From: Dethiobacter sp. | Lineage (GTDB): Bacteria > Bacillota > Dethiobacteria > Dethiobacterales > Dethiobacteraceae | Length of the DNA stretch: 64,000 bases | Assembly: GCA_020725465.1 (NCBI GenBank) | Contig: DYEY01000035.1 | Coordinates: 1 to 64,000, forward strand | Direction: 5' to 3' | Part shown: piece by piece, positions 1 to 64,000 of the stretch | How positions within the stretch are numbered: the stretch's first letter is position 1 | Layout of the letters: each line of letters begins with the position of its first letter | Program-made: the position numbers and the translations under genes | The notes under the pieces: generated by a model | What the model saw: only the letters and a program-made list of their open reading frames with translations | Told to the model about the DNA's origin: nothing | Database searches by the model: none

Positions 1-172
1 TGAAAACCCTGATTTTGCCGTTGTCCATCTCCACCGGGATGGACGCCTCCACTATACGGTCCGGGGCTTTCAGCCACTCATAGACGTCCATGGGCAGTCC
101 TGAGTGCTCCACCGCGCGCAGGATCCGGCTCTGCGCCACTTCATAAGTATTGATCTTTTTCCCTTTGGACAT
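1..172 (-). CDS. Glu/Leu/Phe/Val dehydrogenase, N-terminal part
   Basis: Only the first 57 codons lie in the window; the gene runs off the left edge. The reading starts MSKGKKINTYEVAQSRI and continues with a VYEWLKAPDRIVEASIPVEM segment, the typical N-terminal dimerisation region of hexameric NAD(P)-glutamate dehydrogenases, which interconvert glutamate and 2-oxoglutarate plus ammonium. The ATG at 172 follows a GGGAGTG ribosome site at good spacing. It is divergent from the symporter gene at 438, with about 265 bases of AT-rich intergenic DNA between them. Catalytic and nucleotide-binding parts are outside the window, so cofactor and exact substrate cannot be judged. Confidence 0.85.
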   Translation of the reverse strand, partial: MSKGKKINTYEVAQSRILRAVEHSGLPMDVYEWLKAPDRIVEASIPVEMDNGKIRVF

Positions 173-437
173 TAGTTATCACTCCCTGGTACAAGTCTGT
201 TTTTTCATATGCATGTTTCGACGTCTAATCAATTTCACCTGTTGAAAAACACTCTTTTTCTATATTTTTACTTTGTGTAATCGGGTTTCACTTCATGTAA
301 TAAAGGCACAGTAAAGTTCAGTCCAATCTTATTGTTGCCTCAAAGGGTTTTAAAAGTATCCGGGAAGAAAAGATTTTCTTTCAGCAACATTTGTATTAAT
401 TTATAATTTAGGGTAGTGATACAAAGGGTGATAGTAT

Positions 438-1850
438 ATGGAGTTTTCGACACAGCACCTGTCAGGCCTGATAATCACCCTGGTTCTGGTAGTAGCGGTG
501 GGTGTCCGCTCCGGCCGCAGGGTAAGTAATTCCCGAGATTTTTCCGTTACCGGACGGCAGGCAGGCTGTACCTTGGTGGCCGGCACCATTATGGGCACCC
601 TGGTAGGGGGTGCCTCCACCATCGGTACCGCCCAGTTGGCGTATCTCCACGGTTTCTCCGCCTGGTGGTTTACACTGGGCGGAGGCATTGCCTGCTTCCT
701 GCTTGGGCTCCTTTTCGCCAAGCCGCTGCGCCGGCGCAACCTGGATACAGTTACCGGTTTGCTGCAGGAGGAATACGGTCGGGGTGCGGGGACAGCCGCT
801 GTCCTCTTTGTTTCAGCAGGCATCTTTCTAAACATCGTACCGCAGGTAATGTCTTCTGCCGCACTTTTGCAAACCATGCTGCCAGTTTCACTCCAGACAG
901 CTTCATTGGTAACGGTTTTACTCATGGCCGGTTATGTCATGTCCGGTGGGGTCTGGGGTGCGGGCCTTATCGGTATAGTTAAAATCACTCTGACCTGCCT
1001 CAGCCTGCTGGTCAGCGGCGCAGTGGCGATGCAGCTGCTTGGCGGCCCGGCCGGCCTGGCCGTCTTTCCCCGCTATCCCTGGTTGAGCCTGTTCGGTCGC
1101 GGCTTGGGCGAGGACCTGGCTGCCGCCCTTTCCCTCCTGGTGGGAGTCCTCTCCAGCCAGATCTATTTCCAGGCCGTCCTTTCCGCCCGCGACCTCAAAA
1201 CCGCCCGCCGCGGCGCCTTTATCAGCGCCCTTGTCACCCCGCTTATCGGTCTGGCCGGAATAATGGTAGGTCTCTTTATGCGCGCCAACCACCCGGATAT
1301 TATCGCCGCCCAGGCACTGCCGCTTTTTATCCTTGGCTACCTGAGCCCCTGGTTTGCCGGCATTGTTCAGGCTACTCTGCTTTTGGCGGCCATCGGCACC
1401 GGGGCCGGTCTTTCCTTGGGAGTAAGCACCATGCTTTGCCGGGACATCTACCAGCAGCTTTGCCCGAACTCCACTGACCAGCGGGTGTTGGCCCTGTTTC
1501 GGGTTTTTATCGCCGCCATCCTGGGTCTGGTCTTTATCGTTATTCTCGCCGGCAACGGCAGTGGTGTTATACTTAAGTGGAGTTACCTCTCGCTTGGCCT
1601 GAGGGGCGCCACCATCTTTTTCCCCCTTCTGTCGGCCCTGTTCCTTAAAGGGCGTGTTCAGCCAAAGGCTGGCCTGCTGGCCATAATCACCGGACCGGCG
1701 ATTGTAATTCTGTGGGCACTGCTTTGGCGACAGGGTCCCAATCCCTTCTATGCCGGACTTCTGACCAGCCTTATCATAGTAACGGCGGGTTTTCTCGCAC
1801 ACCGCCCATCATTGAGTGTCGGGGGGAGTGTCGGGGGGACGGAGGTGTGA
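438..1850 (+). CDS. Sodium:solute symporter (SSS family)
   Basis: A 470-residue polytopic membrane protein, a normal length for solute:sodium symporters. It opens with a hydrophobic helix, has a charged GRRVSNSRDFSVTGR loop, then the family's glycine-rich GTLVGGASTIGTAQLAY helix followed by AWWFTLGGG, and about twelve further hydrophobic segments to the C terminus. The likely role is sodium-coupled uptake of an organic solute across the cytoplasmic membrane; the substrate cannot be read from sequence. The ATG at 438 has an AAAGGGTGAT ribosome site. A TATAAT hexamer lies at 402-407, but the matching -35 box is poor. A clear terminator follows at 2015. Confidence 0.88.
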   Translation: MEFSTQHLSGLIITLVLVVAVGVRSGRRVSNSRDFSVTGRQAGCTLVAGTIMGTLVGGASTIGTAQLAYLHGFSAWWFTLGGGIACFLLGLLFAKPLRRRNLDTVTGLLQEEYGRGAGTAAVLFVSAGIFLNIVPQVMSSAALLQTMLPVSLQTASLVTVLLMAGYVMSGGVWGAGLIGIVKITLTCLSLLVSGAVAMQLLGGPAGLAVFPRYPWLSLFGRGLGEDLAAALSLLVGVLSSQIYFQAVLSARDLKTARRGAFISALVTPLIGLAGIMVGLFMRANHPDIIAAQALPLFILGYLSPWFAGIVQATLLLAAIGTGAGLSLGVSTMLCRDIYQQLCPNSTDQRVLALFRVFIAAILGLVFIVILAGNGSGVILKWSYLSLGLRGATIFFPLLSALFLKGRVQPKAGLLAIITGPAIVILWALLWRQGPNPFYAGLLTSLIIVTAGFLAHRPSLSVGGSVGGTEV

Positions 1851-2014
1851 CACCCCAGCCGGTTTATGGACGCAGCAGATATCCGGGTTGAAAGAGGCTC
1901 TGGCTGACAATATCCTTACCGGGTACCCTGACGGGACGCTCGGGCCGAGGTCCTCTCGGTGCCCTACTGGTTCTTCGTGAGCGGCATGGGCTGGTAAACT
2001 GAAAAAACATCAAC

Positions 2015-2045
2015 GGGGAAGCGCCAGAAACGCTTCCCTATTTTT
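2015..2045 (+). terminator. Rho-independent terminator after the symporter
   Basis: GGGAAGCG (2016-2023) pairs with CGCTTCCC (2031-2038) around a 7-base loop and is followed by TATTTTT. The 160 bases between the symporter stop and this hairpin contain no convincing gene. Confidence 0.8.
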
Positions 2046-2108
2046 ACCGGAGGGACGTCTGTGATAGGGGTGGGGGTTATTGACACACCATTTGGTTGAC
2101 GCGGATTT

Positions 2109-3131
2109 TTAACCATTACCCAAAAAGCAGGCGTATTCCAGAGGCGCTACTAATACTCTTTCAATTAGTTCCCGGTCTCTCAGGGAGAAAAACAGCCTTT
2201 TGTCAGGCTTACCGTTAACTTCAATAATCCAGGGATACCCCGAACCATCTAATCCAAAATCCACACTCAACTCCCCCAACAAACCGTAATGCTTTTCCAG
2301 CAGTTGCGCTGCCAGTAAGCTTAATTTTGTCAACTGATCCAGCATTTTTTGAGCATTTATGCCTGCCTGTTCCAACACTTCTTCGCTAAAACATATCCTG
2401 TTACAGATGTTCGTTATGAACACTTCCGGGGCAGCCACTCTGCTAAGATTACCATTGACACACCATTGACCGAGTGCGTTTTTTTGAACAAGTAATCGCA
2501 GATCAAAAACGCGGTTATTTAATTTTGCAAGGGGTATTTCTCTTTGAAGTAGATAGGGTCTGTGCTTTTGGGTAATCCTGTCCAAGCTTGCCCTGAGACT
2601 TGTTGAGTCTGTGAAAATCATTTTTGGTTTTCTGTCGAATTGAAACAATTGATACTTCCCGAACCCGCTTTGCCTGAGCAGAAAGATATTCTTGCCTTGG
2701 CGCCCCTGACATGGTTTAAGGACCAGGTTTTTCTCAGAATCTAATACCTCCGTAATCGTATTCTGCCTAAAACGGTAGGTTGGCGGCAAATGACTGCTCA
2801 GGCCTCCCCGGGATAAGACCTTGTATATCTCCCATTTATTGAATACAGTTACATAATTAAATACTTTGTCAGAACCAATAATTTGTTCCAGTTTATTGAT
2901 GAAAGAACGTTGATCCGAATAACATCTGTTATATACAGCTACAGGGAAAGGAAGTGTGCGCTTAACCCAACGACCATGCTCCAGATTCAGGCCGGTGATT
3001 ACACTTCTCTTCCAGTTAGTCCCTTTGGGTTCAAACAACATTAACTGAACTCCATCAAGGGTAATTAAGAGCCCGGTAGCCCAGGGAGCCAGGAAATTAA
3101 CCATCATGCCGATTAGGATCTGATTATGCAT
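2109..3131 (-). CDS. YheC/YheD family ATP-grasp spore-coat-associated protein
   Basis: About 340 residues matching the YheC/YheD family of endospore coat-associated proteins. An N-terminal region with PFPVAVYNRCY precedes an ATP-grasp-like domain: KWEIYKVL, a nucleotide-binding LVLKPCQGRQGKNIF strand-loop, LLQREIPLAK, a FDLRLLVQK strand, and near the end ELSVDFGLDGSGYPWIIEVNGKP with the acidic and Asn metal-binding residues of ATP-grasp enzymes. Members sit on the spore coat; their reaction is not established. I prefer the ATG at 3131 (GGTGAG six bases upstream) to the GTG at 3143. It is divergent from the two coat-like genes that follow, which supports a sporulation context. Confidence 0.85.
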   Translation of the reverse strand: MHNQILIGMMVNFLAPWATGLLITLDGVQLMLFEPKGTNWKRSVITGLNLEHGRWVKRTLPFPVAVYNRCYSDQRSFINKLEQIIGSDKVFNYVTVFNKWEIYKVLSRGGLSSHLPPTYRFRQNTITEVLDSEKNLVLKPCQGRQGKNIFLLRQSGFGKYQLFQFDRKPKMIFTDSTSLRASLDRITQKHRPYLLQREIPLAKLNNRVFDLRLLVQKNALGQWCVNGNLSRVAAPEVFITNICNRICFSEEVLEQAGINAQKMLDQLTKLSLLAAQLLEKHYGLLGELSVDFGLDGSGYPWIIEVNGKPDKRLFFSLRDRELIERVLVAPLEYACFLGNG

Positions 3132-3248
3132 ATGATATCTCACCGCCGCTCTTGTATTAATTTGCGCCTTTCCCTTGTTACAGCCAGTTCATCCTTTTCA
3201 TATTTTATTGCATCTTCTTTTAAGGTGTTACGAATCAAAACGTGAAAG

Positions 3249-3257
3249 CATATATTA
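3249..3257 (+). promoter_or_regulatory. Possible mother-cell sigma -10 element
   Basis: CATATATTA fits the CATANNNTA pattern of sigma-K -10 boxes and lies about 87 bases before the start at 3344. No convincing -35 partner is seen, and the stretch is AT-rich, so this is only suggestive. Confidence 0.25.
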
Positions 3258-3343
3258 GGAGCAACGATATGAATATGCCAAGAAATGATGACAGTGGTTC
3301 ATTACAATCAGCCATATTAGCAATTTGGAGGAAGTAAAGATTA

Positions 3344-3901
3344 ATGGGGTTATATGAAAAAATCCTGGCTGATAAGGTAATTTGTGAAGAAGTCTTTTAT
3401 ATCCAGGTGCACGAAACTGATATTAAAATCGGGGATTTGGCAGTTCCATCCGACAGTATACTTGAGGGTACAGTGGAAATAGCTGTTTTAGAATGTGCCC
3501 CAATCGTTGACATAGAGAATGATGCTATCAATGCCAGGGTTGTGTTCCTGATTCAAAAAGAGTTGGCAGTCAGAATACAGGCCGGTCAGAAAATCCCCCT
3601 GGAATTTACCTTTCGTGTTACCAAATTGCTGCATTTCAAAAAATGTACACCCAGTAAATTACGGAAGATTGATTCCTGTCTTTTGGATGATCTTGAATGT
3701 CGGGTAATCTACGTGTCTGCAACAGATATCGTTACTCTCCACCCTTCTGATCCGGCAAGCGCTGCAAATGCCACCTTTGACGAGGAACTGAACATAAAAA
3801 TCAAATTAAAGCTTGTGCAGCAGAAGCAGCTTACCTTAAGACTTTGTTCACCACGCAGAAGTACAGCTATAAGAGTAAACAGCAAAACAGCACAAATCTA
3901 A
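3344..3901 (+). CDS. SPOCS/DUF3794-like protein, copy 1
   Basis: A 185-residue soluble protein with no signal peptide. Its first half (KVICEEVFYIQ, a beta-rich stretch, then LEGTVEIAVLECAPI and INARVVFLIQKELAV) has the alternating hydrophobic beta pattern of SPOCS/DUF3794 domains of spore-coat and SipL-like proteins. The next gene is a paralogue with the same order: K-(I/L)-x5-KV-x4-E-(V/I)-FY at the start, then two beta blocks and a conserved KLK(L/V)V segment near residue 155. A GGAGG at 3327-3331 sets the ATG at 3344. Cys residues and a basic tail occur at the C terminus. The family assignment is by pattern only; a coat or exosporium role is inferred from the YheC/YheD neighbour. Confidence 0.7.
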   Translation: MGLYEKILADKVICEEVFYIQVHETDIKIGDLAVPSDSILEGTVEIAVLECAPIVDIENDAINARVVFLIQKELAVRIQAGQKIPLEFTFRVTKLLHFKKCTPSKLRKIDSCLLDDLECRVIYVSATDIVTLHPSDPASAANATFDEELNIKIKLKLVQQKQLTLRLCSPRRSTAIRVNSKTAQI

Positions 3902-4043
3902 TCACATGACGGCAACCTTCGGTATAATCATATATATATATTTCATGCTGTAACATATGATGTAAAATGTGCATATGCTGGATACTACCTATCTGCAATA
4001 ATTCTTGCGGAAAGGTAATAAAGCTAAAAGAAAGGGGAATATG

Positions 4044-4595
4044 ATGGCAAGGCTGGAAAAACTAAAAGTAAATAAAGTATGGGGCGATGAGATCTTTTAT
4101 GCATCCGAAACATTTGAAAACATCCAAGTAACCGCACCGGCGGGAGTCGTGTTTACAGAGGACTCAATCATCATCGGTACCGCCACCGTTGCCGTAATGA
4201 GCTGTGAGTTGTCGGAAGAGGCCGGCGTGGTGACAGCCACTGTAGAATTCATGGTGCAGGAGGAATTAACTGTCCAAATCGAGGATACTCCCGGAGATGA
4301 CGACTTCGACCTGGAATATGCTTTCCGCTTCAAAGAAGAATTTACTTTTCAAAAACTGACTCTTCCTGAAGACGTTGATATTAACAACCTGCACTGCCAG
4401 GTATTCCGCTTTGAAGGCACTGTTAAACTTGAAAATGTTGACCTGCCGGAAGGACAGTCTGAGGGTTCTTTTGACAACACGGTAAACACGATGACAAAGC
4501 TTAAAGTCGTTGAAGAAATTCAAACCTTTGTTTCACTTGGCACTGCACCTTATGTAACAACGGCAACAGTGACAGTAACGCCCGTTGCTCCTTAA
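4044..4595 (+). CDS. SPOCS/DUF3794-like protein, copy 2
   Basis: A 183-residue acidic paralogue of the upstream gene. It begins MARLEKLKVNKVWGDEIFYA, followed by beta blocks GTATVAVMSCEL and TATVEFMVQEELTVQIE, the same layout as copy 1. The C terminus ends in a Thr/Val-rich TTATVTVTPVAP stretch. AAAGGGG at 4031-4037 is six bases from the ATG at 4044 and three from the ATG at 4041, so 4044 is preferred. An upstream TTG reading at 4005 lacks a ribosome site. It carries much more acidic sequence (GDDDFDLE) than its neighbour, so the two copies have diverged. Function is not known; a spore-surface role is inferred. Confidence 0.72.
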   Translation: MARLEKLKVNKVWGDEIFYASETFENIQVTAPAGVVFTEDSIIIGTATVAVMSCELSEEAGVVTATVEFMVQEELTVQIEDTPGDDDFDLEYAFRFKEEFTFQKLTLPEDVDINNLHCQVFRFEGTVKLENVDLPEGQSEGSFDNTVNTMTKLKVVEEIQTFVSLGTAPYVTTATVTVTPVAP

Positions 4596-4611
4596 GGTAA
4601 GAGTAATTCTA

Positions 4612-4636
4612 AAGCCTGCAGTCAACCTGCAGGCTT
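4612..4636 (+). terminator. Stem-loop after coat-like gene 2
   Basis: AAGCCTGCAG (4612-4621) pairs perfectly with CTGCAGGCTT (4627-4636) around a 5-base loop, 17 bases after the stop. No U-tract follows (ATGCGT), so it may be a weak terminator or an RNA-stabilising 3' hairpin. Confidence 0.5.
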
Positions 4637-4677
4637 ATGCGTAAATATGTCCATGTTTATCTGGGCAGGGGATTTCT

Positions 4678-5025
4678 TTGCATGAATTGCATCTATTTGC
4701 ACTTGGAATTGTATTTGGGATGGTGCTTACGTTGCTTACAAGCATAGTAGTTTACATTACTATAGCGGAGAATCAGAAGTCCGGATTCAGACATACGGAC
4801 AACTCTTCTGAAGCCAAAAACTTATCCGCAGGGACAGGCAGGAAGATTAAGCTGGACAATACCGGTAAAGGCAAGGTCGCTTCAATTAAACCTGTAATAA
4901 AAGTCAGACAACCACCAGGGAAAGCCAGGCAGAGCCTGCCAGGGGGATTGGCGCTTTCCCGATCAACTGTTTCAGTATCCAGTTATAAAAAAATGAAAAA
5001 GCGCGTTCTTGGCTTACATGACTAA
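4678..5025 (+). CDS. Small membrane-anchored basic protein
   Basis: A 115-residue protein with one N-terminal hydrophobic segment (LFALGIVFGMVLTLLTSIVV, about residues 6-25) and a strongly basic, low-complexity tail rich in Lys, Gly and Ser. The likely start is TTG at 4678, preceded by CAGGGGA at good spacing; there is no better ATG. Topology would place the basic tail on one side of the membrane after a single anchor. I do not recognise a family. It follows the coat-like genes on the same strand but is separated from them by a hairpin, so a shared function is uncertain. Confidence 0.5.
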   Translation: MHELHLFALGIVFGMVLTLLTSIVVYITIAENQKSGFRHTDNSSEAKNLSAGTGRKIKLDNTGKGKVASIKPVIKVRQPPGKARQSLPGGLALSRSTVSVSSYKKMKKRVLGLHD

Positions 5026-5138
5026 CACACACAGCTTTGCCGTGCGCACCATACCCATGTCGTTTACGGCTATTTCCTTAACAACTTGTCCATATGCGAG
5101 GCAAACAGAAGTAAGCATTATGAATGCCGCTTGAAATT

Positions 5139-5163
5139 CCCCCGCAGGAAACGGGGGCTTTTT
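5139..5163 (+). terminator. Rho-independent terminator
   Basis: CCCCCG (5139-5144) pairs with CGGGGG (5152-5157) around a 7-base loop and is followed by CTTTTTG. It would end the transcript from the small membrane-protein gene. Confidence 0.75.
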
Positions 5164-5191
5164 GTTGAATATACAGAATATGCTAATTCCC

Positions 5192-5213
5192 AAAAAAAAA
5201 AAAGGGGGGGGGG
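5192..5213. repeat. A12-G10 homopolymer junction
   Basis: Twelve A residues (5192-5203) directly joined to ten G residues (5204-5213). Such back-to-back runs are rare in bacterial DNA; they may be a slippage-prone tract or an assembly or sequencing artefact. Confidence 0.85.
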
Positions 5214-5320
5214 ACGGGGTGGCCCTCATCGCAACCGGATCGAAAAAGAAAGTAAGCCCCAGGCTGCTTCTTTCCTTGTCAACCGGGTACTGGCCCCGGT
5301 TTCCCCGGGTTTTAAGTACA

Positions 5321-5590
5321 ATGAAACCGGACCTGGCGTTGTTCAACCTGGCCTCGGAACGGGTGCTGACCTTTTTCCGCAGCCATCTCCCGCCCGATGT
5401 TACTGCCGCTCATTGCCACGATTACCTGTTGCTCTCCGGCTTCCTGCCCGCCGGCCTCCTGAAAAGCCGGCTAAAAGGCGGCCTGCCTGTCGGCTTTTCC
5501 CCCTGGCAGGCGCCGGAGGAAGAGTGTCACCTCCCCCGTCCCCTTGACACCCAACGACCAACAGGGAGGTTTTATGAACAGCCTGCTTAA
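5321..5590 (+). CDS. Possible small protein overlapping addB start
   Basis: An 89-codon open frame starting MKPDLALFNLASERVL and ending 17 bases inside the next gene. Codon choice (CTG, GCC, GGC, CTC rich) resembles neighbouring real genes, which argues for coding, but the ATG lacks a clear ribosome site and no family is recognised. The same frame stays open upstream through the homopolymer tract to about 5162, so if the tract length is wrong the gene could be longer or be part of another frame. Treat as tentative. Confidence 0.3.
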   Translation: MKPDLALFNLASERVLTFFRSHLPPDVTAAHCHDYLLLSGFLPAGLLKSRLKGGLPVGFSPWQAPEEECHLPRPLDTQRPTGRFYEQPA

Positions 5591-8500
5591 AAATCTTGCT
5601 GCTGCCTGCCGGAAATACCCAACCAGAGAGAAACTGCTGGTGGTGCCTTCGCTCTCCTCCGGCCATCAGCTGCTGGAGCAGCTGAGCCGGAGCGGCAACG
5701 CCTGGCTCAACCTGCGCCCGGTCACCGCCTTTGAGCTGGCGTTGCGGGTCGCGGCCGCCTTCCTGCAGGCAGAGGGCCTGTCCCTGACGGAAGAGGGGGA
5801 GCCTTTGTTCTTTATCGAAGAATCGCTGCGGGAGATGGAGGAGGCCGGGAGCCTTGTCTACTTCGCCCCGCTCAAAGATGCAGGTCTGGCTCGCCTGTTG
5901 TATCCCACCCTGACGGAAGTGCGGCTGGCCGGCCTTGGCGCCGCTGACCTGGACCCCGTAGCTTTCTTAGACAGCCGGAAGGGGAGGGAGATTATAGCTG
6001 TTCTTTCTGGCTACGAGCAAAAGCTGGCACAGGCAAAAAAAGCTGACCAGGCTGCTGTGTACCGCCTGGCCGTGGCCGCCGGTCGGTCCCTCCCGGACGC
6101 TGTCCTGCTTATCCCCGCGGAACTGGACCTGCCCAAACTGCCCTTTGAATTCCTCTCCCGGCTGGATGCTGTCGAAAAAATATTTCTGCCACACGAGGCG
6201 GTCTTGGGCCTGGAGCGCCCGTCCGGCTTTTATTTTACCGCATCTTCTCCCGGCGGGGAAGGGCCCCTGTCCCGGATTTATTTCCCGGGAAATTATGCGC
6301 CTAATCGACAAACTGACCCGGACCTGGAGATTTTTCATGCCTACGGGCCGGTAAACGAAATCAAAGAAGTCATCCGCCGCCTGAAAACAGGCGGTATTTC
6401 CCTGGACAGCGTCTTGCTGCTGTTGGCTGACACCGCCCGCTACACGCCGCTTTTGTTCTCTGTCTGCCAGCGCCTCGGCCTCCCGGTCACCTTTGCCGGT
6501 GGCGTCCCTCTCTGCTTTACCCGCCCCGGCCGCCTGGTGCTGGACCTGGTACGCTGGCAGGAGGAGAAGTTCTCCTCCCGCCTGTTCTGCCGCCTGCTCC
6601 AGGGCGGCGACCTGGAACTGCCCGCCGCCGGCCGCAAAGCCCGCCTGCTGCGGGAGGCGGGCATCGGCTGGGGCCGCCATCGCTACCTGCCCCGCCTGCA
6701 GGCCCTGACCTCGGCCCTGCACCTGAGGGCGGAAGCTGCCCGGGTGGAGGAAGAGAGAGGCAGGGCCGATTACCACGCCGCCCAGGCTGCTCACGCCGCG
6801 GCGCTGCAGGAGACGGTAAGCGCCATTCTTTCCCTGCTGCCCGAGCCGGACGAACGCAACCTGCTGGATTTCCCGGCCCTCTGCCGTGGGCTGGCCCGGA
6901 TCCTGGAAGACTTCGGCCGCTGTAGCGGCCGCCTGGACAATGACGCCAAAAACAAGGTGCGGGAAGCCCTGCGGGCAGCCGCCCGGGCCTGCCCTCACCA
7001 ACTCCCGGAAAAACTGGCGCTGCGCCGCCTGCGCGAAACCCTGGAGGCGGTTACCGCCGGCGACTCGCCGCCCCGCCCCGGCCACCTCCACGTTGCTTCC
7101 ATTGAACAGGCGGGCTTCACCTACCGCCCGCATACCTATGTGCTGGGTTTGGATTCGGGCTTCCCCGGTCCCGGCCTGCAGGATCCGGTGCTGCTGGACT
7201 CCGAGCGCCGGAACATCAGCCCGGCCCTGCCGCTGTGCGAAAATGTTCCGCTGCAGAGGACTTTCCGCCTGGCCCTGGCCCTGGCTTCCTGCCGGGGGCG
7301 GGTAACCCTCAGCTTTCCCTGTTTTGACCCGGTGGAAGGGCGGGCTTCCTTTCCCGCTGCCGTGGTGCTGCAGGCCCACCGCCTGCGGAAAGGGGACAGC
7401 AACCTGGACTACAGTTCCCTTTTGACCTCGCTTGGGCCGCCCGCCGGTTATATTCCCTACCCTGCGGCCGCCCTGGCTGAGGAGGAGTGGTGGCTGGCCT
7501 TGGCTTTCAGCGGCCGCTATGACACCGGCCGGGCCGCCGTCCTTGCCTGCTACCCCGGCTTTGCCGCCGGCCTGGCCGCCGAGGCGGCCCGTGCCGGCAG
7601 CGACTTCACCGCCTATGACGGCCGGGTGTCCGGCGCCGCCGCTTTGGACCCGCGTCAAAGCGGCCGCCCCGTCTCTGCCACGGAGTTTGAAAAGCTGGCT
7701 ACCTGCCCTTTTGCCTATTTCCTGCGTTATGTCCTGCAAATTGAGCCGCCTGATGATACCGGCTACGACCCCGGCACCTGGCTGGACCCGCTCACCCGCG
7801 GTTCTCTGCTCCACGAAGTCTACTGCCTGTACCTGCGGCAGGCCTACCCGACTGGAGGTACGCCTGCTCCTGATCAGGATTTGCTAAGGAAACTGGCGGA
7901 GGAGGCCATCGAACGTTACCGGTCTGAAATCCCACCGCCCAGCGAGATGGTCTTTGAGCAGGAAAAGGAAGACCTGCTCCGCGGCCTGCAGGTGTTTTAC
8001 CGGGTAATTGAAGAGTCGGCCGGCCGCCCCCTTTATCTGGAGGTGCCCTTCGGCTTTGGCGCTGAGGCAGCGAATGCCGCTGGCCTTGGCTTGGCCAACC
8101 CGGTGGTGCTCAGTCTTCCCGGCGGTGGCAAGCTGAAAGTACGGGGGCGGATTGACTGCATTGACCGGAGGGAGGCAGATCAGACTTACCAGGTTTGGGA
8201 CTTTAAGACTGGCAGCGCCTTCGGTTACGAAGAGCGCCATCACCTGCGACAGGGCCGCCAGATTCAGCACGCCCTATACGCCTTTGCCGCCGAGGTCATA
8301 CTGAGAGAGACAGGTGCCGATCCCGGTGCCCGGGTGGAGTGGGCCGGCTACATCTTCCCCACCGAAAAAGGAGAGGGGCAGCTCTTTGCCCGCCCCCGGG
8401 CCAGGCGCGGCGAGGCTCTGTCCCTGCTGGAGAAAGGACTCGATCTTTTGGCTGCCGGCCTGTTCTGCGTCACCGCTGACAGCGGCAATTGCACCTACTG

Positions 8501-8606
8501 CCAGTACGCTCTGGTCTGCCGCAGCACTGAGGCGGTGCCGCGATCCGAAGCCAAGAAGGAACACCCTGACCTTAACCTCTGGAAGGAGTTGCAGCAATAT
8601 GACTAG
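5574..8606 (+). CDS. addB: AddB-like PD-(D/E)XK nuclease with iron-sulfur cysteines
   Basis: About 1010 residues. The N-terminal two thirds is the inactivated helicase-like region of AddB-type subunits; no Walker A motif is visible at its start, unlike classical Bacillus AddB. The C-terminal nuclease domain has ATCPFAYF (about residue 709), GSLLHE (743), GRIDCID and VWDFKTG (about 875), then NCTYCQYALVC (about 971): the His, Asp, Asp-x-Lys active site and the Cys plus C-x2-C-x5-C set that binds a 4Fe-4S cluster in AddB. With the next gene it should form a RecBCD-type complex that resects DNA ends for recombination. GGGAGG at 5563-5568 fixes the ATG at 5574. It overlaps addA by 8 bases. Confidence 0.85.
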   Translation: MNSLLKNLAAACRKYPTREKLLVVPSLSSGHQLLEQLSRSGNAWLNLRPVTAFELALRVAAAFLQAEGLSLTEEGEPLFFIEESLREMEEAGSLVYFAPLKDAGLARLLYPTLTEVRLAGLGAADLDPVAFLDSRKGREIIAVLSGYEQKLAQAKKADQAAVYRLAVAAGRSLPDAVLLIPAELDLPKLPFEFLSRLDAVEKIFLPHEAVLGLERPSGFYFTASSPGGEGPLSRIYFPGNYAPNRQTDPDLEIFHAYGPVNEIKEVIRRLKTGGISLDSVLLLLADTARYTPLLFSVCQRLGLPVTFAGGVPLCFTRPGRLVLDLVRWQEEKFSSRLFCRLLQGGDLELPAAGRKARLLREAGIGWGRHRYLPRLQALTSALHLRAEAARVEEERGRADYHAAQAAHAAALQETVSAILSLLPEPDERNLLDFPALCRGLARILEDFGRCSGRLDNDAKNKVREALRAAARACPHQLPEKLALRRLRETLEAVTAGDSPPRPGHLHVASIEQAGFTYRPHTYVLGLDSGFPGPGLQDPVLLDSERRNISPALPLCENVPLQRTFRLALALASCRGRVTLSFPCFDPVEGRASFPAAVVLQAHRLRKGDSNLDYSSLLTSLGPPAGYIPYPAAALAEEEWWLALAFSGRYDTGRAAVLACYPGFAAGLAAEAARAGSDFTAYDGRVSGAAALDPRQSGRPVSATEFEKLATCPFAYFLRYVLQIEPPDDTGYDPGTWLDPLTRGSLLHEVYCLYLRQAYPTGGTPAPDQDLLRKLAEEAIERYRSEIPPPSEMVFEQEKEDLLRGLQVFYRVIEESAGRPLYLEVPFGFGAEAANAAGLGLANPVVLSLPGGGKLKVRGRIDCIDRREADQTYQVWDFKTGSAFGYEERHHLRQGRQIQHALYAFAAEVILRETGADPGARVEWAGYIFPTEKGEGQLFARPRARRGEALSLLEKGLDLLAAGLFCVTADSGNCTYCQYALVCRSTEAVPRSEAKKEHPDLNLWKELQQYD

Positions 8607-11600
8607 GCGGCCTCCGGACGAAGCGGCCAGGGATGCTATCAGCACCCGGCTGGACGAGACTTTCCTGGTGGAGGCGGGCGCCGGCTCCGGCAAGACCGCC
8701 AGCCTGATAAACCGCATGGTGGCGCTGGTCAGAAGCGGACGCTGCCGCCCCGATACCCTGGCCGCCGTCACTTTCACCCGCAAAGCCGCCGGCGAGCTAC
8801 GCGAACGATTCCAGGAAAAGCTGGAGAAAGCCTGCCGGGAGGAAACAGACCCGGCCGCCGGCGAGCGGCTGGCCCAGGCCTTAACCAGCCTGGACCGCGT
8901 CTTTATTGGCACCATCCACTCCTTCTGCTCGCGCCTGCTGCGCGAACGCCCGGTGGAGGCGGGACTGGCGCCTGATTTCACTGAAATCGAGGGTTTGGAG
9001 GAGAAACTGCTGCTGGAGGCGGCCTGGGAAGAGTACCTGCTGGCTGTCCGCCTGGAAAATCCGGCCGGGCTGGCCAGGGTGCGGGAACTGGAAATCAGCC
9101 CGCAGGACTTAAAGGAGGCCTACGCCAGGCTCGCCCTCTACCCGGATGTTACATTTAAAGCGGAGCGTTACCCCTACCCCCACTCCCACCTGAAAAGGGC
9201 CCGCGGGGAGCTGGACAGGCTGCTGGCAGAAGTCAAAGACAAAGTTCCCGGGCAGGAGCCGGACGGCGGCTACGACGGGCTGCAGCGCCTGCTGCGGCAG
9301 GCCCTGCGTTGGCGCCGCTTTTTTGACCTGGAGGAAGACCGCAACCTGCTGCGCCTCCTGGCTAGGCTAGACCGCTCACCACGCCTGACGCAAAAGAAAT
9401 GGGAGGACAGGGACACCGCCCTGCAGGTCAGCAGCCTTTTCTGCAGCTTCCGCGACGACACCGTCCGTCCGGTGCTGCGGGAATGGCGCCGTTACCGCTA
9501 CCCCATAATGCTTGATTTCCTGCTCCCCGCCACCCGTCACTTCGAAAAAGTCCGCCGCGAAGAGAACAGGCTCAACTTCCAGGACCTGCTTATGTATACC
9601 GCCCGGCTCTTAAAAGAGAACCCGGAAGTCCGCGCCTATTTCCGGCAGCGGTTCACCCATCTCCTGGTGGATGAATTCCAGGACACCGACCCTATCCAGG
9701 CCGAAATCATGATGTACCTGGCCGGGTCAGACCTGACTGAAACAGACTGGACCAGGCTGAAACCCCGCCCCGGCGCCTTGTTTGTGGTAGGGGATCCCAA
9801 GCAGTCCATCTACCGCTTCCGCCGTGCCGACATCGACACCTACAACCAGGTTAAAAAAATTATTAAAAATTCCGGCGGTGAAATTCTCTACCTAAGCGCC
9901 AACTTCCGCTCCCTGCCCCAAATCATAGATTTTGCCAACCATACTTTCGGTAAGCTATTCAGTCAAAGCGGACCGCCCTACCAGGCTGAACCCGTGACCA
10001 TGGACGCCTGGCGCGAGCCGGCCACTGCCTCTCGCTCCGGCCTGCTTAAAATTGAGCTCACTCCTACTCCTCATAACAGCCAGGAATATATCGTAGCCCA
10101 AGATGCCGAAGCTATCGCCTCCTGGATCCGCCATTGCCTGGACGGCGGTCTGAGCCTTTGCCGCAGCAAAGACGAAGAGGACCGCGGCCTCACTGCCACC
10201 CCTGTCCCGGGCGACTTCATGATCCTGGTCCGCTACAAGTCGCGCCTGGCCCAGTACGCCCGGGCCCTGGAAAAGTACGGCATACCCTTTACCCTTTCCG
10301 GCGAAAGCGACATCGCCGCTTCGCGGGAGCTGCGTGAACTGCTTTACCTGCTCATGGCCCTGGCCGACCCGGACAACCCGGTACCTCTGGTGGCCTGCCT
10401 GCGCGGGCTCTTCTTCGGCCTTTCCGACGACCAACTCTACCGGTACCGCAGCTGCGGCGGTACTTTCTCCCTGCACGCCGCCGTCCCCGGCGGCGCCCCC
10501 GCTGACGTAACCGCCGCCTTTACCCCGGTGCTGGCCAAGCTAAGCCTGTACCACCGCTGGTCCTGTGACCTGCCTCCCGGAGCCGCCCTGGAGAGTATCA
10601 TCGCCGACCTGGGACTGCTGCCGTACACGCTGGCCGGTAGCCTGGGCAAAGGCAACGCCGGGTACCTGCTCCAGCTCATTGAGCTGGTCCGCGCCCGCGA
10701 GGCGAAAGGGGAGACCGGCTTTGCCGCCATGGTGACCTTCTTCAGCCAACTGCTGGAGTCAGGGCTGGAAGAGGAACTGGATATCACCGCCGGCACCGCC
10801 CCCGCCGTGCGCATCATGAACCTGCACCGGGCCAAGGGCCTGGAAGCACCGGTGGTCATACTGGCTAACCCCGCCAAAACGGTGGACCCTGACCCGGACC
10901 TGCATGTTCATCGTGGTGCCACCGCATACGGCTACCTGCAGATCAGCAGGCAGCAGGGCAGGCGCCGTGAAATCCTGGCTGAGCCTCCGGAGTGGGATAT
11001 ATACCAGGCGGAAGAAGACAGCTACCGGCGCGCCGAAGAAATCCGCCTGCTTTACGTAGCTGCCACCCGGGCCCGGAACCTCCTGGTCATAAGTACCTAC
11101 CCGGCCAAACCCGGACTTTCCCCCTGGCAGCTGCTGGAGCCTTTCCTGCCCGGGAAGACTGAAGTACTGGAAGTGCCCACACCAGTCTGCCCCCTCCAAA
11201 CCATGCCGGCGGAACCGGTGACCCCGGAACTGCTAAAGTCAGTAGCGGAACAACTGCGGGCGGAACTGGCGAAGGCCGCCGTCGCCTCTTACCAGAAACT
11301 CACGGTGACCGACCTGAGAAAAGCCGGCGAAGTCCCCCGGCGTTTCCACACCGGAAAGGGTATGAGCTTCGGCAACGTCATCCACGAAGCCCTGGAAGCG
11401 CTGACCCGCGACCGTGGCCGGACCGACCTGGAACGCCTGGTGCCGTTTCTGCTTGATGTCCACGGCCGCCCGGCGGACGAAAAAGCAGAGGTTATTGACC
11501 TCCTGGTTAAAGTGCAGGAAACCTCCTTATGGCGGCGAGCTCTGGCCTCTCCGGAGCTGCTCTCTGAGGTGCCCTTCGGCATCTTTGAAAATAATAATTA

Positions 11601-11823
11601 TCTTACCGGTACCGTGGACCTGGCTTTCCGCGAAGAAGGCGGCTGGGTGCTGGCCGATTACAAAGCCGACGCCGCGAGAGACGAAATCCATCTGGAAGAA
11701 CTGGTGGACTACTATCGACCGCAGGTGGAAGAGTATGCTCAGCGCTGGGAAAAAATAACCGGGGAAAGGGTAAAAGAGCGGGGGCTGTTTTTTGTGACCG
11801 TTTTGGAATATATATCCTGGTGA
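8599..11823 (+). CDS. addA: AddA-like ATP-dependent helicase-nuclease
   Basis: About 1074 residues, UvrD/RecB superfamily 1 helicase plus nuclease. Motifs in order: AGAGSGKT Walker A (about residue 26), TFTRKAA, VDEFQDTDPIQ Walker B (about 357), VGDPKQSIYRFRRAD, LSANFRSLP, MNLHRAKGLEAPVV, RLLYVAATRARN, then a C-terminal PD-(D/E)XK domain with GNVIHEALEAL and VLADYKADA (about 1019). It unwinds DNA 3' to 5' and cuts one strand as the partner of AddB. AAGGAG precedes the ATG at 8599, which overlaps the end of addB, indicating translational coupling. A longer open frame upstream (from 8314) is only the antiphase continuation inside addB. Confidence 0.9.
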   Translation: MTRRPPDEAARDAISTRLDETFLVEAGAGSGKTASLINRMVALVRSGRCRPDTLAAVTFTRKAAGELRERFQEKLEKACREETDPAAGERLAQALTSLDRVFIGTIHSFCSRLLRERPVEAGLAPDFTEIEGLEEKLLLEAAWEEYLLAVRLENPAGLARVRELEISPQDLKEAYARLALYPDVTFKAERYPYPHSHLKRARGELDRLLAEVKDKVPGQEPDGGYDGLQRLLRQALRWRRFFDLEEDRNLLRLLARLDRSPRLTQKKWEDRDTALQVSSLFCSFRDDTVRPVLREWRRYRYPIMLDFLLPATRHFEKVRREENRLNFQDLLMYTARLLKENPEVRAYFRQRFTHLLVDEFQDTDPIQAEIMMYLAGSDLTETDWTRLKPRPGALFVVGDPKQSIYRFRRADIDTYNQVKKIIKNSGGEILYLSANFRSLPQIIDFANHTFGKLFSQSGPPYQAEPVTMDAWREPATASRSGLLKIELTPTPHNSQEYIVAQDAEAIASWIRHCLDGGLSLCRSKDEEDRGLTATPVPGDFMILVRYKSRLAQYARALEKYGIPFTLSGESDIAASRELRELLYLLMALADPDNPVPLVACLRGLFFGLSDDQLYRYRSCGGTFSLHAAVPGGAPADVTAAFTPVLAKLSLYHRWSCDLPPGAALESIIADLGLLPYTLAGSLGKGNAGYLLQLIELVRAREAKGETGFAAMVTFFSQLLESGLEEELDITAGTAPAVRIMNLHRAKGLEAPVVILANPAKTVDPDPDLHVHRGATAYGYLQISRQQGRRREILAEPPEWDIYQAEEDSYRRAEEIRLLYVAATRARNLLVISTYPAKPGLSPWQLLEPFLPGKTEVLEVPTPVCPLQTMPAEPVTPELLKSVAEQLRAELAKAAVASYQKLTVTDLRKAGEVPRRFHTGKGMSFGNVIHEALEALTRDRGRTDLERLVPFLLDVHGRPADEKAEVIDLLVKVQETSLWRRALASPELLSEVPFGIFENNNYLTGTVDLAFREEGGWVLADYKADAARDEIHLEELVDYYRPQVEEYAQRWEKITGERVKERGLFFVTVLEYISW

Positions 11824-11852
11824 ACCTGATAATTTTAAGGGGGCATTATTTA

Positions 11853-12614
11853 ATGGCAAAATGGTTTAAAGCCATTAACATTGCCGGTCTGCTGCTGGTA
11901 CTCACTGTAAATGGTCTGGCCAATTACCTGCCCCTTAACGGCAGGAGCACCGGAGAGATTTCGGATTTGTATCCGGTCCTTTTCACTCCCGCGGCTTACG
12001 TCTTTTCCATTTGGGGAGTAATTTACCTCTTCCTCATCGGGTTCGTTATCTACCAGGCTTTCCACCGGCAGGCCTCCAACCCTTTTCTGGCCTGTATAGG
12101 CGGTCTTTTTGCCCTGACCTGTGTTTTTAACTCCCTCTGGATATTTGCCTGGCACTATGACCTGATCAGCCTGTCGGTAATTATCATGCTGGCTCTACTT
12201 TTTACCCTGATGCTCATTTACGCGCGGCTGGAACAGGTACACAAGCCGGGGAAAAGAGGGGACAGGTGGCTGGTGAGAATTCCTTTCAGCATCTACCTGG
12301 CCTGGATAAGCGTAGCCACCATCGCCAATATCAGTGTCGCCCTCTACCGGGCGGGCTGGACCGGCCAACCGTTTGGCCCGGAGATATGGACCCTGATTAT
12401 GCTGGCCGCAGCCACACTACTGGCAGCATACTTCATCATACAAAAGAGAGATATCCTCTTCGGATTGGTTTTTGTCTGGGCTCTGGTTGGTATCGGCATC
12501 AGGCAGTCCGGGATTTTTTGGGTTCAGTGGGTATCCTGGATTGCTGCTATGTACCTGCTGGCCCTGATTATCCGTGCCATATATCACCGCTCCCCTTCTA
12601 TTCGTCCGTTTTGA
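11853..12614 (+). CDS. TspO/MBR-type tryptophan-rich sensory protein
   Basis: A 253-residue membrane protein with about seven to eight hydrophobic segments. The N-terminal LTVNGLANYLPLNGRSTGEISD loop and FTPAAYVFSIWGVIYLFL helix are characteristic of the long TspO/MBR-related proteins, which bind porphyrin-like or other hydrophobic ligands in related systems. Later segments include NSLWIFAWHYDLI and ISVATIANISVALY. AAGGGGG precedes the ATG at 11853, 29 bases after addA, so it may be cotranscribed with the repair genes, without an obvious functional link. Ligand and role are unknown here. Confidence 0.8.
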   Translation: MAKWFKAINIAGLLLVLTVNGLANYLPLNGRSTGEISDLYPVLFTPAAYVFSIWGVIYLFLIGFVIYQAFHRQASNPFLACIGGLFALTCVFNSLWIFAWHYDLISLSVIIMLALLFTLMLIYARLEQVHKPGKRGDRWLVRIPFSIYLAWISVATIANISVALYRAGWTGQPFGPEIWTLIMLAAATLLAAYFIIQKRDILFGLVFVWALVGIGIRQSGIFWVQWVSWIAAMYLLALIIRAIYHRSPSIRPF

Positions 12615-12795
12615 AAAACATTCGTAGGGACTGGCTATGTAAGACAGGAAAAACTTGTAGCCGGGTAAAGCAGGAGTTCTCTGGTTAGATAATGAATATA
12701 ACAGTAATTTGCAAACGCTTGTTGGCAGAATATAAATGCGGGGAAGCTGGTATAGCCGTTTGCGTCAGTACGCGGCACTATCCGGGGGGGTACGT

Positions 12796-13242
12796 ATGAA
12801 GACAGTACATCGTTTATTATTTGCTATGCATGTATTTGTGGGAATAGGGGCCTTAGGTGGAGGGCTGGCTGCAATCACCAATCCTCATGACCCTCTTGGC
12901 GTGCCAAGTGAATTATTAAAGAATTCGCCATTTAATGATTTCTTTATTCCCGGCATTATATTGTTTACACTGCTTGGGATTGGGAATCTCCTCAGTGCAT
13001 TTATGTTTCGTTACAAATCAAAGTATCAGGGGTATATCAGCAGTATTTTCGGCTGGGCCCTTGTTATATGGATTGTGGTTCAATGCATAATGCTTGATAC
13101 CGTTCATTTTCTGCATGTAATATTTTTTTTAATCGGTCTGGTGAAATCAGGACTTGCACTGGTAATGTTGTTTGAAAAACCCCTGTTTCCTGAACACGTC
13201 TGCGGTTTAAAAATGTTACTACAGCGCTCCCGCCGGTCCTGA
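12796..13242 (+). CDS. Four-helix membrane protein of unknown function
   Basis: A 148-residue protein with four hydrophobic helices (around residues 5-25, 50-68, 80-100 and 106-126) and a conserved-looking first loop AAITNPHDPLGVPSELL followed by SPFNDFFIPGIILF. This arrangement recurs in many uncharacterised Firmicute membrane proteins. The ATG at 12796 is preceded by GGGGGGG. A decayed partial copy of this gene and its leader lies at 16096-16208. The flavodoxin gene follows closely. No reaction or ligand can be assigned. Confidence 0.65.
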   Translation: MKTVHRLLFAMHVFVGIGALGGGLAAITNPHDPLGVPSELLKNSPFNDFFIPGIILFTLLGIGNLLSAFMFRYKSKYQGYISSIFGWALVIWIVVQCIMLDTVHFLHVIFFLIGLVKSGLALVMLFEKPLFPEHVCGLKMLLQRSRRS

Positions 13243-13265
13243 CAATGGTTAAGGGGGTCTTTGTT

Positions 13266-13742
13266 GTGAAAACGGCGATATTTTATGTCTCGGTTCACCA
13301 CGGCAACACTGCCAGGTTGGCCAAAGCAGTGGGGGAGGCAATGGGAGCTGATATTTACAGCCCGGAGCAACTTACGCATGAGCTCCTGAAGAACTACGAC
13401 CTGGTGGGGTTTTTCTCCGGTATCTATAAATTCCGGCACCACGACGACCTCATTGGCGCCGTGGAAAAGCTGCCGCGGCAAAACGGAAAGATGGCTTTTA
13501 TCGGGTCAACCAGCGGTTCGGGGAGAAAAGCTTACCATAAGAAACTGGCGGATGCCCTGGCCAGAAGAGGGTTCCGGATTATCGGGGAATACACCTGCCG
13601 GGGTTTTATTACCTTTGGGCCCTTCGGCCTGTTCGGGGGAGTGAACAAAGGCAGGCCCGACGAAAAGGACTTGGCCGAAGCCGCTGCCTTCTTTAACAAC
13701 ATGGCCGCGAACCAGGTCAAGAGTCAGGTAGACTCCAAATAA
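13266..13742 (+). CDS. Flavodoxin-family protein
   Basis: A 158-residue protein. MKTAIFYVSVHHGNTARLAK carries the phosphate-binding loop (S-x-H-x-GNT) of flavodoxins; FFSGIYKFRHH and FIGSTSGSGRK match the loops that hold the FMN isoalloxazine ring, and YTCRGFITFGPFGLFGG resembles the C-terminal loop of the flavodoxin domain in small clostridial members. It should carry FMN and act as a cytoplasmic electron carrier or quinone/flavin reductase-like protein. GTG at 13266 is chosen because AAGGGGG lies about eight bases upstream and family members begin at this point; an ATG at 13245 has no such site. Confidence 0.8.
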   Translation: MKTAIFYVSVHHGNTARLAKAVGEAMGADIYSPEQLTHELLKNYDLVGFFSGIYKFRHHDDLIGAVEKLPRQNGKMAFIGSTSGSGRKAYHKKLADALARRGFRIIGEYTCRGFITFGPFGLFGGVNKGRPDEKDLAEAAAFFNNMAANQVKSQVDSK

Positions 13743-13847
13743 AGAAAATTAATACAGCTTTAACATACTCTTAACCAAAAACTGCTTTCACGGTAAAGTT
13801 TTTTGATATATATTGCTGTAAAGCCGATATAATTGGTGAGGTGTATC

Positions 13848-14276
13848 ATGAAGAAGCAGAGAGTGTTGTTTTTGTGTACCGGTAACTCGGCACGCAGCCA
13901 GATGGCTGAAGCCTTTTTGCGGCATTACGGTGGACACCGGTTTGAATCCTTTAGTGCGGGACTGGAGCCCCAGGGTATTAATCCTTATACACGGCAGGTA
14001 ATGGAGGAAATCGGCATCGGTCTCCACGGCCAGCGCTCCAAAAATGTAGACGAATACCTGGGCAAAATGCATTTCAACTATCTGATTACGGTTTGCTCCA
14101 ATGCTGAGGCAAGATGCCCTGCCGTTTTCCCGGGCGCAGGCAAACTCCTGCACTGGTATTTTGACGACCCGGCGGCGGCTACAGGTACCGTTGAAGAGAA
14201 ACTGGCGAGGTTTCGTGAGATACGGGACCAGATTAGCCGGAAAATCAGGGAGTGGCTGGAAGAAGAGGCTTGCTGA
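13848..14276 (+). CDS. arsC: Thioredoxin-dependent arsenate reductase / low-MW phosphatase family
   Basis: A 142-residue member of the low-molecular-weight phosphatase fold. The N-terminal VLFLCTGNSARSQMAEA holds the C-x5-R-S active-site loop; AGLEPQGINPYTRQVMEE and the later VCSNAEARCPAVFPG pair of cysteines are the redox relay seen in Bacillus-type ArsC, and WYFDDPA supplies the catalytic Asp region. It reduces arsenate to arsenite in the cytoplasm using thioredoxin. The ATG at 13848 follows GGTGAGGTG. No arsenite pump or ArsR gene is nearby, but a second, unrelated ArsC/Spx-fold protein (selenocysteine candidate) follows 400 bases downstream. Confidence 0.85.
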   Translation: MKKQRVLFLCTGNSARSQMAEAFLRHYGGHRFESFSAGLEPQGINPYTRQVMEEIGIGLHGQRSKNVDEYLGKMHFNYLITVCSNAEARCPAVFPGAGKLLHWYFDDPAAATGTVEEKLARFREIRDQISRKIREWLEEEAC

Positions 14277-14447
14277 AGGAATACTTCCGGTTAAATAAAA
14301 CAATTATGACTGCGGACAGGGAAAACAGGCCAATATCCACATGTTACCTGCAGCGGTGTATAAGACTGTAATAACCAATATTCCTGCCGCCTTTCCGGAT
14401 TCTTGCCCAGGCTACGGAGATATTTACAATAAGCGAGGGAGGACATA

Positions 14448-14591
14448 ATGAAAACCAAAGATGATATACTGACGGCAGCGGCGGTGGTTATTCTGTTTTT
14501 AACAGCGATAATTAACTGGAACTTTTACTCCTGGTTGATATTGGCTGCCATAATTCTGCTGCTTCTGGGCTGGTATGCCAGAAGAGAGTAA
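14448..14591 (+). CDS. Small two-helix membrane protein
   Basis: A 47-residue open frame with an excellent ribosome site, GAGGGAGG, six bases before the ATG. The product MKTKDDILTAAAVVILFLT continues with two hydrophobic stretches split by an INWNFYSW turn and ends in a basic YARRE. It should be a bitopic or hairpin membrane peptide. A hairpin (AAGCC..GGCTT) follows directly after the stop. No family recognised; coding is supported by the ribosome site and the hydrophobic pattern. Confidence 0.65.
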   Translation: MKTKDDILTAAAVVILFLTAIINWNFYSWLILAAIILLLLGWYARRE

Positions 14592-14673
14592 AGCCGGCCC
14601 GCAAAAGGCGGCTTCCATGCAGTACAGAAATCAACTTAGTGATGTTTCCTTTTAAGGAAGGAAGAAAAATAAC

Positions 14674-15018
14674 ATGCTGGTGTTTTACTGTTTCCCAGCC
14701 TGACAGACCTGTAAGAAAGCGAAAGCGTGGCTTTCGGAAAAAAAGGCCGAATTTAAGTACCGCGATATCCTGAAAGACCATCTTACCGCGGCTGAAATTA
14801 CTGAGCTGGCGAAACGCCATAATCTCGAACCCATCAACCTGCTGAACCCCAAGAGCACCGCCTATAAGTCCCTGAAAGTGGATGCTGCCGCCCTCTCCCG
14901 GGAGCAGGTGGCCGAACTGCTTTCAGCCAACCCCCGCCTTATGATCCGCCCGCTTCTTTCCGACGGCAAACGACTGGTCCTGGGCTTCAAGCCGGAGCAA
15001 ATGGAAGCTTTGCTTTAA
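14674..15018 (+). CDS. Spx/ArsC-like redox protein, probable selenoprotein (TGA = Sec)
   Basis: A 115-codon frame (114 residues) containing one in-frame TGA at codon 10 (14701-14703). It reads MLVFYCFPA-U-QTCKKAKAWL, and aligns with the Spx/YffB/ArsC-like family start (YP-x-C-x2-C-RKA), the TGA falling exactly on the first Cys of the C-x2-C redox motif, giving U-x2-C. After it the frame continues with family features to full length: EFKYRDI, LLNPKSTAYKSL, IRPLLSDGKRLVLGFKPEQM. AAGGAAGG lies upstream of the ATG at 14674. A hairpin of SECIS form follows the TGA. Family members act as arsenate reductases or thiol-redox regulators; which applies here is unknown. A plain nonsense mutation is the alternative, but the exact position and hairpin make Sec more likely. 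Confidence 0.8.
14701..14736 (+). promoter_or_regulatory. Candidate bacterial SECIS element
   Basis: Begins with the TGA codon at 14701. CGAAAGC (14720-14726) pairs perfectly with GCTTTCG (14730-14736), closing a three-base GTG loop. The loop opens 23 bases after the TGA with a G first, which fits the known geometry of bacterial SECIS hairpins (apical loop 16-37 bases downstream with a G in its first two positions) recognised by SelB. Confidence 0.65.
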
Positions 15019-15040
15019 GGATACAAAAGAAAACCAACTA

Positions 15041-15076
15041 AAAAATGCTGCCAGGCACCGACCTGGCAGCATTTTT
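15041..15076. terminator. Bidirectional rho-independent terminator
   Basis: AAAAATGCTGCCAGG (15041-15055) pairs with CCTGGCAGCATTTTT (15062-15076) around a 6-base loop. The U-tract works on both strands, ending the selenoprotein gene and the convergent AbiEii gene. Confidence 0.9.
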
Positions 15077-15726
15077 CAGACCTTATCATTTTTAACGGGC
15101 AGTATTTTTCTTGTCAGGCGCTCTGTTTCCTGTCGGAAAAAATCTTTAACTCTTTCCCACTCCACCTGTTGCAGCATGTCCAGGGGCGGAGATTTTTCCG
15201 CGTCTTCAAAAAACTGAAGGCTGCGCAGAATATGGTAAAGTGAATATTGACTTCCGGAGTATTTTCTGGGGAAAAAATCCCTCAGAAGCTCTTCAAGCGT
15301 TATGATATTCCGGGTAATGAAGTACAAGTCCGTAAAATCCTTATTGGAACCTCTGTTGGCTATGGCGACGATTTTCATCAGGGCTATATCCTTTAGATCG
15401 GCCAAAGGTATGCCCATAAAAATCCGGGTTGGAAAAAGGAGGGGATAAGGGTATACAAGAAAGCTTAATTTTATGTTATTAATAAAACCATGCAAAGACC
15501 CCGCTGATGAAAATGAAACAGTAAAATTCTCCTGTGCCGTAAGGATGCCGGCTATTTTTTCCGGCTGTAGCTCAGGTGAAAAAAAATCAAAGTCTTCAGA
15601 TTTGCGGTGGCCAAGCTGCAGGGCTGCCGCGGTTCCACCGGCCATGTAAAAACCCTGTAGCAGTTTATTTTCATTTAGTTTTGCCAGCAATTTGATTCGG
15701 TCGCCGGAGAGGACGTTTGCAAACAA
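15076..15726 (-). CDS. AbiEii/AbiGii-type nucleotidyltransferase toxin
   Basis: A 216-residue protein. YMAGGTAAALQLGHRKSEDFDFF is the GG-[ST] ... D-x-D nucleotidyltransferase core of AbiEii-like toxins, followed by IPLADLKDIALMKIVAIANRGSNKDFTDLYFI, the conserved second region with the KD-x-DL pattern. Such proteins are toxins of type IV modules used in phage abortive infection. TTG at 15726 is supported by AAGGGGGA at good spacing, and the frame overlaps the end of the upstream antitoxin-like gene by 52 bases, consistent with a coupled two-gene module. Catalytic residues appear intact. Confidence 0.82.
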   Translation of the reverse strand: MFANVLSGDRIKLLAKLNENKLLQGFYMAGGTAAALQLGHRKSEDFDFFSPELQPEKIAGILTAQENFTVSFSSAGSLHGFINNIKLSFLVYPYPLLFPTRIFMGIPLADLKDIALMKIVAIANRGSNKDFTDLYFITRNIITLEELLRDFFPRKYSGSQYSLYHILRSLQFFEDAEKSPPLDMLQQVEWERVKDFFRQETERLTRKILPVKNDKV

Positions 15727-15971
15727 TGGACTTCCCCCTTATCGAGCCGAAAGTAATTGGTCCAGAAGTTAGCTGTTTTTCTGGAAAGTGAGCGGCTGTT
15801 TTTAATAACTTCAATAATTTGTTCGTCCGGATAACGGCCAAAAACCCAGAGGATGGCTTCATCGTTGCCGACCTCCAGCAACCGCTCAATAATAAAAAAA
15901 GCATGCCTGTCATCATCAATCAGATTTGATTGGTGGTCCCAGAAATAGCGGTGCAAAAAACCGGGTATCAT
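15675..15971 (-). CDS. DUF6922-type partner of AbiEii toxin
   Basis: A 98-residue protein: LHRYFWDH near the start, then FFIIERLLEVGNDEAILWVFGRY and IIEVIKNSRSLSRKTANFW. This is the small domain regularly encoded directly upstream of AbiEii nucleotidyltransferases and thought to be the antitoxin. GGGAGGAAACC precedes the ATG at 15971. It overlaps the toxin gene by 52 bases. Its C terminus after about residue 80 (HCLQTSSPATESNCWQN) is read from DNA that also encodes the toxin start, so that tail may be unconserved. Confidence 0.75.
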   Translation of the reverse strand: MIPGFLHRYFWDHQSNLIDDDRHAFFIIERLLEVGNDEAILWVFGRYPDEQIIEVIKNSRSLSRKTANFWTNYFRLDKGEVHCLQTSSPATESNCWQN

Positions 15972-16095
15972 GGTTTCCTCCCAAAGAATTCATGTAATTA
16001 TTATATCACATTATAGTAAAATTTAACAGCAAGGTAAGGGGACCATTCCCAGGCTACCCCTTCCGCCGAGGTGTCCGTTTAATTGTGGAAAACTA

Positions 16096-16208
16096 GTTTG
16101 CGTTTATACGCGGCACTGTCGCGGGGGCATGTATGAAGATAGCATATTGTTTGCTGAGGTAGGGGCCTTAGGTGGGAGGATGGCTGCAATCAGCAATCCT
16201 CATGAGGA
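16096..16208 (+). pseudogene. Decayed fragment of the 12796 membrane-protein gene
   Basis: This stretch matches 12759-12895, including 36 bases of leader and the gene start (GTTTGCGT..TACGCGGCACT, then GTATGAAGA, then GGGGCCTTAGGTGG and GGCTGCAATCA.CAATCCTCATGA). It lacks an internal segment of about 20 bases and breaks off after the first ~27 codons. It is a partial duplication that has decayed; no product is expected. Confidence 0.7.
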
Positions 16209-16276
16209 GGATCACAGCTGCTCTTCTAAGGCAAGCGTACCCAACCAACGGTACCTGTAACCGGGCGGTACGAGCC

Positions 16277-16741
16277 CTAAAGCTTATGAGACAGCACATT
16301 GTGCCAGGTGTGAATGATTACAAAAAGCAGTGATACCACAGCGTAGGGCGGGGAGCCGCCTATTAGGGCGATTCCGAATAGCCAGATTAGGGGGGTGCAG
16401 GCCGGCGCCAGCAAGCCGGCTGCACTTTTGCTCCACGTGGCTTCCGGGGTGAAAAGCAGGGGAACCCAGGAGACGAAGTAAAGCAGCAACCCTGCGGCAA
16501 AGAGGATAATACCGGCCCGGCCCTGGGCATGTCCCAATCTGAGCGGAAAAAACAGGGGCCAGATAAAAACCGCCGCCCGCAGCACGTTCTCCGCTGCCAG
16601 GATAGCCAGCGGCACTCATGCATCGGAGCCAATCCCTTCCTGGGGCAACCGCCCGACGAAAACGGCGTTCCAGGCCAGAACAGGGAGTAAGAGCCAAAGG
16701 CAGTTCCACAATTTCAGTTTAAACATTTGCGCTGTGTTCAT
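16277..16741 (-). pseudogene. Membrane protein gene interrupted by an in-frame TGA
   Basis: One continuous frame begins with ATG at 16741, overlapping the glycosylase stop (ATGA), reads a first hydrophobic helix (LWLLLPVLAWNAVFVG), then meets TGA at 16616-16618 and continues in the same frame with VPLAILAAENVLRAAVF and three more hydrophobic helices to 16277. The two halves together give a sensible 154-residue, four-helix membrane protein, so the TGA is probably a nonsense mutation. A GTG directly after the stop could restart translation of the second half (112 residues). There is no redox Cys beside the TGA, so selenocysteine is unlikely. Confidence 0.6.
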
Positions 16742-17565
16742 ACCCTCTGGCAACCGGTACAGTAATAAACGCTGCCACCCATGTATGCTTCTTTTTTTAT
16801 AGTCTTTCCGCACGCGGGGCAGTGCCCGCCCACCGTTTTTTTGCTTAGTATGGTACTGTATCCTCCAGGGCAACCGTACAGGTCTTTCTCGGTATCCCTG
16901 CCGCCGCAGGCGGCCATTTCGGCCGTCACCGACTTTACCGACTTAAACAGCGACTCCAGCTCTGCGCCGGAAAGGGACCCGATTTTTTGCCTGGGATGGA
17001 TTCGGGCGGTCCAAAGGATATCCTGCAGAATACCGTTTCCCAGTCCGGGTATACGTTGTTCGGTGGCTAAAAAAGCTTTGGCGGACAGTGACGACGCCTT
17101 TTCGCCTGCCAGCAGGGCTTCAAAGTAGCCGTAATCGAACTGATACCCCAGCGGCGATGGTTTTTCCCTGGCCACACTGTAATAGGGGTTGTTAAATTCA
17201 CCCTCAAGAAAGGCCCACAAGCCGCCATACATCTGCACCGACCCTACCAGAGAGGAAGAATCGTCGAACCGGAGGAGTAGCTGGTGCTTAGCAGGCGGTT
17301 GCGCCTTTGCCGGCAGGTAACGTATATTCACCCCGTCGCCAAAAACAATCCTTACCTGCCCGGCTGTTACCTCCACCAAGCCTCCGTAAGATGCGGCTGT
17401 TTCTATCTCCCTGCCGTTCAGTAAATCCGGGTAGCCGTCAGGGTCACCATGAAACCAGGCAAATTTATGGGGTGACCTGTTGGCATCCACGCTGACAATC
17501 TTTTTCCCCCGGAGTTCGCTTTTGATTTGCTCAGCAATAACTACCGCTTCGGGCAGTTCAAGCAT
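16738..17565 (-). CDS. Fpg/Nei-family DNA glycosylase-like protein with Leu2
   Basis: A 275-residue member of the formamidopyrimidine-glycosylase/endonuclease VIII family. It keeps the N-terminal Glu and helix (LELPEAVVIAEQI), the helix-two-turn-helix around QRIPGLGNGILQDILWTARIHP, and a C-terminal zinc finger CPACGK...YYCTGCQR. The usual start is MPELPE, where Pro2 is the catalytic nucleophile after Met removal; here position 2 is Leu (MLELPE). The protein may therefore be a binding or altered-chemistry paralogue, a variant I recall in other Clostridia. ATG at 17565 follows AGGAGTGATACC. Its stop overlaps the start of the interrupted membrane gene. Confidence 0.82.
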   Translation of the reverse strand: MLELPEAVVIAEQIKSELRGKKIVSVDANRSPHKFAWFHGDPDGYPDLLNGREIETAASYGGLVEVTAGQVRIVFGDGVNIRYLPAKAQPPAKHQLLLRFDDSSSLVGSVQMYGGLWAFLEGEFNNPYYSVAREKPSPLGYQFDYGYFEALLAGEKASSLSAKAFLATEQRIPGLGNGILQDILWTARIHPRQKIGSLSGAELESLFKSVKSVTAEMAACGGRDTEKDLYGCPGGYSTILSKKTVGGHCPACGKTIKKEAYMGGSVYYCTGCQRV

Positions 17566-17671
17566 GGTATCACTCCTTACTGTCTGAATGTATCCAAGGG
17601 TTTGGTGTGAGATTCTCATCACCGTACTCGTCGTGGGGGAACTGGACCAGGACGATAGGCTTTACATTGGA

Positions 17672-17709
17672 CAAACCAAAACACAGCCCCCTTGTTCAGG
17701 AAGCTGTGC
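17672..17709 (-). terminator. Terminator after gerW (minus strand)
   Basis: On the minus strand CACAGC (17708-17703) pairs with GCTGTG (17687-17682) and is followed by TTTTGGTTT. It ends the sigma/anti-sigma/DUF2953/GerW run. Confidence 0.65.
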
Positions 17710-17723
17710 GGTCCTGTTTCAGA

Positions 17724-18086
17724 TTACTCTGCTTTGTCACCGGACTTGCAGCAATCAAGCCTTGTTACCAGTTCCGGCACCATTTCCAGGATCTTTTCCA
17801 GCGAGCCCTGGTTCCTGAGCGGCAGCACGCTGACCTCGTCGTTCTTTATCACCAGGATGGCATTGGGGGCAATGCGGGCACCCACGCCGCCGCCACCGCC
17901 ATTACCGTCGTTGCCTTTGTTGTCTTTGCCGCCGCCCAGCCCGCCGCCCAGCCCGAAGGATACGGTAACGATGGGCACCAGGGTTACCGCCCCTACGGTG
18001 AAGGGGTTGCCGATTACCGTTTCCGTCTTCAGGAAATTATCCAGCTTGTTGAACATGTTCTCCATAATCTTTTCAGTGCTTTCCAT
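17724..18086 (-). CDS. ytfJ: GerW/YtfJ family sporulation protein
   Basis: A 120-residue protein matching the GerW (YtfJ) family: an amphipathic start ENMFNKLDNFLKTETVIGNPF, the conserved TLVPIVTVSFGLGGGLGGG strand, a glycine-rich spacer, and the C-terminal GARIAPNAILVIKNDEVSVLPL block. In Bacillus the family is needed for normal spore germination. GGAGGT precedes the ATG at 18086. It follows the DUF2953 gene by 50 bases, a pairing common in spore formers. Confidence 0.9.
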   Translation of the reverse strand: MESTEKIMENMFNKLDNFLKTETVIGNPFTVGAVTLVPIVTVSFGLGGGLGGGKDNKGNDGNGGGGGVGARIAPNAILVIKNDEVSVLPLRNQGSLEKILEMVPELVTRLDCCKSGDKAE

Positions 18087-18136
18087 TTCTTTTTACCTCC
18101 TGGGTGTTCTTATTTTTTATACACAGGCCAAAGCTT

Positions 18137-18778
18137 TCAGGTTGCAGCTGCGGCCGCTTTTTTTTGCCTGCGCAGTTCCTGGAGTATCCACAGGGTGGGG
18201 CGGGAGAGGAGAAACACCAGCACCCGCCAGAGCACAGTGCCCGGGATTACACGACCCGCAATTTCGCCATCCGCTTCGGCCGTCTCCTCTTCCCAGACCG
18301 TTTCCCAGTGCAGCCCAAACTCCGGGAATACTGATTTCAGGCTGTAGAATGCCGCCATTGCCATGCCGTTTAGATCGGGCTCGACAAAACCCACCCTGGC
18401 GTTAACCCGAAAAATCCTGGGCTTTGTCATTACCAGAAGATCTATAATAAAACGGGCGAAGTGTTTAACGGTCTCTTTTTTCAGCAGAAACCAGGGAAAT
18501 CCCGGTCCTTTTTTCTTTTTCTCCTGCGCAGGCTTTTCTTTTTCCTGTTCTTCTTTGTGGCCCGGATTGATCCGGACAGGTATCCCCAGCAGCCGCAACC
18601 AAAAAGTGGTGATGCTTTCTTTCCGCTCTGCCACAAAAGCCAGCAGGGCAGAGCCGCCAAGAGCCCGGTACTTAATATCTTTACCCAAGACAAAGTGAAA
18701 ACTGTAAGAGAGAGGGAGAAGAAGGAGCAAAGCCAAAAGCAGGAGTAAAAAGCCCAAGATAAACAGGAGCACTGTCAT
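18137..18778 (-). CDS. DUF2953 domain protein
   Basis: A 213-residue protein with a single strong N-terminal membrane helix (LLFILGFLLLLLALLLLLPL), a beta-rich part, a highly charged linker (KEEQEKEKPAQEKKKK) around residues 75-90, and a C-terminal amphipathic region with VNARVGFVEPDLNGMAMAAF, typical of DUF2953 proteins that are encoded beside ytfJ in spore formers. It is probably anchored in the cytoplasmic or forespore membrane. Function is not established. Spacing of 11 bases from the anti-sigma gene suggests one operon. Confidence 0.8.
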   Translation of the reverse strand: MTVLLFILGFLLLLLALLLLLPLSYSFHFVLGKDIKYRALGGSALLAFVAERKESITTFWLRLLGIPVRINPGHKEEQEKEKPAQEKKKKGPGFPWFLLKKETVKHFARFIIDLLVMTKPRIFRVNARVGFVEPDLNGMAMAAFYSLKSVFPEFGLHWETVWEEETAEADGEIAGRVIPGTVLWRVLVFLLSRPTLWILQELRRQKKAAAAAT

Positions 18779-18789
18779 AACACAACCCC

Positions 18790-19209
18790 CTAAAACCCGA
18801 TAGCCCGCCGCAGCAGGGACCGCAGTACGGACTGCTTTTTTGTCGGTTTTCTTCTTTTACGCTTACTTTTGAGCAGTATATTGCTACCAGGAAGATAACT
18901 TACAAACGCCGTGCTACCCTGCCAAATGCTGACCTGTAGGGAAAGCAGATCCGTGACGCCAAAGGAGCCCTCTTCTTCGGCGCTGACTTCTGCAAAACAG
19001 GCGTCCAGGGTGGCACGGCGCAGCGTCCCTAGTTCAGCCGGTACGTCAGTATTGGACCTGTTGCGCAATTCCCAATCCAGGGCCTTTAACCTGGTCAGTT
19101 CCCGCCGGCAGGAGCTGCAGCTTTTCAGGTGCTCGGCCAGCAGCGTTGCCGCTGGTTCTTCCGCCCCGTCATCGATATACAGTTGCAGCAGTCTTTGGTT
19201 GCAATTCAT
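18790..19209 (-). CDS. Zinc-finger (zf-HC2) anti-sigma factor-like protein
   Basis: A 139-residue protein. The N-terminal MNCNQRLLQLYIDDG followed by LAEHLKSCSSCRRELTRL is the His-x3-Cys-x2-Cys zinc-binding motif of ECF anti-sigma factors. There is one moderately hydrophobic stretch (VSIWQGSTAFVSYLPGSNILL) but no clear membrane helix, then a very basic tail (KSKRKRRKPTKKQ). GGAGGT lies before the ATG at 19209, which follows the sigma-factor stop by one base, indicating translational coupling. It should bind and restrain the sigma factor encoded upstream; the signal is unknown. Confidence 0.78.
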   Translation of the reverse strand: MNCNQRLLQLYIDDGAEEPAATLLAEHLKSCSSCRRELTRLKALDWELRNRSNTDVPAELGTLRRATLDACFAEVSAEEEGSFGVTDLLSLQVSIWQGSTAFVSYLPGSNILLKSKRKRRKPTKKQSVLRSLLRRAIGF

Positions 19210-19210
19210 C

Positions 19211-19789
19211 TCATACCTCCAGGTAGCCACAAGCTTGCAGCCGGTTTTTAAGTAAATGCCTTGCCCTGTGCACGTAGTTCTTCACCGTTCCCAGCGGTTG
19301 GTCCAGGGCTGCGGCAATCTCACTGTAGCTCAGCTTTTCCTGGTAGCGCAGTACCAGAGCCGACCGGTAGTGGGGAGGCAGCTGCCCTATTGCTTCCTCC
19401 AGCAGTTCCCGGTAATCTGCCAAAAGGGCCGTTTCCTCCGTATTGTCGGGAGAAGGCAGGCAGTCCGCCATGTCCAGTTCTTCCCCGTCCCCCGCCCGCA
19501 CTATGGTGGGAACTTCCATTAACCGTTTTTTGTGACGCAGTATATTTAAGGATATGTTAACGGCGATTCTCCTCAGCCAGGGCAAAAGCGGCCGTCCCGG
19601 TTCAAACCCACCGATACTTTTATAGAGTCTGATATACACTTCCTGCATGGCATCCAAGGCTTCCTCCCGGTTGTGGGTAACGCCAAAACAAATACGGAAG
19701 AGATGCCCCTCGTATTTGCCAAGTAAAGAATCAAAGGCGGCCCTGTCGTTCTGCTGGCAGCGCCGGACCAGGTTTGTATCTATATCCAC
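19211..19789 (-). CDS. ECF-type RNA polymerase sigma factor
   Basis: About 192 residues. Region 2 reads RRCQQNDRAAFDSLLGKYEGHLFRI ... EALDAMQEVYIRLYKSI and LPWLRRIAVNISLN; region 4 reads LPPHYRSALVLRYQEKLSYSEIAAALDQPLGTVKNYVHRAR with the helix-turn-helix. GTG at 19789 (AAAGGG eight bases upstream) gives the usual start just before LVRRCQQ; a TTG at 19813 is also open. It directs RNA polymerase to a specific promoter set. The coupled zinc-finger protein downstream is its likely antagonist, and the DUF2953/gerW genes may lie in its operon. Confidence 0.88.
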   Translation of the reverse strand: MDIDTNLVRRCQQNDRAAFDSLLGKYEGHLFRICFGVTHNREEALDAMQEVYIRLYKSIGGFEPGRPLLPWLRRIAVNISLNILRHKKRLMEVPTIVRAGDGEELDMADCLPSPDNTEETALLADYRELLEEAIGQLPPHYRSALVLRYQEKLSYSEIAAALDQPLGTVKNYVHRARHLLKNRLQACGYLEV

Positions 19790-19883
19790 ACAACCAACCC
19801 TTTCGCCCTTCAATACTGATACAACCAGAGGCCGTTAAAAGTTGCAGGTCAAAGAACTTTTTAACCGCTGTCAGCCGGTTTTT

Positions 19884-21104
19884 TTAATCACCAAGCAGGG
19901 CAGCCAGGGCGGATGCTTCCTCCTGCCAGCCGCGCACCACCGCCAGGTTTTTCTCCAGTTCAACGGGGTCCCTGATGTAACCCCGGGTCAGTTGCTCTAT
20001 GTTGAGGTAGAACTTCACTAGCTTATCCAGCGGCAGGCGCAGCGCTGCTATGGCGCCGCCGTCGCCGCCCTCCTGCAGTACCTGCTCCAGCTTGTCCAGA
20101 AGCTCCAGCCACTGCTCCACCGGCAGGCCTGCCATCTTCTTGAAGTGGCGGAACATATACTGGCGCTCAAAAAGCGGGCGCTGCTTCCAGCCCTTGGCTT
20201 GCTCCCGGATGATATTCTGCACCCGCCGGCACATTTCCAGGGCTTTTTGTGTCTCCGTAACCGGAGATTTCCCCGGAGAGGGACCGGACTCCCCTTCCGG
20301 TACGATGCCGGCCGCGGCCAGGGCGGTGCGCGAGTCGATTTCCAGGCCGCGAAACTGCGACGCCAACGCAGCGGCGACGGCAAACCCGGCCCCCGCGGCC
20401 TCGGCGGAGATGATATGGTCTTTGCTCATGTCAAAGAACTCTTCCACTGTCTTGCCGTAAAGGGGAGCCAGCTTTTCGATACCGGCCAGGGCGCCGGGAG
20501 TGCGCACCAACCCGGGGCCGATGGTAAAAGCGATGACTCCTGTACCCTCCAACTCCGCCTCCAGGGTGCGGGCCAGGTGAACCTGGGCCGCCTTGTAACA
20601 CTCGTAGGCCCCCATGTAAGCCTCACCAACCGAGGAGACACAGACGATGACGCCGTAATTACGCTCCAGCATCCCGGGTAAAAAAGCCCGGCAGAGCAGG
20701 ACCGGACCCCTCAGGTTGACCCGGTAGCTGGCATCCCAATCCTCAATGGTGCAGTCGTTGACCGCACCCAGGGGAGTAACGGTGGCATTGTTGATAATGA
20801 TATCGACCCGGCCGTACTCAGACAAAACCTTCTCCGCCAGCCCGCTCACACTTTTTTCATCGCCGATGTCACAGTACACAAACAGGGCGGACCCCTCACC
20901 CATTTCTTTGTTGATGTCATAAGCGGCTCCGGCTCCGGTCTTTTCGTCAATCTCCGCCGCCACCACCCGCGCTCCCAACCAGGCCAGGGCCCGGGCCGTC
21001 TCAAAGCCGATGCCGCGCCCCGCTCCTGTGACCAGGGCCACCTGCCCGGCCAGGGTTTCCCTGCCCAGGCTGCCAAGACTGATAAGCCGTTCCTTCTCTG
21101 TCAC
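19884..21104 (-). CDS. SDR-family dehydrogenase with C-terminal helical extension
   Basis: About 406 residues. The first 260 form a classical short-chain dehydrogenase: VALVTGAGRGIGFETARAL (cofactor TGxxxGxG), IINNATV, VSSVGEAYMGAYECYKAA with the catalytic Ser, Tyr and Lys (Y-x3-K), and IGPGLVRTPG. The remaining 140 residues are helical and unlike a normal SDR end, with QKALEMCRRVQNIIREQ, MFRHFKKMAGLPVEQWLELLDKLEQV and a QLTRGYIRDPVELEKNLAVV segment. Substrate is unknown. GTG at 21104 has AGGGGG at good spacing; a GTG at 21110 is too close to it. It is divergent from the lipoprotein gene across a 390-base structured gap. Confidence 0.8.
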   Translation of the reverse strand: MTEKERLISLGSLGRETLAGQVALVTGAGRGIGFETARALAWLGARVVAAEIDEKTGAGAAYDINKEMGEGSALFVYCDIGDEKSVSGLAEKVLSEYGRVDIIINNATVTPLGAVNDCTIEDWDASYRVNLRGPVLLCRAFLPGMLERNYGVIVCVSSVGEAYMGAYECYKAAQVHLARTLEAELEGTGVIAFTIGPGLVRTPGALAGIEKLAPLYGKTVEEFFDMSKDHIISAEAAGAGFAVAAALASQFRGLEIDSRTALAAAGIVPEGESGPSPGKSPVTETQKALEMCRRVQNIIREQAKGWKQRPLFERQYMFRHFKKMAGLPVEQWLELLDKLEQVLQEGGDGGAIAALRLPLDKLVKFYLNIEQLTRGYIRDPVELEKNLAVVRGWQEEASALAALLGD

Positions 21105-21122
21105 AAGCACAACCCCCTGTTG

Positions 21123-21512
21123 TTAATAATCGTCAAGTGCTCTATGTATTTTTTACTGTGCCGCCGGTTTATTTGACATCAACAACAGTCTATCTGAAAA
21201 ATGCCCTCCTGAACAGAAAAAACAAGTTAAACTCATGTAAAACCGGTTTAAGCTCCAGATTTTATAACAGGGCTGCTGAACCCGCCGGCGGGCCGGAGCG
21301 GCAGCCTTTAATCCGGGCAGGCAAAAGGGGTGGAAGGATAGTCTTTCCGCCCCTTGTTCAGGTCAGTCTCCAGACTCTGCCATTGCTAATAAAACAGATA
21401 GTCAACCGGGGTAACAGTTCCTGTCACAAGTTTAAAAAGTCAAATGTTAAAGCAAAATAATATTGCTGATAAATAAAAAAAAGAGCAGTATAATGGCGTT
21501 GGAGGGATAAAT
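21123..21512. other. Intergenic region with strong hairpins
   Basis: No gene seen. It holds GGCTGC..GCAGCC (about 21272-21306) enclosing the palindrome CCCGCCGGCGGG, and a longer hairpin at 21325-21354 (AAGGGGTGGAA pairing with TTTCCGCCCCTT). On the minus strand the second hairpin is followed by TTTT and resembles a terminator or leader element ahead of the SDR gene. I do not recognise a riboswitch class. Confidence 0.45.
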
Positions 21513-22565
21513 GTGAAAAAATACCTGTTTACATTTATAATTTTGACAGCACTGATGCTTGTCCTCGCTGCCTGCTTGCAAAGCCCCATCACCTCCCCTG
21601 AAAAGCCCGCTGACGACCCACCTGAAACTAATGTGCCCGAAACCAAAGCTATTGCGCTCGGTAACACGTCGGGCAATACAGTAAACGGCGGACTGATGTG
21701 CGGCGCCGGCGGATGGGTTTACTTCCGCAGCGAAGCCGACCAGTGGCGCCTGTACAAAGCCCGCCCCGATGGCAGTGAAAAACAGAAGCTCTCGGACGAT
21801 ATGGCTTCCTACCTAAATGTAACAGAGGGGTGGATCTACTACTCCAACTTCTCCGACGGCCACAAACTCTATAAGATGAAAACAGACGGCACCGCCCGGA
21901 CGAAGCTGACCGACTGCCAGACCAGGGATGTCAACGTGATAGACGACCGCATCTATTATATCAACTGGGACAACACTGACGAGAAGCATGTCAACGTCCT
22001 TTATGCCATTGACACCGGCGGCAAAAACAACACCCTCATTGCAGACGGCCCCTGCTCCTCCCTTATAACAGACGGTGAGTTCCTGTACGTGACCCGCTCC
22101 ACCGGCGGGGGAGATTTCTCCGTCTTCAAAATGAATCTGGACGGCAGCGACCCGGTAAAGTTAAACAGCGGCCACTACAGCCATTTTCCCAACGTCCTGG
22201 GGGATTACATCTTTTACTGGAGCGTGAGTGAAAACCGGCTCCGCCGCATGCAAAAAGACGGTTCCGAAAACGTCAGAATCGGTAATGTGCCGGTGGACTA
22301 CGTCAACGCCTGGGACAACCACGTTTACTTCTCCAACGCCGCCGACCGCTACAATGTTTACCTTATTGACACCTGTGGCACCACCATGGAAAAACTGACG
22401 GACCTCCCCCCGGATAAGCCGGAACTGCCCGGTTTCAGCCCGAATAACATCTACGTTATTGACGGCTACGTTTACTACCGTGCCTTCCACAGTGAGGAGA
22501 CCGGGGATGCCCTTTTCGTAGTGAAGCCTGGCGCCAATCTCCAGGAAGTATGGGACGGGAAATAG
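21513..22565 (+). CDS. Lipoprotein with DUF5050-type beta-propeller repeats
   Basis: A 350-residue exported protein. The signal KKYLFTFIILTALMLVLAAC ends in the lipobox LAAC, so it should be lipid-anchored outside the membrane. The mature part starts with a Pro-rich linker, then repeated units of about 45 residues containing GGWVYFRS, GWIYYSNF, DRIYYINW, GEFLYVTR, DYIFYWSV, NHVYFSNA and GYVYYRAF, each followed by a DG(S/T) turn: the DUF5050 propeller pattern. GTG at 21513 has GGAGGG six bases upstream. The binding partner is unknown. Confidence 0.82.
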   Translation: MKKYLFTFIILTALMLVLAACLQSPITSPEKPADDPPETNVPETKAIALGNTSGNTVNGGLMCGAGGWVYFRSEADQWRLYKARPDGSEKQKLSDDMASYLNVTEGWIYYSNFSDGHKLYKMKTDGTARTKLTDCQTRDVNVIDDRIYYINWDNTDEKHVNVLYAIDTGGKNNTLIADGPCSSLITDGEFLYVTRSTGGGDFSVFKMNLDGSDPVKLNSGHYSHFPNVLGDYIFYWSVSENRLRRMQKDGSENVRIGNVPVDYVNAWDNHVYFSNAADRYNVYLIDTCGTTMEKLTDLPPDKPELPGFSPNNIYVIDGYVYYRAFHSEETGDALFVVKPGANLQEVWDGK

Positions 22566-22822
22566 TCATTTACCCCGATACAGTGACAAACCGCTTCCCG
22601 TCCTGCCGGCAGAGCAGATATCTTTTACCAGCTGGCGCGCTCCGGCCATGCATAGCGGCGCGCCCTTCCCGGCTGCACCCACTGCCCGTTCATATGTCAT
22701 TTTCTTTGGTTCATGTCACCACTGGTGTAACAAAAAAAGAGCCAAAGAGCAGACGCACTCTAAGCCGGTTTTTGGTATACATTTCCTGCAGCATGGGATA
22801 TAATACAGTTGAGGTGGGCATC

Positions 22823-23167
22823 TTGAAGAAGATCCTGGAAATGCGCAGGGAGAAGAATATCGGGCTTCTCCGCAGCGAACTGGAGCGAATTCTGACCGAG
22901 CTAAGAGAACTGGGAGCCAAAAAAATTGTTCACTTTGGATCTACGGTACGTGGTGAAGCCGGGTTGAACAGTGATCTTGATTTAGTTGTGGTGATGGAGA
23001 GTGAAGATGACTTTCCGGCCAGAGTTGCCGGGTTATATAAAAAAATCAAGCCGCGAATAGCTGTTGACTTCCTGGTTTATACTCCCGGTGAGTTTGAGAA
23101 TATGAAAGAAAAAAGCATATTTTTGAGAAATATTTTGCGGGAGGGGAAGACTCTTTATGAAACGTAA
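22823..23167 (+). CDS. MNT-type nucleotidyltransferase antitoxin
   Basis: A 114-residue minimal nucleotidyltransferase. KKIVHFGSTVRGEAGLNSDLDLVVV carries the G-S-x9-D-x-D signature, followed by KPRIAVDFLVYT supplying the third carboxylate region. In MNT-HEPN modules this protein adenylylates and silences the HEPN ribonuclease partner. TTG at 22823 is preferred because GAGGTGG lies about seven bases upstream; the open frame extends further up (to 22550) without a ribosome site and into non-coding-like sequence. It overlaps the HEPN gene by 11 bases. A broken copy of its active-site region lies at 34993-35085. Confidence 0.8.
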   Translation: MKKILEMRREKNIGLLRSELERILTELRELGAKKIVHFGSTVRGEAGLNSDLDLVVVMESEDDFPARVAGLYKKIKPRIAVDFLVYTPGEFENMKEKSIFLRNILREGKTLYET

Positions 23168-23561
23168 CGCCAAAGAGGAGGGACTGCGCTGGCTGGAACA
23201 GGCAAAGGCGGACTTGCGCGGTGCACAGGTTTTGTTGGATAACCAGGTATACCATCTGGCATGCTTTATCGCTCAGCAGACGGCAGAGAAGGCGATCAAA
23301 GCTTTTCTTTATGCCCAGGGTGAAGAGATGGTTACCGGGCATTCGGTGACGGCCCTGACTACCTGGGCGGAGCAATTTGACTCCGATTTTGCCGCTCTCA
23401 GGGAAGACATCGCCGTTTTGGACGGCTATTATATTCCCACCCGTTATCCCAATGGAATTCCTGACAGTATTCCTGCCAAGGTATACACAAAAAAGCCGGC
23501 ACAAGAGGCGGTTCAACTGGCAGGCAGTGCCATACAATTTGTCAGCCAGCGCCTTGAATGA
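23157..23561 (+). CDS. HEPN-domain protein (toxin partner)
   Basis: A 134-residue all-helical HEPN protein: RWLEQAKADLRGAQVLL and YHLACFIAQQTAEKAIKAFLY are the two hallmark helices, then GHSVTALTTWAE and YYIPTRYPNGIP with the basic loop found in this subfamily. HEPN proteins of this kind are typically RNases held inactive by the nucleotidyltransferase encoded just upstream. Overlap with that gene indicates coupling. The canonical R-x4-6-H motif is not obvious, so activity is unsure. Confidence 0.8.
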   Translation: MKRNAKEEGLRWLEQAKADLRGAQVLLDNQVYHLACFIAQQTAEKAIKAFLYAQGEEMVTGHSVTALTTWAEQFDSDFAALREDIAVLDGYYIPTRYPNGIPDSIPAKVYTKKPAQEAVQLAGSAIQFVSQRLE

Positions 23562-23701
23562 CTTATCTGATAAGACCGGGTAATACAGAATAAGGTTAGA
23601 TTTTTTTTTGCAGTTTTGTAAAATGGGTGGGAGCAAGGCTGCTGTTCCCCCGAAAGACTTTGTCAGTCGTCTCTGGTGGTCTGATTAATATAATATAAAA
23701 A

Positions 23702-23725
23702 GCGCCATGATGGCGCCTTTTATAT
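23702..23725. terminator. Hairpin between convergent genes
   Basis: GCGCCA and TGGCGC flank a 3-base loop, with A-rich sequence before and CTTTTAT after. It could terminate transcription from both sides. Confidence 0.55.
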
Positions 23726-23744
23726 ATCGTCTTTTTCTCGCCAG

Positions 23745-23936
23745 TCAGATATAAACTCCCCGGGACTGAGCGCGAAGACGTCGGGCGTTCCTCAGGTACT
23801 CCTCCAGACTGTTTTCGTCTATATCAGAGAGCAGGGCAATAGGTTTGCCGTTAGAAATAACGTCTCCTTCTTCCCGCAGCAGCCCCCAGATTTCTGATGA
23901 GCGCTGTCTCAGGTGGCGAACAGAGACGAACTTCAA
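23745..23936 (-). CDS. Phd/YefM-like antitoxin
   Basis: A 63-residue protein starting MKFVSVRHLRQRSSEIWGLL and continuing with EEGDVISNGKPIALL, the beta-alpha DNA-binding fold of prevent-host-death antitoxins, then a charged helix LEEYLRNARRLRAQSR that would bind a toxin. TTG at 23936 follows GGAGG eight bases upstream, and the Phd family starts at this point, so the longer upstream frame is rejected. No cognate RelE or Doc toxin is adjacent; it sits downstream of the broken mazF, so it may be an orphan. Confidence 0.72.
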   Translation of the reverse strand: MKFVSVRHLRQRSSEIWGLLREEGDVISNGKPIALLSDIDENSLEEYLRNARRLRAQSRGVYI

Positions 23937-24023
23937 TATATATACCTCCAATCGTGTTACATATGTAGTACACCAATGTGCTACATATGTCAAAATGCCT
24001 TCGCCAGCAGACTTTGCCACTGG

Positions 24024-24360
24024 TTAAAGCAATGTATAAAGTTTGGCCAGAACATCATCGGTGATTATGCTGTGGGACTGTGCAAATGAATTTTGCCTGG
24101 CGGTTGGGCCAATCCAGGCTTTTAATCTGGTCTGCAAGAATAACTCCACCAACCGGTAATCCGGATGGGACGCAGACTTCAAACGGATAGTCTTTTTGCA
24201 CAGATGTAATCGGGCAGAAAAGGGCCAGCCTGACTTTTTCATTGTATGCACGGGGAGAAAGGCACAGGGCGGGACGCCGTCCTGACTGTTCATGACCGGT
24301 CTGAGGTGAAAACTGAAGCCACACTATATCGCCTCTGTTGGGGACATATTGCCTTACCAA
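24024..24360 (-). pseudogene. mazF: MazF/PemK-type toxin with C-terminal frameshift
   Basis: The frame from TTG at 24360 reads a MazF endoribonuclease: PNRGDIVWLQFSPQTGHEQSGRRPALCLSP, FCPITSV, and GGVILADQIKSLDW, then NRQAKFICTVPQHNHR and a stop at 24055. The normal family ending (ITDDVLAKLYTLL) is present in the next frame down to 24024. One extra base after the VPQ codons explains the shift. The loss replaces the last helix only, so residual activity is possible; a sequencing error is the alternative. The TTG start overlaps the mazE stop. Confidence 0.65.
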
Positions 24361-24596
24361 ATTTCTTTACCCACGCTCTTGCCGTAGGAGTATTCCTGAT
24401 GAATGTTGTCCTCTTTTACGCGGGAAAGTAAATCATTGAGTTTATACTTTTCTTCACTGGCAGGCTCAATAATCAGTTTGCCCTCCTGTAATGACAGAGT
24501 GACCAGTGAATTTTGTTTTATGTTCAATTCTGTAATGAATGGCTTAGGAATCCGCAGTGCCAGGCTGTTACCCCATTTCTGTATTTTGATGATCAT
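24354..24596 (-). CDS. mazE: MazE-like antitoxin (AbrB fold)
   Basis: An 80-residue protein whose first half, KIQKWGNSLALRIPKPFI followed by SLVTLSLQEGKLIIEP, is the swapped-hairpin AbrB/MazE DNA-binding domain. The acidic C-terminal part (LLSRVKEDNIHQEY) would wrap the toxin. It overlaps the toxin start by 7 bases, a typical coupled mazEF layout. It would repress its own operon and neutralise MazF. Confidence 0.85.
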   Translation of the reverse strand: MIIKIQKWGNSLALRIPKPFITELNIKQNSLVTLSLQEGKLIIEPASEEKYKLNDLLSRVKEDNIHQEYSYGKSVGKEIW

Positions 24597-24654
24597 GTTT
24601 TAACCTCCCTGCTTTGTATCTACAATGAGTATACGGCAATTTTTATCAGCTGAC

Positions 24655-25410
24655 TTACCGTTTTTCAAACAGCTTTTCAATGTCAAAGGAAAGCCCCGGG
24701 AATCCGGGATGGGAGAAAGTGCCCGTATAGGCTCTGACTATGGATACATAAAGCCCATCCCGTAATTCATAGGCCTCGATAAAGCTTTCTTCCGGGTCGA
24801 TAATCCAATAATGAAGAACTCCCGCCGCCTGGTAGCGGTTTAATTTCAGTACCCGGTCCTTCCTGCCGGTGGCAGGGGATATAACCTCCACAATTAACTC
24901 CGGGACAACATCCACGGGGTCATTTTCGGCCGGCCTGCTGCCGGGCAGGTATAATAAATCAGGTTGTACCACAGTATGTACGTCTAAAGCCAGGTCAAGA
25001 GGAGCATTAAAGACCTCGCCTTTGGGGTCCACCACGTTGATATAATCTTCAAGTATTCGCTGCAGCCGCCTGGAAACCCGCTGGTGTTGGAGGGATGGAG
25101 ATGGATCCCGCAAAAATATTCCATCGATAATCTCATGCCGAAAACCGGGTTCTTCCGGAATCCTGGCATAATCCTCGTAGGTAAGTTTCTTTTTGTCCTG
25201 ATAAGGAGCGGAGTTTTCCTTAGCGAGGGTGGGAAAAGTTTCTCCGGATAACGCTCTCAGCACATCCTGTTTATTATACCGGTACTGCTTTTTGCCGATT
25301 TCCACATAAGGGATCCTTTTTTCCCTGGTATATCTCCAGATGGTATCTACGGAAAGACTTAAAGAGTCGGCCAGTTCCTGAGCTGTAATAAGTCCGTCTC
25401 CGGGGTTCAT
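24655..25410 (-). CDS. HTH-Uma2 fusion endonuclease-like protein
   Basis: A 251-residue two-domain protein. Residues 1-55 form an excisionase/MerR-like helix-turn-helix (LITAQELADSLSLSVDTIWRYTREKRIPYVEIGKKQYRY). Residues 75-250 are a Uma2/DUF820 PD-(D/E)XK domain: YEDYARIPEEPGFRHEIIDG, QPDLLYLP, and VVPELIVEVISPATGRKDRVLKLNRY with the E-x-(I/V) core, then LHYWIIDPEE. Uma2 proteins are widespread putative endonucleases of unknown target; here the fused HTH suggests DNA-directed action. AGGAGGT precedes the ATG at 25410. It is divergent from the chaperone operon. Confidence 0.8.
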   Translation of the reverse strand: MNPGDGLITAQELADSLSLSVDTIWRYTREKRIPYVEIGKKQYRYNKQDVLRALSGETFPTLAKENSAPYQDKKKLTYEDYARIPEEPGFRHEIIDGIFLRDPSPSLQHQRVSRRLQRILEDYINVVDPKGEVFNAPLDLALDVHTVVQPDLLYLPGSRPAENDPVDVVPELIVEVISPATGRKDRVLKLNRYQAAGVLHYWIIDPEESFIEAYELRDGLYVSIVRAYTGTFSHPGFPGLSFDIEKLFEKR

Positions 25411-25466
25411 GGAATCACCTCCTGTTTATTTCAGTTTACAACCAATCTTAACAGACGTCAATGGTA

Positions 25467-25490
25467 TTAAACAGGGGTGTTAAACAGGGG
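25467..25490. repeat. Tandem TTAAACAGGGG repeat upstream of the chaperone operon
   Basis: TTAAACAGGGG occurs at 25467-25477 and again at 25480-25490, two bases apart, 115-140 bases upstream of the GrpE-like gene and in the divergent gap with the Uma2 gene. It could be an operator; no known regulator motif is recognised. Confidence 0.5.
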
Positions 25491-25605
25491 AAGATATATA
25501 AGGCTGATATTTTTATGCTAACCAGGCAGGATGTTGGCTTTATGCGAAGAATTTATTGCTGAAAGTTGTCGGAGTGGTTGAAAGTTTGATACAGGAGCGG
25601 CAGGG

Positions 25606-26208
25606 ATGATTGATTTTAAAAAAGAACTGGAAAAATATGATTTCTTTGTCGTTGACCCGGAGTTCTCCGGGTACTTTAACGAGACAGCCCGGGTTATAGA
25701 AGCCGTAGCGGCAAATATCAGGCGTATTGGCAAAGAAATAAGCAATACCAGCATCCAGCTGGAGGAAGTCTTGTCTTACCACGCGGAAGAAAAGGAGAAA
25801 GACAGGTACATTGCGGAGCAGAAGGAAAAGCTGGCTGCCTGCGGGAAAGAAAAGCTTTCACTGGTCCTGGGGTTGGTGGCCGTAGTTGATCAGTTGGAAG
25901 ATATGTACCGGTACGCGCAAAAAAATGAACAGGACGGCTGGTTCCGGCAAATGCGGCTGTTGTGGCAGGAAACGGCGTCGATCCTGTTGCGGCAGGGCAT
26001 AATCCGTATCGAGGGTGAGAATACCCTCTTTGACCCCTGGCTCCAGACGGCGGTGCTGATAAAAGAGGACAACAACCTCCCGGACGGTATGGTTTTGGAA
26101 GTGGTGCGCAGCGGTTATGTCTATCGGTCAGAGCTGTTAAGAAAGGCACAGGTTATTGTAAATAAAGCAGGAGGTTGCGAGAGTAATGGGCATCATAGTG
26201 GGGATTGA
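25606..26208 (+). CDS. GrpE-like nucleotide exchange factor
   Basis: A 200-residue protein with a coiled-coil N-terminal half (IEAVAANIRRIGKEISNTSIQLEEVL and YIAEQKEKLAACGKEK) and a compact C-terminal half, GIIRIEGENTLFDPWLQTAVLIKED followed by GMVLEVVRSGYVYRSELLRKAQVIVN, matching the beta-wing of GrpE (G..FDP..H.AV ... GY...R.A.V.V). It should exchange ADP on the Hsp70 encoded next. CAGGAG lies eight bases before the ATG. It overlaps the Hsp70 gene by 23 bases. It is more divergent than a housekeeping GrpE, and the usual HrcA repressor is not present. Confidence 0.72.
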   Translation: MIDFKKELEKYDFFVVDPEFSGYFNETARVIEAVAANIRRIGKEISNTSIQLEEVLSYHAEEKEKDRYIAEQKEKLAACGKEKLSLVLGLVAVVDQLEDMYRYAQKNEQDGWFRQMRLLWQETASILLRQGIIRIEGENTLFDPWLQTAVLIKEDNNLPDGMVLEVVRSGYVYRSELLRKAQVIVNKAGGCESNGHHSGD

Positions 26209-27904
26209 CCTTGGTACTTCCACTTCGGAGGTCGCTGTTTTAACAGACGGCAAACCCTTTGTCATCCCAAACCACCTGGGTGAGTACATAACCCCGTCGG
26301 TGGTGGGACTGGCGGAGGATGGCAGGATTGTGGTGGGAAGGGAAGCCAGCGACCAGCTGCTGCTCAGACCCGATGCTACGGTCATCGAAGTTAAGAGGCT
26401 GATGGGGAGCGGCGAAACCGTGACCATGGGAGGTAAAGAATACACTCCGCAGCAGATTTCCTCCTTTATCCTGTCTTATCTGGTTGATTGCGCCCGCCGG
26501 TTTCTGGGGGAGGATGTTGACCGGGCGGTTATTACCGTGCCCGCTTATTTCTCCGATGTGCAGAGACGGGCCACTGTGGAGGCGGGCGAACTGGCCGGCA
26601 TCCGGGTGGAGCGTATTATCAACGAACCCACCGCCGCGGCGCTGGACTACGGTCTCGACCATATGCAGGAGTGCCGGAACATTCTGGTCTATGACCTGGG
26701 TGGAGGCACTCTGGACGTGACGGTTCTTGAAATGTTCGAAGGGGTTCTCGACGTCAAAGCCAGCAGCGGCAACAACCGCCTCGGAGGCAAAGATTTCGAC
26801 CAGCGACTCATGGATTACCTCGCCGGCAGGTTCACTGCCCGTTACAACGTGGACATATCCTCGGATAAAAGAGCGTTGATGCGCCTGAAGGAAGCGGCGG
26901 AAAAATGCAAGATAGACCTCAGCGTCCGGGAAGAGCATCACTTGCTCCTTCCATTTTTTGCCCGGGTTAACGACAATCCCGTCTCCCTGGAGGAGAGCGT
27001 AAGCAGGGAAACACTTGAAAGCCTGATCAAAGACCTGATTGATTCCACCACCGCCCAAATCAGCCTGGCGTTAGCCGATGCGCGCCTTACTGCTTCGGAA
27101 ATAGACCTGGTCCTGCTGGTTGGCGGCTCAACCCGTATTCCTTACGTGCGCCGTTTCATTGAAAAGACCCTGGGGCAGGAACCGCGGGAGCTGGTAGACC
27201 CGGACCTGGCGGTGGTAAGGGGGGCGGCTATCCAGGCGGGCATCCTGGATGACCGGTTAGACCCCGGGCGGGACATCGTAATTACTGATGTTTGCCCCTA
27301 TACTCTGGGCACCTCCATCCTCAGCTATGTCGGCGGCTTTCCGGTTCCCGACGTTTATGACGTTATTATCCCGAGGAATGTCACCATCCCGGTGGTTAAA
27401 GAGAAAATATATGGCACGGTGGCAGATAACCAGGAAGCGGTGGAAATCAATGTTTACCAGGGCGAATATGCCAAGGCTTCCCACAATAACTATCTTGGCA
27501 AATTCATGTTGACAGGCATTCCTCCCGCACCGGCTTTCCGGGAAAAGATTGCCGTTTCCTTCGCTTATGATGTAAACGGCATCCTGCAGGTGGAAGGAAG
27601 AATAGTAAGCACCGGCAAAAAAGCCAATATTACCATTGAGACAACCGGCGTGAAAATGGTCAGTGAAATTGACCCTGCCGGCTGGGAAAAGGCGCCTGGC
27701 GCCCGCAGGTATAAAGCTATAATCAAAAAAGCTTCCCGGATGCTGGAAAGCGGTGAAGCGGAATACCGTGCCCCGGAGATGGAAAGCCTGGTCAGGAAAA
27801 TAAAAACAGGGCTGGTAAGGGGCGATAGCCAGGAAACCCTGGATGCGCTTAAAGAAGAGCTGCACGAAATTATCTATGAGCTGGCGGAGGAGCCGGATGT
27901 TTGA
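26186..27904 (+). CDS. Hsp70/DnaK-like chaperone
   Basis: A 572-residue Hsp70. The ATPase domain has IVGIDLGTSTSEVAV, NEPTAAALDYGL, ILVYDLGGGTLDVTVLEMFEG, NNRLGGKDFDQRL and LVGGSTRIPYVRR. The substrate-binding beta domain and a short helical lid follow (to PDV at the end), about 40 residues shorter than DnaK and lacking the EEVD-like or disordered tail. Changes such as GTSTSEVAV for the usual GTTNS, and a peptide-binding segment ISVYQGE-like (INVYQGEYAKASHNN), mark it as a specialised paralogue. AGGAGG lies upstream of the ATG. It overlaps the next gene by 8 bases, so the operon is translationally coupled. Confidence 0.88.
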   Translation: MGIIVGIDLGTSTSEVAVLTDGKPFVIPNHLGEYITPSVVGLAEDGRIVVGREASDQLLLRPDATVIEVKRLMGSGETVTMGGKEYTPQQISSFILSYLVDCARRFLGEDVDRAVITVPAYFSDVQRRATVEAGELAGIRVERIINEPTAAALDYGLDHMQECRNILVYDLGGGTLDVTVLEMFEGVLDVKASSGNNRLGGKDFDQRLMDYLAGRFTARYNVDISSDKRALMRLKEAAEKCKIDLSVREEHHLLLPFFARVNDNPVSLEESVSRETLESLIKDLIDSTTAQISLALADARLTASEIDLVLLVGGSTRIPYVRRFIEKTLGQEPRELVDPDLAVVRGAAIQAGILDDRLDPGRDIVITDVCPYTLGTSILSYVGGFPVPDVYDVIIPRNVTIPVVKEKIYGTVADNQEAVEINVYQGEYAKASHNNYLGKFMLTGIPPAPAFREKIAVSFAYDVNGILQVEGRIVSTGKKANITIETTGVKMVSEIDPAGWEKAPGARRYKAIIKKASRMLESGEAEYRAPEMESLVRKIKTGLVRGDSQETLDALKEELHEIIYELAEEPDV

Positions 27905-28460
27905 GAACCTGTCCCACTTTTATTATAACCGGGGGCTTGAGCTTGCCCGGCAAGATAAAATCACCGCCGCGCTGCGAAACCTGGTTAAGGCGGTAAGCTA
28001 TCACAGCGAAAACATCAGTGCCTGGAACCTGGCAGGACTTTGCTTTTACCGTCTCGGCAGCTATAAGACGGCGGAATACTGCTGGAGCCAAAGCGTAAGC
28101 AGGAGCCCACAAGAGAACGCCGCTGTTTGCTACCTGGCGGATTTAGGGCTGACCCTGGCTGAAACCGCACCGTACTTTTCCCAAATCACCTCCCTCTGCA
28201 CACAGGGAAAATACGGTGACGCCGCCCGCCTCTTAAAAAGAGAAATATATGGCCGGTTTGACTTATCAGCAGGCCTGCTGAACTACCTAGGCATACTGCA
28301 CATTCTGGACGGCAGGACCGGCGCTGCCGCCGAGTGCTGGCAAGCAGCCCTAAGTATCGACAATTCAGGCACCGCTACCTCTCTTTACCTGGCAGACATC
28401 AAAAAACGCCCCGGTTACAGGCTTGCCGCCCTGCTTAACCGGTTATTAAAAAGGAAATGA
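27897..28460 (+). CDS. TPR-repeat protein of the Hsp70 operon
   Basis: A 187-residue helical protein. [64 protein letters not shown] forms two tetratricopeptide-like repeats, and [25 protein letters not shown] another. Such repeats bind protein tails and probably link a client or co-chaperone to the Hsp70. It overlaps the Hsp70 stop (GGATGTTTGA) and lies five bases before the J-like gene. No transmembrane helix is seen. The exact partner is unknown. Confidence 0.75.
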
Positions 28461-28464
28461 TGGC

Positions 28465-29808
28465 ATGAAGGATTATTACAGCACCCTGAACGTTGCCAAA
28501 AGCGCCACCACCGCGGAGATCAAGAAGGCTTATTTTTCCCTGGTACGCAGTTTTCCTCCCGAGCGGCATCCCGCTGAATTCATGAAGATTCGGGAAGCTT
28601 ACGAGGTCCTGATCGATGAAAACACCCGTCGCCAGTATGACTCGGTGGAAGCCATGCCCGAGGTGGTACGGCTGTATTTCCGGGAAGGGCAGGCAGCGCT
28701 GCACGGAGGTGATACGGAAAGGGCCATTCAGCTGCTGGAGCGAGTGGTCAAAGCATACCCACGCTTTTCAGTGGTAAACAGCCTGTTGGGGGAAGCCTAC
28801 CTAAAGAACGAAAACAGCGGCAAAGCCATCCGGGTTTTCGAGGAGCTGGTGGCCCGCGAGCAAAGCAACGCCGGCTTTGCCCGCCAGCTGGCCCAGGCCT
28901 ACGCCATGCGTGGCTGGCACCGCAAAGCTATTGATGGCTTTCAGCGGGCGCTTTCCCTTGACGAAGACAATATTTCGCTTTGGTTGGGGCTTATTGACTG
29001 CTACCTGGCTGTAAAAGAATTTGACAGCGCCAGGGAAACCGTTATGAAAGGCCTTGAGGTCAGCAACCGAAAAGGCTGGGACAACCTTGAACTGTACTAT
29101 CACGTAGTCCAGATTGACATTTTCTCCGGCGACCACGGCGCCATGCAGAAACACCTGGAGGAGATGAAAATCAAGGCGCTGGCCAAAGAAGAAAAAGCCC
29201 ATGTGGCCTGGTTCCTGGCCAGGCTGGCCCAAAAAATTCAGAACATCGGGTTACACGAAGAATCGGCCGCCACCATTGAAACGGCGCTGGCGCTGCAACC
29301 CGAAGACACAGAAATCCGGGAAATAAAAAAGAAGCTGGACGCTCACCACGGTATTCTAAGACAAATTAAAGAACTGGCGGAAGACCCTACCTTTGATTCT
29401 GATTTGGCCGAAATGCTGGAAGCTGAGCTGGAATTCTGCGGCAACAGGTATTGCCTGGACTGCCAGACCACGCAATTCTTCATGGAAATGCACATCATCA
29501 TTGAAATTTCCTCTTACCGAAAACATATACTGCGCCTGAAAAACTCCTACCCCGAACTGTATAACCTGAAACAGGAGTTTTTTAGCAACGTATTGAATCC
29601 CAAAAAAGAACATTACCTGCTTGAGCTATATAAAAGAAAATATGATAAGTTTAAAAAGCTTTGCCCTGAGCGGTTCAAACTCCCGGAAAAAGATGCAGAA
29701 GATTATTATCCTGCCGAACCATACCGGCGCACCGGTCCGAAAGTCGGGCGCAACGACCCCTGTCCCTGCGGCAGCGGCAAAAAGCACAAAAAATGCTGCG
29801 GGGCGTAA
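28465..29808 (+). CDS. J-like domain, TPR and SEC-C protein
   Basis: A 447-residue protein. Residues 1-60 resemble a J domain ([21 protein letters not shown] ... [18 protein letters not shown]), but the essential HPD tripeptide is replaced: the position reads SFPPERHP. A long TPR array follows (residues about 65-290). The C terminus ends in the zinc-binding SEC-C motif [19 protein letters not shown]. Normal J domains stimulate Hsp70 ATPase through HPD, so this one may tether rather than stimulate, or use altered contacts. SEC-C motifs bind zinc and can attach to SecB or the ribosome. It lies in the operon five bases after the TPR gene. Confidence 0.8.
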
Positions 29809-29925
29809 ATACAGCCCGAGAGCACAACAATTCACCGCTATGTGCTGGAAAGGCTGAAGTTCTTATGCAGGAAGCCATAAAAAGGGTAACTTTATTCCGG
29901 ATAACCATACCAAAGAGGTAACAGT

Positions 29926-32631
29926 ATGAAATACATTCCACTTGGCGGGGCGGGAGAAATTGGCGCCTCAGCACACCTGCTGCTTGACGGAGACTTGGCT
30001 TTTCTGATTGATTGCGGCCAGAGGCAATCTGCCCCTGACAATCCGCTGCCGGACCTGGCCGTAATGCAGGATGTGCTGAAAGGGAAAAAACTGTCTGCAA
30101 TTTTACTTACCCACTCCCATTTTGACCATATCGGCGCCCTGCCTGTAGTATGCCAGGCTTACCCGGGAGTCCCGGTTTATGCCACGCCGGCTACATGCGA
30201 CCTTACCCGCGTCCTCTTGTTTGACAGCCTGAAAGTAATGGATATGCGCGAGGGAGAAGTCCCGCTTTATGACGAAGCGCTGGTCAAAGAAGCTCTAAGC
30301 AGGCTGCAGCCCGTGCCTGTGGGCAGTTTTGCCGTATTGCCCGGCGGGGCAAAGGCGCATTTCTTCCGTGCCGGCCATATCCTGGGCGCGGCGATGATCG
30401 GCCTTGAGACACCGGCGGGAAGAGCTCTTTTTACCGGCGACTTTTCCCTTTCCGGCACCCGTTCCGTCATGCCGGCGGCCCTGCCGAAATTTTCCCCTCA
30501 CCTCGTTATTACTGAAGCCACTTACGGAGACCGCCACCATGCCGACCGCAAACGGGAAGAGGAGACCCTTGTCAGCACCATCGTTCAGGTGATTGCCGGA
30601 GGAGGACATGTCCTCGTTCCCGCCTTTGCCCAGGGACGGGCCCAGGAAATACTTTACCTGCTCCGCCTGGCGCGCTCCAGGCAAAAAGACAGGGAAAAAT
30701 TCCCCGTCTTTGTTGACGGCCTGGTCGGGAGCGTCAACACCGTCTATTTAAACCACATCAACCAGCTGGCCAGATTCCTGCAAAAAAGGGTATCCGACGG
30801 TCAGCACCCCTTTTACAGCGACTCGGTCAAGGCTATCGGCAACCCGGCCAAAATTGAACGGGAAGCTGCTCTGTCCGGCAAGCCCGCCTGCTTTATTTCA
30901 AGCTCGGGGATGCTGACGGGCGGCGCCAGCGCGTATTACGCGGAGAGGCTTTTGGGCGGTGAAAAAAACGCCATTCTCTTAACCGGCTATCAGGACGAGG
31001 AGAGTCCGGGCAGAAAACTGACTGAACTGGCGGACAAGCCTGCGGGCGAAAGAAGAATACTGTTAAACGGGCAGGAAACAGCTGTCAGGTGCAGGGTGGA
31101 GAAGTACAACCTTTCCGCCCATGCCGACCAGCAGGAGATTTTCAGTTTTCTCACGGCAATCAGGCCCAAGAGGACACTGCTGACTCATGGCCGGGACGAA
31201 GCGAGGGGCGCCCTGGCGGCGGCCCTCGACCGGCGCCTGGCCGTCCTGCTGCCGGAAAACGGCAAAATGATGGAATTTACTTTTGGCCGGCATCAAAAAC
31301 GGAAGAACGCTATCAAAAAAGCCACTGAAAACGATATCACCGCTTTTTGGCAAAAGACCCTGCACGTCAAAGGGAACAGGGAGTTTCACGTCGATGAAAT
31401 AGCGGAAGCTACCGGCTGCGATGCCGCCTCGCTGCAGGAACAGCTGAAACGGAGCAGCTTATTTAAAGAAGTCCACCAGCAGATCTGGACTCCTCTCTCT
31501 GCAGAGGAAATCTCCCTGAATGACAAAAGGAAAGAAATAATGGCCGGGTTTGCCGACGTGGCAGGCAGGCTGGTCGCGGTTACTTTCCGTGACCGGCAGT
31601 GCCTTGCTTACTGTATTTCCCACGATGATTACGGTATAAACGTCGAAATGCCGGGCCATATCGGAGAGGCATATATAAACGCCGAAGACATTATCGGCAT
31701 TTGCGGTCCCAGCCCCGGTGGAGACGACTGGACAGAACTGCTGTATGGCCGGGGCGAAACAGATTTTCGCCAGGAAGTGTTTGACTCCTTCAGCCGGTTG
31801 ACAGGTTTGGCAAAGCCAAGGTTCTGCTGCCTGGAACAAAACAGTGCCAGGGAAATTTACCTTGCCGCCCTGAAAAACTTTAATCTGAGCAAGGCGGGCA
31901 TTGATACCGAAACCGGGGAAATACTGCTTTATTTTAATTTCCCCCGCGCCGTGCCGCCGGAAGTGAACACCATCCTGGTCAGCCTGCTCCGCCAGACCGG
32001 GTGGGCCTGGCGATTCAACCAGGAAACCAACCTGGAAGCCCTGAAACTCCGGCTGGCGGAACTGCTGCCGGAGGGGATCTCTCCCGCGCGGGAACCCTCT
32101 GTTCACCGGGAAAAAAGCAGAGTAAATCTTAAGGTTGCGCCGGGGAGCAGTGCGGACTGGCAAAATATAAAGGCTGAATTCAAAAGATCAACCGGCTGGG
32201 AGCTGGAAATCCAGACAGAAAACCCTGCCGCCCAGGCGCCGGTAGTGAAAAGCGGCGGCAGAATGGAAATCAATGCTGCCTTCAGCCACATCAAAAACTG
32301 TCTGAAGGCGGAAGGGGCGGAAATATATAAAACCTCGCTGGTAAATGGCGCAATCAGGGTACAGTTTATCACGCCCCAGGCGGCTGAACCATATCTGCAA
32401 ACACTGGACCGTCTGGCGGAAGAAACCGGCTATGGCATCACCGTTTACCAGGAACCAAATGCCTCAGCGCTGTTTAAGAAAGTCAGCAGCATTATGCCAA
32501 TCAGCAAAAATCCCAGCCTGTTCAAAGACAGGCGGGAAATAAAAATAACAGCCGAAGAACCCGCAGACGGGGAAATCAGGCAAAAAATAGAGCAGTTTTT
32601 CAAAGAAACCGGGTATAAAATAGTGCTGTAG
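29926..32631 (+). CDS. MBL-fold beta-CASP (CPSF-like) hydrolase with long extension
   Basis: A 901-residue protein. The first 450 residues are a metallo-beta-lactamase/beta-CASP nuclease: GGAGEIGAS, LLTHSHFDHIGALP (metal-binding HxHxDH, about residue 62), FRAGHILGAAMI, FTGDFSL, ITEATYG, ISSSGMLTGG, NLSAHADQQEI and LLTHG, the CPSF73/RNase J-type set. The remaining 450 residues are unfamiliar and predicted mixed alpha/beta, with repeated segments such as EFKRSTGWELEIQ, LAEETGYGITVYQ and FKETGYKIVL that resemble the phage-like KH/DNA-binding halves of CPSF family proteins. It should cut RNA or DNA. AGAGGTAA precedes the ATG. It lies 117 bases after the J-like gene and may be in the same unit. 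Confidence 0.78.
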   Translation: MKYIPLGGAGEIGASAHLLLDGDLAFLIDCGQRQSAPDNPLPDLAVMQDVLKGKKLSAILLTHSHFDHIGALPVVCQAYPGVPVYATPATCDLTRVLLFDSLKVMDMREGEVPLYDEALVKEALSRLQPVPVGSFAVLPGGAKAHFFRAGHILGAAMIGLETPAGRALFTGDFSLSGTRSVMPAALPKFSPHLVITEATYGDRHHADRKREEETLVSTIVQVIAGGGHVLVPAFAQGRAQEILYLLRLARSRQKDREKFPVFVDGLVGSVNTVYLNHINQLARFLQKRVSDGQHPFYSDSVKAIGNPAKIEREAALSGKPACFISSSGMLTGGASAYYAERLLGGEKNAILLTGYQDEESPGRKLTELADKPAGERRILLNGQETAVRCRVEKYNLSAHADQQEIFSFLTAIRPKRTLLTHGRDEARGALAAALDRRLAVLLPENGKMMEFTFGRHQKRKNAIKKATENDITAFWQKTLHVKGNREFHVDEIAEATGCDAASLQEQLKRSSLFKEVHQQIWTPLSAEEISLNDKRKEIMAGFADVAGRLVAVTFRDRQCLAYCISHDDYGINVEMPGHIGEAYINAEDIIGICGPSPGGDDWTELLYGRGETDFRQEVFDSFSRLTGLAKPRFCCLEQNSAREIYLAALKNFNLSKAGIDTETGEILLYFNFPRAVPPEVNTILVSLLRQTGWAWRFNQETNLEALKLRLAELLPEGISPAREPSVHREKSRVNLKVAPGSSADWQNIKAEFKRSTGWELEIQTENPAAQAPVVKSGGRMEINAAFSHIKNCLKAEGAEIYKTSLVNGAIRVQFITPQAAEPYLQTLDRLAEETGYGITVYQEPNASALFKKVSSIMPISKNPSLFKDRREIKITAEEPADGEIRQKIEQFFKETGYKIVL

Positions 32632-32789
32632 GAAAAAAACATTAAGCTGCCAGGGCCGTGCCCCCGCCAGCCATAACGGACCGCGACGGCCAGGTCGCCA
32701 GATTATCCCCGGTGTAAAAAGATAAACAAAAGAGCGGGAAAAAGCATTGATCACAGTGGGCAGGCTGGCAAAAAATGAGGTGTTGTCAA

Positions 32790-33047
32790 ATGACCCAACT
32801 CAGGGATACGCATCCTGTGGTAGAGTCATTGTTAATTGATGGGTATCGCAAAATGCCACCGGCGGTTAAATTTCAACTTGCCATGGAAATGTCTCAAAGC
32901 CTTATACAATTGGCCAAGACCGGAATAATGGCACGTTATCCCGGAATTTCAACCGCTGAAACTGGAAAGAGGTTGGGAGCAATCTTATGGGGTCGTGAAC
33001 TCTCGATTACTGTAAATCAATGGGACCCTGAGAAAGAAGGCTACTGA
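32790..33047 (+). CDS. Small protein of a nucleotidyltransferase-associated family
   Basis: An 85-residue soluble protein, MTQLRDTHPVVESLLIDGY, then MPPAVKFQLAMEMSQSLIQLAKTGIMARYPGIS. Small proteins of this make-up are common in bacteria and are often followed by a nucleotidyltransferase gene. Here only a remnant of such a gene follows (33046-33135). GAGGTG lies about seven bases before the ATG at 32790; an upstream in-frame start at 32775 lacks a site. The function is not known; a helical antitoxin-like role is possible. Confidence 0.6.
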   Translation: MTQLRDTHPVVESLLIDGYRKMPPAVKFQLAMEMSQSLIQLAKTGIMARYPGISTAETGKRLGAILWGRELSITVNQWDPEKEGY

Positions 33048-33135
33048 TGCTAATACCTTTTATGATTATTTGAAACATTGGGCGGAAAAATTGGGGGTAA
33101 AAGAGTTACTGGAAAAACTGGAGCGGCAGAAGTAA
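33046..33135 (+). pseudogene. C-terminal remnant of a paired nucleotidyltransferase
   Basis: Thirty codons in one frame, DANTFYDYLKHWAEKLGV then KELLEKLERQK, ending in TAA. The HWAEKLGV..LLE tail is like the ends of small nucleotidyltransferases that follow such 85-residue genes. No start or catalytic part remains. Confidence 0.45.
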
Positions 33136-33285
33136 AAAATAAATCTTCATGCCCCAGTCCCCGATAGAGGCGGTATGAAAAAGAATAACGCCGCTGGTTG
33201 GCTGACACGCGCCTCCCAGAGCATGGTTTCACAATCCGGAGAAGAAAAAAGAGGAGCCTTATAACTTTGAGAGGGAGTTGGTATC

Positions 33286-33966
33286 ATGAGAAAAACATCC
33301 ATGGGAAAATGTTTGTTTTGCGGTCAGACATTCAGTAAATTATCAATTAAGAAGCATCTTGATAAATGCCAGGCAAGAGTCGGTGACCTTCTTGCGGAAG
33401 ATGATAAAGCAGCCGAAAGATATTTTTGTATTGCAATACAGGGATACGAAAACCCGGAATACTGGATTTATGTCGATATGCCTTCAAAATCAACTTTAAA
33501 AGTATTGGATAAGTTTTTAAGGAATATCTGGCTGGAATGCTGTGGTCACCTGAGTTTGTTTGAAATTAACGGTGAGACTTTTTCTGTACTGCCAGACAAA
33601 GAATTTGGGGACAGAAGCATGAACATAAAGCTGGAGAACATCCTGGATACAGGAATGCACTTCAGATATGAGTATGATTTTGGTTCCACCACCACTCTTA
33701 AGCTTAAAATTGTTGCCGCCTTTTTCGGGAAAAAAAGGAGAAAGAAAGTGAAATTACTGGCAAGAAACGAACAGCCTGATATAAAATGTTCTTACTGTGA
33801 AAACACGGCGACGGGAGTATGTTGCGTTTGCGTTTATGATAATGACGGGTGGGTTTGTGACGATTGTGAAGATAAACATGAATGCGGGGAAGATATGCTT
33901 CTCCCGGTGGTTAACTCCCCACGGGTAGGTATTTGCGCGTACAGCGGCGGCGGTTACGACGATTAA
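33286..33966 (+). CDS. pRiA4b Orf3-like protein with zinc fingers
   Basis: A 226-residue protein. It begins with a zinc-finger CLFCGQTFSKLSIKKHLDKC, followed by a plasmid pRiA4b Orf3-like/IS1096 TnpR-like domain: WIYVDMPSKSTLKVLDKFLRNIWLECCGHLS, MNIKLENILDTGMHFRYEYDFGSTTTLKLKIV. A second Cys-rich module (CSYCENTATGVCCVCVYDNDGWVCDDC) ends the protein. The family is widespread but uncharacterised and often travels with mobile DNA. GAGGGAG precedes the ATG at 33286. Confidence 0.78.
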   Translation: MRKTSMGKCLFCGQTFSKLSIKKHLDKCQARVGDLLAEDDKAAERYFCIAIQGYENPEYWIYVDMPSKSTLKVLDKFLRNIWLECCGHLSLFEINGETFSVLPDKEFGDRSMNIKLENILDTGMHFRYEYDFGSTTTLKLKIVAAFFGKKRRKKVKLLARNEQPDIKCSYCENTATGVCCVCVYDNDGWVCDDCEDKHECGEDMLLPVVNSPRVGICAYSGGGYDD

Positions 33967-34021
33967 ACACCTAAAAACGCCGCAACGGGCGCTTTTCTTT
34001 CAGCTTGCCGCAATAAATTTA

Positions 34022-34043
34022 GGCCACCCGAAAACGGGTGGCC
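34022..34043. terminator. Strong hairpin between convergent genes
   Basis: GGCCACCCG (34022-34030) and CGGGTGGCC (34035-34043) close an AAAA loop. No strong U-tract on either side; probably a transcription end between the convergent pRiA4b-like and hepT genes. Confidence 0.5.
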
Positions 34044-34051
34044 GGCAGATC

Positions 34052-34477
34052 TTACTCACCGATAAGATTTTTTATCCGGTCAATAAATAACTCAAAATCA
34101 CTAAGCTTGGTAATTGAATACTCATAAACACGCTCGTCGGAAATGTTCTGGTAAAGATGAACTATTCTGTTTCGGAATCCTACCATGGCTGAGAAAATTT
34201 CAAATTCTTCACTATCAATGGCTTTGTTGTTTTTTAGAATACGGAAAGCATCCCGGGAGTCTTCAGGGGCACATTGGTAATGCTTGGCCGCTACGTGAAA
34301 TGTTATATCTATCATTGACTCTATTGCTGTTTGCAGGGAGTACTTCAACCCTTTTATCAGGATTTTGTCACTTAGTATTTTACTTGCTTCCTGTGTGTCT
34401 GTCAGAGTTTTTATATCGCTGATTTGCTCTCTGATAAAGGCAATCTTTTGCATAATTCTTTCTCTGTCAACAGTCAT
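34052..34477 (-). CDS. hepT: HepT-like HEPN ribonuclease toxin
   Basis: A 141-residue all-helical HEPN protein of the HepT (DUF86) family. The active motif RNRIVHLY (R-x4-H-x-Y) is intact near residue 110, after LKYSLQTAIESMIDITFHVAA. HepT cleaves RNA and is silenced when the MntA partner polyadenylylates the motif Tyr. ATG at 34477 has AAGGGG eight bases upstream and is preferred to the GTG at 34486 that overlaps the mntA stop. It is encoded directly after mntA, a canonical mntA-hepT order. Confidence 0.85.
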   Translation of the reverse strand: MTVDRERIMQKIAFIREQISDIKTLTDTQEASKILSDKILIKGLKYSLQTAIESMIDITFHVAAKHYQCAPEDSRDAFRILKNNKAIDSEEFEIFSAMVGFRNRIVHLYQNISDERVYEYSITKLSDFELFIDRIKNLIGE

Positions 34478-34482
34478 ATTGA

Positions 34483-34899
34483 TCACCCCTTAACAATCAG
34501 TTCTAAAGCCCGGCGGAAGCGGGGGTAGTTTTCAGCCCGCTGCCTGCTTATTTTTTCCATAAAATCAGTAATTGCTTCTCCGTTACCTGCATAGATCAAC
34601 CGGCCCTGTGTTATTACCCGATAGGCAAAAATAGCCGAACAGTTATTAAGAATAATAATATCATAGGGGTGATTTTTGACAGTGGGTAATTCCAGGTATA
34701 ATTCCTCCAGAATTTTTTCCGCCCCTTTTTCTGTTATGCCCGGTTCCAGTAAGATGCCTAAGTCAATATCACTGTCGGGGCGGCAGGAATCCAGCGCGGA
34801 GCCAAAAAGATAAGCTCCGGCAATTTCTTTTCTTGACTCAAATACAGGTATTAAACTTTGATTAATAATATTTATGTCCAACTTGATCAGCTTGCTCAA
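34483..34899 (-). CDS. mntA: MntA-like nucleotidyltransferase antitoxin
   Basis: A 138-residue nucleotidyltransferase. AGAYLFGSALDSCRPDSDIDLGIL holds the GS-x10-D-x-D motif of MntA, followed by KNHPYDIIILNNCSAIFAYRV. In this type VII module MntA transfers AMP to HepT, blocking it. The catalytic residues are intact, so this second MNT-HEPN module looks functional, unlike the broken MNT fragment just upstream at 34993. Confidence 0.85.
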   Translation of the reverse strand: MSKLIKLDINIINQSLIPVFESRKEIAGAYLFGSALDSCRPDSDIDLGILLEPGITEKGAEKILEELYLELPTVKNHPYDIIILNNCSAIFAYRVITQGRLIYAGNGEAITDFMEKISRQRAENYPRFRRALELIVKG

Positions 34900-34992
34900 C
34901 TTAGTTCACTCTCCGGTCTTTGGCGTTACAAAACACTTAATTATCATTATACAGTATTTACCACGAAATACAAGCTAACTGCTGGTTATACC

Positions 34993-35085
34993 ATGGTCTT
35001 CGGCCCGTGGTGAATCCGGCTTAAACAGTGATCTTGGTCCGGTAGTGGTTATGGAGAGTGCAGAGGACTTCCGGCCAGAGTAGCC
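34993..35085 (+). pseudogene. Fragment of an MNT nucleotidyltransferase gene
   Basis: The DNA matches the active-site region of the gene at 22823 (about 22940-23030): CGTGGTGAA.CCGG, AACAGTGATCTTG, GTGGTTATGGAGAGTG and CCGGCCAGAGT. Substitutions destroy the frame (a TAA and TAG appear) and neither end of the gene remains. Confidence 0.7.
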
Positions 35086-35099
35086 CTATCTTGCGCTGT

Positions 35100-35300
35100 G
35101 AGGTGACTGGCATAGCAGAAAGCCAGGGTACAGGCTAGATTAAGGATGCGGGGAATACGCTGTCTGGCGACATACACCCGGCCATGGCGCTCTTGGTAAA
35201 TACCGGTGTGGCAAGGTTGGCGGCCTGCATTTGGTGGCGATTGATTAAGAAAATATGAAGCCTGTCCCGTAGCGGGTGGTCTTTGTAAGAAGGAATGTGT
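35100..35300 (-). pseudogene. Fragment of a TniB/ExeA-like transposition ATPase
   Basis: On the minus strand the frames read RHQMQAANLATPVF and, one frame over, RIPRILNLACTLAF. These match RHQMQAASLTTPVF and GIPRVINLICGQAL near the end of the intact ATPase at 44817. Frame changes and missing ends show a decayed insertion-sequence remnant. Confidence 0.65.
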
Positions 35301-35362
35301 CCAAACATGCCGAAATTTGACATAGAACCATGTAATAAACAATAAATGCCGGGAGAATTGCT

Positions 35363-36436
35363 GTGGCTACATATCGGAAAGAAGGAATCAACCCACTGCT
35401 GATTAGCATTCTAACCAAGAAAGATCTTTCAGAAATTCCGCAAAGCCCCCCACCGTCTATGCTGCCCGGGTTCTACGTCAGGCAGGTGCGTAAAAACATA
35501 AGCAAAACGGATAAGTCTGTGCCGGAAAGAAAGCATGGTCTGACCTGTACGGCCTGTGGCAAAAAAGGTCAGTATAATTTGGGAACTATTGCAATTGATA
35601 TGGAGCAATTCTTGCAAAAGGGTGATTCTTTCTGGCACAAAGCTTTTCAGTGCAACGGTTATTTTCGGTGCCGGTATTGTAATTCAGCGGGAAACTGGCA
35701 GATTTCCAGGCAAACCATTTTATTTGTGAACTTTACCCTCATGAAATCCGCTATGACAGGTATTAAGCAAGATGAAATCGTTCATGGAAAAATGTGCACT
35801 TATGACGGGGAAAAATTCCGCTGGGCCAGCGATGCCGAAGAACATCATTTGCGCAAGCTTATTGAAGAACCCGGTAATGCCTGGATTTGGGATCGGCTTG
35901 GCAACCTGTATCTGAATGGTGGGCGGCCGGACTTGGCGGTAGCGGCTTTTGAGGAGTCGATAAAACATGATCCGGATCAGACGGAATCTCATTTTTCTAT
36001 TGGCCAAGTTTTGCTTAAAGCCGGCTTAAAGGAGGAGGCGGCTTCCCACCTGCGCCGGGTGCTTATTACGGCTAACAAATATGATCGCCTTGACCGGTCA
36101 GATTTACGTGACCTGTTGACGGAAACTCTTTTTATGCTCCTGGATATTTTTGAAGAAATGCCAAAGCTGTTGGAGTTCCTGCCCAAGGCAGATGAAATTA
36201 TACCGGGCTGTTTGGAAAGCCATGCCCCGGATAAAACGGTAATTCTTAATTTCCGGGAAATCAACATTAGTTTAGATAAGTTTGAAGGTATGTACCCGCT
36301 GGCGGAATTATATATGAACCCGAAATATAAGAAAGAGGCGCCCGGTGTCCAAAGCAATTACTCACAACAGCAGAACACCGGTCGTTTTGGTCAAAAGAAA
36401 AAGAAAAAGGCGAAGAAAAAGAAGAAAAAGAGGTAA
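35363..36436 (+). CDS. Zinc-ribbon TPR protein with polylysine tail
   Basis: A 357-residue protein. Residues 55-115 contain two Cys pairs (LTCTACGKKGQYN and YFRCRYCNSAGNWQ) forming a zinc ribbon. Residues 180-250 hold TPR repeats (AWIWDRLGNLYLNGGRPDLAVAAFEESIKHDPDQ and HFSIGQVLLKAG). The end is QKKKKKAKKKKKKR. Related proteins with TPR and a terminal SEC-C zinc motif occur in Firmicutes; here the SEC-C is absent and a Lys-rich tail, suited to binding nucleic acid or the ribosome, is found instead. GTG at 35363 has GGGAG upstream. Function unknown. Confidence 0.65.
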   Translation: MATYRKEGINPLLISILTKKDLSEIPQSPPPSMLPGFYVRQVRKNISKTDKSVPERKHGLTCTACGKKGQYNLGTIAIDMEQFLQKGDSFWHKAFQCNGYFRCRYCNSAGNWQISRQTILFVNFTLMKSAMTGIKQDEIVHGKMCTYDGEKFRWASDAEEHHLRKLIEEPGNAWIWDRLGNLYLNGGRPDLAVAAFEESIKHDPDQTESHFSIGQVLLKAGLKEEAASHLRRVLITANKYDRLDRSDLRDLLTETLFMLLDIFEEMPKLLEFLPKADEIIPGCLESHAPDKTVILNFREINISLDKFEGMYPLAELYMNPKYKKEAPGVQSNYSQQQNTGRFGQKKKKKAKKKKKKR

Positions 36437-36535
36437 GTAAAACCGAAATGAACCGGTACTTTTGGCCGTTGTAATCAAAGATGGTGGTAATATATTGCCG
36501 GGCACTGTACCTGAATTACGATGTGAGGTAGAGGG

Positions 36536-36931
36536 ATGAAAAAAGTGTTTGTATACGGGACCCTGATGAAGGGTTTTGGCAATCACCGCTTGCTGGGTGA
36601 TGCAGATTTTGTGGGGATGGCAACGCTTAAAGAATACGGACTTTACTGTGTTTCGCCATATTATCCCGGTGTTGTCCCCATGGCGGGTGAGTTTGTGCGT
36701 GGTGAGGTGTATGAAGTCGATACCAACGGTCTGAAACGGCTTGACAGCCTTGAAGATGAGGGGAGACTGTATGCCAGGGTCGTTGGGGAATGTGTTATGG
36801 CAGACGGGACTTTAGAGAAAGTATATGTTTACAGCTGGCTTGAGACAGTGGCTGAGCAAGATTTTGTGCCCGGTGATTTTACCCCCTGGTACCCGGGTGT
36901 GTCGGATGAGGTAAGAAGGGAGACAACTTGA
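36536..36931 (+). CDS. Gamma-glutamylcyclotransferase-like protein
   Basis: A 131-residue protein starting KKVFVYGTLMKGFGNHRLL, the YGTL-x-(K/R)-G substrate loop of the AIG2/GGCT fold. GEFVRGEVYEV and LKRLDSLEDEGRLYARVV carry the (G/D)E(V/L)Y and ED-Y-R features, with the catalytic Glu in the second or third. Such enzymes cleave gamma-glutamyl amines to 5-oxoproline. A GAGGTAGAGGG site precedes the ATG. A terminator follows. Substrate not determined. Confidence 0.82.
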   Translation: MKKVFVYGTLMKGFGNHRLLGDADFVGMATLKEYGLYCVSPYYPGVVPMAGEFVRGEVYEVDTNGLKRLDSLEDEGRLYARVVGECVMADGTLEKVYVYSWLETVAEQDFVPGDFTPWYPGVSDEVRRETT

Positions 36932-36960
36932 TAACCGGCCCTGAAAACCAAGCTTGGTTT

Positions 36961-36992
36961 CCGGCTCTCTGCTCAGAGTTGCCGGATTTTTG
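36961..36992 (+). terminator. Rho-independent terminator
   Basis: CCGGC.CTCT...AGAG..GCCGG forms a long stem with an internal mismatch, followed by ATTTTTGTTTTT. It separates the convergent cyclotransferase and helicase genes. Confidence 0.75.
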
Positions 36993-37027
36993 TTTTTCCC
37001 TGAAAAGAAGATATTGATGTCCGGCTG

Positions 37028-40000
37028 TTATACCGGAAATTCCGTCCGGTACCCGGCCTCCATACCGGTCAGGGCGTTATCGGTGGTGAATTTGCGGTAC
37101 GGTATCCGCATGGGAGTACCGGCTTCATTGCCGTAGACGATTTCGCCGTGGTGGTCGGTTGCCTGGAAGGACAGGTCCAGTATGCGGTTGAGCCAATCTA
37201 TCCAGCTGGTAAGGTTGTCAGGGGGGGAGAATTTCACGCGCTCGATGAGTGTAAGGCTGCTGAAGTCAGAGTGGCCGATGAGCACCAGGTGATCCATGGC
37301 CCTGGTTGCGGCCACGTAGAAAAGGCGTTTCTTCTCGGCTATCAGCTGGTCACGCAGCCGCTTTTTTATAATCCTTTTGATCAGAATCGGCTCCGGTTCC
37401 CAATCGTTCTCGGGATTTGGCGCGTTAATGCCGATTTCCGGCCTTTCCCGCCGGCTGATACCTGTGTCGCTGACTGTCATGGTGAAGGGTACATGACCGG
37501 TGTGCAGCGTGTCCCGGTCACCCAGGTTAAAGACCGCTCCCAGGTCGGGGACAAAGACCATAGGGAACTCCAACCCTTTGGACTGGTGCACAGTCATGAT
37601 CTGTACCGCCCCTCCCAGGCTGATGTCAATGTCGGCCTCGCCTTCTTCTTCAATATAGTCGATGCGGTTATTCAGCCATTCGCAAAAATCCGCCAGGTCA
37701 CTGCCTTCTTCCAGGTACTGCTGGCGGGCGTTGTCCAGAAGCTTTTCCACGTTGGATACCGCCTGTTCTCCCCGGGTACCCCGGCTGAGGCTGGCGTAAT
37801 AACCGCCTTCCTGCAGGATGAGCCTCAGGAATTCCACAAGCGGCAGTCGTCCCGCCAGGCGCAGCCACCTTTCCAGGTTAGCGGCAGCGCAAAGAACCGC
37901 CCGGTAGTCTCTGGCCGAAAAGATTTCTTTGGCCGTGGCGTTGTTTGTTGTGGCCGCTGACCTGAGCCTGTCATAAAGACTTTGCTCACCGGGCAGCCTG
38001 GACAGAAGAAAAATGCCTTCGTCCGAGAGATGGCCCGCTGGCGAGCGCAAGTAGGCGACCAGCGACTGGTTGTCTGCCGGGTAGGTTAAAAAGCGCAGCA
38101 GGTTGCCCAGGTCGACGATCTCCTGGCGCTGGAAAAAACCGCGTCCGCGCACCACCGTAAAGTCGATGCGGTTTGAGCGCAGGGCTTCTTCATAGGTTTT
38201 GAGCATGGTTCTGCGGTTTAACAGGATGGCCACCGCCGGCCGGCCTTTCTTAGCGCATTCCCTTACCCGCCGGTATTTTTCATCGTCACCCAGGAACACT
38301 TCTTTGATTTTTTCCACAATGAGAAGCGCTTCTTTGAAATGATGGCTGAGGTCGGAAGCGGCGGAATCCGGGGAATTGTCCTGTTTCGGGTTGTCAGACG
38401 GTTCATCGCCACCGCTGCTGTCCACCAGCAGGAGTTCCACACTGCCCGTGTTGCTGTTGCCGGAACAGACAAGCTTTTGGGGGCGGGCATCGTATTCCTC
38501 AAAGACCTCCCGGGAGAGCAGGTCGTGAAAAAACATATTGAAGAAATTAATAGGTATGGCTGCAGAGCGGAAATTTTCGGCGAAAACGATTTCCCCGTCT
38601 TTTGGCGAACAGTTGTCGCCGATTTTTTCCCTGTATTCGGCTTCGTAATCCCTGGGGCCTGAATTCAGATCAAAGGGGTGCCGGTGATGACCTCCTTCAC
38701 GGTTAGCTTTTTGCAGTTCCCGCCTTACCCGGGAAAAGAGCCGGACGTCGCCGCCCCGGAAAGAGTAGATGGCCTGCTTTTCATCGCCAACGATAAAAAG
38801 CTTGGGGCCGGTAACGTTGCCGGTCCGGTCGGAGGCGATTTTTTGGATAATCTGCCACTGCAGGTCGTTGGTGTCCTGAAATTCGTCCACCATGATAAAG
38901 AGAAAGCGCTCTCTCAACTCGTCCAGGATATGGCGGTGTTTTTCCGCGGTGAACAGGTCCAGTACTTTAAGCTGCAGGTCCTGGAAATCAAGATAGTTCC
39001 CGGCCGTCTTATCTTCCCGGTAAGCATCCAGGCAAAAGCCTGCCAGCCGCGAGAGCGCCTGCAGCAGCTCAAAGCCGTGTTCTTCATGGCTTGGGGTGAT
39101 GGTGAAGTCTTCCACAGCAAAAGACTTAAGCAGGAAGCGCAGGGAGAGGAAAATACCCTTTAATGTTTCATAGGCCTCCTCGGTCCAGGCCTGGGTAGGC
39201 CGGGACAGCTTGGTATTATTTAGGATTTGCTGTTTCAGTTCCTTTATTTTGCCGTCGTCTATGCTTTGGTGGGATGCCGGTTTCAGTTCGTGGCCAAGCT
39301 GCGGCAGCAGTTTAAGCAGGTTGCGCATTTTCTGACTTAAGACTGAGGTGTCAAAGGGGATTTGTTTTGCCAGCGCAGCCAGCTGCCGACTTAAAGAATC
39401 GAGCTGCCCGCTTTTATGCAGCTTGTAGGCCATCTCCCGCAGCATGCAGTCGCGATAGTGTTGCAGCCGCTCCAGGTAATCCTGCATGGGGAGACTGTTG
39501 ATGCCATCGAGCCAGGGACCTAAATCCTCCCGCTTCTGAATAATTTCGAAGATGGCGTTGCCGAGCGCTGCCCGTGAAAACTCCCCGCTCAGCAGGTGGA
39601 TATCCCGGTTGTTCCGGTCGGCGGCCGCTTCCCGCAGGACGCGGCTGATGCTTTTGCGCAGGAAAAACACTTTCTCCGTCTCATCCAGCACACGGCAATA
39701 CGGGTCGATGCCGGCTTCAATGGGGTATTCCCTAAGCAGCGCGGCGCAGAAGGCGTGAAAGGTGCTGATATAGTTATTGAAAAAGGTGTCCTTCAGCTTT
39801 CGAAAATGCGGCTCTCCCGTATTTTGCAGTTCCTTTTCAATGGCGGCGTAAATGCGCTCTTTCATTTCAACGGCCGCCTTGTCGGTAAAGGTGAGCACCA
39901 GCAGGCGGTCGAGGAGCAGTTTTTCCCGTGACATTATCCTGATTATCCGGCGGGTAAGCACCTCGGTCTTGCCGGTGCCGGCGCCGGCGGTTACGGCCAG

Positions 40001-40060
40001 ATTCCGGCGGTAATCGCAGGCCAGGTGTTGGTACAGTGTGGGATAAAATATGGCAGGCAT
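37028..40060 (-). CDS. UvrD/RecB-like helicase without nuclease domain
   Basis: A 1010-residue superfamily 1 helicase. AVTAGAGTGKTEVL (Walker A, about residue 24), LTFTDKAAVEM, STFHAFCAAL, IMVDEFQDTNDLQW (about 390), VGDEKQAIYSFRGGDV, FAENFRSAA, IMTVHQSKGLEFPMV (about 820) and FYVAATRAMDHLVL (about 915) are all present. Only about 75 residues follow the last motif, so the C-terminal PD-(D/E)XK nuclease of AddA/RecB is missing. AAGGAG is eight bases before the ATG at 40060, 23 bases after the AddB-like gene. The pair looks like an ATP-dependent DNA unwinding machine without its own nuclease. Accurate role unknown. Confidence 0.82.
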   Translation of the reverse strand: MPAIFYPTLYQHLACDYRRNLAVTAGAGTGKTEVLTRRIIRIMSREKLLLDRLLVLTFTDKAAVEMKERIYAAIEKELQNTGEPHFRKLKDTFFNNYISTFHAFCAALLREYPIEAGIDPYCRVLDETEKVFFLRKSISRVLREAAADRNNRDIHLLSGEFSRAALGNAIFEIIQKREDLGPWLDGINSLPMQDYLERLQHYRDCMLREMAYKLHKSGQLDSLSRQLAALAKQIPFDTSVLSQKMRNLLKLLPQLGHELKPASHQSIDDGKIKELKQQILNNTKLSRPTQAWTEEAYETLKGIFLSLRFLLKSFAVEDFTITPSHEEHGFELLQALSRLAGFCLDAYREDKTAGNYLDFQDLQLKVLDLFTAEKHRHILDELRERFLFIMVDEFQDTNDLQWQIIQKIASDRTGNVTGPKLFIVGDEKQAIYSFRGGDVRLFSRVRRELQKANREGGHHRHPFDLNSGPRDYEAEYREKIGDNCSPKDGEIVFAENFRSAAIPINFFNMFFHDLLSREVFEEYDARPQKLVCSGNSNTGSVELLLVDSSGGDEPSDNPKQDNSPDSAASDLSHHFKEALLIVEKIKEVFLGDDEKYRRVRECAKKGRPAVAILLNRRTMLKTYEEALRSNRIDFTVVRGRGFFQRQEIVDLGNLLRFLTYPADNQSLVAYLRSPAGHLSDEGIFLLSRLPGEQSLYDRLRSAATTNNATAKEIFSARDYRAVLCAAANLERWLRLAGRLPLVEFLRLILQEGGYYASLSRGTRGEQAVSNVEKLLDNARQQYLEEGSDLADFCEWLNNRIDYIEEEGEADIDISLGGAVQIMTVHQSKGLEFPMVFVPDLGAVFNLGDRDTLHTGHVPFTMTVSDTGISRRERPEIGINAPNPENDWEPEPILIKRIIKKRLRDQLIAEKKRLFYVAATRAMDHLVLIGHSDFSSLTLIERVKFSPPDNLTSWIDWLNRILDLSFQATDHHGEIVYGNEAGTPMRIPYRKFTTDNALTGMEAGYRTEFPV

Positions 40061-40083
40061 ATAAACGCTCCTTGCTTGGTTTG

Positions 40084-43000
40084 TTAAAAAATACTGCTTA
40101 TCAGGTTAAGTTCTGCCGCGGACAGATCATCCCCTGCGGTGCTGCTTCTTAACTTTTCCAGGCGCAGTTGGTCCTTGCGGCAGAGCCTGCCAAAAGAACA
40201 GTTGTAGCAGGTTTGTTCAGCAGCAGTGCACAGGGGGAGGTGGAACACGCCCTTTTGCATCAGCCGGTGGAGCCGCAGTATATGTTCCCGGCACCTGTTC
40301 AGAGCTTCGCTGAATTCCTTCCGCGCCATGAAGCCTTCCCGCTGGCCGGAGAAAACAGGTTGCCTGGGGGATACGTTGGCCTGACGCACGGTCCTGATTT
40401 CAGCGGCGGCAAAATAGCCGCCCCGTCTCACGGTCTTTGCCGTTTTCACCTGGTAGAGTCCAGCGCCGGCCACCTCCAGGTTAAGCTGTTTTTCGGCCAC
40501 ATAGTCCATTACCAGCAGCACGGCCAGCGGCAGGTCAAAACGCAGCCCCCTGCGAATACGGCCCGGGTTCCCGGCGCCTCCACCGGTGTAGTTAAAGGCC
40601 AGGAGGCGACCGGTCTCTCCGGCCAGGTCCACCCGGTCTGTCTCCACCCAAACCTCCAACTCCTCCCCCACTGCTACCGGGCCCGCCAGGCCGGGCAGGT
40701 ACGGCAAAAGTAAGTCGGGGCCGTTTTTTTCATATTCCAGAAAAGCAGCCAGAAGCCCCCGCCGCCGGGCCACCCCGCTCTCCAGACCGGCGGTGAGGCT
40801 GTTGATAAAACGGGCGTGAAAGGCGTCAACCTCCTCCGGCTCCCGCTCTTTAAGTTGACGGTCCACAGCTTCCAGGAAAAGGAGCGGCGCGTCGCCGGGC
40901 ACACCCCCGCAGTGGCAGGCTTTTGTCGTATATTCTTTGAGGAGGGAGCGGACCAGACGCCACGTTTCCGTGGTATCCGGGTCATAATCCGGCCCCTGCT
41001 TCAGGTTTAGGATGTCATCGAAGAAAAAGCGCAACGGGCAGGCGGCATAGCGTTCCAGGACCGCGGGAGTAAAGCGGATTTTGTTAATTTGCCGGGCCAG
41101 CAGCGCCAAAGCGGAGTCAGCTGGCGGGGAAGAGGATGGTTCATGAGAAAAAAGGCCGTCAAACTGGGAAAACCGGGCCGTGTTCATAGTTAGCCCGTCA
41201 AAGCGCAATATTTCCACCACATTGGCGAAAAACTCCCGGTCTTCATCTTTCAGTTCTCTTAACAGGGGCAGGACGCTGTTGTAATCTTTGTCGACGTTTT
41301 TGCCGATGAACAAAAGCTTTTCCCGGCGGCTGATGAGACTGTCCCTCCGGGTACCATGTTCCGGACTTTCCGCCTGCCGGAGTTCCGCCGGGACGCGCTT
41401 CTCAATGTCCAGGATAAAAGGAGAGGGCGGCAGCCGCCGGCCGTTATCCGAGAGAGGTCGGCTTAGAAAAAGCGCGCCGGTGGTGGAGCGGACCAGTTGG
41501 TAAAAGCGGTGGCGGCCGTAGTCCACACTGGTGTAAGTCCGCCCGAGACCCAAACCGTCTTTTTTGGGCTGCAGAAAATTAAACTCCTCCGCCGCGGGGA
41601 ACTCTCCGTCCACCAGGCCACAGATAAAAGTGTACGCCCACTCTTGGTACTGCCCCCGGTTGACCGGTTGTACGGACACCGCGCTGTCGCCAACCGCGCC
41701 GTATTCTTCCCGGCAGAGCGAAGCTTCGTTCAACAGGCGTGAAAAAAGCCTTGCCAGTTCCGCCATAGTATACTTTTCTCCCGGTCCTCCGGCCGCGGCC
41801 AGGGAGGAGACCATTTCGGCAAGCAGCTGATGTATCCGGTTAAGAATTACCCGGTCTCTCTTCCCGGCTTGCAGAGCAAGCGGGCTGTCTTCCGCCAGCC
41901 CGATATTCTCCGCCACCCGGAAGCGCTGCAGTAGCTTTTGCAGGATTCCTGCAAACCTTTCGCTGCTTAACTTGGGCTGCCAGGCCGACAGCGCTTTCTC
42001 CGCCTGCGCCAGCAGGTAAAACTGGAGCAGGCACCGGCACAGGCACGCTTCCAACTCTTCGGGGGGGACGGTGTTTTTCAGGTAGCGCCCGGCCACCTCA
42101 AGCGGCGGGGCGCCGGAGGCGGGCTTTATTGTCCGGTAAGCTTCCCGGCGGATACTACTGATATAAGAATAGTCAAGCCGGTGGCTGCCGGGACTCAGGT
42201 GCCTGTCCAGCATCTTGTGGCTTAACAGCTCCACCCCGCAGGCCTCCTGGTATGCCGCCAGATTCTCCGGCCTTACCTCGTCGCTGAAACTGATGTACGG
42301 TGAGGATAGGATCTTTTCACGCAACGGGAACAGGTTAGCGCCTGTCCCCTGGGTTACCAGCTGCAGGATTACCATGGCCAGCGGGTAGCGCAGGAGGGGA
42401 ACCCCCTGTTCCGGGGAAAAGGCAAGCCCGTAGTCGGGGAATACCTCGGCGATGATGGAGCTGTAAAGCTGGTATTCAGGAGCGACAACCCTTATCTCGT
42501 TTAAGGAGACGCCGGCCCCGGCCAGCCGCCTGATTTGCCGTGCTATGTCTGTTATCTCCTGAAAACGGTTGTTTGCCTGGGAAATTGTTACTTTTTTGCA
42601 TGAATCCGCAACCCTGTCACCTAAGGGCACCGCCGGCGCTCCTGGGCCTGTGGTTGATTCCGGCCTGAAAAGACGCCTTGACAGGTCAATGAAAAAATCC
42701 CGCCGTTTCAGTGGCAGAGTCTTATGTTCCACCCCCAGGTGCTTTAAGCGTTCAATCAGGCAAGCTGCACTCTTCCCAATACGTGTCGACTGTTCCGCGG
42801 CTTCTCCGTCTGCGCAGAAAAAGAAGCTGGTCCGGGGCAGGTGTTTAAACACGGTATAGATGAATTCTGCTTCAAGGGGGGTGATATAATCAAATCCCCA
42901 AAAAATGACGCTTTCGTTTTCCCGGAGGCCAAAGTGACGGTTGATACTGTCCCTGTCTGTTTGACGCAGAAACTCAAAAATACCGCTCCTCAGATCATGG

Positions 43001-43458
43001 CCCAAATCCGCAAGCCTTCTTTCATACTCCCTGTATATCTTAATCAAATCCTGCTCTTTAAAAGAAAGGTTGCCTCCCCTGAATTCTGCCATGGCCTCTT
43101 CCAGGCCGGTAAGTGAGGCGGCGCGGAAATTGCCGATAAAACCGGCAAGTGCACGGACATAACTTTGCCGGTATTTCTCCATTTTCAGATAGGGGACAGA
43201 GCTTTCAGCCATGATTTCTCCGAGGATGGATTCAGCCGCATGCGGCGAAATCAGCCCTTTTCCGCTGTGGCTTTGAATATAGCGGGCGATAAGTTCGGGT
43301 ATGGTCAGGAAAATGTCTGTTTTTGAACAACCAAAAGAATTGATCGCATTTTGCCTGCTTTCCGGTCCCGGTATGATCACAAGGGCAGGTTCCGCCCGTT
43401 CCCTTCCCACTGTTAAATCAGGCCAGCCCCCCGCCTGGTAAACAACTTTAGCCGCCAT
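40084..43458 (-). CDS. AddB-like protein with degenerate nuclease site
   Basis: A 1124-residue AddB-like subunit. It has the inactive-helicase-like body and a C-terminal nuclease-like domain with the iron-sulfur cysteines intact (AACPLRFF at about residue 806 and TCYNCSFGRLC at about 1089). The active-site positions have changed compared with the 5574 gene: GSLLHE corresponds to RSLLKE, and VWDFKTG to LAFNYTGG, so His, Asp and Lys are replaced by Lys, Asn and Thr; TDRVDL keeps one Asp. It is therefore probably a nuclease-dead structural partner. GGAGGAAG precedes the ATG. It is operonic with the helicase that follows. Confidence 0.75.
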   Translation of the reverse strand: MAAKVVYQAGGWPDLTVGRERAEPALVIIPGPESRQNAINSFGCSKTDIFLTIPELIARYIQSHSGKGLISPHAAESILGEIMAESSVPYLKMEKYRQSYVRALAGFIGNFRAASLTGLEEAMAEFRGGNLSFKEQDLIKIYREYERRLADLGHDLRSGIFEFLRQTDRDSINRHFGLRENESVIFWGFDYITPLEAEFIYTVFKHLPRTSFFFCADGEAAEQSTRIGKSAACLIERLKHLGVEHKTLPLKRRDFFIDLSRRLFRPESTTGPGAPAVPLGDRVADSCKKVTISQANNRFQEITDIARQIRRLAGAGVSLNEIRVVAPEYQLYSSIIAEVFPDYGLAFSPEQGVPLLRYPLAMVILQLVTQGTGANLFPLREKILSSPYISFSDEVRPENLAAYQEACGVELLSHKMLDRHLSPGSHRLDYSYISSIRREAYRTIKPASGAPPLEVAGRYLKNTVPPEELEACLCRCLLQFYLLAQAEKALSAWQPKLSSERFAGILQKLLQRFRVAENIGLAEDSPLALQAGKRDRVILNRIHQLLAEMVSSLAAAGGPGEKYTMAELARLFSRLLNEASLCREEYGAVGDSAVSVQPVNRGQYQEWAYTFICGLVDGEFPAAEEFNFLQPKKDGLGLGRTYTSVDYGRHRFYQLVRSTTGALFLSRPLSDNGRRLPPSPFILDIEKRVPAELRQAESPEHGTRRDSLISRREKLLFIGKNVDKDYNSVLPLLRELKDEDREFFANVVEILRFDGLTMNTARFSQFDGLFSHEPSSSPPADSALALLARQINKIRFTPAVLERYAACPLRFFFDDILNLKQGPDYDPDTTETWRLVRSLLKEYTTKACHCGGVPGDAPLLFLEAVDRQLKEREPEEVDAFHARFINSLTAGLESGVARRRGLLAAFLEYEKNGPDLLLPYLPGLAGPVAVGEELEVWVETDRVDLAGETGRLLAFNYTGGGAGNPGRIRRGLRFDLPLAVLLVMDYVAEKQLNLEVAGAGLYQVKTAKTVRRGGYFAAAEIRTVRQANVSPRQPVFSGQREGFMARKEFSEALNRCREHILRLHRLMQKGVFHLPLCTAAEQTCYNCSFGRLCRKDQLRLEKLRSSTAGDDLSAAELNLISSIF

Positions 43459-43538
43459 AGGCTTCCTCCGTTAGCTTTTTTCTTTAAACAAGTGTAATTA
43501 TACCATATTTTCTTTTTAAGTGGTTAACCCCGGCGTCA

Positions 43539-43578
43539 GATTATATTACGGAGAGAACAGACATAGCCTTAGCCGGTT
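43539..43578 (+). repeat. Direct repeat copy 1
   Basis: AGATTATATTACGGAGAGAAC and the following AGACATAGCCTTAGCCGGTT recur at 47600-47640 with about two changes in 40 bases. The pair brackets the insertion-sequence graveyard. Confidence 0.75.
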
Positions 43579-43589
43579 ATACCACCGGC

Positions 43590-43612
43590 AAGGACATTTC
43601 TGTGTCCTTTTT
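43590..43612. terminator. Terminator-like hairpin
   Basis: AAGGACA and TGTCCTT close a six-base loop and are followed by TTT on the plus strand. No plus-strand gene reads into it, so it may be a leftover of the mobile DNA. Confidence 0.4.
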
Positions 43613-43758
43613 GGTCTTTATAATTAGATTAGATTATGGAGCCTATGGAGCATTGGTGTTCCCGATATTGAGCATGTAATGTTTTAAATCGGGGAAAAAG
43701 CGTGCGGTGATGTTACATGATGCCGCCCAGGGATCGATTGGCGTCAGAGAAGGGTTAG

Positions 43759-43911
43759 CAGCTGCAAGGTTTTGAGAAGCATTTCATCCGTGGTCTGCAA
43801 AAAATGGAATTACGATGCACACTGGCGCTGATGGTAATGCTGGCGATGGCGGTGGGACGGATACGGGAGAAACAAGGGAAAAATATGAGGAGCCTGGTAA
43901 AGGCGGCCTGA
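43759..43911 (+). pseudogene. C-terminal remnant of an IS transposase
   Basis: In one frame the DNA reads QGFEKHFIRGLQKMELR then LALMVMLAMAVGRIREKQ and MRSLVKAA before a stop. This is the shape of the last part of DDE transposases of the IS1182/IS4-like kind. A stop directly upstream and the loss of the rest show it is a fragment. Confidence 0.55.
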
Positions 43912-44179
43912 CAAAACTTAAACCGAACCATAAAAAATTGACATAATCTCCAAGGAGTAAGTGCGCCCTTTTCAATGCGGAGCTGTAATTTATTGGTTAT
44001 AATGTGCCCGGTTTTGCCTGAAACGCATCGTTATTTACAGCGATGTTTACTGTGAGTTGACGGGCTGAGGGAAAAATGGCTTGCAGCGCAAAAGGCTCGC
44101 TAAATAAATCTTTACACAGGTATTGGGTGTGTCGGAAATTTTGTGTAAATGAGTATTTCTCCTGAGATTTGGGCATATA

Positions 44180-44455
44180 CTAACTTTTGGCTGTTACCCA
44201 CCAGGAATGCGCCGGAATAAGCATACGGGGCGCTTGCTTGTCCTCTACAAGCCACTGGTCAATCGTTGGTTTGTAGGGATTTAGCTTGGGGCAAAAACGC
44301 CTCTCTGAGGCCGGTCTGGGAGCCGGTTCGTTGAAGTCCGTCTTATCGACGTACTTCTGTACCGTCTTCCAGTCCAAATTAAGCGCACCTGCAATTTGTG
44401 AAATGTTTTCTCCTTTCACGTAGAACCGGAACCTGACATCACGCACCATATCCAT
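44180..44455 (-). pseudogene. Truncated IS21-like transposase (IstA) N terminus
   Basis: Starting at ATG 44455 after GGAAAGGAGAG, the frame reads MDMVRDVRFRFYVKGENISQI, a helix-turn-helix (LNLDWKTVQKYVDKTDF) and LNPYKPTIDQWLVEDKQAPR, the N-terminal part of IS21-type transposases. After APR the sequence turns into unrelated residues and stops, so the integrase core is gone. The breakpoint is near 44223. An 8-base inverted repeat TTTACACA/TGTGTAAA lies just beyond (about 44115-44147) and may be the end of another element. Confidence 0.6.
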
Positions 44456-44816
44456 TGTAAGCACTCTCCTTTCCTCCTTGCATCCTCTAATCAGATACAA
44501 GGATACAACGCATGGTTTATGCCTGCAATGGACTTGCAAAACTATGGAATTTCCAATTGCAAAACTATGGAATTTTAACTTGCAACTTTCGGTAATTTTA
44601 TCTTACAACAAACACTTTAATATAAGCAACTCTCTGCTGAAACTACAATCTTCTGAAGTTATTTCAGTTGATAATTAGTGTTAAAGTAAGTACCCTGTCA
44701 CCTCTCACGAATTCTGACGGCGGAACTCTCACCGCCAATGGCGTTGCAGTTTGAACGACAACCCGTAAGCGGGGTGAGAGTTCGACCGTCACTTGGTTTT
44801 TGTTAAAGTTCTGCGT
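44456..44816. other. Gap with IS end-like inverted repeats
   Basis: No gene found. The left part is AT-rich with a repeated ACTATGGAATTT-like motif (44543-44577). The right part holds the inverted repeat described at 44723-44783, next to the end of the ATPase gene. Confidence 0.4.
44723..44783. repeat. Inverted repeat with two inner hairpins
   Basis: GAACTCTCACC (44723-44733) is the exact reverse complement of GGTGAGAGTTC (44773-44783). Between them lie two small hairpins (GCCAATGGC and CCCGTAAGCGGG). A third CTCTCAC is at 44702. It sits at the 3' end of the transposition ATPase gene and may be a transposase-binding end. Confidence 0.65.
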
Positions 44817-45611
44817 TTAGACAACAATGCCTCTTTGCCGGTCCAGATCAGTCAGCACACGAATGATATGGGATTCTTCGATGACATTACTGCCGCGCTG
44901 CTTGCCGTCAAAAAGAGCCTGGCCGCAAATCAGGTTAATTACCCGGGGTATTCCCTGGCTGGCAGCATGAACCTGAGAGATAGCGCTTTCGGCAAAAACC
45001 GGTGTGGTAAGGCTTGCTGCCTGCATCTGGTGACGGATGTAGCTAGCCGTCTCTTCCGGGGTAAGGCCGCTTAAATGGTACTGCATGGGGATTCTTTGCG
45101 CTACGGCTTCGTGTTTCTTTAGGCGCAGCGTCTTGCGAAATTTGGGCTGGCCGACCATAATCAGTGGGAACAGAGAGCAGGAATCCATCTGGTGCCCCAC
45201 AACAAAGCGAAGCTCCGTCAGCATGGACGGACTCATCTCCTGAGCTTCATCCACCACGACGATGAGTGACTTGTCTCCTTGCTCCTGCCGGGCCTCTAAT
45301 GTTTCCGACCAAAGGCGTTTGGCTTTGGTCAAAGAGAACGGAATTTCCTCACCTACATGACGTAATAGCTCCCCATAGAAATCGCGGGGCTTTAAACCAG
45401 TCATGGACATGTAGATGGGAAAATACCGTTTGGAATCCAGGTTCCCAAAGAGACAGCGAATCAGTGTGGACTTGCCGCTGCCCACTTCACCGGTAAGCAC
45501 CCCCAGATTGTTGTTCTCGACGACGAGCTGCAGCCGGCCGAGAGCTTCTTTATGTCCTTTGGACTGATAGAGGAAGGACGGGTCAATTTGACGGCTAAAC
45601 GGACCGCTCAT
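44817..45611 (-). CDS. TniB/ExeA-like AAA ATPase of an insertion element
   Basis: A 264-residue AAA ATPase: NLGVLTGEVGSGKSTLIRCL (Walker A), SLIVVVDEAQEMSPSMLTELRF (Walker B plus sensor), RIPMQYHLSGLTPEETASYIRHQM and the C-terminal winged region. This is the ExeA/TniB-like partner of Mu-type transposases, which delivers the transposase to target DNA. It overlaps the truncated transposase gene upstream by 4 bases, the normal order for these elements. The ATPase looks intact while its transposase is truncated. A decayed copy of its 3' part lies at 35100-35300. Confidence 0.82.
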   Translation of the reverse strand: MSGPFSRQIDPSFLYQSKGHKEALGRLQLVVENNNLGVLTGEVGSGKSTLIRCLFGNLDSKRYFPIYMSMTGLKPRDFYGELLRHVGEEIPFSLTKAKRLWSETLEARQEQGDKSLIVVVDEAQEMSPSMLTELRFVVGHQMDSCSLFPLIMVGQPKFRKTLRLKKHEAVAQRIPMQYHLSGLTPEETASYIRHQMQAASLTTPVFAESAISQVHAASQGIPRVINLICGQALFDGKQRGSNVIEESHIIRVLTDLDRQRGIVV

Positions 45612-46019
45612 CGTTGTTGCCCTCCTTCCCGGACCACGGTAAACGGATCCCCTTCCAATTCACGGCGCCTGCGCTTCTCGGCCGCCTGGAAGAAGGACAG
45701 TCCTTCGTTTTCCGGCTGTTTAGGCTCCTCCGGCCTGACCCTGCGATGATAGGGGCGGGTTAAATCAACCGGTGTTGCGTCTTCGTAGCGCTCTCCCTGG
45801 TACCAGACCTGGATGACGGAAAGGTCGAAGAGATCATAGCGCAGCAGAATTCTTCTCTTTACCAAATCTAAAGAAACCTCGTACCGGTTGCCCTCTATGA
45901 CGACACAACCAGTCTTGTCCACCGTCCGTTCCTCTTCCCATAGGAAGATTTCCGTCAGTTTTTCCGCCGAGACGCGGACTGTTTTTCGCTCGCCTCCTTC
46001 CAGCCGCGCTTTCGGGGCA
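45608..46019 (-). pseudogene. C-terminal part of a Mu-type transposase
   Basis: The frame is open from about 46019 and reads KARLEGGERKTVRVSAEKL, then DKTGCVVIEGNRYEVSLDLV, KRRILLRYDLFDLSVIQVWY and DATPVDLTRPYHRR: the Mu-type transposase C-terminal beta-barrel. The catalytic DDE core and N-terminal domains are missing upstream of 46019, so only about 137 residues remain. It leads by a 4-base overlap into the ATPase gene. Confidence 0.65.
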
Positions 46020-46471
46020 TGAGGGTTTCTCTCTTTCTCCTTTCCGTGAACTCCTTATGTATGAGTGACGGTAGAATAGGAATCATCTACCACCACTCAT
46101 TATGTCATGACTCCGCCAATGAAGGCAATAAAAAACCGCCTCCGAACCGACATGGTTCTTGGGCGGCGACAACCAAACTTCTTATCCCAACCAGAAAGAC
46201 CTGCTTCAGGTAATCGTTGACCATGACAAGACGCCTGTATCAGGGACCCAGGCGGAGGTCCTCGCTTGATTGTCATGACTTAAGAAGTTTGCTGTAGCTT
46301 ATCTTTAAAAGAGTGTATAAGGGGAGTGAATATAAGGTCCGCCTGTACGAAAGTGTTGATATTTCTACAAAACCGGGTTCTGTTAATTGCGTATTATGGT
46401 TTGATTTGGGTACAACGCCCTAGATAACATTAAAAATCCGGTGAAAAAATTTTTGCCAGGGAGGTTATTAA
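46020..46471. other. Gene-free stretch beside the truncated transposase
   Basis: No protein gene supported. It holds the nested inverted repeats at 46174-46291 and an AT-rich leader before the NucS-like gene. Confidence 0.4.
46174..46291. repeat. Three concentric inverted repeats
   Basis: Outer arms CAAACTTCTTA (46174-46184) and TAAGAAGTTTG (46281-46291), middle arms CATGACAA (46222-46229) and TTGTCATG (46270-46277), inner arms CGCCTG (46232-46237) and CAGGCG (46249-46254) are each exact. The 118-base unit could fold as a long hairpin. It may be a miniature transposable element or a structured RNA. Confidence 0.6.
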
Positions 46472-47377
46472 ATGTATGAATTTGAGCTTCATGAAGTGTT
46501 GAAAAATAATCCTTCTTTAATAGAAGATGGTTTAGTTTTCCTGGATAAAGAAGTAAATGTGGGAAGTGGCTTTAGATGTGACCTGCTTTTCCGGGATAAA
46601 GAAGGTAAAAAGGTCTTCGTTGAAGTAAAATGGATAGCCGGTAAAAGAGCGGCCATACAAATTGAGCAATACGAAGTTTTAATTAATGAAGCAAAAGAAG
46701 GTAATTCCCGTTTCGTTCTAACTGCCATTGATGCACGTCCTGGAATGTCTGAAATTATTAAACGAAGAGGCTTTGAATTTATTAAAATACCACTTGATAA
46801 GCTGGTTAATCTTAAACCTGAATGGGGAGAAAAACTTTTAAAAAAAACCACGAGAACTACTGTGTCACATAACGCAAAAGGTGAGAATCCTAAGCTTCTT
46901 GTTATTAAGAAAATATTTGATTTGGTTAAAGACGAACTGCCAGATATCTATATTAATAGGGGCCAAAAGCCCAGACTCTTAATAAACTGGGCTGGAGATG
47001 ACTACTTTAACTTTTACTTTTCAAATGCAATATCCGATGGTTTTAGGTGTGCCTTTGTATTGGATTTAGATAAAAAGAATTCTCTGCGAAGAGATGCCTT
47101 CCGAGAGATTCTGTTAAAATCTAAGGATAAAATAGAGGAACTATACAATAGTTTAGTACTTGATATGTCAGATGAAAGGATAGTTCAGGAAACTGACCAT
47201 GATGCTTGGATAAAAATAATGAGACATAGATGGTATAGTATTTACAAAATGCATAGGTTAGGAGAGATAAACTGGAAGAAAACTGACGAAACAGCAGAAG
47301 CAATAATTCCCTTAATTTTTAAGTTTATAGAGCAAACAGATTCTCTTTTGCAGATTTTCCGACCTCCGGTAAGCTGA
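46472..47377 (+). CDS. NucS-like PD-(D/E)XK endonuclease domain protein
   Basis: A 301-residue protein. The first 115 residues form a NucS-type nuclease fold: LHEVLKNNPSLIEDGLVFLDKEVNVGSGFRCDLLF (E and D), then KKVFVEVKWIAGKRAAIQIEQYEVLI with E-x-K and Q, and an AID RPGMSE motif region. The remaining part (NWAGDDYFNFYFSNAISDGFRC and more) is unfamiliar and helical. The gene is clearly richer in A and T, with AAA/ATT codon choice unlike the adjacent GC-rich genes, pointing to transfer. GGGAGG precedes the ATG. Target DNA or defence role is unknown. Confidence 0.72.
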   Translation: MYEFELHEVLKNNPSLIEDGLVFLDKEVNVGSGFRCDLLFRDKEGKKVFVEVKWIAGKRAAIQIEQYEVLINEAKEGNSRFVLTAIDARPGMSEIIKRRGFEFIKIPLDKLVNLKPEWGEKLLKKTTRTTVSHNAKGENPKLLVIKKIFDLVKDELPDIYINRGQKPRLLINWAGDDYFNFYFSNAISDGFRCAFVLDLDKKNSLRRDAFREILLKSKDKIEELYNSLVLDMSDERIVQETDHDAWIKIMRHRWYSIYKMHRLGEINWKKTDETAEAIIPLIFKFIEQTDSLLQIFRPPVS

Positions 47378-47779
47378 TGCTTTTGTATATTCAACTATCC
47401 CTCAATGTTACTGCTGACGGATAGTGTCCAGCAATAGACGGTGTTAATTGTCCAGATGTTGATGTTTTAGCTGTCCGAACTTCTTCCGGAGTCATTCAGC
47501 CACCCATTCCGGGCGCATTCGGCCAACGTGCCCTTGGGTTTGTGGGGTCTGTAGGTATAATTTGCCCATTGCTGTTATGAACAGGGCTTGTTTTTTACAA
47601 GATTATATTACTGAGAGAACAGGCATAGCCTTAGCCGGTTTGTGTTTGGCAAAGCCCACATTAAAGGACGCAGGAAATTGTCTGTACTTTGGAGGACCAC
47701 TGAAAGGTTTGCTGCACTCGCCGGGGGCTCGCGAATGTGATATATTTTACATAAACAGGTAAATGACAGGGTGGTAAAT
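47378..47779. other. Decayed DNA with second direct-repeat copy
   Basis: About 400 bases without a convincing gene. On the minus strand 47490-47560 reads RPHKPKGTLAECARNGWL, which looks like the tail of a transposase, and it is followed by TGTCCAG and TGTCCGA motifs as at IS ends. The repeat at 47600-47640 lies here. Confidence 0.4.
47600..47640 (+). repeat. Direct repeat copy 2
   Basis: AGATTATATTACTGAGAGAAC followed by AGGCATAGCCTTAGCCGGTT repeats 43539-43578 in the same orientation. The unit is about 4 kb away from its partner. Confidence 0.75.
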
Positions 47780-48049
47780 ATGCGTGAGTGGAACACCGGC
47801 GATATTGAAGAGAGAATTCGGGAAAAATTACCGGAGGTCAACCGCGCTCTTTGCCGTGGTCGCCGCGGGAAAGTGGTGAGACGGCGGCCGCGGGACAAAG
47901 AGGAGCAGAACATTTTGGATCTTCTTTGCAAACGCAAGTGGGAGAATGACGTTGCCGCAGGCAAGGTAAGATTATCAGTAAAAGAGAGTGGTATTGTGAA
48001 TTCGATTGAGCAGTATAAAACAGAACAGGTGAAGTGCTGGAAGGAGTAG
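47780..48049 (+). CDS. Small putative antitoxin-like protein
   Basis: An 89-residue charged protein, MREWNTGDIEERIREKLPEV then a basic RGRRGKVVRRRPRDKEE stretch and a helical end, KWENDVAAGKVRLSVKESG. AGGGTGG precedes the ATG at 47780. It overlaps the broken nucleotidyltransferase gene that follows by 16 bases, the layout of a small antitoxin and its nucleotidyltransferase toxin. I do not recognise the family; the role is inferred only from position. Confidence 0.5.
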   Translation: MREWNTGDIEERIREKLPEVNRALCRGRRGKVVRRRPRDKEEQNILDLLCKRKWENDVAAGKVRLSVKESGIVNSIEQYKTEQVKCWKE

Positions 48050-48306
48050 ACAGGGAAAGAATTATTAAAATTAATTTGCCAAGCGGCAAACACCTCTTTG
48101 TGATCGGAATCGAGGATATTATTCTCGATCGCCTTCGCGCCTGTGTTCATTGGCTCTCGACCTCTGATTGCGAGTGGGGCCTGCGCATGCTGAAAGTGCA
48201 CTATGCGTCATTGGATTTGGACTATATGCGTGCTATGGCCATGAAAGACCATACCATTACTTCTGACAGGTTAGCAGAATGGCTGAATGAAGCAGGGGAA
48301 GCATGA
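48034..48306 (+). pseudogene. C-terminal part of a DUF6036-type nucleotidyltransferase
   Basis: A 90-codon frame reading LEGVDRERIIKINLPSGKH, then IGIEDIILDRLRACVHW, DCEWGLRMLKVHYASLDL. This is the second half of DUF6036-type nucleotidyltransferase toxins. The N-terminal GG-x-A and D-x-D core expected before it is absent, and a TAA precedes the frame, so the gene is truncated by deletion. The GTG at 48034 has no ribosome site. Confidence 0.6.
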
Positions 48307-48440
48307 GTGTTGATGATAATAATCTTCCCTCTCTTTTTTTTCTCCCGGCAGGAAAGAAGGTATGATTGTCGAAGTTGGCAGTGATGCCGGAAGTGGCAGG
48401 GGGAAAAATGCTGCCGGTTTATCCGGGGGAGGGAGCGAAC

Positions 48441-50279
48441 GTGAGCGGTAAAGCAGCTGAACTGGAGGCACGGGGGCGTCAGGCTCTGGAAAAGGAGGAT
48501 TTTGCTCTTGCGGAGAGCCTTTTTTTACAGGCGCTGGCTGAAGAAGATGATCCCTCCATCCGCAATAATCTGGCGCTGGTCCGTTATATGGCGGGTAAGC
48601 CGGCAGAGGCGCTGGAGGTTCTGGAGGCCGGCATCAATGCAAACACACCCAATCCCTACGGGCGGGCACTGGCAGCCCACTGCCTGGCTGCGCTTGGCCG
48701 TATGCGCGAGGCCAAGCGGATGGTGGCCGGGGCGGTAAAGAATTTTGATACGTTCCTGCGTATTATGAAGGCGGAAGGGAGGGCTGTTCCGGAGAGCTGG
48801 CTTGAATATGCGGTGATTATTATGCGGTCGGCCGGATTGGTCAAAGACCACGGACAAGTATGGGACCTTTACCAGCGCTGGCAAAAGCTGCACTTACCTG
48901 CAGAATGCAGGTACCTGGCGGGGATTGCCGCTTTTAATCTGCGCAGGTTCAGGCAGGCGGCCTCCTGTTGGATCGGTCTTGAACAGGTGCTCTTCAGTTC
49001 CCAGCTGCAGCTGGTGAGTATAATGGCGGATAAGGGGCTTATCCCGCCGTTTTCACTGGAGTACGACTGGTTTCAGAAGGTGGGACGGGACTGTTACCGG
49101 CAAGCTCGGACGGAGGCGGAACTGCAGGCGGCTGTGGCCGAAAAAGGCCTGTTCCGCTTGTTTTTGTTGGTTGTGGTGTTTAGTGAATCGATGGAACAGG
49201 AACTGAAAAAAATTGCCCTGGAGGCAATTGTCTGCCACGGCGGAGACTGGGGACGGGAGGTGGGTCTGTCTTTCCTGCAATCATCGTTGCCTGATGATAA
49301 GGTAAAGTTAATGGCGGCGGAGGCCCTGGTTAAGGCGGGTGTTTTTGCCGAGGGAGAGGATATTCCCATCTTGATTGACGGCAGGCTGCAGGTAATGAGA
49401 ATAATGCAGACGCAGGTCACCTGGGATCCTCCGGAGGAAATATCGGCTGCCTACGATCAGGCGCTTTCCCTGCGGGATCAGGGTAAGGTGAGGGAGGCGC
49501 TTCTTCTTCTGGAAGAGCAAAGCAGGGGTCAGATAATTTACCCGCCGGCGATGCTGTTGCTGGCAAATTTGTACAGGATGGAAAAAATGTATGATAAGGC
49601 GTTGCCTCTTTTGGAGATGCTGGAATCCATTGCTCCCGATCACCCGATCTTTCTTTTCAACCTGGCGGCATTCTGGCTGGCAAGGAAAAACGAAGAGAAA
49701 GCCAAAGGTTACCTGGAGCGCATTGACCCAAAGCTGGGTAATGAAGAGTTCAGGGCAAAATACCGCTTGCTGAAGCTGGAAATTGAAACCATGTCCTTCC
49801 GGGTGATTGACTATGAAGACTCGCTGCGGGAAGATATTGAGGAGCGTAAACTGACGGTTGACCCGTCTATGGTCCGGGGGCTGCGTAACATGCCGGCAGA
49901 GTGGGTACGGGCGGCCTGTGCTTTCTGGAAGGTGGACTATAAAACCAGAAAAGAGGGAGAAGCAGCCCTGGTGGCTGCGGTAACTTCCCCCGCGGCCGTG
50001 CGCCGTGCCGTTTTGCAGCTGACCCCGGAGGAAAGGGAACTGCTGGTTTATTTACTGCAGCGGGGCGGCTGGGCACGGATGTATACGGTTGTCCGCAGGT
50101 TTGGTTCCATGGACGGGGACGGCCTTCTGGTGGATGAGCCGCCCCGGTCGGCAGCAGGAAAACTTTGGCTCAAAGGACTGATATTTGTAGGCCGGGCCGT
50201 GGTCAAAAACAGGAAAGAAAAGATTGCTACCATAGCTGTGGAGCTGCGGGAGATGTTGTCAGAGGTGTTATCTGTCTGA
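48441..50279 (+). CDS. Large TPR-repeat protein upstream of Wadjet
   Basis: About 612 residues, soluble, all helical. TPR units appear at the N terminus (LEARGRQALEKEDFALAESLFLQALAE, NNLALVRYMAGKPAEALEVL, GRALAAHCLAALGRMREAK) and again near residues 350-450 (AYDQALSLRDQGKVREALLLLEEQ, PAMLLLANLYRMEKMYDKALPLLEML). The C-terminal 150 residues (TVDPSMVRGLRNMPAEWVRAACAFWKV, VLQLTPEERELLVYLLQRGGW) look like a winged-helix module. GTG at 48441 has GGGGGAGGGAG about six bases upstream; the frame is open up to 48366. It lies 116 bases before jetA on the same strand, so a link to Wadjet is possible but not established. Confidence 0.72.
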   Translation: MSGKAAELEARGRQALEKEDFALAESLFLQALAEEDDPSIRNNLALVRYMAGKPAEALEVLEAGINANTPNPYGRALAAHCLAALGRMREAKRMVAGAVKNFDTFLRIMKAEGRAVPESWLEYAVIIMRSAGLVKDHGQVWDLYQRWQKLHLPAECRYLAGIAAFNLRRFRQAASCWIGLEQVLFSSQLQLVSIMADKGLIPPFSLEYDWFQKVGRDCYRQARTEAELQAAVAEKGLFRLFLLVVVFSESMEQELKKIALEAIVCHGGDWGREVGLSFLQSSLPDDKVKLMAAEALVKAGVFAEGEDIPILIDGRLQVMRIMQTQVTWDPPEEISAAYDQALSLRDQGKVREALLLLEEQSRGQIIYPPAMLLLANLYRMEKMYDKALPLLEMLESIAPDHPIFLFNLAAFWLARKNEEKAKGYLERIDPKLGNEEFRAKYRLLKLEIETMSFRVIDYEDSLREDIEERKLTVDPSMVRGLRNMPAEWVRAACAFWKVDYKTRKEGEAALVAAVTSPAAVRRAVLQLTPEERELLVYLLQRGGWARMYTVVRRFGSMDGDGLLVDEPPRSAAGKLWLKGLIFVGRAVVKNRKEKIATIAVELREMLSEVLSV

Positions 50280-50395
50280 CAGCGGGAACCTGACCTTACT
50301 GGTTGCGGATCCCGGTGATATGCCCGGCTTAGGTGCCTAAAGAAGGTAATGGCAGGGTGTGGCATCTTTTGGCAGTTTCCGGAAAGGGTTTGACT

Positions 50396-51811
50396 GTGGA
50401 ATTTTTTGCGGTGTTTCCCCAAAATTTCTTTTCGTTGTTTGCTTCGCCCAACCGGGAGGTTTATGCCGAGGCACTGCTTTTGCTGCACCGGCATTACCGT
50501 CAGGAGACGCGGCTGAAAAAGGCGGAACTGGTGTCAAGGCTGGTAGCGGGGCTGGAGACCAGGATGCTGGAGATGGAGGCGGAGGAGGGGGACTTATACG
50601 GGCTGGGTGAAGAGGTTAACCTGTCGGGCCGAGCGCATTTTCTGCTCAGGAAGTTTTTGGAGACCGGCTGGCTGGAAGTGGAACCGGATCTGTCTTCTTT
50701 TGAAGAATGTTATATTGTGCCCGGTTATGCCAGCAAGGTCCTGAACCTGTTTTACGATATCCTGCAGGGCAGGACTGTGGAGTATAACGGTTATGTCCAC
50801 TCTACCTATTCCAGCCTGAAGACGGCGGACCAGGAGCGGGACGAGCAACTGTATTATGCCCTGCGGCACGCGCATCAGGCTACACAGCAACTGTGGGCCA
50901 GCCTCAGGGAGCTTCTGGATAATATTCGCCAGTACCACCAGCGGCTGCAGCAACAGGTGGAGGTGAGGGGGCTTCTGGTGGAGCATTTTGATAAATTCCG
51001 GGTGCTGATCTCGGACAAAGTGTACCACCCGCTGAAAACCTTTGACAGTGTGCCCCGCTTTAAACAGCGTATTGTGGGTATTTTAAAGAAATGGCTGCGG
51101 GACAGCGAGGTGCTGCTGGAAATCGCCCGTACTTCGGTAAAAAGAGGTGAGTGCAGGGAACTGGGAGCAGCGCGGGAACAGGTGGTAAGCAGGATTGTGG
51201 AAATTCTTGATATTTACGATAAGTTGGATGAACTGCTGGCACAGATTGACCGGAAAAACTCCGCTTATACCAGGGCTTCGGTGGAGCGGATGCAGTATTA
51301 CCTCAATACCGACCGGGATATCCGGGGAAAGCTGGTGGAAGTGCTGAAGTCGTTGCCTTCCCTGCGCAGGGGTGAGACGGCTCTGGTCCGGGCGATTTCG
51401 GAGGGTCTGCCCCTGTTTGAACCGGGGTACCTGGACGAATATTCCCTTTACAGTCCTCCCAGGAAGCGGGAGCACCTGCCGGAACAAGGGGAGCGGACCA
51501 CGGTTTCTGCCAGGGAAATTGAGGCGGAAATGGCAGAGTTTAAGGAAAGGTTAAAAAAGGCCTATTCTCACCGGAAAATTGTGGAGTTCATGCTGTCCCT
51601 GCTGAGCGGAAGGGACAGCCTGACCACCGGCGAGCTTACAATGGAGGACAACGAAGACTTTGTCAGGTTGCTTTTGGCGGTGGTGAAAAGCGGTGAAGAA
51701 GAACTTCCGTACCGCGTGGAGTTTAAAGACGGATACCTGTATGTAAACGGTTACCGCCTGCCGGAAATGGTCATTGCCGCGGAAACGGGGGTTGCCCATG
51801 TGGTGGGATGA
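50396..51811 (+). CDS. jetA: Wadjet anti-plasmid protein JetA (kleisin-like)
   Basis: A 471-residue protein of the DUF5716 JetA family. The start VEFFAVFPQNFFSLFASPNREVYAE is the family hallmark, with a helical body (DQERDEQLYYALRHAHQATQQLWASLREL) and a C-terminal wing (YRVEFKDGYLYVNGYRLPEMV). GTG at 50396 (AAAGGG seven bases upstream) gives the family's start; 21 further codons upstream are open but unsupported. JetA bridges the SMC-like JetC heads in the complex that recognises and cleaves circular plasmid DNA. It overlaps jetB by 14 bases. Confidence 0.88.
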   Translation: MEFFAVFPQNFFSLFASPNREVYAEALLLLHRHYRQETRLKKAELVSRLVAGLETRMLEMEAEEGDLYGLGEEVNLSGRAHFLLRKFLETGWLEVEPDLSSFEECYIVPGYASKVLNLFYDILQGRTVEYNGYVHSTYSSLKTADQERDEQLYYALRHAHQATQQLWASLRELLDNIRQYHQRLQQQVEVRGLLVEHFDKFRVLISDKVYHPLKTFDSVPRFKQRIVGILKKWLRDSEVLLEIARTSVKRGECRELGAAREQVVSRIVEILDIYDKLDELLAQIDRKNSAYTRASVERMQYYLNTDRDIRGKLVEVLKSLPSLRRGETALVRAISEGLPLFEPGYLDEYSLYSPPRKREHLPEQGERTTVSAREIEAEMAEFKERLKKAYSHRKIVEFMLSLLSGRDSLTTGELTMEDNEDFVRLLLAVVKSGEEELPYRVEFKDGYLYVNGYRLPEMVIAAETGVAHVVG

Positions 51812-52436
51812 CTGGGAACAGCTGGGTGATAAGGAGCGGGAACAGTTTGCCCGGGTGGCCAATCTGCTATGGCAGAAGACTTTCCTTTTGCGTGACGAAA
51901 CAGATCCCCAGGGCAGGAATATGTTAATCAACAGGGACTACCGTTTCCTGGAACGCCATTATCGCCTGTTTGCCGATTACTTCAGGGTGAGCGGCTGGGA
52001 AATCCAGCTGGACAGTCATTTGGGGGTGGCGGCGCTTTACAACCGTCTTGGTTACAACCATCGCCGGCTGGACAAGCTGGTCACTTATTTTCTCTACGTG
52101 CTGCGGCTGATTTACGAAGAGCAGCAGGAGAAGCTCTCCCTGCGTAAAGAGGTGACCACCACCGTGGGTGAGGTGGTGGAAAAGATGTTCCACCTGGGCC
52201 TTATGGACCGGAAACCTCCTGAAAAACAGTTGCGGGAAGGCCTGGGTGCCTTACGGAACTTTAACATTATCGCCAGGGTGGGCGGTCCCTGGGGAAGCCC
52301 GGAGACGCGGCTTATTATTTACCCGTCAATAGTGATGCTGGTAACCAACGAAAAAATTACTGAGCTTTACGGTCTGCTGAAACAGGAACCGGAGGAGGAA
52401 GACGATGAAGCTGTTGGAGAAGATGCTCCTGATTAA
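51798..52436 (+). CDS. jetB: Wadjet protein JetB (DUF4194, KITE-like)
   Basis: A 212-residue DUF4194 protein: MWWDDWEQLGDKEREQFARVANLLWQKTFLL, then YRFLERHYRLFADYFRVSGWEI and VAALYNRLGYNHRRLDKLVTYFLYVLRLIYEE, ending in an acidic tail. This is the winged-helix KITE subunit that binds JetA. ATG at 51798 starts inside jetA (overlap 14 bases) and its end overlaps jetC by 32 bases. Longer upstream frames are rejected as they read the jetA gene out of phase. Confidence 0.88.
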   Translation: MWWDDWEQLGDKEREQFARVANLLWQKTFLLRDETDPQGRNMLINRDYRFLERHYRLFADYFRVSGWEIQLDSHLGVAALYNRLGYNHRRLDKLVTYFLYVLRLIYEEQQEKLSLRKEVTTTVGEVVEKMFHLGLMDRKPPEKQLREGLGALRNFNIIARVGGPWGSPETRLIIYPSIVMLVTNEKITELYGLLKQEPEEEDDEAVGEDAPD

Positions 52437-55400
52437 GTGGCATTATTTTGAGCAGGAACTCCTGGAGTTTCGGGGAGTCAATTTCCTCACCGGCAAAAAC
52501 GCCGCAGGCAAATCCACCATTATTGACGCCCTGCAGCTGGTGATACTGGGCGATACCACCGGCTACTTTTTTAATAAGGCTGCCAACGACCGTTCCAACC
52601 GCAGCCTGAAAGGGTATCTGCGGGGAGAAGTGGCGGAAGACGGTGAGGCCGGGACGGTTTACCTGCGTAATAACGATTTCAGCAGCTATATCGTGCTGGA
52701 GTTTTATGATACCGTGGAGAAAAGGCGGTTTTGCCTGGGCGTTGTTTTTGATTCCTACCGGGACGGCGACCACAAGCACCAGTTTTTTTACCTGAAAGAC
52801 CGGCTGCCGGAAAACCGCTTCTGCCCGGACGGCTCAACCATGAATATCAGGATGCTGAAGGCTTGGCTGTTAAATCATTACCCCCGGCAGTTCCAGTTTT
52901 TTGACAGCAACCGCGATTACCGCGAAGTGATGGCCGGGGTGCTTGGCCACTTAAATGAGCGCTTCTTCCGGCTGTTCCGTAAGGCGGTGCCTTTTTCGCC
53001 CATTATCGATATCAAACAGTTTATCACCGAGTTTGTCTGCGATGTGGAAAACGAGGTGGACATCACCCACATGCAGGAAAATATCCGTCAGTACAAGCAG
53101 CTGGAAGAAGAGCTGTCGCTGGTGGAGAAGAAGGTGTCTGCGCTGGAAAGCATTGCCGCAATGTACCAGGCCTATCGCGAAGAGTCGGAGCGCCTGCAGG
53201 TGCAGCAATATTTGCTGGAGCGGGCGGCGCTGGAAAAACGGGCCTGGGATTTGGAAACTTTGCGCGGCGAGATAAAAACACTGGGGGAAAATATCACCGG
53301 CCTGCAGGGAAAGATCAGCCGGGAAGAAGGCACCCTTAAAGTGCTTGAAGAGCAGTACCGCGCTCTTCTGGAGGAACGGGCACAGTCAGACATCTATAAA
53401 AAACAGCAGGATTTAAGCAAAGAAAAGGAAGCTCTGCTGCGGGAACTGGAAGAAATCAAAAACAGCGAAGAGCGCCTTAACGGCATGCTTCGTGCCCATC
53501 TCCGCTGCTGGCGCGAAGTAGCCGCTTTTGCGGCAGGTAACCTGCCGGAGGTGCCGGTGGATGAAGACCTGACCCTGGGGCTTACGGTACTGGACGAGGG
53601 GCTCAACGATTGCCGGTTACTGGAGCATGACCGGTTGCAGGCGGTTAAAACGTCGCTGGAAAATTATGCAGCCAGACTGAACCGGCTTTTTTACGAGCTG
53701 GAGCAGGAAAAAAAGCGCCTTGGGCAGAGGGCTGATGTTCTGGGGGCGGAACTGACAGGACTGCGCCGGGGGATTAAGCCTTATCCTGAAAAGGTGCTGG
53801 AACTGAAAGAGACTATAGCCCAGGACCTTACCGGCAGGCACAGCCGGGAAATCACTCCCCGCATTTTTGCCGACTTACTGGAGATAAAGGACCCGCGCTG
53901 GCAAAATGCGGTGGAAGCCTATCTCCACACGCAGAAATTCCACCTTCTGGTGGAACCGGAGTATTTCCTGGATGCTTTGCGGGTTTATGAAGCCGAAAAG
54001 AACAGCCGTATGTTTTATGACCTGGGGCTGGTGGATACAGAAAAAGTGATGGCAAGCAGACCTGTGGTAATGCCGGGCAGCCTGGCTGAAGAGGTGGAAA
54101 CTGATGACCCATTGGCCAGGGCGTATGCCGACTACCTGCTGGGGCGGGTAATAAAATGCGGGACTGTGGAAGAGTTGCGGCTCCACCGTACCGCCATCAC
54201 GCCGGGGTGTATGCTTTATCATAATTATGTGGCCAGGCAGCTTAACCCGTCCCGCTTCGCCGAACCCTATATCGGCCGCCGGGCAATCGCCCGCCAGATA
54301 GAGTCCAAAGAAAGTGAGCTCAGGGAGTGCCGGGAGCGGTTACAGCGGCTTGAGCCGCGGCTGGATGCTTTGGGCAGGGCGGCCGGGACACCGCTGTTGA
54401 CCAATAACGATATTACCAGCATATTGGACCTGAAAATCAAAATAGGGCGCAAAAGCGAGCGGGAGCGGATACTGGCCCGGGTAACCGCTGAACTGGGCGC
54501 CCTTGACCTCTCGTATGTTGTGCGGCTGGATAAACAGCTGGAGCTGTGCGGGGCAGCCATAGACCGGAGCAGAACCCTCCTGCAAAAAGACCGGGCCGAG
54601 CTGGTCGCCGCGGAGATTAACCTGCAGAACCGGGAGGCGGCTCTGCCGGCTCTGTCAGCGGAAAAAGAGGCACTGGCCGGGTCCCTGGTGGCACGGTACC
54701 CGGAAAAGTGGCGCAGTGAAAGCGGGGAACCCCGGTTTCTCCAGGAACTGAAAGCACGCCGCACCCCGGACAATATTATTAACAGTTTTACAACGGCGGC
54801 CAAGGGAACGGAAACGAAGAAAAGGGACCGCTGGGAAGAGCTCCTGGAGCTGCGCACCGCCTATAACCGTGATTTTAAAGGCTCTTTTGCGGTGGGGGGG
54901 AAGATAACCACGCCTACGATGCCGAGCTGAAACGGCTCAAAGAAAGCACGCTGCTGGACTACCGCCGGAAAATACAGGAGGCCAGGGAGCGGGCGCAGGT
55001 ACAGTTTAAAGAAGACTTTATCAGTAAACTGCGAGCCAACATGGACCGGGTCCATGAACAGATCCGGGACCTGAACCGGGCAATCAGGGACAATTTTTTC
55101 GGCCGCGAACGTTACCGGTTCACGGTTATTCCGCACCCGCAATACCGGCGTTTTTACGATATGATTACCGATGACCTGCTGGTGGAAGGGTATAACCTCT
55201 TTTCCAACGTTTTTCTGGAACGGCACGGTGACACAGTGGACGAACTGTTTCGCCAGATTGTGGATACCGGCGATGGGCTGCTCAGTGCCGACCGCAGGCA
55301 GCAGCTGGCCGAAAACCTGCAGCGCTTTACCGACTATCGCACTTTCCTGGAATTTGACATGGTCAGCATTGACGAAGAAGGCCGCGAATCCCGCCTGTCC

Positions 55401-55739
55401 CGGATGATAACCAAAAAATCGGGCGGGGAGACACAAACGCCGTTTTATGTGGCGGTATTGTCCTCTTTTCTGCAGGTTTACCGTGTAAGGCAGGAGGAAG
55501 CCAATACGCTCAGGCTTATTGTCTTTGACGAAGCTTACAACAAGATGGATCACCAGCGTATCCGGGAAAGCATTAAAATGATCAGGGAGATGGGACTGCA
55601 GGTCATCCTCGCGGCGCCCACGGAAAAAATCGCTGATATCGCACCGCTGGTAGACCGCAACCTTTTGGTTTACCGTTTGAGGAACACAACCCTGGTGAAA
55701 GCCTTCGACCCAAAAGAGTTGCTGGAAATGGGGGTTTAG
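52405..55739 (+). pseudogene. jetC: Wadjet SMC-like ATPase JetC, frameshifted at a G7 run
   Basis: The first 841 codons (52405-54930) give VNFLTGKNAAGKSTIIDALQL (Walker A, about residue 30) and long coiled coils split by a hinge. The frame ends in an unrelated ITTPTMPS. In the next frame the sequence continues without a gap: DNHAYDAELKRLKESTLLDY, then ITKKSGGETQTPFYVAVL (ABC signature) and LRLIVFDEAYNKMD (Walker B), to TAG at 55739. The switch falls at GGGGGGG (54894-54900); one more or two fewer G restores the frame. As read, the protein lacks its signature motif and would be inactive. The mutation may be a sequencing error, a phase-variable tract or true loss. JetC is the motor of DNA loop extrusion in Wadjet. 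Confidence 0.85.
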
Positions 55740-57005
55740 ATGGAATACAGGACGATGGTACTGAGCGCTTTGCTGGACAAATACGAGAAAAGCGCTCATT
55801 TCTTCGGCACTGCCATGAAAAACAGGCGCATTGTCTTTAAGATCAGCAGGGAAACCATGCCTGACTATTTTTCCGGCGAGCAGCCGCTGCTTAAAACCGC
55901 CTTCCACCAGTCGGCGGAAGAGCTGCAGGCCGCCGGACTGGTAAAACTGGTGTGGTTGCGGGGAGAGAAAGGCAACCTGCTGAAGGAGATTGTACTGAAC
56001 CTGGAGGAACTTTCCCGGGCTTACAGCCTGGCCGGTCGCACCCCCCGCCTGGAACAACTGCAGGGTTTGCGCACATTGATTGTCCAGGCTGCGGAAAAGA
56101 TAAAAACTGAATGGATAAGAGAGTTTTTATCACACTGTGCAAGACAGATAGCAGAGCAACGGGTGGTACCCCCCCTTCTGCCGCCGGAAACGAGCGACAC
56201 TGAGTTGCTGCTTAAGGCTTTTTCCGGCCTGGACCACAAGGGAGACAAAGAAGTGCCGGAGCGGGTATTCAGCCTGCGTTACCTGGGGGGAAGCAAGCTT
56301 CTGACCGGCCGGGTGCGGGGCTCGCTGGTGGCCGCCGCCAGGAAATATTTGTTTGACGATGCGGAAACGGCCGCTGAGGATGTGCTGGCTGAGCTGGGCA
56401 TCGTCAGGACCTCGGACGAAATGCTGCTGGCGGGACCAATTACGCTAAAGCTAAAAGGACTGACCGCGGACCTCTCAGCACTGGTTTTCGGCGCCGTGGC
56501 GGATACGCAAAAGCTAAAAGAAACCGAAGTTGTGGGACTGGCCACCGATCAGATCATATTGGTGGAAAACAAGACCAACTTCCACGAACTGGCCAGAAGG
56601 GGCCATGCAGAGCGAGTGCTTTTGCTGTATCTGGGTGGTTTCCCCGGCCCGGGCAAGCGGCTGTTCCTGCAGGTACTGCATGATTTCTGTGTCCGCAACC
56701 GCCCCGGCGCAAAATTTTTCCACTGGGGCGACATCGACATGGGAGGGCTCAGAATTCACCTGCTCTTGAAAGAAAAAGCCGTACCCGGGCTGATTCCGCT
56801 CTTTATGGACAGCGAAACCCTGCTGAAATACCGGGAGGCGGGGGAAAGCCTCACCCCCTCCTACCGGTCGGGGCTGGAAAAGATGAAAAAAGACCCGGCT
56901 TACGCCGGGTTCAGGGACCTTATTGAACTGATGCTTGCCTTAAACATCCGGCTGGAGCAGGAGGCGCTGCTGGCCGGCGAGGACCTGCAGCTTTTTTCTG
57001 GCTGA
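55740..57005 (+). CDS. jetD: Wadjet nuclease JetD (Toprim, DUF3322/DUF2220)
   Basis: A 421-residue protein. The N-terminal DUF3322 arm domain (SALLDKYEKSAHFFGTAMKNRRIVFKIS) and central region lead to a C-terminal DUF2220 Toprim domain: ATDQIILVENKTNFHE (catalytic Glu) and KFFHWGDIDMGGLRI (D-x-D). JetD is the nuclease that cuts plasmid DNA once JetABC has recognised its closed shape. The ATG at 55740 directly follows the jetC stop. Catalytic residues are intact. The TPP riboswitch lies only 64 bases after the stop. Confidence 0.88.
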   Translation: MEYRTMVLSALLDKYEKSAHFFGTAMKNRRIVFKISRETMPDYFSGEQPLLKTAFHQSAEELQAAGLVKLVWLRGEKGNLLKEIVLNLEELSRAYSLAGRTPRLEQLQGLRTLIVQAAEKIKTEWIREFLSHCARQIAEQRVVPPLLPPETSDTELLLKAFSGLDHKGDKEVPERVFSLRYLGGSKLLTGRVRGSLVAAARKYLFDDAETAAEDVLAELGIVRTSDEMLLAGPITLKLKGLTADLSALVFGAVADTQKLKETEVVGLATDQIILVENKTNFHELARRGHAERVLLLYLGGFPGPGKRLFLQVLHDFCVRNRPGAKFFHWGDIDMGGLRIHLLLKEKAVPGLIPLFMDSETLLKYREAGESLTPSYRSGLEKMKKDPAYAGFRDLIELMLALNIRLEQEALLAGEDLQLFSG

Positions 57006-57068
57006 AGAAGTTTTCAGGTAAGCAGGAATTACCGGCGGGACGGCGAAATACTGATGAAATTGCATATT

Positions 57069-57178
57069 GACCGGGGGAGCTCCTGTGAGGGGCTGAGAAA
57101 GCAGGTGAACCTGCTGACCCTTTGAACCTGTTCTGTGCCGCGCCAGCGGTACCACTGGGTAATGCCAGCGAAGGGAGG
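57069..57178 (+). promoter_or_regulatory. TPP riboswitch
   Basis: The core reads GGGGCTGAGA (57099-57108), then GACCCTTTGAACCTG (57116-57130) and GGTAATGCCAGCGAAGGGA (57158-57176), the two conserved strands of the thiamin pyrophosphate aptamer. It lies 64 bases after jetD and is followed by a terminator and thiC, so TPP binding should stop transcription of the thiamin operon. Confidence 0.95.
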
Positions 57179-57194
57179 GTGAAACAGTTGTTTG

Positions 57195-57221
57195 CCGTAC
57201 CCTTGCCAGGTACGGTTTTTT
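57195..57221 (+). terminator. Terminator of the TPP riboswitch
   Basis: CCGTACC (57195-57201) pairs with GGTACGG (57209-57215) and is followed by TTTTTT. It is the expression platform and ends 26 bases before the thiC start. Confidence 0.88.
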
Positions 57222-57246
57222 AATATACAAACAGGGAGTGACGGCG

Positions 57247-58551
57247 TTGACACAACTGGAGCAGGCCAAAAAAGGAGTAATCACACCGGAGATGGCGGAA
57301 GCGGCGGCCCGCGAGGGACTGGAAGGGGAAGATATCAGGGCAGGCATTGCCGCCGGAGAGATAGTGCTGCCCTGCAACATTAATCACCGGATTTCCCGGC
57401 CGTTTGCCGTGGGGCGGGGCCTGACAACCAAAGTAAATGCCAACATCGGCACTTCCGAAGCTTACCCGGAGGTGGGAAGGGAACTGGCGAAGCTGCAGGC
57501 CGCCGTGGACAGCGGCGCCCATTCCGTGATGGACCTCAGCACCGGGGGAGATATCGACGGCTGCCGGAGAGAAATAATCCGGGCCAGCCCGGTGATGGTG
57601 GGCACTGTGCCACTCTACCAGGCACTGGTCGAATCGTCCCGCCGCGGCCGGGGCATGGTGGAAGTGACGGAGGAGGAAATTTTTGCCGCTGTGGAAAAAC
57701 ACTGCCGGGACGGGGCTGATTTCATCACCGTACACTGCGGTGTAACCAGAAGCGTCATTGCGGAACTGAAGTTACAGGGCAGGGTTATGGACATTGTTTC
57801 CCGGGGCGGCTCTTTTATGATGGCCTGGGTGCTCCATAACGAAAAAGAGAATCCCCTGTACCGGCATTTTGACAGCCTGCTGGAGCTGGTCCGCCAGTAT
57901 GATGTGACATTAAGCCTGGGGGACGGGCTGCGGCCCGGCTGTATCGAAGATGCCACGGACGGCCCACAGATCCACGAACTGGTGGTACTGGGGGGACTGG
58001 TGCAGAGGGCCCGGCAGGCGGGTGTCCAGGTCATGGTGGAGGGACCGGGACATGTTCCCCTGGACCAGGTCGGGACCAACGTGCAGCTGGCCAAGAGGCT
58101 TTGTCACGGTGCGCCTTTTTATGTGCTGGGCCCTATTGTGACTGACGTTGCACCGGGATATGACCATATTACCTCGGCCATTGGCGGCGCCCTGGCCGCC
58201 TGGTACGGCGCGGACTTTCTCTGTTATGTCACTGCGGCCGAACATCTGGGGCTGCCTGATGCCGGGGATGTAAAAGAGGGGGTTATCGCTGCCAGGATTG
58301 CGGCGCACGCGGCGGATATCGCCAAGGGGGTAAAGGGAGCAAGGACCTGGGACCTGGAGATGTCCAGGGCCAGGAAAGCGCTGGACTGGGAAAAGCAGGT
58401 ACAGCTGGCCATCGACCCGGAGAAGGCAGCCGGCTTAAGAAAACAAAAAAATGAAGGCAGCCAGGAGTGCTGCACCATGTGCGGCCCATACTGCGCCTAT
58501 AAAATTGTCAATGAACACCTGGGCATCACAATTAAGGGCGGTTGCGTCTGA
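57247..58551 (+). CDS. thiC: Phosphomethylpyrimidine synthase ThiC
   Basis: A 434-residue radical-SAM ThiC. It turns AIR into HMP phosphate, the pyrimidine moiety of thiamin. Features: GRGLTTKVNANIGTSEAY, AVDSGAHSVMDLSTGGDID, ITVHCGVTR, SRGGSFMMAWVLHNEKENPLY, LSLGDGLRPGCIEDATDG, MVEGPGHVPLDQV and DHITSAIGGALAAWYGADFLCYVT. The C-terminal cysteine motif reads CTMCGPYC, i.e. C-x2-C-x3-C as seen here. TTG at 57247 has GGGAG eight bases upstream; a GTG at 57238 is too near that site. The gene is controlled by the TPP riboswitch. Confidence 0.93.
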   Translation: MTQLEQAKKGVITPEMAEAAAREGLEGEDIRAGIAAGEIVLPCNINHRISRPFAVGRGLTTKVNANIGTSEAYPEVGRELAKLQAAVDSGAHSVMDLSTGGDIDGCRREIIRASPVMVGTVPLYQALVESSRRGRGMVEVTEEEIFAAVEKHCRDGADFITVHCGVTRSVIAELKLQGRVMDIVSRGGSFMMAWVLHNEKENPLYRHFDSLLELVRQYDVTLSLGDGLRPGCIEDATDGPQIHELVVLGGLVQRARQAGVQVMVEGPGHVPLDQVGTNVQLAKRLCHGAPFYVLGPIVTDVAPGYDHITSAIGGALAAWYGADFLCYVTAAEHLGLPDAGDVKEGVIAARIAAHAADIAKGVKGARTWDLEMSRARKALDWEKQVQLAIDPEKAAGLRKQKNEGSQECCTMCGPYCAYKIVNEHLGITIKGGCV

Positions 58552-58593
58552 AACCGTTCAACCTCCCGGACTTTAAGAAAGGAAGTGGCTTAA

Positions 58594-59394
58594 ATGGCTG
58601 ATTTTAACCAAAAAATTGGGGAAGCTCTGGTCAGGTTGAGGGAGAAGAGGCCTCTTGTCCACCATATTACCAATTTTGTGGTGATGAATGACTGCGCCAA
58701 CATCACCCTGCATATCGGCGGTTCGCCGGTGATGGCCCATGCCCCGGAAGAGGTGGAGGAAATGGTGGGCCTGGCCGACAGCCTGGTTTTAAATATCGGC
58801 ACCCTGACCAAAGAGCTGGTCGAAGCCATGGTGCTGGCAGGGCGGCGGGCCAACGAAAAAGGCATACCGGTTTTACTTGACCCGGTGGGGGCAGGGGCCA
58901 CTGCCATGCGTACCGGGGCAGCCAAAAGGCTTTTGTCCGAAATCGGGGTCAGCATCATCAAGGGCAATGCCGGGGAGGTTTCGGTGCTGGCCGGCGTGGA
59001 GGCGGTGGTGCGCGGTGTGGATTCCGCCGGCACGGCCGGAGACCTGCCGGAGGTGGCCAAAAAACTGGCGAAGGATTGTGGTTGCACTGTGGTCATCACT
59101 GGAGCGACGGACTGGGTTTCAGACGGGCGGCGGACCCACAGCGTGCATAACGGCCACAGTATGATGGGGACCATCACCGGGACGGGCTGCATGGCCGGCT
59201 CCATGGTGGGAGCTTTTGCCGGCACCGTGGATGACCCGCTGCTGGCGGCCCTGGCGGGGCTGGCCTGCTTTGGGGTAGCCGGTGAAATGGCGGCGGCGAA
59301 GGAGTCCCTGCCGGCCTCTTTTAAACAGGCCCTGCTGGACGGGGTTTATGCCTTAACAGCTGAACAGGCAGCCGGGCTGGCCAGGATCGGTTAA
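58594..59394 (+). CDS. thiM: Hydroxyethylthiazole kinase ThiM
   Basis: A 266-residue kinase of the ribokinase-like ThiM family, phosphorylating hydroxyethylthiazole for salvage. It has RPLVHHITNFVVMNDCAN, LLDPVGAGATAMRT, IIKGNAGEVSVLAG and the ATP site TGTGCMAGSMVGAF with the catalytic region. Position is 42 bases after thiC with a GGAAGTGG site. Together with thiC and thiE it supplies both halves of thiamin by synthesis of the pyrimidine and salvage of the thiazole. Confidence 0.93.
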   Translation: MADFNQKIGEALVRLREKRPLVHHITNFVVMNDCANITLHIGGSPVMAHAPEEVEEMVGLADSLVLNIGTLTKELVEAMVLAGRRANEKGIPVLLDPVGAGATAMRTGAAKRLLSEIGVSIIKGNAGEVSVLAGVEAVVRGVDSAGTAGDLPEVAKKLAKDCGCTVVITGATDWVSDGRRTHSVHNGHSMMGTITGTGCMAGSMVGAFAGTVDDPLLAALAGLACFGVAGEMAAAKESLPASFKQALLDGVYALTAEQAAGLARIG

Positions 59395-59416
59395 ATACCG
59401 CGGTGGAGGGATGGCT

Positions 59417-60055
59417 ATGAACCTGGACGTGTACGTTGTCACCGACCGGTCGCTGGCTGCCGGCAGGCCGCTGCTCTGGGTGGTGGAGGAAAGCCTGGCG
59501 GGCGGCGCCGGTGTAATTCAGCTAAGGGAGAAGGATATATCCACCAGGGAGTTTGTGGAGCTGGCCCTACGGCTTAAGGAAATTACCAGCCGCTACGGAG
59601 CCCGGCTGATTATCAACGACCGGGTGGATGTGGCACTGGCTGTGGGGGCTGACGGCGTGCACCTGGGGCAGGAAGACATGCCGCTGCAAACCGCCAGGAA
59701 GATCCTGGGTCCTGTTCTGATCGGCGTGTCGGTGGCCACGGTGGCGGAAGCAGCGGCCGCCGCCGCAGGGGGCGCCGATTACCTGGGAGTTAGCGCCGTA
59801 TTCAGCACACCGACCAAAAAGGTGGCAACGACTGTTGGTCTGGAGGGACTAAGGGCCATCAGAAAGGCGGTGAACCTGCCGCTGGTGGCCATCGGCGGCA
59901 TTAACCGGGATAATGCCGCCGAGGTTGTCAGGGCGGGAGCTGACGGCCTGGCTGTGGTTTCGGCGGTTATGGCGGCGGCCAGCCCGCGGTTGGCGGTGGC
60001 GGAGCTGCTGGAGCAGGTAAAGACAGCCAGGGCAAAGAGGCGGGGGGAGGGTTGA
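59417..60055 (+). CDS. thiE: Thiamin phosphate synthase ThiE
   Basis: A 212-residue TIM-barrel enzyme that joins HMP-PP and thiazole phosphate to thiamin phosphate. VVTDRSLAAGR, GVIQLREKDISTREF (pyrophosphate-binding), RLIINDRVDVALAVGADGVHLGQEDMP, DYLGVSAVFSTPTKK and AIGGINRDNAAEVVRAGADGLAVVSAV are characteristic. The ATG at 59417 (GGAGG eight bases upstream) is preferred to 59411. The stop overlaps the region of the thiL start. Confidence 0.93.
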   Translation: MNLDVYVVTDRSLAAGRPLLWVVEESLAGGAGVIQLREKDISTREFVELALRLKEITSRYGARLIINDRVDVALAVGADGVHLGQEDMPLQTARKILGPVLIGVSVATVAEAAAAAAGGADYLGVSAVFSTPTKKVATTVGLEGLRAIRKAVNLPLVAIGGINRDNAAEVVRAGADGLAVVSAVMAAASPRLAVAELLEQVKTARAKRRGEG

Positions 60056-60057
60056 CG

Positions 60058-61074
60058 GTGAGGTTGCAGGATCTGGGTGAATTCGGGTTAATAAACCATC
60101 TGACCCGTCATCTGCCGTCTTATGATGATACGGTGGTTGTTGGCGTCGGGGACGACGCCGCGGTTTTCAGGGCGGCCGCTGGCAGTTTCATGCTCATCAC
60201 CTGTGACATGCTGGTGGAGGGGCGCCATTTCCTGCGGGATAAAATAAGCCCCCAGGACCTGGGGTACAAAGCGCTGGCGGTGAGCCTGAGCGACATCGCC
60301 GCCATGGGCGGCCTGCCGCGCCACGCCGTGATCGCTGTCGGCTGGCCAAAGTATGTGAACCTGGAATACACGGAGAAGTTATACAGCGGGATCCGGGAAG
60401 CGGCGGCAAGCTACGGCGTCAATATCCTGGGCGGGGATACGGTGAAGGCGCCGCAGTTGGTATTGGATGTGACAGTGGTGGGAGAGAGCGGGAGGCCTCC
60501 GGTGACCAGGACCGGCGCCAGGCCCGGGGACGTGCTGGCCGTTACCGGGAGACTTGGCGCTTCGGCAGCGGGGCTGGCCCTGCTGCTGGCCGGTGAAACC
60601 GGCCAGGGGCTGCCGCCGGAGGTGGCAAACAGGCTGGTTGGCGCCCATGTCCGGCCCTTTCCCCGGGTACGGGCGGGATCCGCTTTGGCGGAGGCGGGAG
60701 CCACGGCCATGATTGACATCAGCGACGGCCTGGCAAGCGAAGTGAACCATATCTGCAACGGCAGCGGTACCGGAGCCGCTGTTTATGCCGACAGGTTACC
60801 GGTGGACAACGACACCAGGTGGGCGGCGGAAAAGCTGCAGCGGGATTGGCTGCAGTGGGCGCTCTTTGGGGGAGAGGACTATGAGCTGCTGGTAGCCTTG
60901 CCGGACAGCGCGGTGGCTGCAGCGCGTCAGGCCCTGGCCTGCCTGGAGGTGGAGTTTACCATCATCGGCGAGGTAACTGAACAGAAACATGGGATACAGA
61001 TAGTCGCCGGAAAGGAAACGGTGCCCCTGACGCCCGGCGGCTACGACCATTTCAGAGGTGATTTTGGTGATTAA
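60058..61074 (+). CDS. thiL: Thiamin-monophosphate kinase ThiL
   Basis: A 338-residue PurM/AIR-synthase-fold kinase that makes TPP from thiamin phosphate. It has VVGVGDDAAVF, LITCDMLVEGRHF, LSDIAAMGGLPRHAVIAVGWP, NILGGDTVKAPQLVLDVTVVG, TARPGD-like ARPGDVLAVTGRLG and MIDISDGLASEVNHIC. GTG at 60058 has GGGGGGAGG eight bases upstream, and the family starts with DLGEFGLI here. It overlaps thiD by 8 bases. Confidence 0.92.
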   Translation: MRLQDLGEFGLINHLTRHLPSYDDTVVVGVGDDAAVFRAAAGSFMLITCDMLVEGRHFLRDKISPQDLGYKALAVSLSDIAAMGGLPRHAVIAVGWPKYVNLEYTEKLYSGIREAAASYGVNILGGDTVKAPQLVLDVTVVGESGRPPVTRTGARPGDVLAVTGRLGASAAGLALLLAGETGQGLPPEVANRLVGAHVRPFPRVRAGSALAEAGATAMIDISDGLASEVNHICNGSGTGAAVYADRLPVDNDTRWAAEKLQRDWLQWALFGGEDYELLVALPDSAVAAARQALACLEVEFTIIGEVTEQKHGIQIVAGKETVPLTPGGYDHFRGDFGD

Positions 61075-61852
61075 GCGGGTATTGACCATTGCCGGTTCCG
61101 ATTCCGGCGGCGGGGCCGGAATTCAGGCTGACCTGAAAGCATTGGAGAACATCGGGGTGTTTGGCATGAGCGCCCTTACCGCCGTAACAGCCCAGAATAC
61201 GATGGGAGTAACTGCTATCCATCAGCTGCCGCCGGAATTTGTGGCTGCCCAGATAGATGCGGTTATGACCGACATCGGGGCAGACAGCGTGAAGGTGGGT
61301 ATGCTCGGTAGCCAGGAGGTGGTGGCACTGGTGGCGGACAGGCTGAAAGCTTACCAGGTTGCCAGGGCGGTGATCGACCCGGTGATGGTGGCCACCACCG
61401 GTGCCCTGCTGCTGCGGGAAGACGCGGTGTCGGCCGTCAGGGAGAAACTGGCTCCCTGTGCCTTTGTCATTACGCCCAATCTGTACGAGGCCGAAGTCAT
61501 GGCGGGAATGAAGATAAAGGATGAGAATGACCTGCAGAGGGCCGCCCGCGTCATCCATGACATGGGAGCAGCGGGGGTGCTGATCAAAGGCGGTCACTTC
61601 CGCCAGGAAACGGCAGACGACTGGTTTTTTGACGGGCGCCGGCACCACTGCTTCAGCCGGGAAAGGGTGAACACCAAAAACACCCACGGTACAGGTTGTA
61701 CGCTTTCTTCGGCCATAGCCGCCTACCTTTGCTTTGAAGAAGATACCCTGACCGCCATCGCCAGGGCAAAAGATTACGTCCACCGCAAAATCAGGCTGGC
61801 CGCCGCCGCAAGTCTGGGTAAAGGCCATGGCCCGGTATGTGTTCCGGGTTAA
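61067..61852 (+). CDS. thiD: HMP/HMP-phosphate kinase ThiD
   Basis: A 261-residue ribokinase-like kinase making HMP-PP. VLTIAGSDSGGGAGIQADLKA, TAVTAQNT, DPVMVATTGALLL, ITPNLYEAEVM, VLIKGGH and NTKNTHGTGCTLSSAIAAYL with the catalytic region are present. GTG at 61067 is eight bases after AGAGG, inside the end of thiL. It closes the operon. No thiG/thiH/thiS genes are seen, so the thiazole must come from salvage or from genes elsewhere. Confidence 0.93.
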   Translation: MIKRVLTIAGSDSGGGAGIQADLKALENIGVFGMSALTAVTAQNTMGVTAIHQLPPEFVAAQIDAVMTDIGADSVKVGMLGSQEVVALVADRLKAYQVARAVIDPVMVATTGALLLREDAVSAVREKLAPCAFVITPNLYEAEVMAGMKIKDENDLQRAARVIHDMGAAGVLIKGGHFRQETADDWFFDGRRHHCFSRERVNTKNTHGTGCTLSSAIAAYLCFEEDTLTAIARAKDYVHRKIRLAAAASLGKGHGPVCVPG

Positions 61853-61865
61853 AAACTGATTTTAA

Positions 61866-61892
61866 AAAGGACATATATGTGTCCTTTATTTT
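61866..61892 (+). terminator. Terminator after thiD
   Basis: AAAGGACA (61866-61873) pairs with TGTCCTTT (61880-61887) around a 6-base loop and is followed by ATTTTATG. Confidence 0.75.
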
Positions 61893-61944
61893 ATGTTAAA
61901 CTGAATACAGGTTTTTTTAATTAAGCACTCAGGAGAGGATGCCG

Positions 61945-63057
61945 ATGAAAGTGTTACATACCGCCGACCTGCACCTGGGTATGACCTACGGACCAAGGCC
62001 TTACCCGGACAGGTTAAGGGAAAGGCTGATCGAGTCCAGGTTTTTGGCACTTGAGCGCCTGGTGGAGACGGCCAACCGTGAGAGGTGCGGTATGCTGGTG
62101 GTGGCCGGGGACCTGTTCCATCGCCCCAACGTTAAAAGGGACACCGTGCTCAGGGTGATTGATATCCTGTCCGGCTTTACCGGCAACTGTGTTGCGGTGC
62201 TGCCGGGGAACCATGACCACTTTGACGGGTTTGGCACAACCTGGAAGGATTTCCGGGAAAACGCCACCGACAGCCTGCTTTTGCTGGAAGAAACCCGTCC
62301 CTACAGTCTGGAAAACTACGGGTTGGACGCGGTTCTTTACCCGGCGCCCTGCCACAGCAGACACAGCCGGGAAAACAGGCTGGGATGGCTAAAAGAATGC
62401 CACCGTCCGCCGGCGCGCTGGCACCTGGGGGTGGCCCACGGTTCGCTGAAAGGCGTGTCACCGGATTTTGACCGGCAATACTTCCCCATGGAAGCCGGGG
62501 AGCTGCTGGCAACCGGCCTCCACCACTGGTTTCTCGGCCATACCCACCTGCCTTACCCGGGAGCGGCGGAGGTGAAAAGCTGCCGGTTCACCATCAGCGG
62601 CACTCCCGAGCCGGATGGCTTTGACTGCCGGCACGAAGGCAGCGCCTGGCTGGTGGAGTTCCCTGAAAACGGGGAAACCCGGGCGGTTTTGTTAAAAAGC
62701 GGTATGTACCGTTTTCTAGACTTAAAAAAAGAGCTGGCCGGCCTGGCTGACCTTGACCGGCTGGAGAACGAACTGGGGGTAAAGGCGGAACAGGCACTGG
62801 TCAGGCTCACTTTGTCGGGCGTACTGCCCGGGGACCAATTTCCCACCAGGGCAGCCAAACTGGAGGAGCTGCGCGCATCTTTTGCTTACCTGGAGTATGA
62901 CGACAGCAACCTGCTGGCCGAAATAACTGCCGAAACCATTGCCGCCGAGTTTCCTGCCGGTTCTTTCCCCGGCCTGCTCCTGACCGGCCTGGCTGAAAAA
63001 GGGGAGCCTTTGGCGCTGCAGCTGGCCTATCAGCTGATAAAGAAGGTGAGAAAATGA
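61945..63057 (+). CDS. SbcD/YhaO-like DNA repair metallophosphoesterase
   Basis: A 370-residue protein. HTADLHLGM, VAGDLFHRP, LPGNHDHFDG, VAHGSLKG and FLGHTHLP are the metal-binding motifs of SbcD/Mre11-type nucleases; a C-terminal helical domain follows. It should form a nuclease-ATPase complex with the SbcC-like protein encoded next and process DNA ends or hairpins. ATG at 61945 has AGGAGAGG at good spacing; an ATG at 61939 is too close. Its stop overlaps the next start (ATGA). Confidence 0.87.
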   Translation: MKVLHTADLHLGMTYGPRPYPDRLRERLIESRFLALERLVETANRERCGMLVVAGDLFHRPNVKRDTVLRVIDILSGFTGNCVAVLPGNHDHFDGFGTTWKDFRENATDSLLLLEETRPYSLENYGLDAVLYPAPCHSRHSRENRLGWLKECHRPPARWHLGVAHGSLKGVSPDFDRQYFPMEAGELLATGLHHWFLGHTHLPYPGAAEVKSCRFTISGTPEPDGFDCRHEGSAWLVEFPENGETRAVLLKSGMYRFLDLKKELAGLADLDRLENELGVKAEQALVRLTLSGVLPGDQFPTRAAKLEELRASFAYLEYDDSNLLAEITAETIAAEFPAGSFPGLLLTGLAEKGEPLALQLAYQLIKKVRK

Positions 63058-64000
63058 TTCTGCGGAGCGTGCAGCTGGATATTTTCGGTGCCAAAAGCGG
63101 GGAAAAGCTGGAATTTGACCACGGCCTGAACGTGGTGCTGGGGCCCAACGAGGCGGGAAAAAGCACGCTGGTCAACGCTCTCTTTGCAGCACTGTTCATT
63201 AAAACGGACATTCACCGCCGCTCGGTGGAATGGAACAACCTGCTTGGGAAGTTCATGCCCTATCCCCACGGTGACCATCTGGCCGTAACGGTGTGCTTTT
63301 GCTGCGGAGAGGGGAGAGAGTATACCCTGAAGCGAAGTTGGGGGGCGGGCCGGGGGGCGGTGCTGATTCTGCCGGACGGCTCCCGTATCAGGGACGAAGA
63401 GTCGCTGCAACAGATGCTGAACCGGATTTTGGGCCTGGGCCGGGGTACCTATGAAGGGGTACTGTTTGCCCGGCAGGATGAAATGCTGAAAACAGTGGAA
63501 CTGTTAAAGGGAAACCGGGAAGCGGTTTCCACCCTCAGCGAAGCACTGAGAGCCGCGGCTTTTGCCGCGGGCGGTGTCTCCCTGGATGACCTGAGGCAGG
63601 TCATTGAGGAAGAAAAGAAAGAGCTGCTGGGTAACTGGGACCTGGAGCGGGACCGGCCCAAAGGCAACCGGGGCATAGACCAGCCCTGGGTCCGTGGGGT
63701 GGGTGCCATACTGGATGCCTTCTACCGGGCAGAGGCCGCAGGAAGAAGCCTGAAACAGGCGGAAGCGGCGGAAAAAGCGGTGGAAGAGCTGCGCGGCCGG
63801 CTGCGAAACATACGTGCTGAACTGGAACGGCTGCGCCCTGTTTTGGCCGACATGGAAAAAAAGGAAGCAGACATCCGGCGGCGCCGTGAGCTGGAACCCC
63901 GGTTGGCGTTATTGGCGGAAAAAGAAAAAAAACTGAAAGAACTTAATGAAGAGTGGCCCAAAACCAAAGAAAGAGCCTTGCTGCTGGCAGGTAACCTGAA
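63054..64000 (+). CDS. SbcC/YhaN-like coiled-coil ATPase, N-terminal part
   Basis: The first 315 codons are in the window. The N terminus is an SMC/Rad50-like ATP-binding half: ILRSVQLDIFGAKSG, NVVLGPNEAGKSTLVNALFAALF (Walker A, about residues 30-40), then a Q-loop-like region (VLFARQDEML) and from about residue 225 a strong coiled coil (AEKAVEELRGRLRNIRAELERLRPV). It forms the SbcCD-like/YhaNO pair with the preceding nuclease. Start at 63054 overlaps its stop by 4 bases. The rest lies beyond the right edge. Confidence 0.85.
   Translation, partial: MILRSVQLDIFGAKSGEKLEFDHGLNVVLGPNEAGKSTLVNALFAALFIKTDIHRRSVEWNNLLGKFMPYPHGDHLAVTVCFCCGEGREYTLKRSWGAGRGAVLILPDGSRIRDEESLQQMLNRILGLGRGTYEGVLFARQDEMLKTVELLKGNREAVSTLSEALRAAAFAAGGVSLDDLRQVIEEEKKELLGNWDLERDRPKGNRGIDQPWVRGVGAILDAFYRAEAAGRSLKQAEAAEKAVEELRGRLRNIRAELERLRPVLADMEKKEADIRRRRELEPRLALLAEKEKKLKELNEEWPKTKERALLLAGNL

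Follow-up and report, generated by a model that had tools for sequence, protein, structure and literature searches.

A Spx/ArsC-fold protein of Dethiobacter that almost certainly contains selenocysteine, and its seemingly uncatalogued clade in the Bacillota

Does an in-frame TGA near the start of a short gene in Dethiobacter sp. encode selenocysteine, and what might the resulting protein do? The gene lies on the plus strand of the window, by which we mean the whole stretch of 64,000 nucleotides that was analysed, and runs from an ATG at 14674 to a TAA at 15016-15018 (14674-15018). With the TGA of codon 10 (14701-14703, plus strand) read as selenocysteine (U), the translation has 114 residues (MLVFYCFPAUQTCKKAKAWLSEKKAEFKYRDILKDHLTAAEITELAKRHNLEPINLLNPKSTAYKSLKVDAAALSREQVAELLSANPRLMIRPLLSDGKRLVLGFKPEQMEALL), in which residue 10 is the U of U-Q-T-C and the resolving Cys13 (TGT, 14710-14712, plus strand) is invariant across the clade. 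The original prediction placed this TGA at the first Cys of a C-x2-C motif and proposed a search for homologues with Cys at that position. Codon 10 does align with the first Cys of CxxC in Spx/ArsC relatives, and full-length homologues carry either a TGA or a Cys codon there. The frame is intact to the TAA, as had been claimed, and conserved on both sides of the TGA, and the 104 residues that follow the TGA are conserved at 45-65% identity in a comparison of homologues. The predicted upstream ribosome site can be read directly from the sequence as AAGGAAGGAAG at 14654-14664 (plus strand). A terminator-like 19-bp inverted repeat lies 3' of the gene at 15038-15079; the scan assigns it to the minus strand, and its plus-strand end is also TTTTT. 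An Rfam search at the locus returned chance matches only.

Downstream of the TGA stands the hairpin CGAAAGC-GUG-GCUUUCG (14720-14736, plus strand), with a 7-bp stem that starts 16 nt after the TGA and a GUG loop (14727-14729) that starts 23 nt after it. The published bacterial SECIS model calls for a loop of 3-9 nt with a G within its first two positions, a stem of 4-16 bp, a distance of 16-37 nt from the UGA and a folding energy of at most -7.5 kcal/mol (PMC13188914). A 45-nt stretch agrees with all of these rules (GUG loop, 7 bp, 23 nt, -8.1 kcal/mol); the bare 17-nt hairpin, at -6.7 kcal/mol, is above the -7.5 rule. Of the 1793 TGA triplets that the window contains, 16 (0.9%) are followed by a hairpin of equal quality at an allowed distance. 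Because the energy of the hairpin was not outstanding against shuffled sequences (z = -1.19, modest evidence taken alone), we used covariation and synonymous conservation as tests.

In all 58 TGA members read, which come from both the window's clade and a second one described below, the TGA is followed at the right distance by a hairpin of suitable shape; an energy of -5 kcal/mol or lower is reached in 38 of these 58 as against 3 of 17 Cys members. Over 43 sequences, 93% of the helix cells are paired, with seven cells compensatory and five G-U, and the covariation score was reached by none of 500 shuffles and was lost when the partner strand was slid. Synonymous pairwise identity is 0.81 in the hairpin codons against 0.30 expected, and 0.39 against 0.38 in the 49 other codons. 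Given such strong synonymous conservation, the hairpin would be a good model SECIS for the SelB of Bacillota. The sequence of the hairpin, though not its position, differs in some members (L065, AGCCAUGGCAUGGCU; L068, GGCCAGGGCCUGGCU). In one relative (L078), codon 19 is TTG (Leu) in place of the TGG of the near-constant Trp19, which overlaps the hairpin loop; there the loop becomes GUU and the stem stays intact.

The reading of the TGA as a genuine stop, whether through a pseudogene, a sequencing error or a restart of translation downstream, can be weighed against the relatives. Homologues were found in 33 of the 98 genomes of the class (E <= 1e-18), and 31 of the 33 have the in-frame TGA, 30 as their sole stop and one (L104) together with an extra TAA; the TGA falls at codon 10 in every class homologue read. 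The remaining two are a gene frameshifted near the motif (L103) and a Cys-type gene (L034). The TGA is also carried by three independently found genome records, two of them Peptococcaceae, and by all of the best 17 profile matches among 398 genomes of the phylum, after which come Cys-type Spx-like proteins. Two genes in the set (L010 and L041) have identical sequences. On the tree, the window's clade comprises 46 Sec members and one Cys member, so that 46 of 47 are TGA-type. L034, the one natural control, has TGC in place of the TGA, retains the peptide KAKTWLSEK and has a broken hairpin. A real stop would fit the two damaged relatives, L104 (genome G060) and L103 (genome G028), which may be pseudogenes or assembly errors, and the downstream restarts of about 90-100 residues that ordinary ORF calling gives in several relatives. 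We consider it highly improbable all the same, given a TGA at the same codon in dozens of independent assemblies, a hairpin that covaries and residues conserved on either side of the TGA, including FYCFP before it. At the sequence level, the recurrence of TGA and hairpin together across dozens of genomes is far beyond chance.

The original prediction also proposed looking for selA, selB, selC and selD, and the genome of the window (2.9 Mb, 98% complete) has all four. Profile searches matched SelA at 505.7, SelB at 383.2 and SelD at 378.5 bits, the tRNA-Sec scored 72.2 against a gathering score of 47, and selA, selB and selD adjoin one another on contig 70. The SelD gene has an in-frame TGA of its own within GGUASK, the known Sec site of SelD, so TGA is apparently used for selenocysteine elsewhere in this genome as well. 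SelB was detected in 87 of the 98 class genomes, and since most of them carry it, co-occurrence with SelB is a weak test; the 11 genomes in which it was not found, among them some that carry the TGA gene, are nearly all incomplete assemblies. Within the window itself, a SelD/PurM-like match at 60121-60828 (plus strand) scores 90.9 bits against a SelD cut-off of 125 and probably belongs to a paralogue family. Given the complete machinery and dozens of relatives with the same TGA and hairpin, we regard it as almost certain that the gene encodes a selenoprotein.

The question then becomes what kind of protein this is. It matches TIGR01617, named the Spx/MgsR RNA polymerase-binding family, at 88.1 bits (curated cut-off 75.05), and the Pfam ArsC family at 67.8 bits. 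Its AlphaFold2 model (mean pLDDT 93) has Spx 3gfk (TM 0.89) and the ArsC-related 3gkx (0.87) as its nearest solved folds, and Spx also leads the profile matches. The sister group of the window's clade consists of Spx/MgsR-like proteins, with modest support (88) on a tree built from few columns by a quick search. Taken together with an Arg92 that is retained in all 47 clade members, these top matches, the sister position and the family name are what one would expect of a Spx-like redox regulator in which a U10-C13 switch alters RNA polymerase binding. We nevertheless find such a regulator unlikely. The protein falls short of the Spx subfamily and equivalog models (81.8, 66.6 and 58 bits against cut-offs of 123, 152 and 159) and, at 114 residues against 131, is without the C-terminal tail of Spx. 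Residues that Spx requires for activation have also changed, since the Spx mutants G52R, R60E and K62E are defective in it (PMC2801614), and the window protein has E at the G52 position (E, S or T in most of the clade) and K and T at those of R60 and K62, both of which are variable in the clade. Compared directly, Spx of Bacillus subtilis (3gfk, 1z3e) shares the fold, Arg92 and the register of residues 10 and 13 with the window protein, but differs in having Cys for Sec, a C-terminal tail, and the G52 and R60 that are absent from the clade. Closer in size are 3gkx and YffB (1rw1), which have the fold at about 114-120 residues and are without the Spx tail, but these are Cys proteins; on the tree 3gkx falls within the second clade, and YffB matches at 48 bits only.

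A second alternative is a selenocysteine-type arsenate reductase within an arsenic-resistance setting. The Pfam ArsC match is in line with it, as is a relative of thioredoxin-type ArsC 0.4 kb upstream, which the original prediction had called a Cys-type ArsC at 13848. There is indeed a gene at 13848-14276 (plus strand), but its product has a different and unrelated fold, that of LMW-PTP (PF01451, with CTGNSARS), and its 132.6 bits are below the 174.3 of the curated thioredoxin-type arsenate reductase cut-off. Arg60 is among the catalytic residues of ArsC, and R60 mutants of ArsC are present among the PDB fold matches; the window protein and its relatives have no conserved Arg at residue 60. 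The equivalog model for arsenate reductase, TIGR00014, is missed as well (46.2 bits against a cut-off of 106). A tie to arsenate reduction is not supported. Among the 16 neighbourhood regions compared, the window included, no arsenic operon recurs and no gene neighbour is shared save between near relatives. The context thus yields no function, and the 13848 gene, of an unrelated fold and with no recurrence beside the selenoprotein gene, was set aside as a partner. In sum, we judge an arsenate reductase to be quite improbable. Further upstream, 13269-13742 (plus strand) encodes a flavodoxin-like protein with weak Pfam matches just below the cut-off, and elsewhere in the window a TPP riboswitch at 57063-57194 (plus strand) is just over its gathering score (54.6 against 54.3 bits).

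We return to the reading that we hold to be quite probable as a whole, in which selenocysteine is inserted by way of SelB and the hairpin into a single-domain UxxC thiol-disulfide oxidoreductase. The hairpin just past the UGA would recruit SelB carrying Sec-tRNA, and selenocysteine would be inserted at position 10, so that the active site of the thioredoxin-fold protein, which has a single domain, reads U-x-x-C. This protein would act as a thiol-disulfide oxidoreductase, possibly on a small oxyanion. The U10 selenolate would attack the substrate and C13 would resolve the selenenylsulfide, while the invariant Arg92, which corresponds to the sulfate-binding Arg of Spx, may help to hold a negatively charged substrate. 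The TGA, the hairpin, the selenium machinery and the fold family have been described above as found; from them we infer the actual insertion of selenocysteine, the redox activity and the role of Arg92. To judge from its residues and predicted fold, the likeliest identity of the protein is that of a stand-alone oxidoreductase of the UxxC type whose Arg binds anions, and on the narrower choice between an enzyme and a regulator we lean towards the oxidoreductase enzyme.

Selenocysteine-bearing ArsC relatives as such are already known, in keeping with the original statement that selenoproteins of the arsenate reductase type had been reported from metagenomes. One case involves cd03032, the Spx subfamily of ArsC. 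It is the 'arsenate reductase 2' of the 2008 Global Ocean Sampling data (42 sequences), which is assigned to cd03032 and has a UxxC motif (PMC2398784). A catalogue of 119 families from 2026 enters it as 'arsenate reductase-like protein' under NF041106, UxxC (PMC13188914). It resembles the window protein as an ArsC-fold selenoprotein with Sec first in UxxC, but against NF041106 (ArsC_rel_Se_1) the window protein scores 30.9 with a cut-off of 85, nine relatives give 26-37 bits or no match, and the cut-off is not reached in any genome of the class. The 'arsenate reductase' selenoprotein of the Sargasso Sea (PMC1088965), which is TIGR00014 in the 2026 catalogue, has the same fold and Sec at the equivalent active-site position, but its motif is UxxS where the window's is UxxC, and the window protein fails TIGR00014. 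An 'ArsC-like' selenoprotein has also been reported in two deltaproteobacteria. The text of the 2026 catalogue does not mention TIGR01617 (PMC13188914), and a search of full-text literature found no paper naming a Sec-type Spx or MgsR. Judged by the NF041106 scores and the catalogue text, the window's clade seems to be uncatalogued.

Because ordinary gene callers truncate the gene, members of this widespread clade of Bacillota selenoproteins have probably been annotated wrongly, as short fragments of the 'arsenate reductase family'. Since the clade adjoins Spx in the tree, it may allow Sec and Cys to be compared directly in the setting of a well-studied redox switch. One could go further and picture an uncatalogued, Bacillota-wide clade of selenium-based redox switches or sensors, as opposed to plain enzymes, sister to Spx, in which Sec is long-standing and reversion to Cys is rare; we regard this picture as unlikely. 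A TGA at codon 10 also occurs in a second clade of ArsC/Spx relatives from this phylum, separate from that of the window (L092-L101; for example L093, 989-1342, plus strand), and one record (L097) holds two tandem copies of the gene. There are six Sec/Cys changes in all on the tree, and since the part occupied by the second clade holds a mixture of Sec and Cys forms, several exchanges between them are likely. Motifs with a Cys in this clade are U-T-T-C and U-S-T-C, and those without the resolving Cys are U-S-T-V, U-T-S-A, U-T-S-V and U-T-S-S. The hairpins of the second clade are different ones, for example AAGCCAAGGCUUGGCUU.
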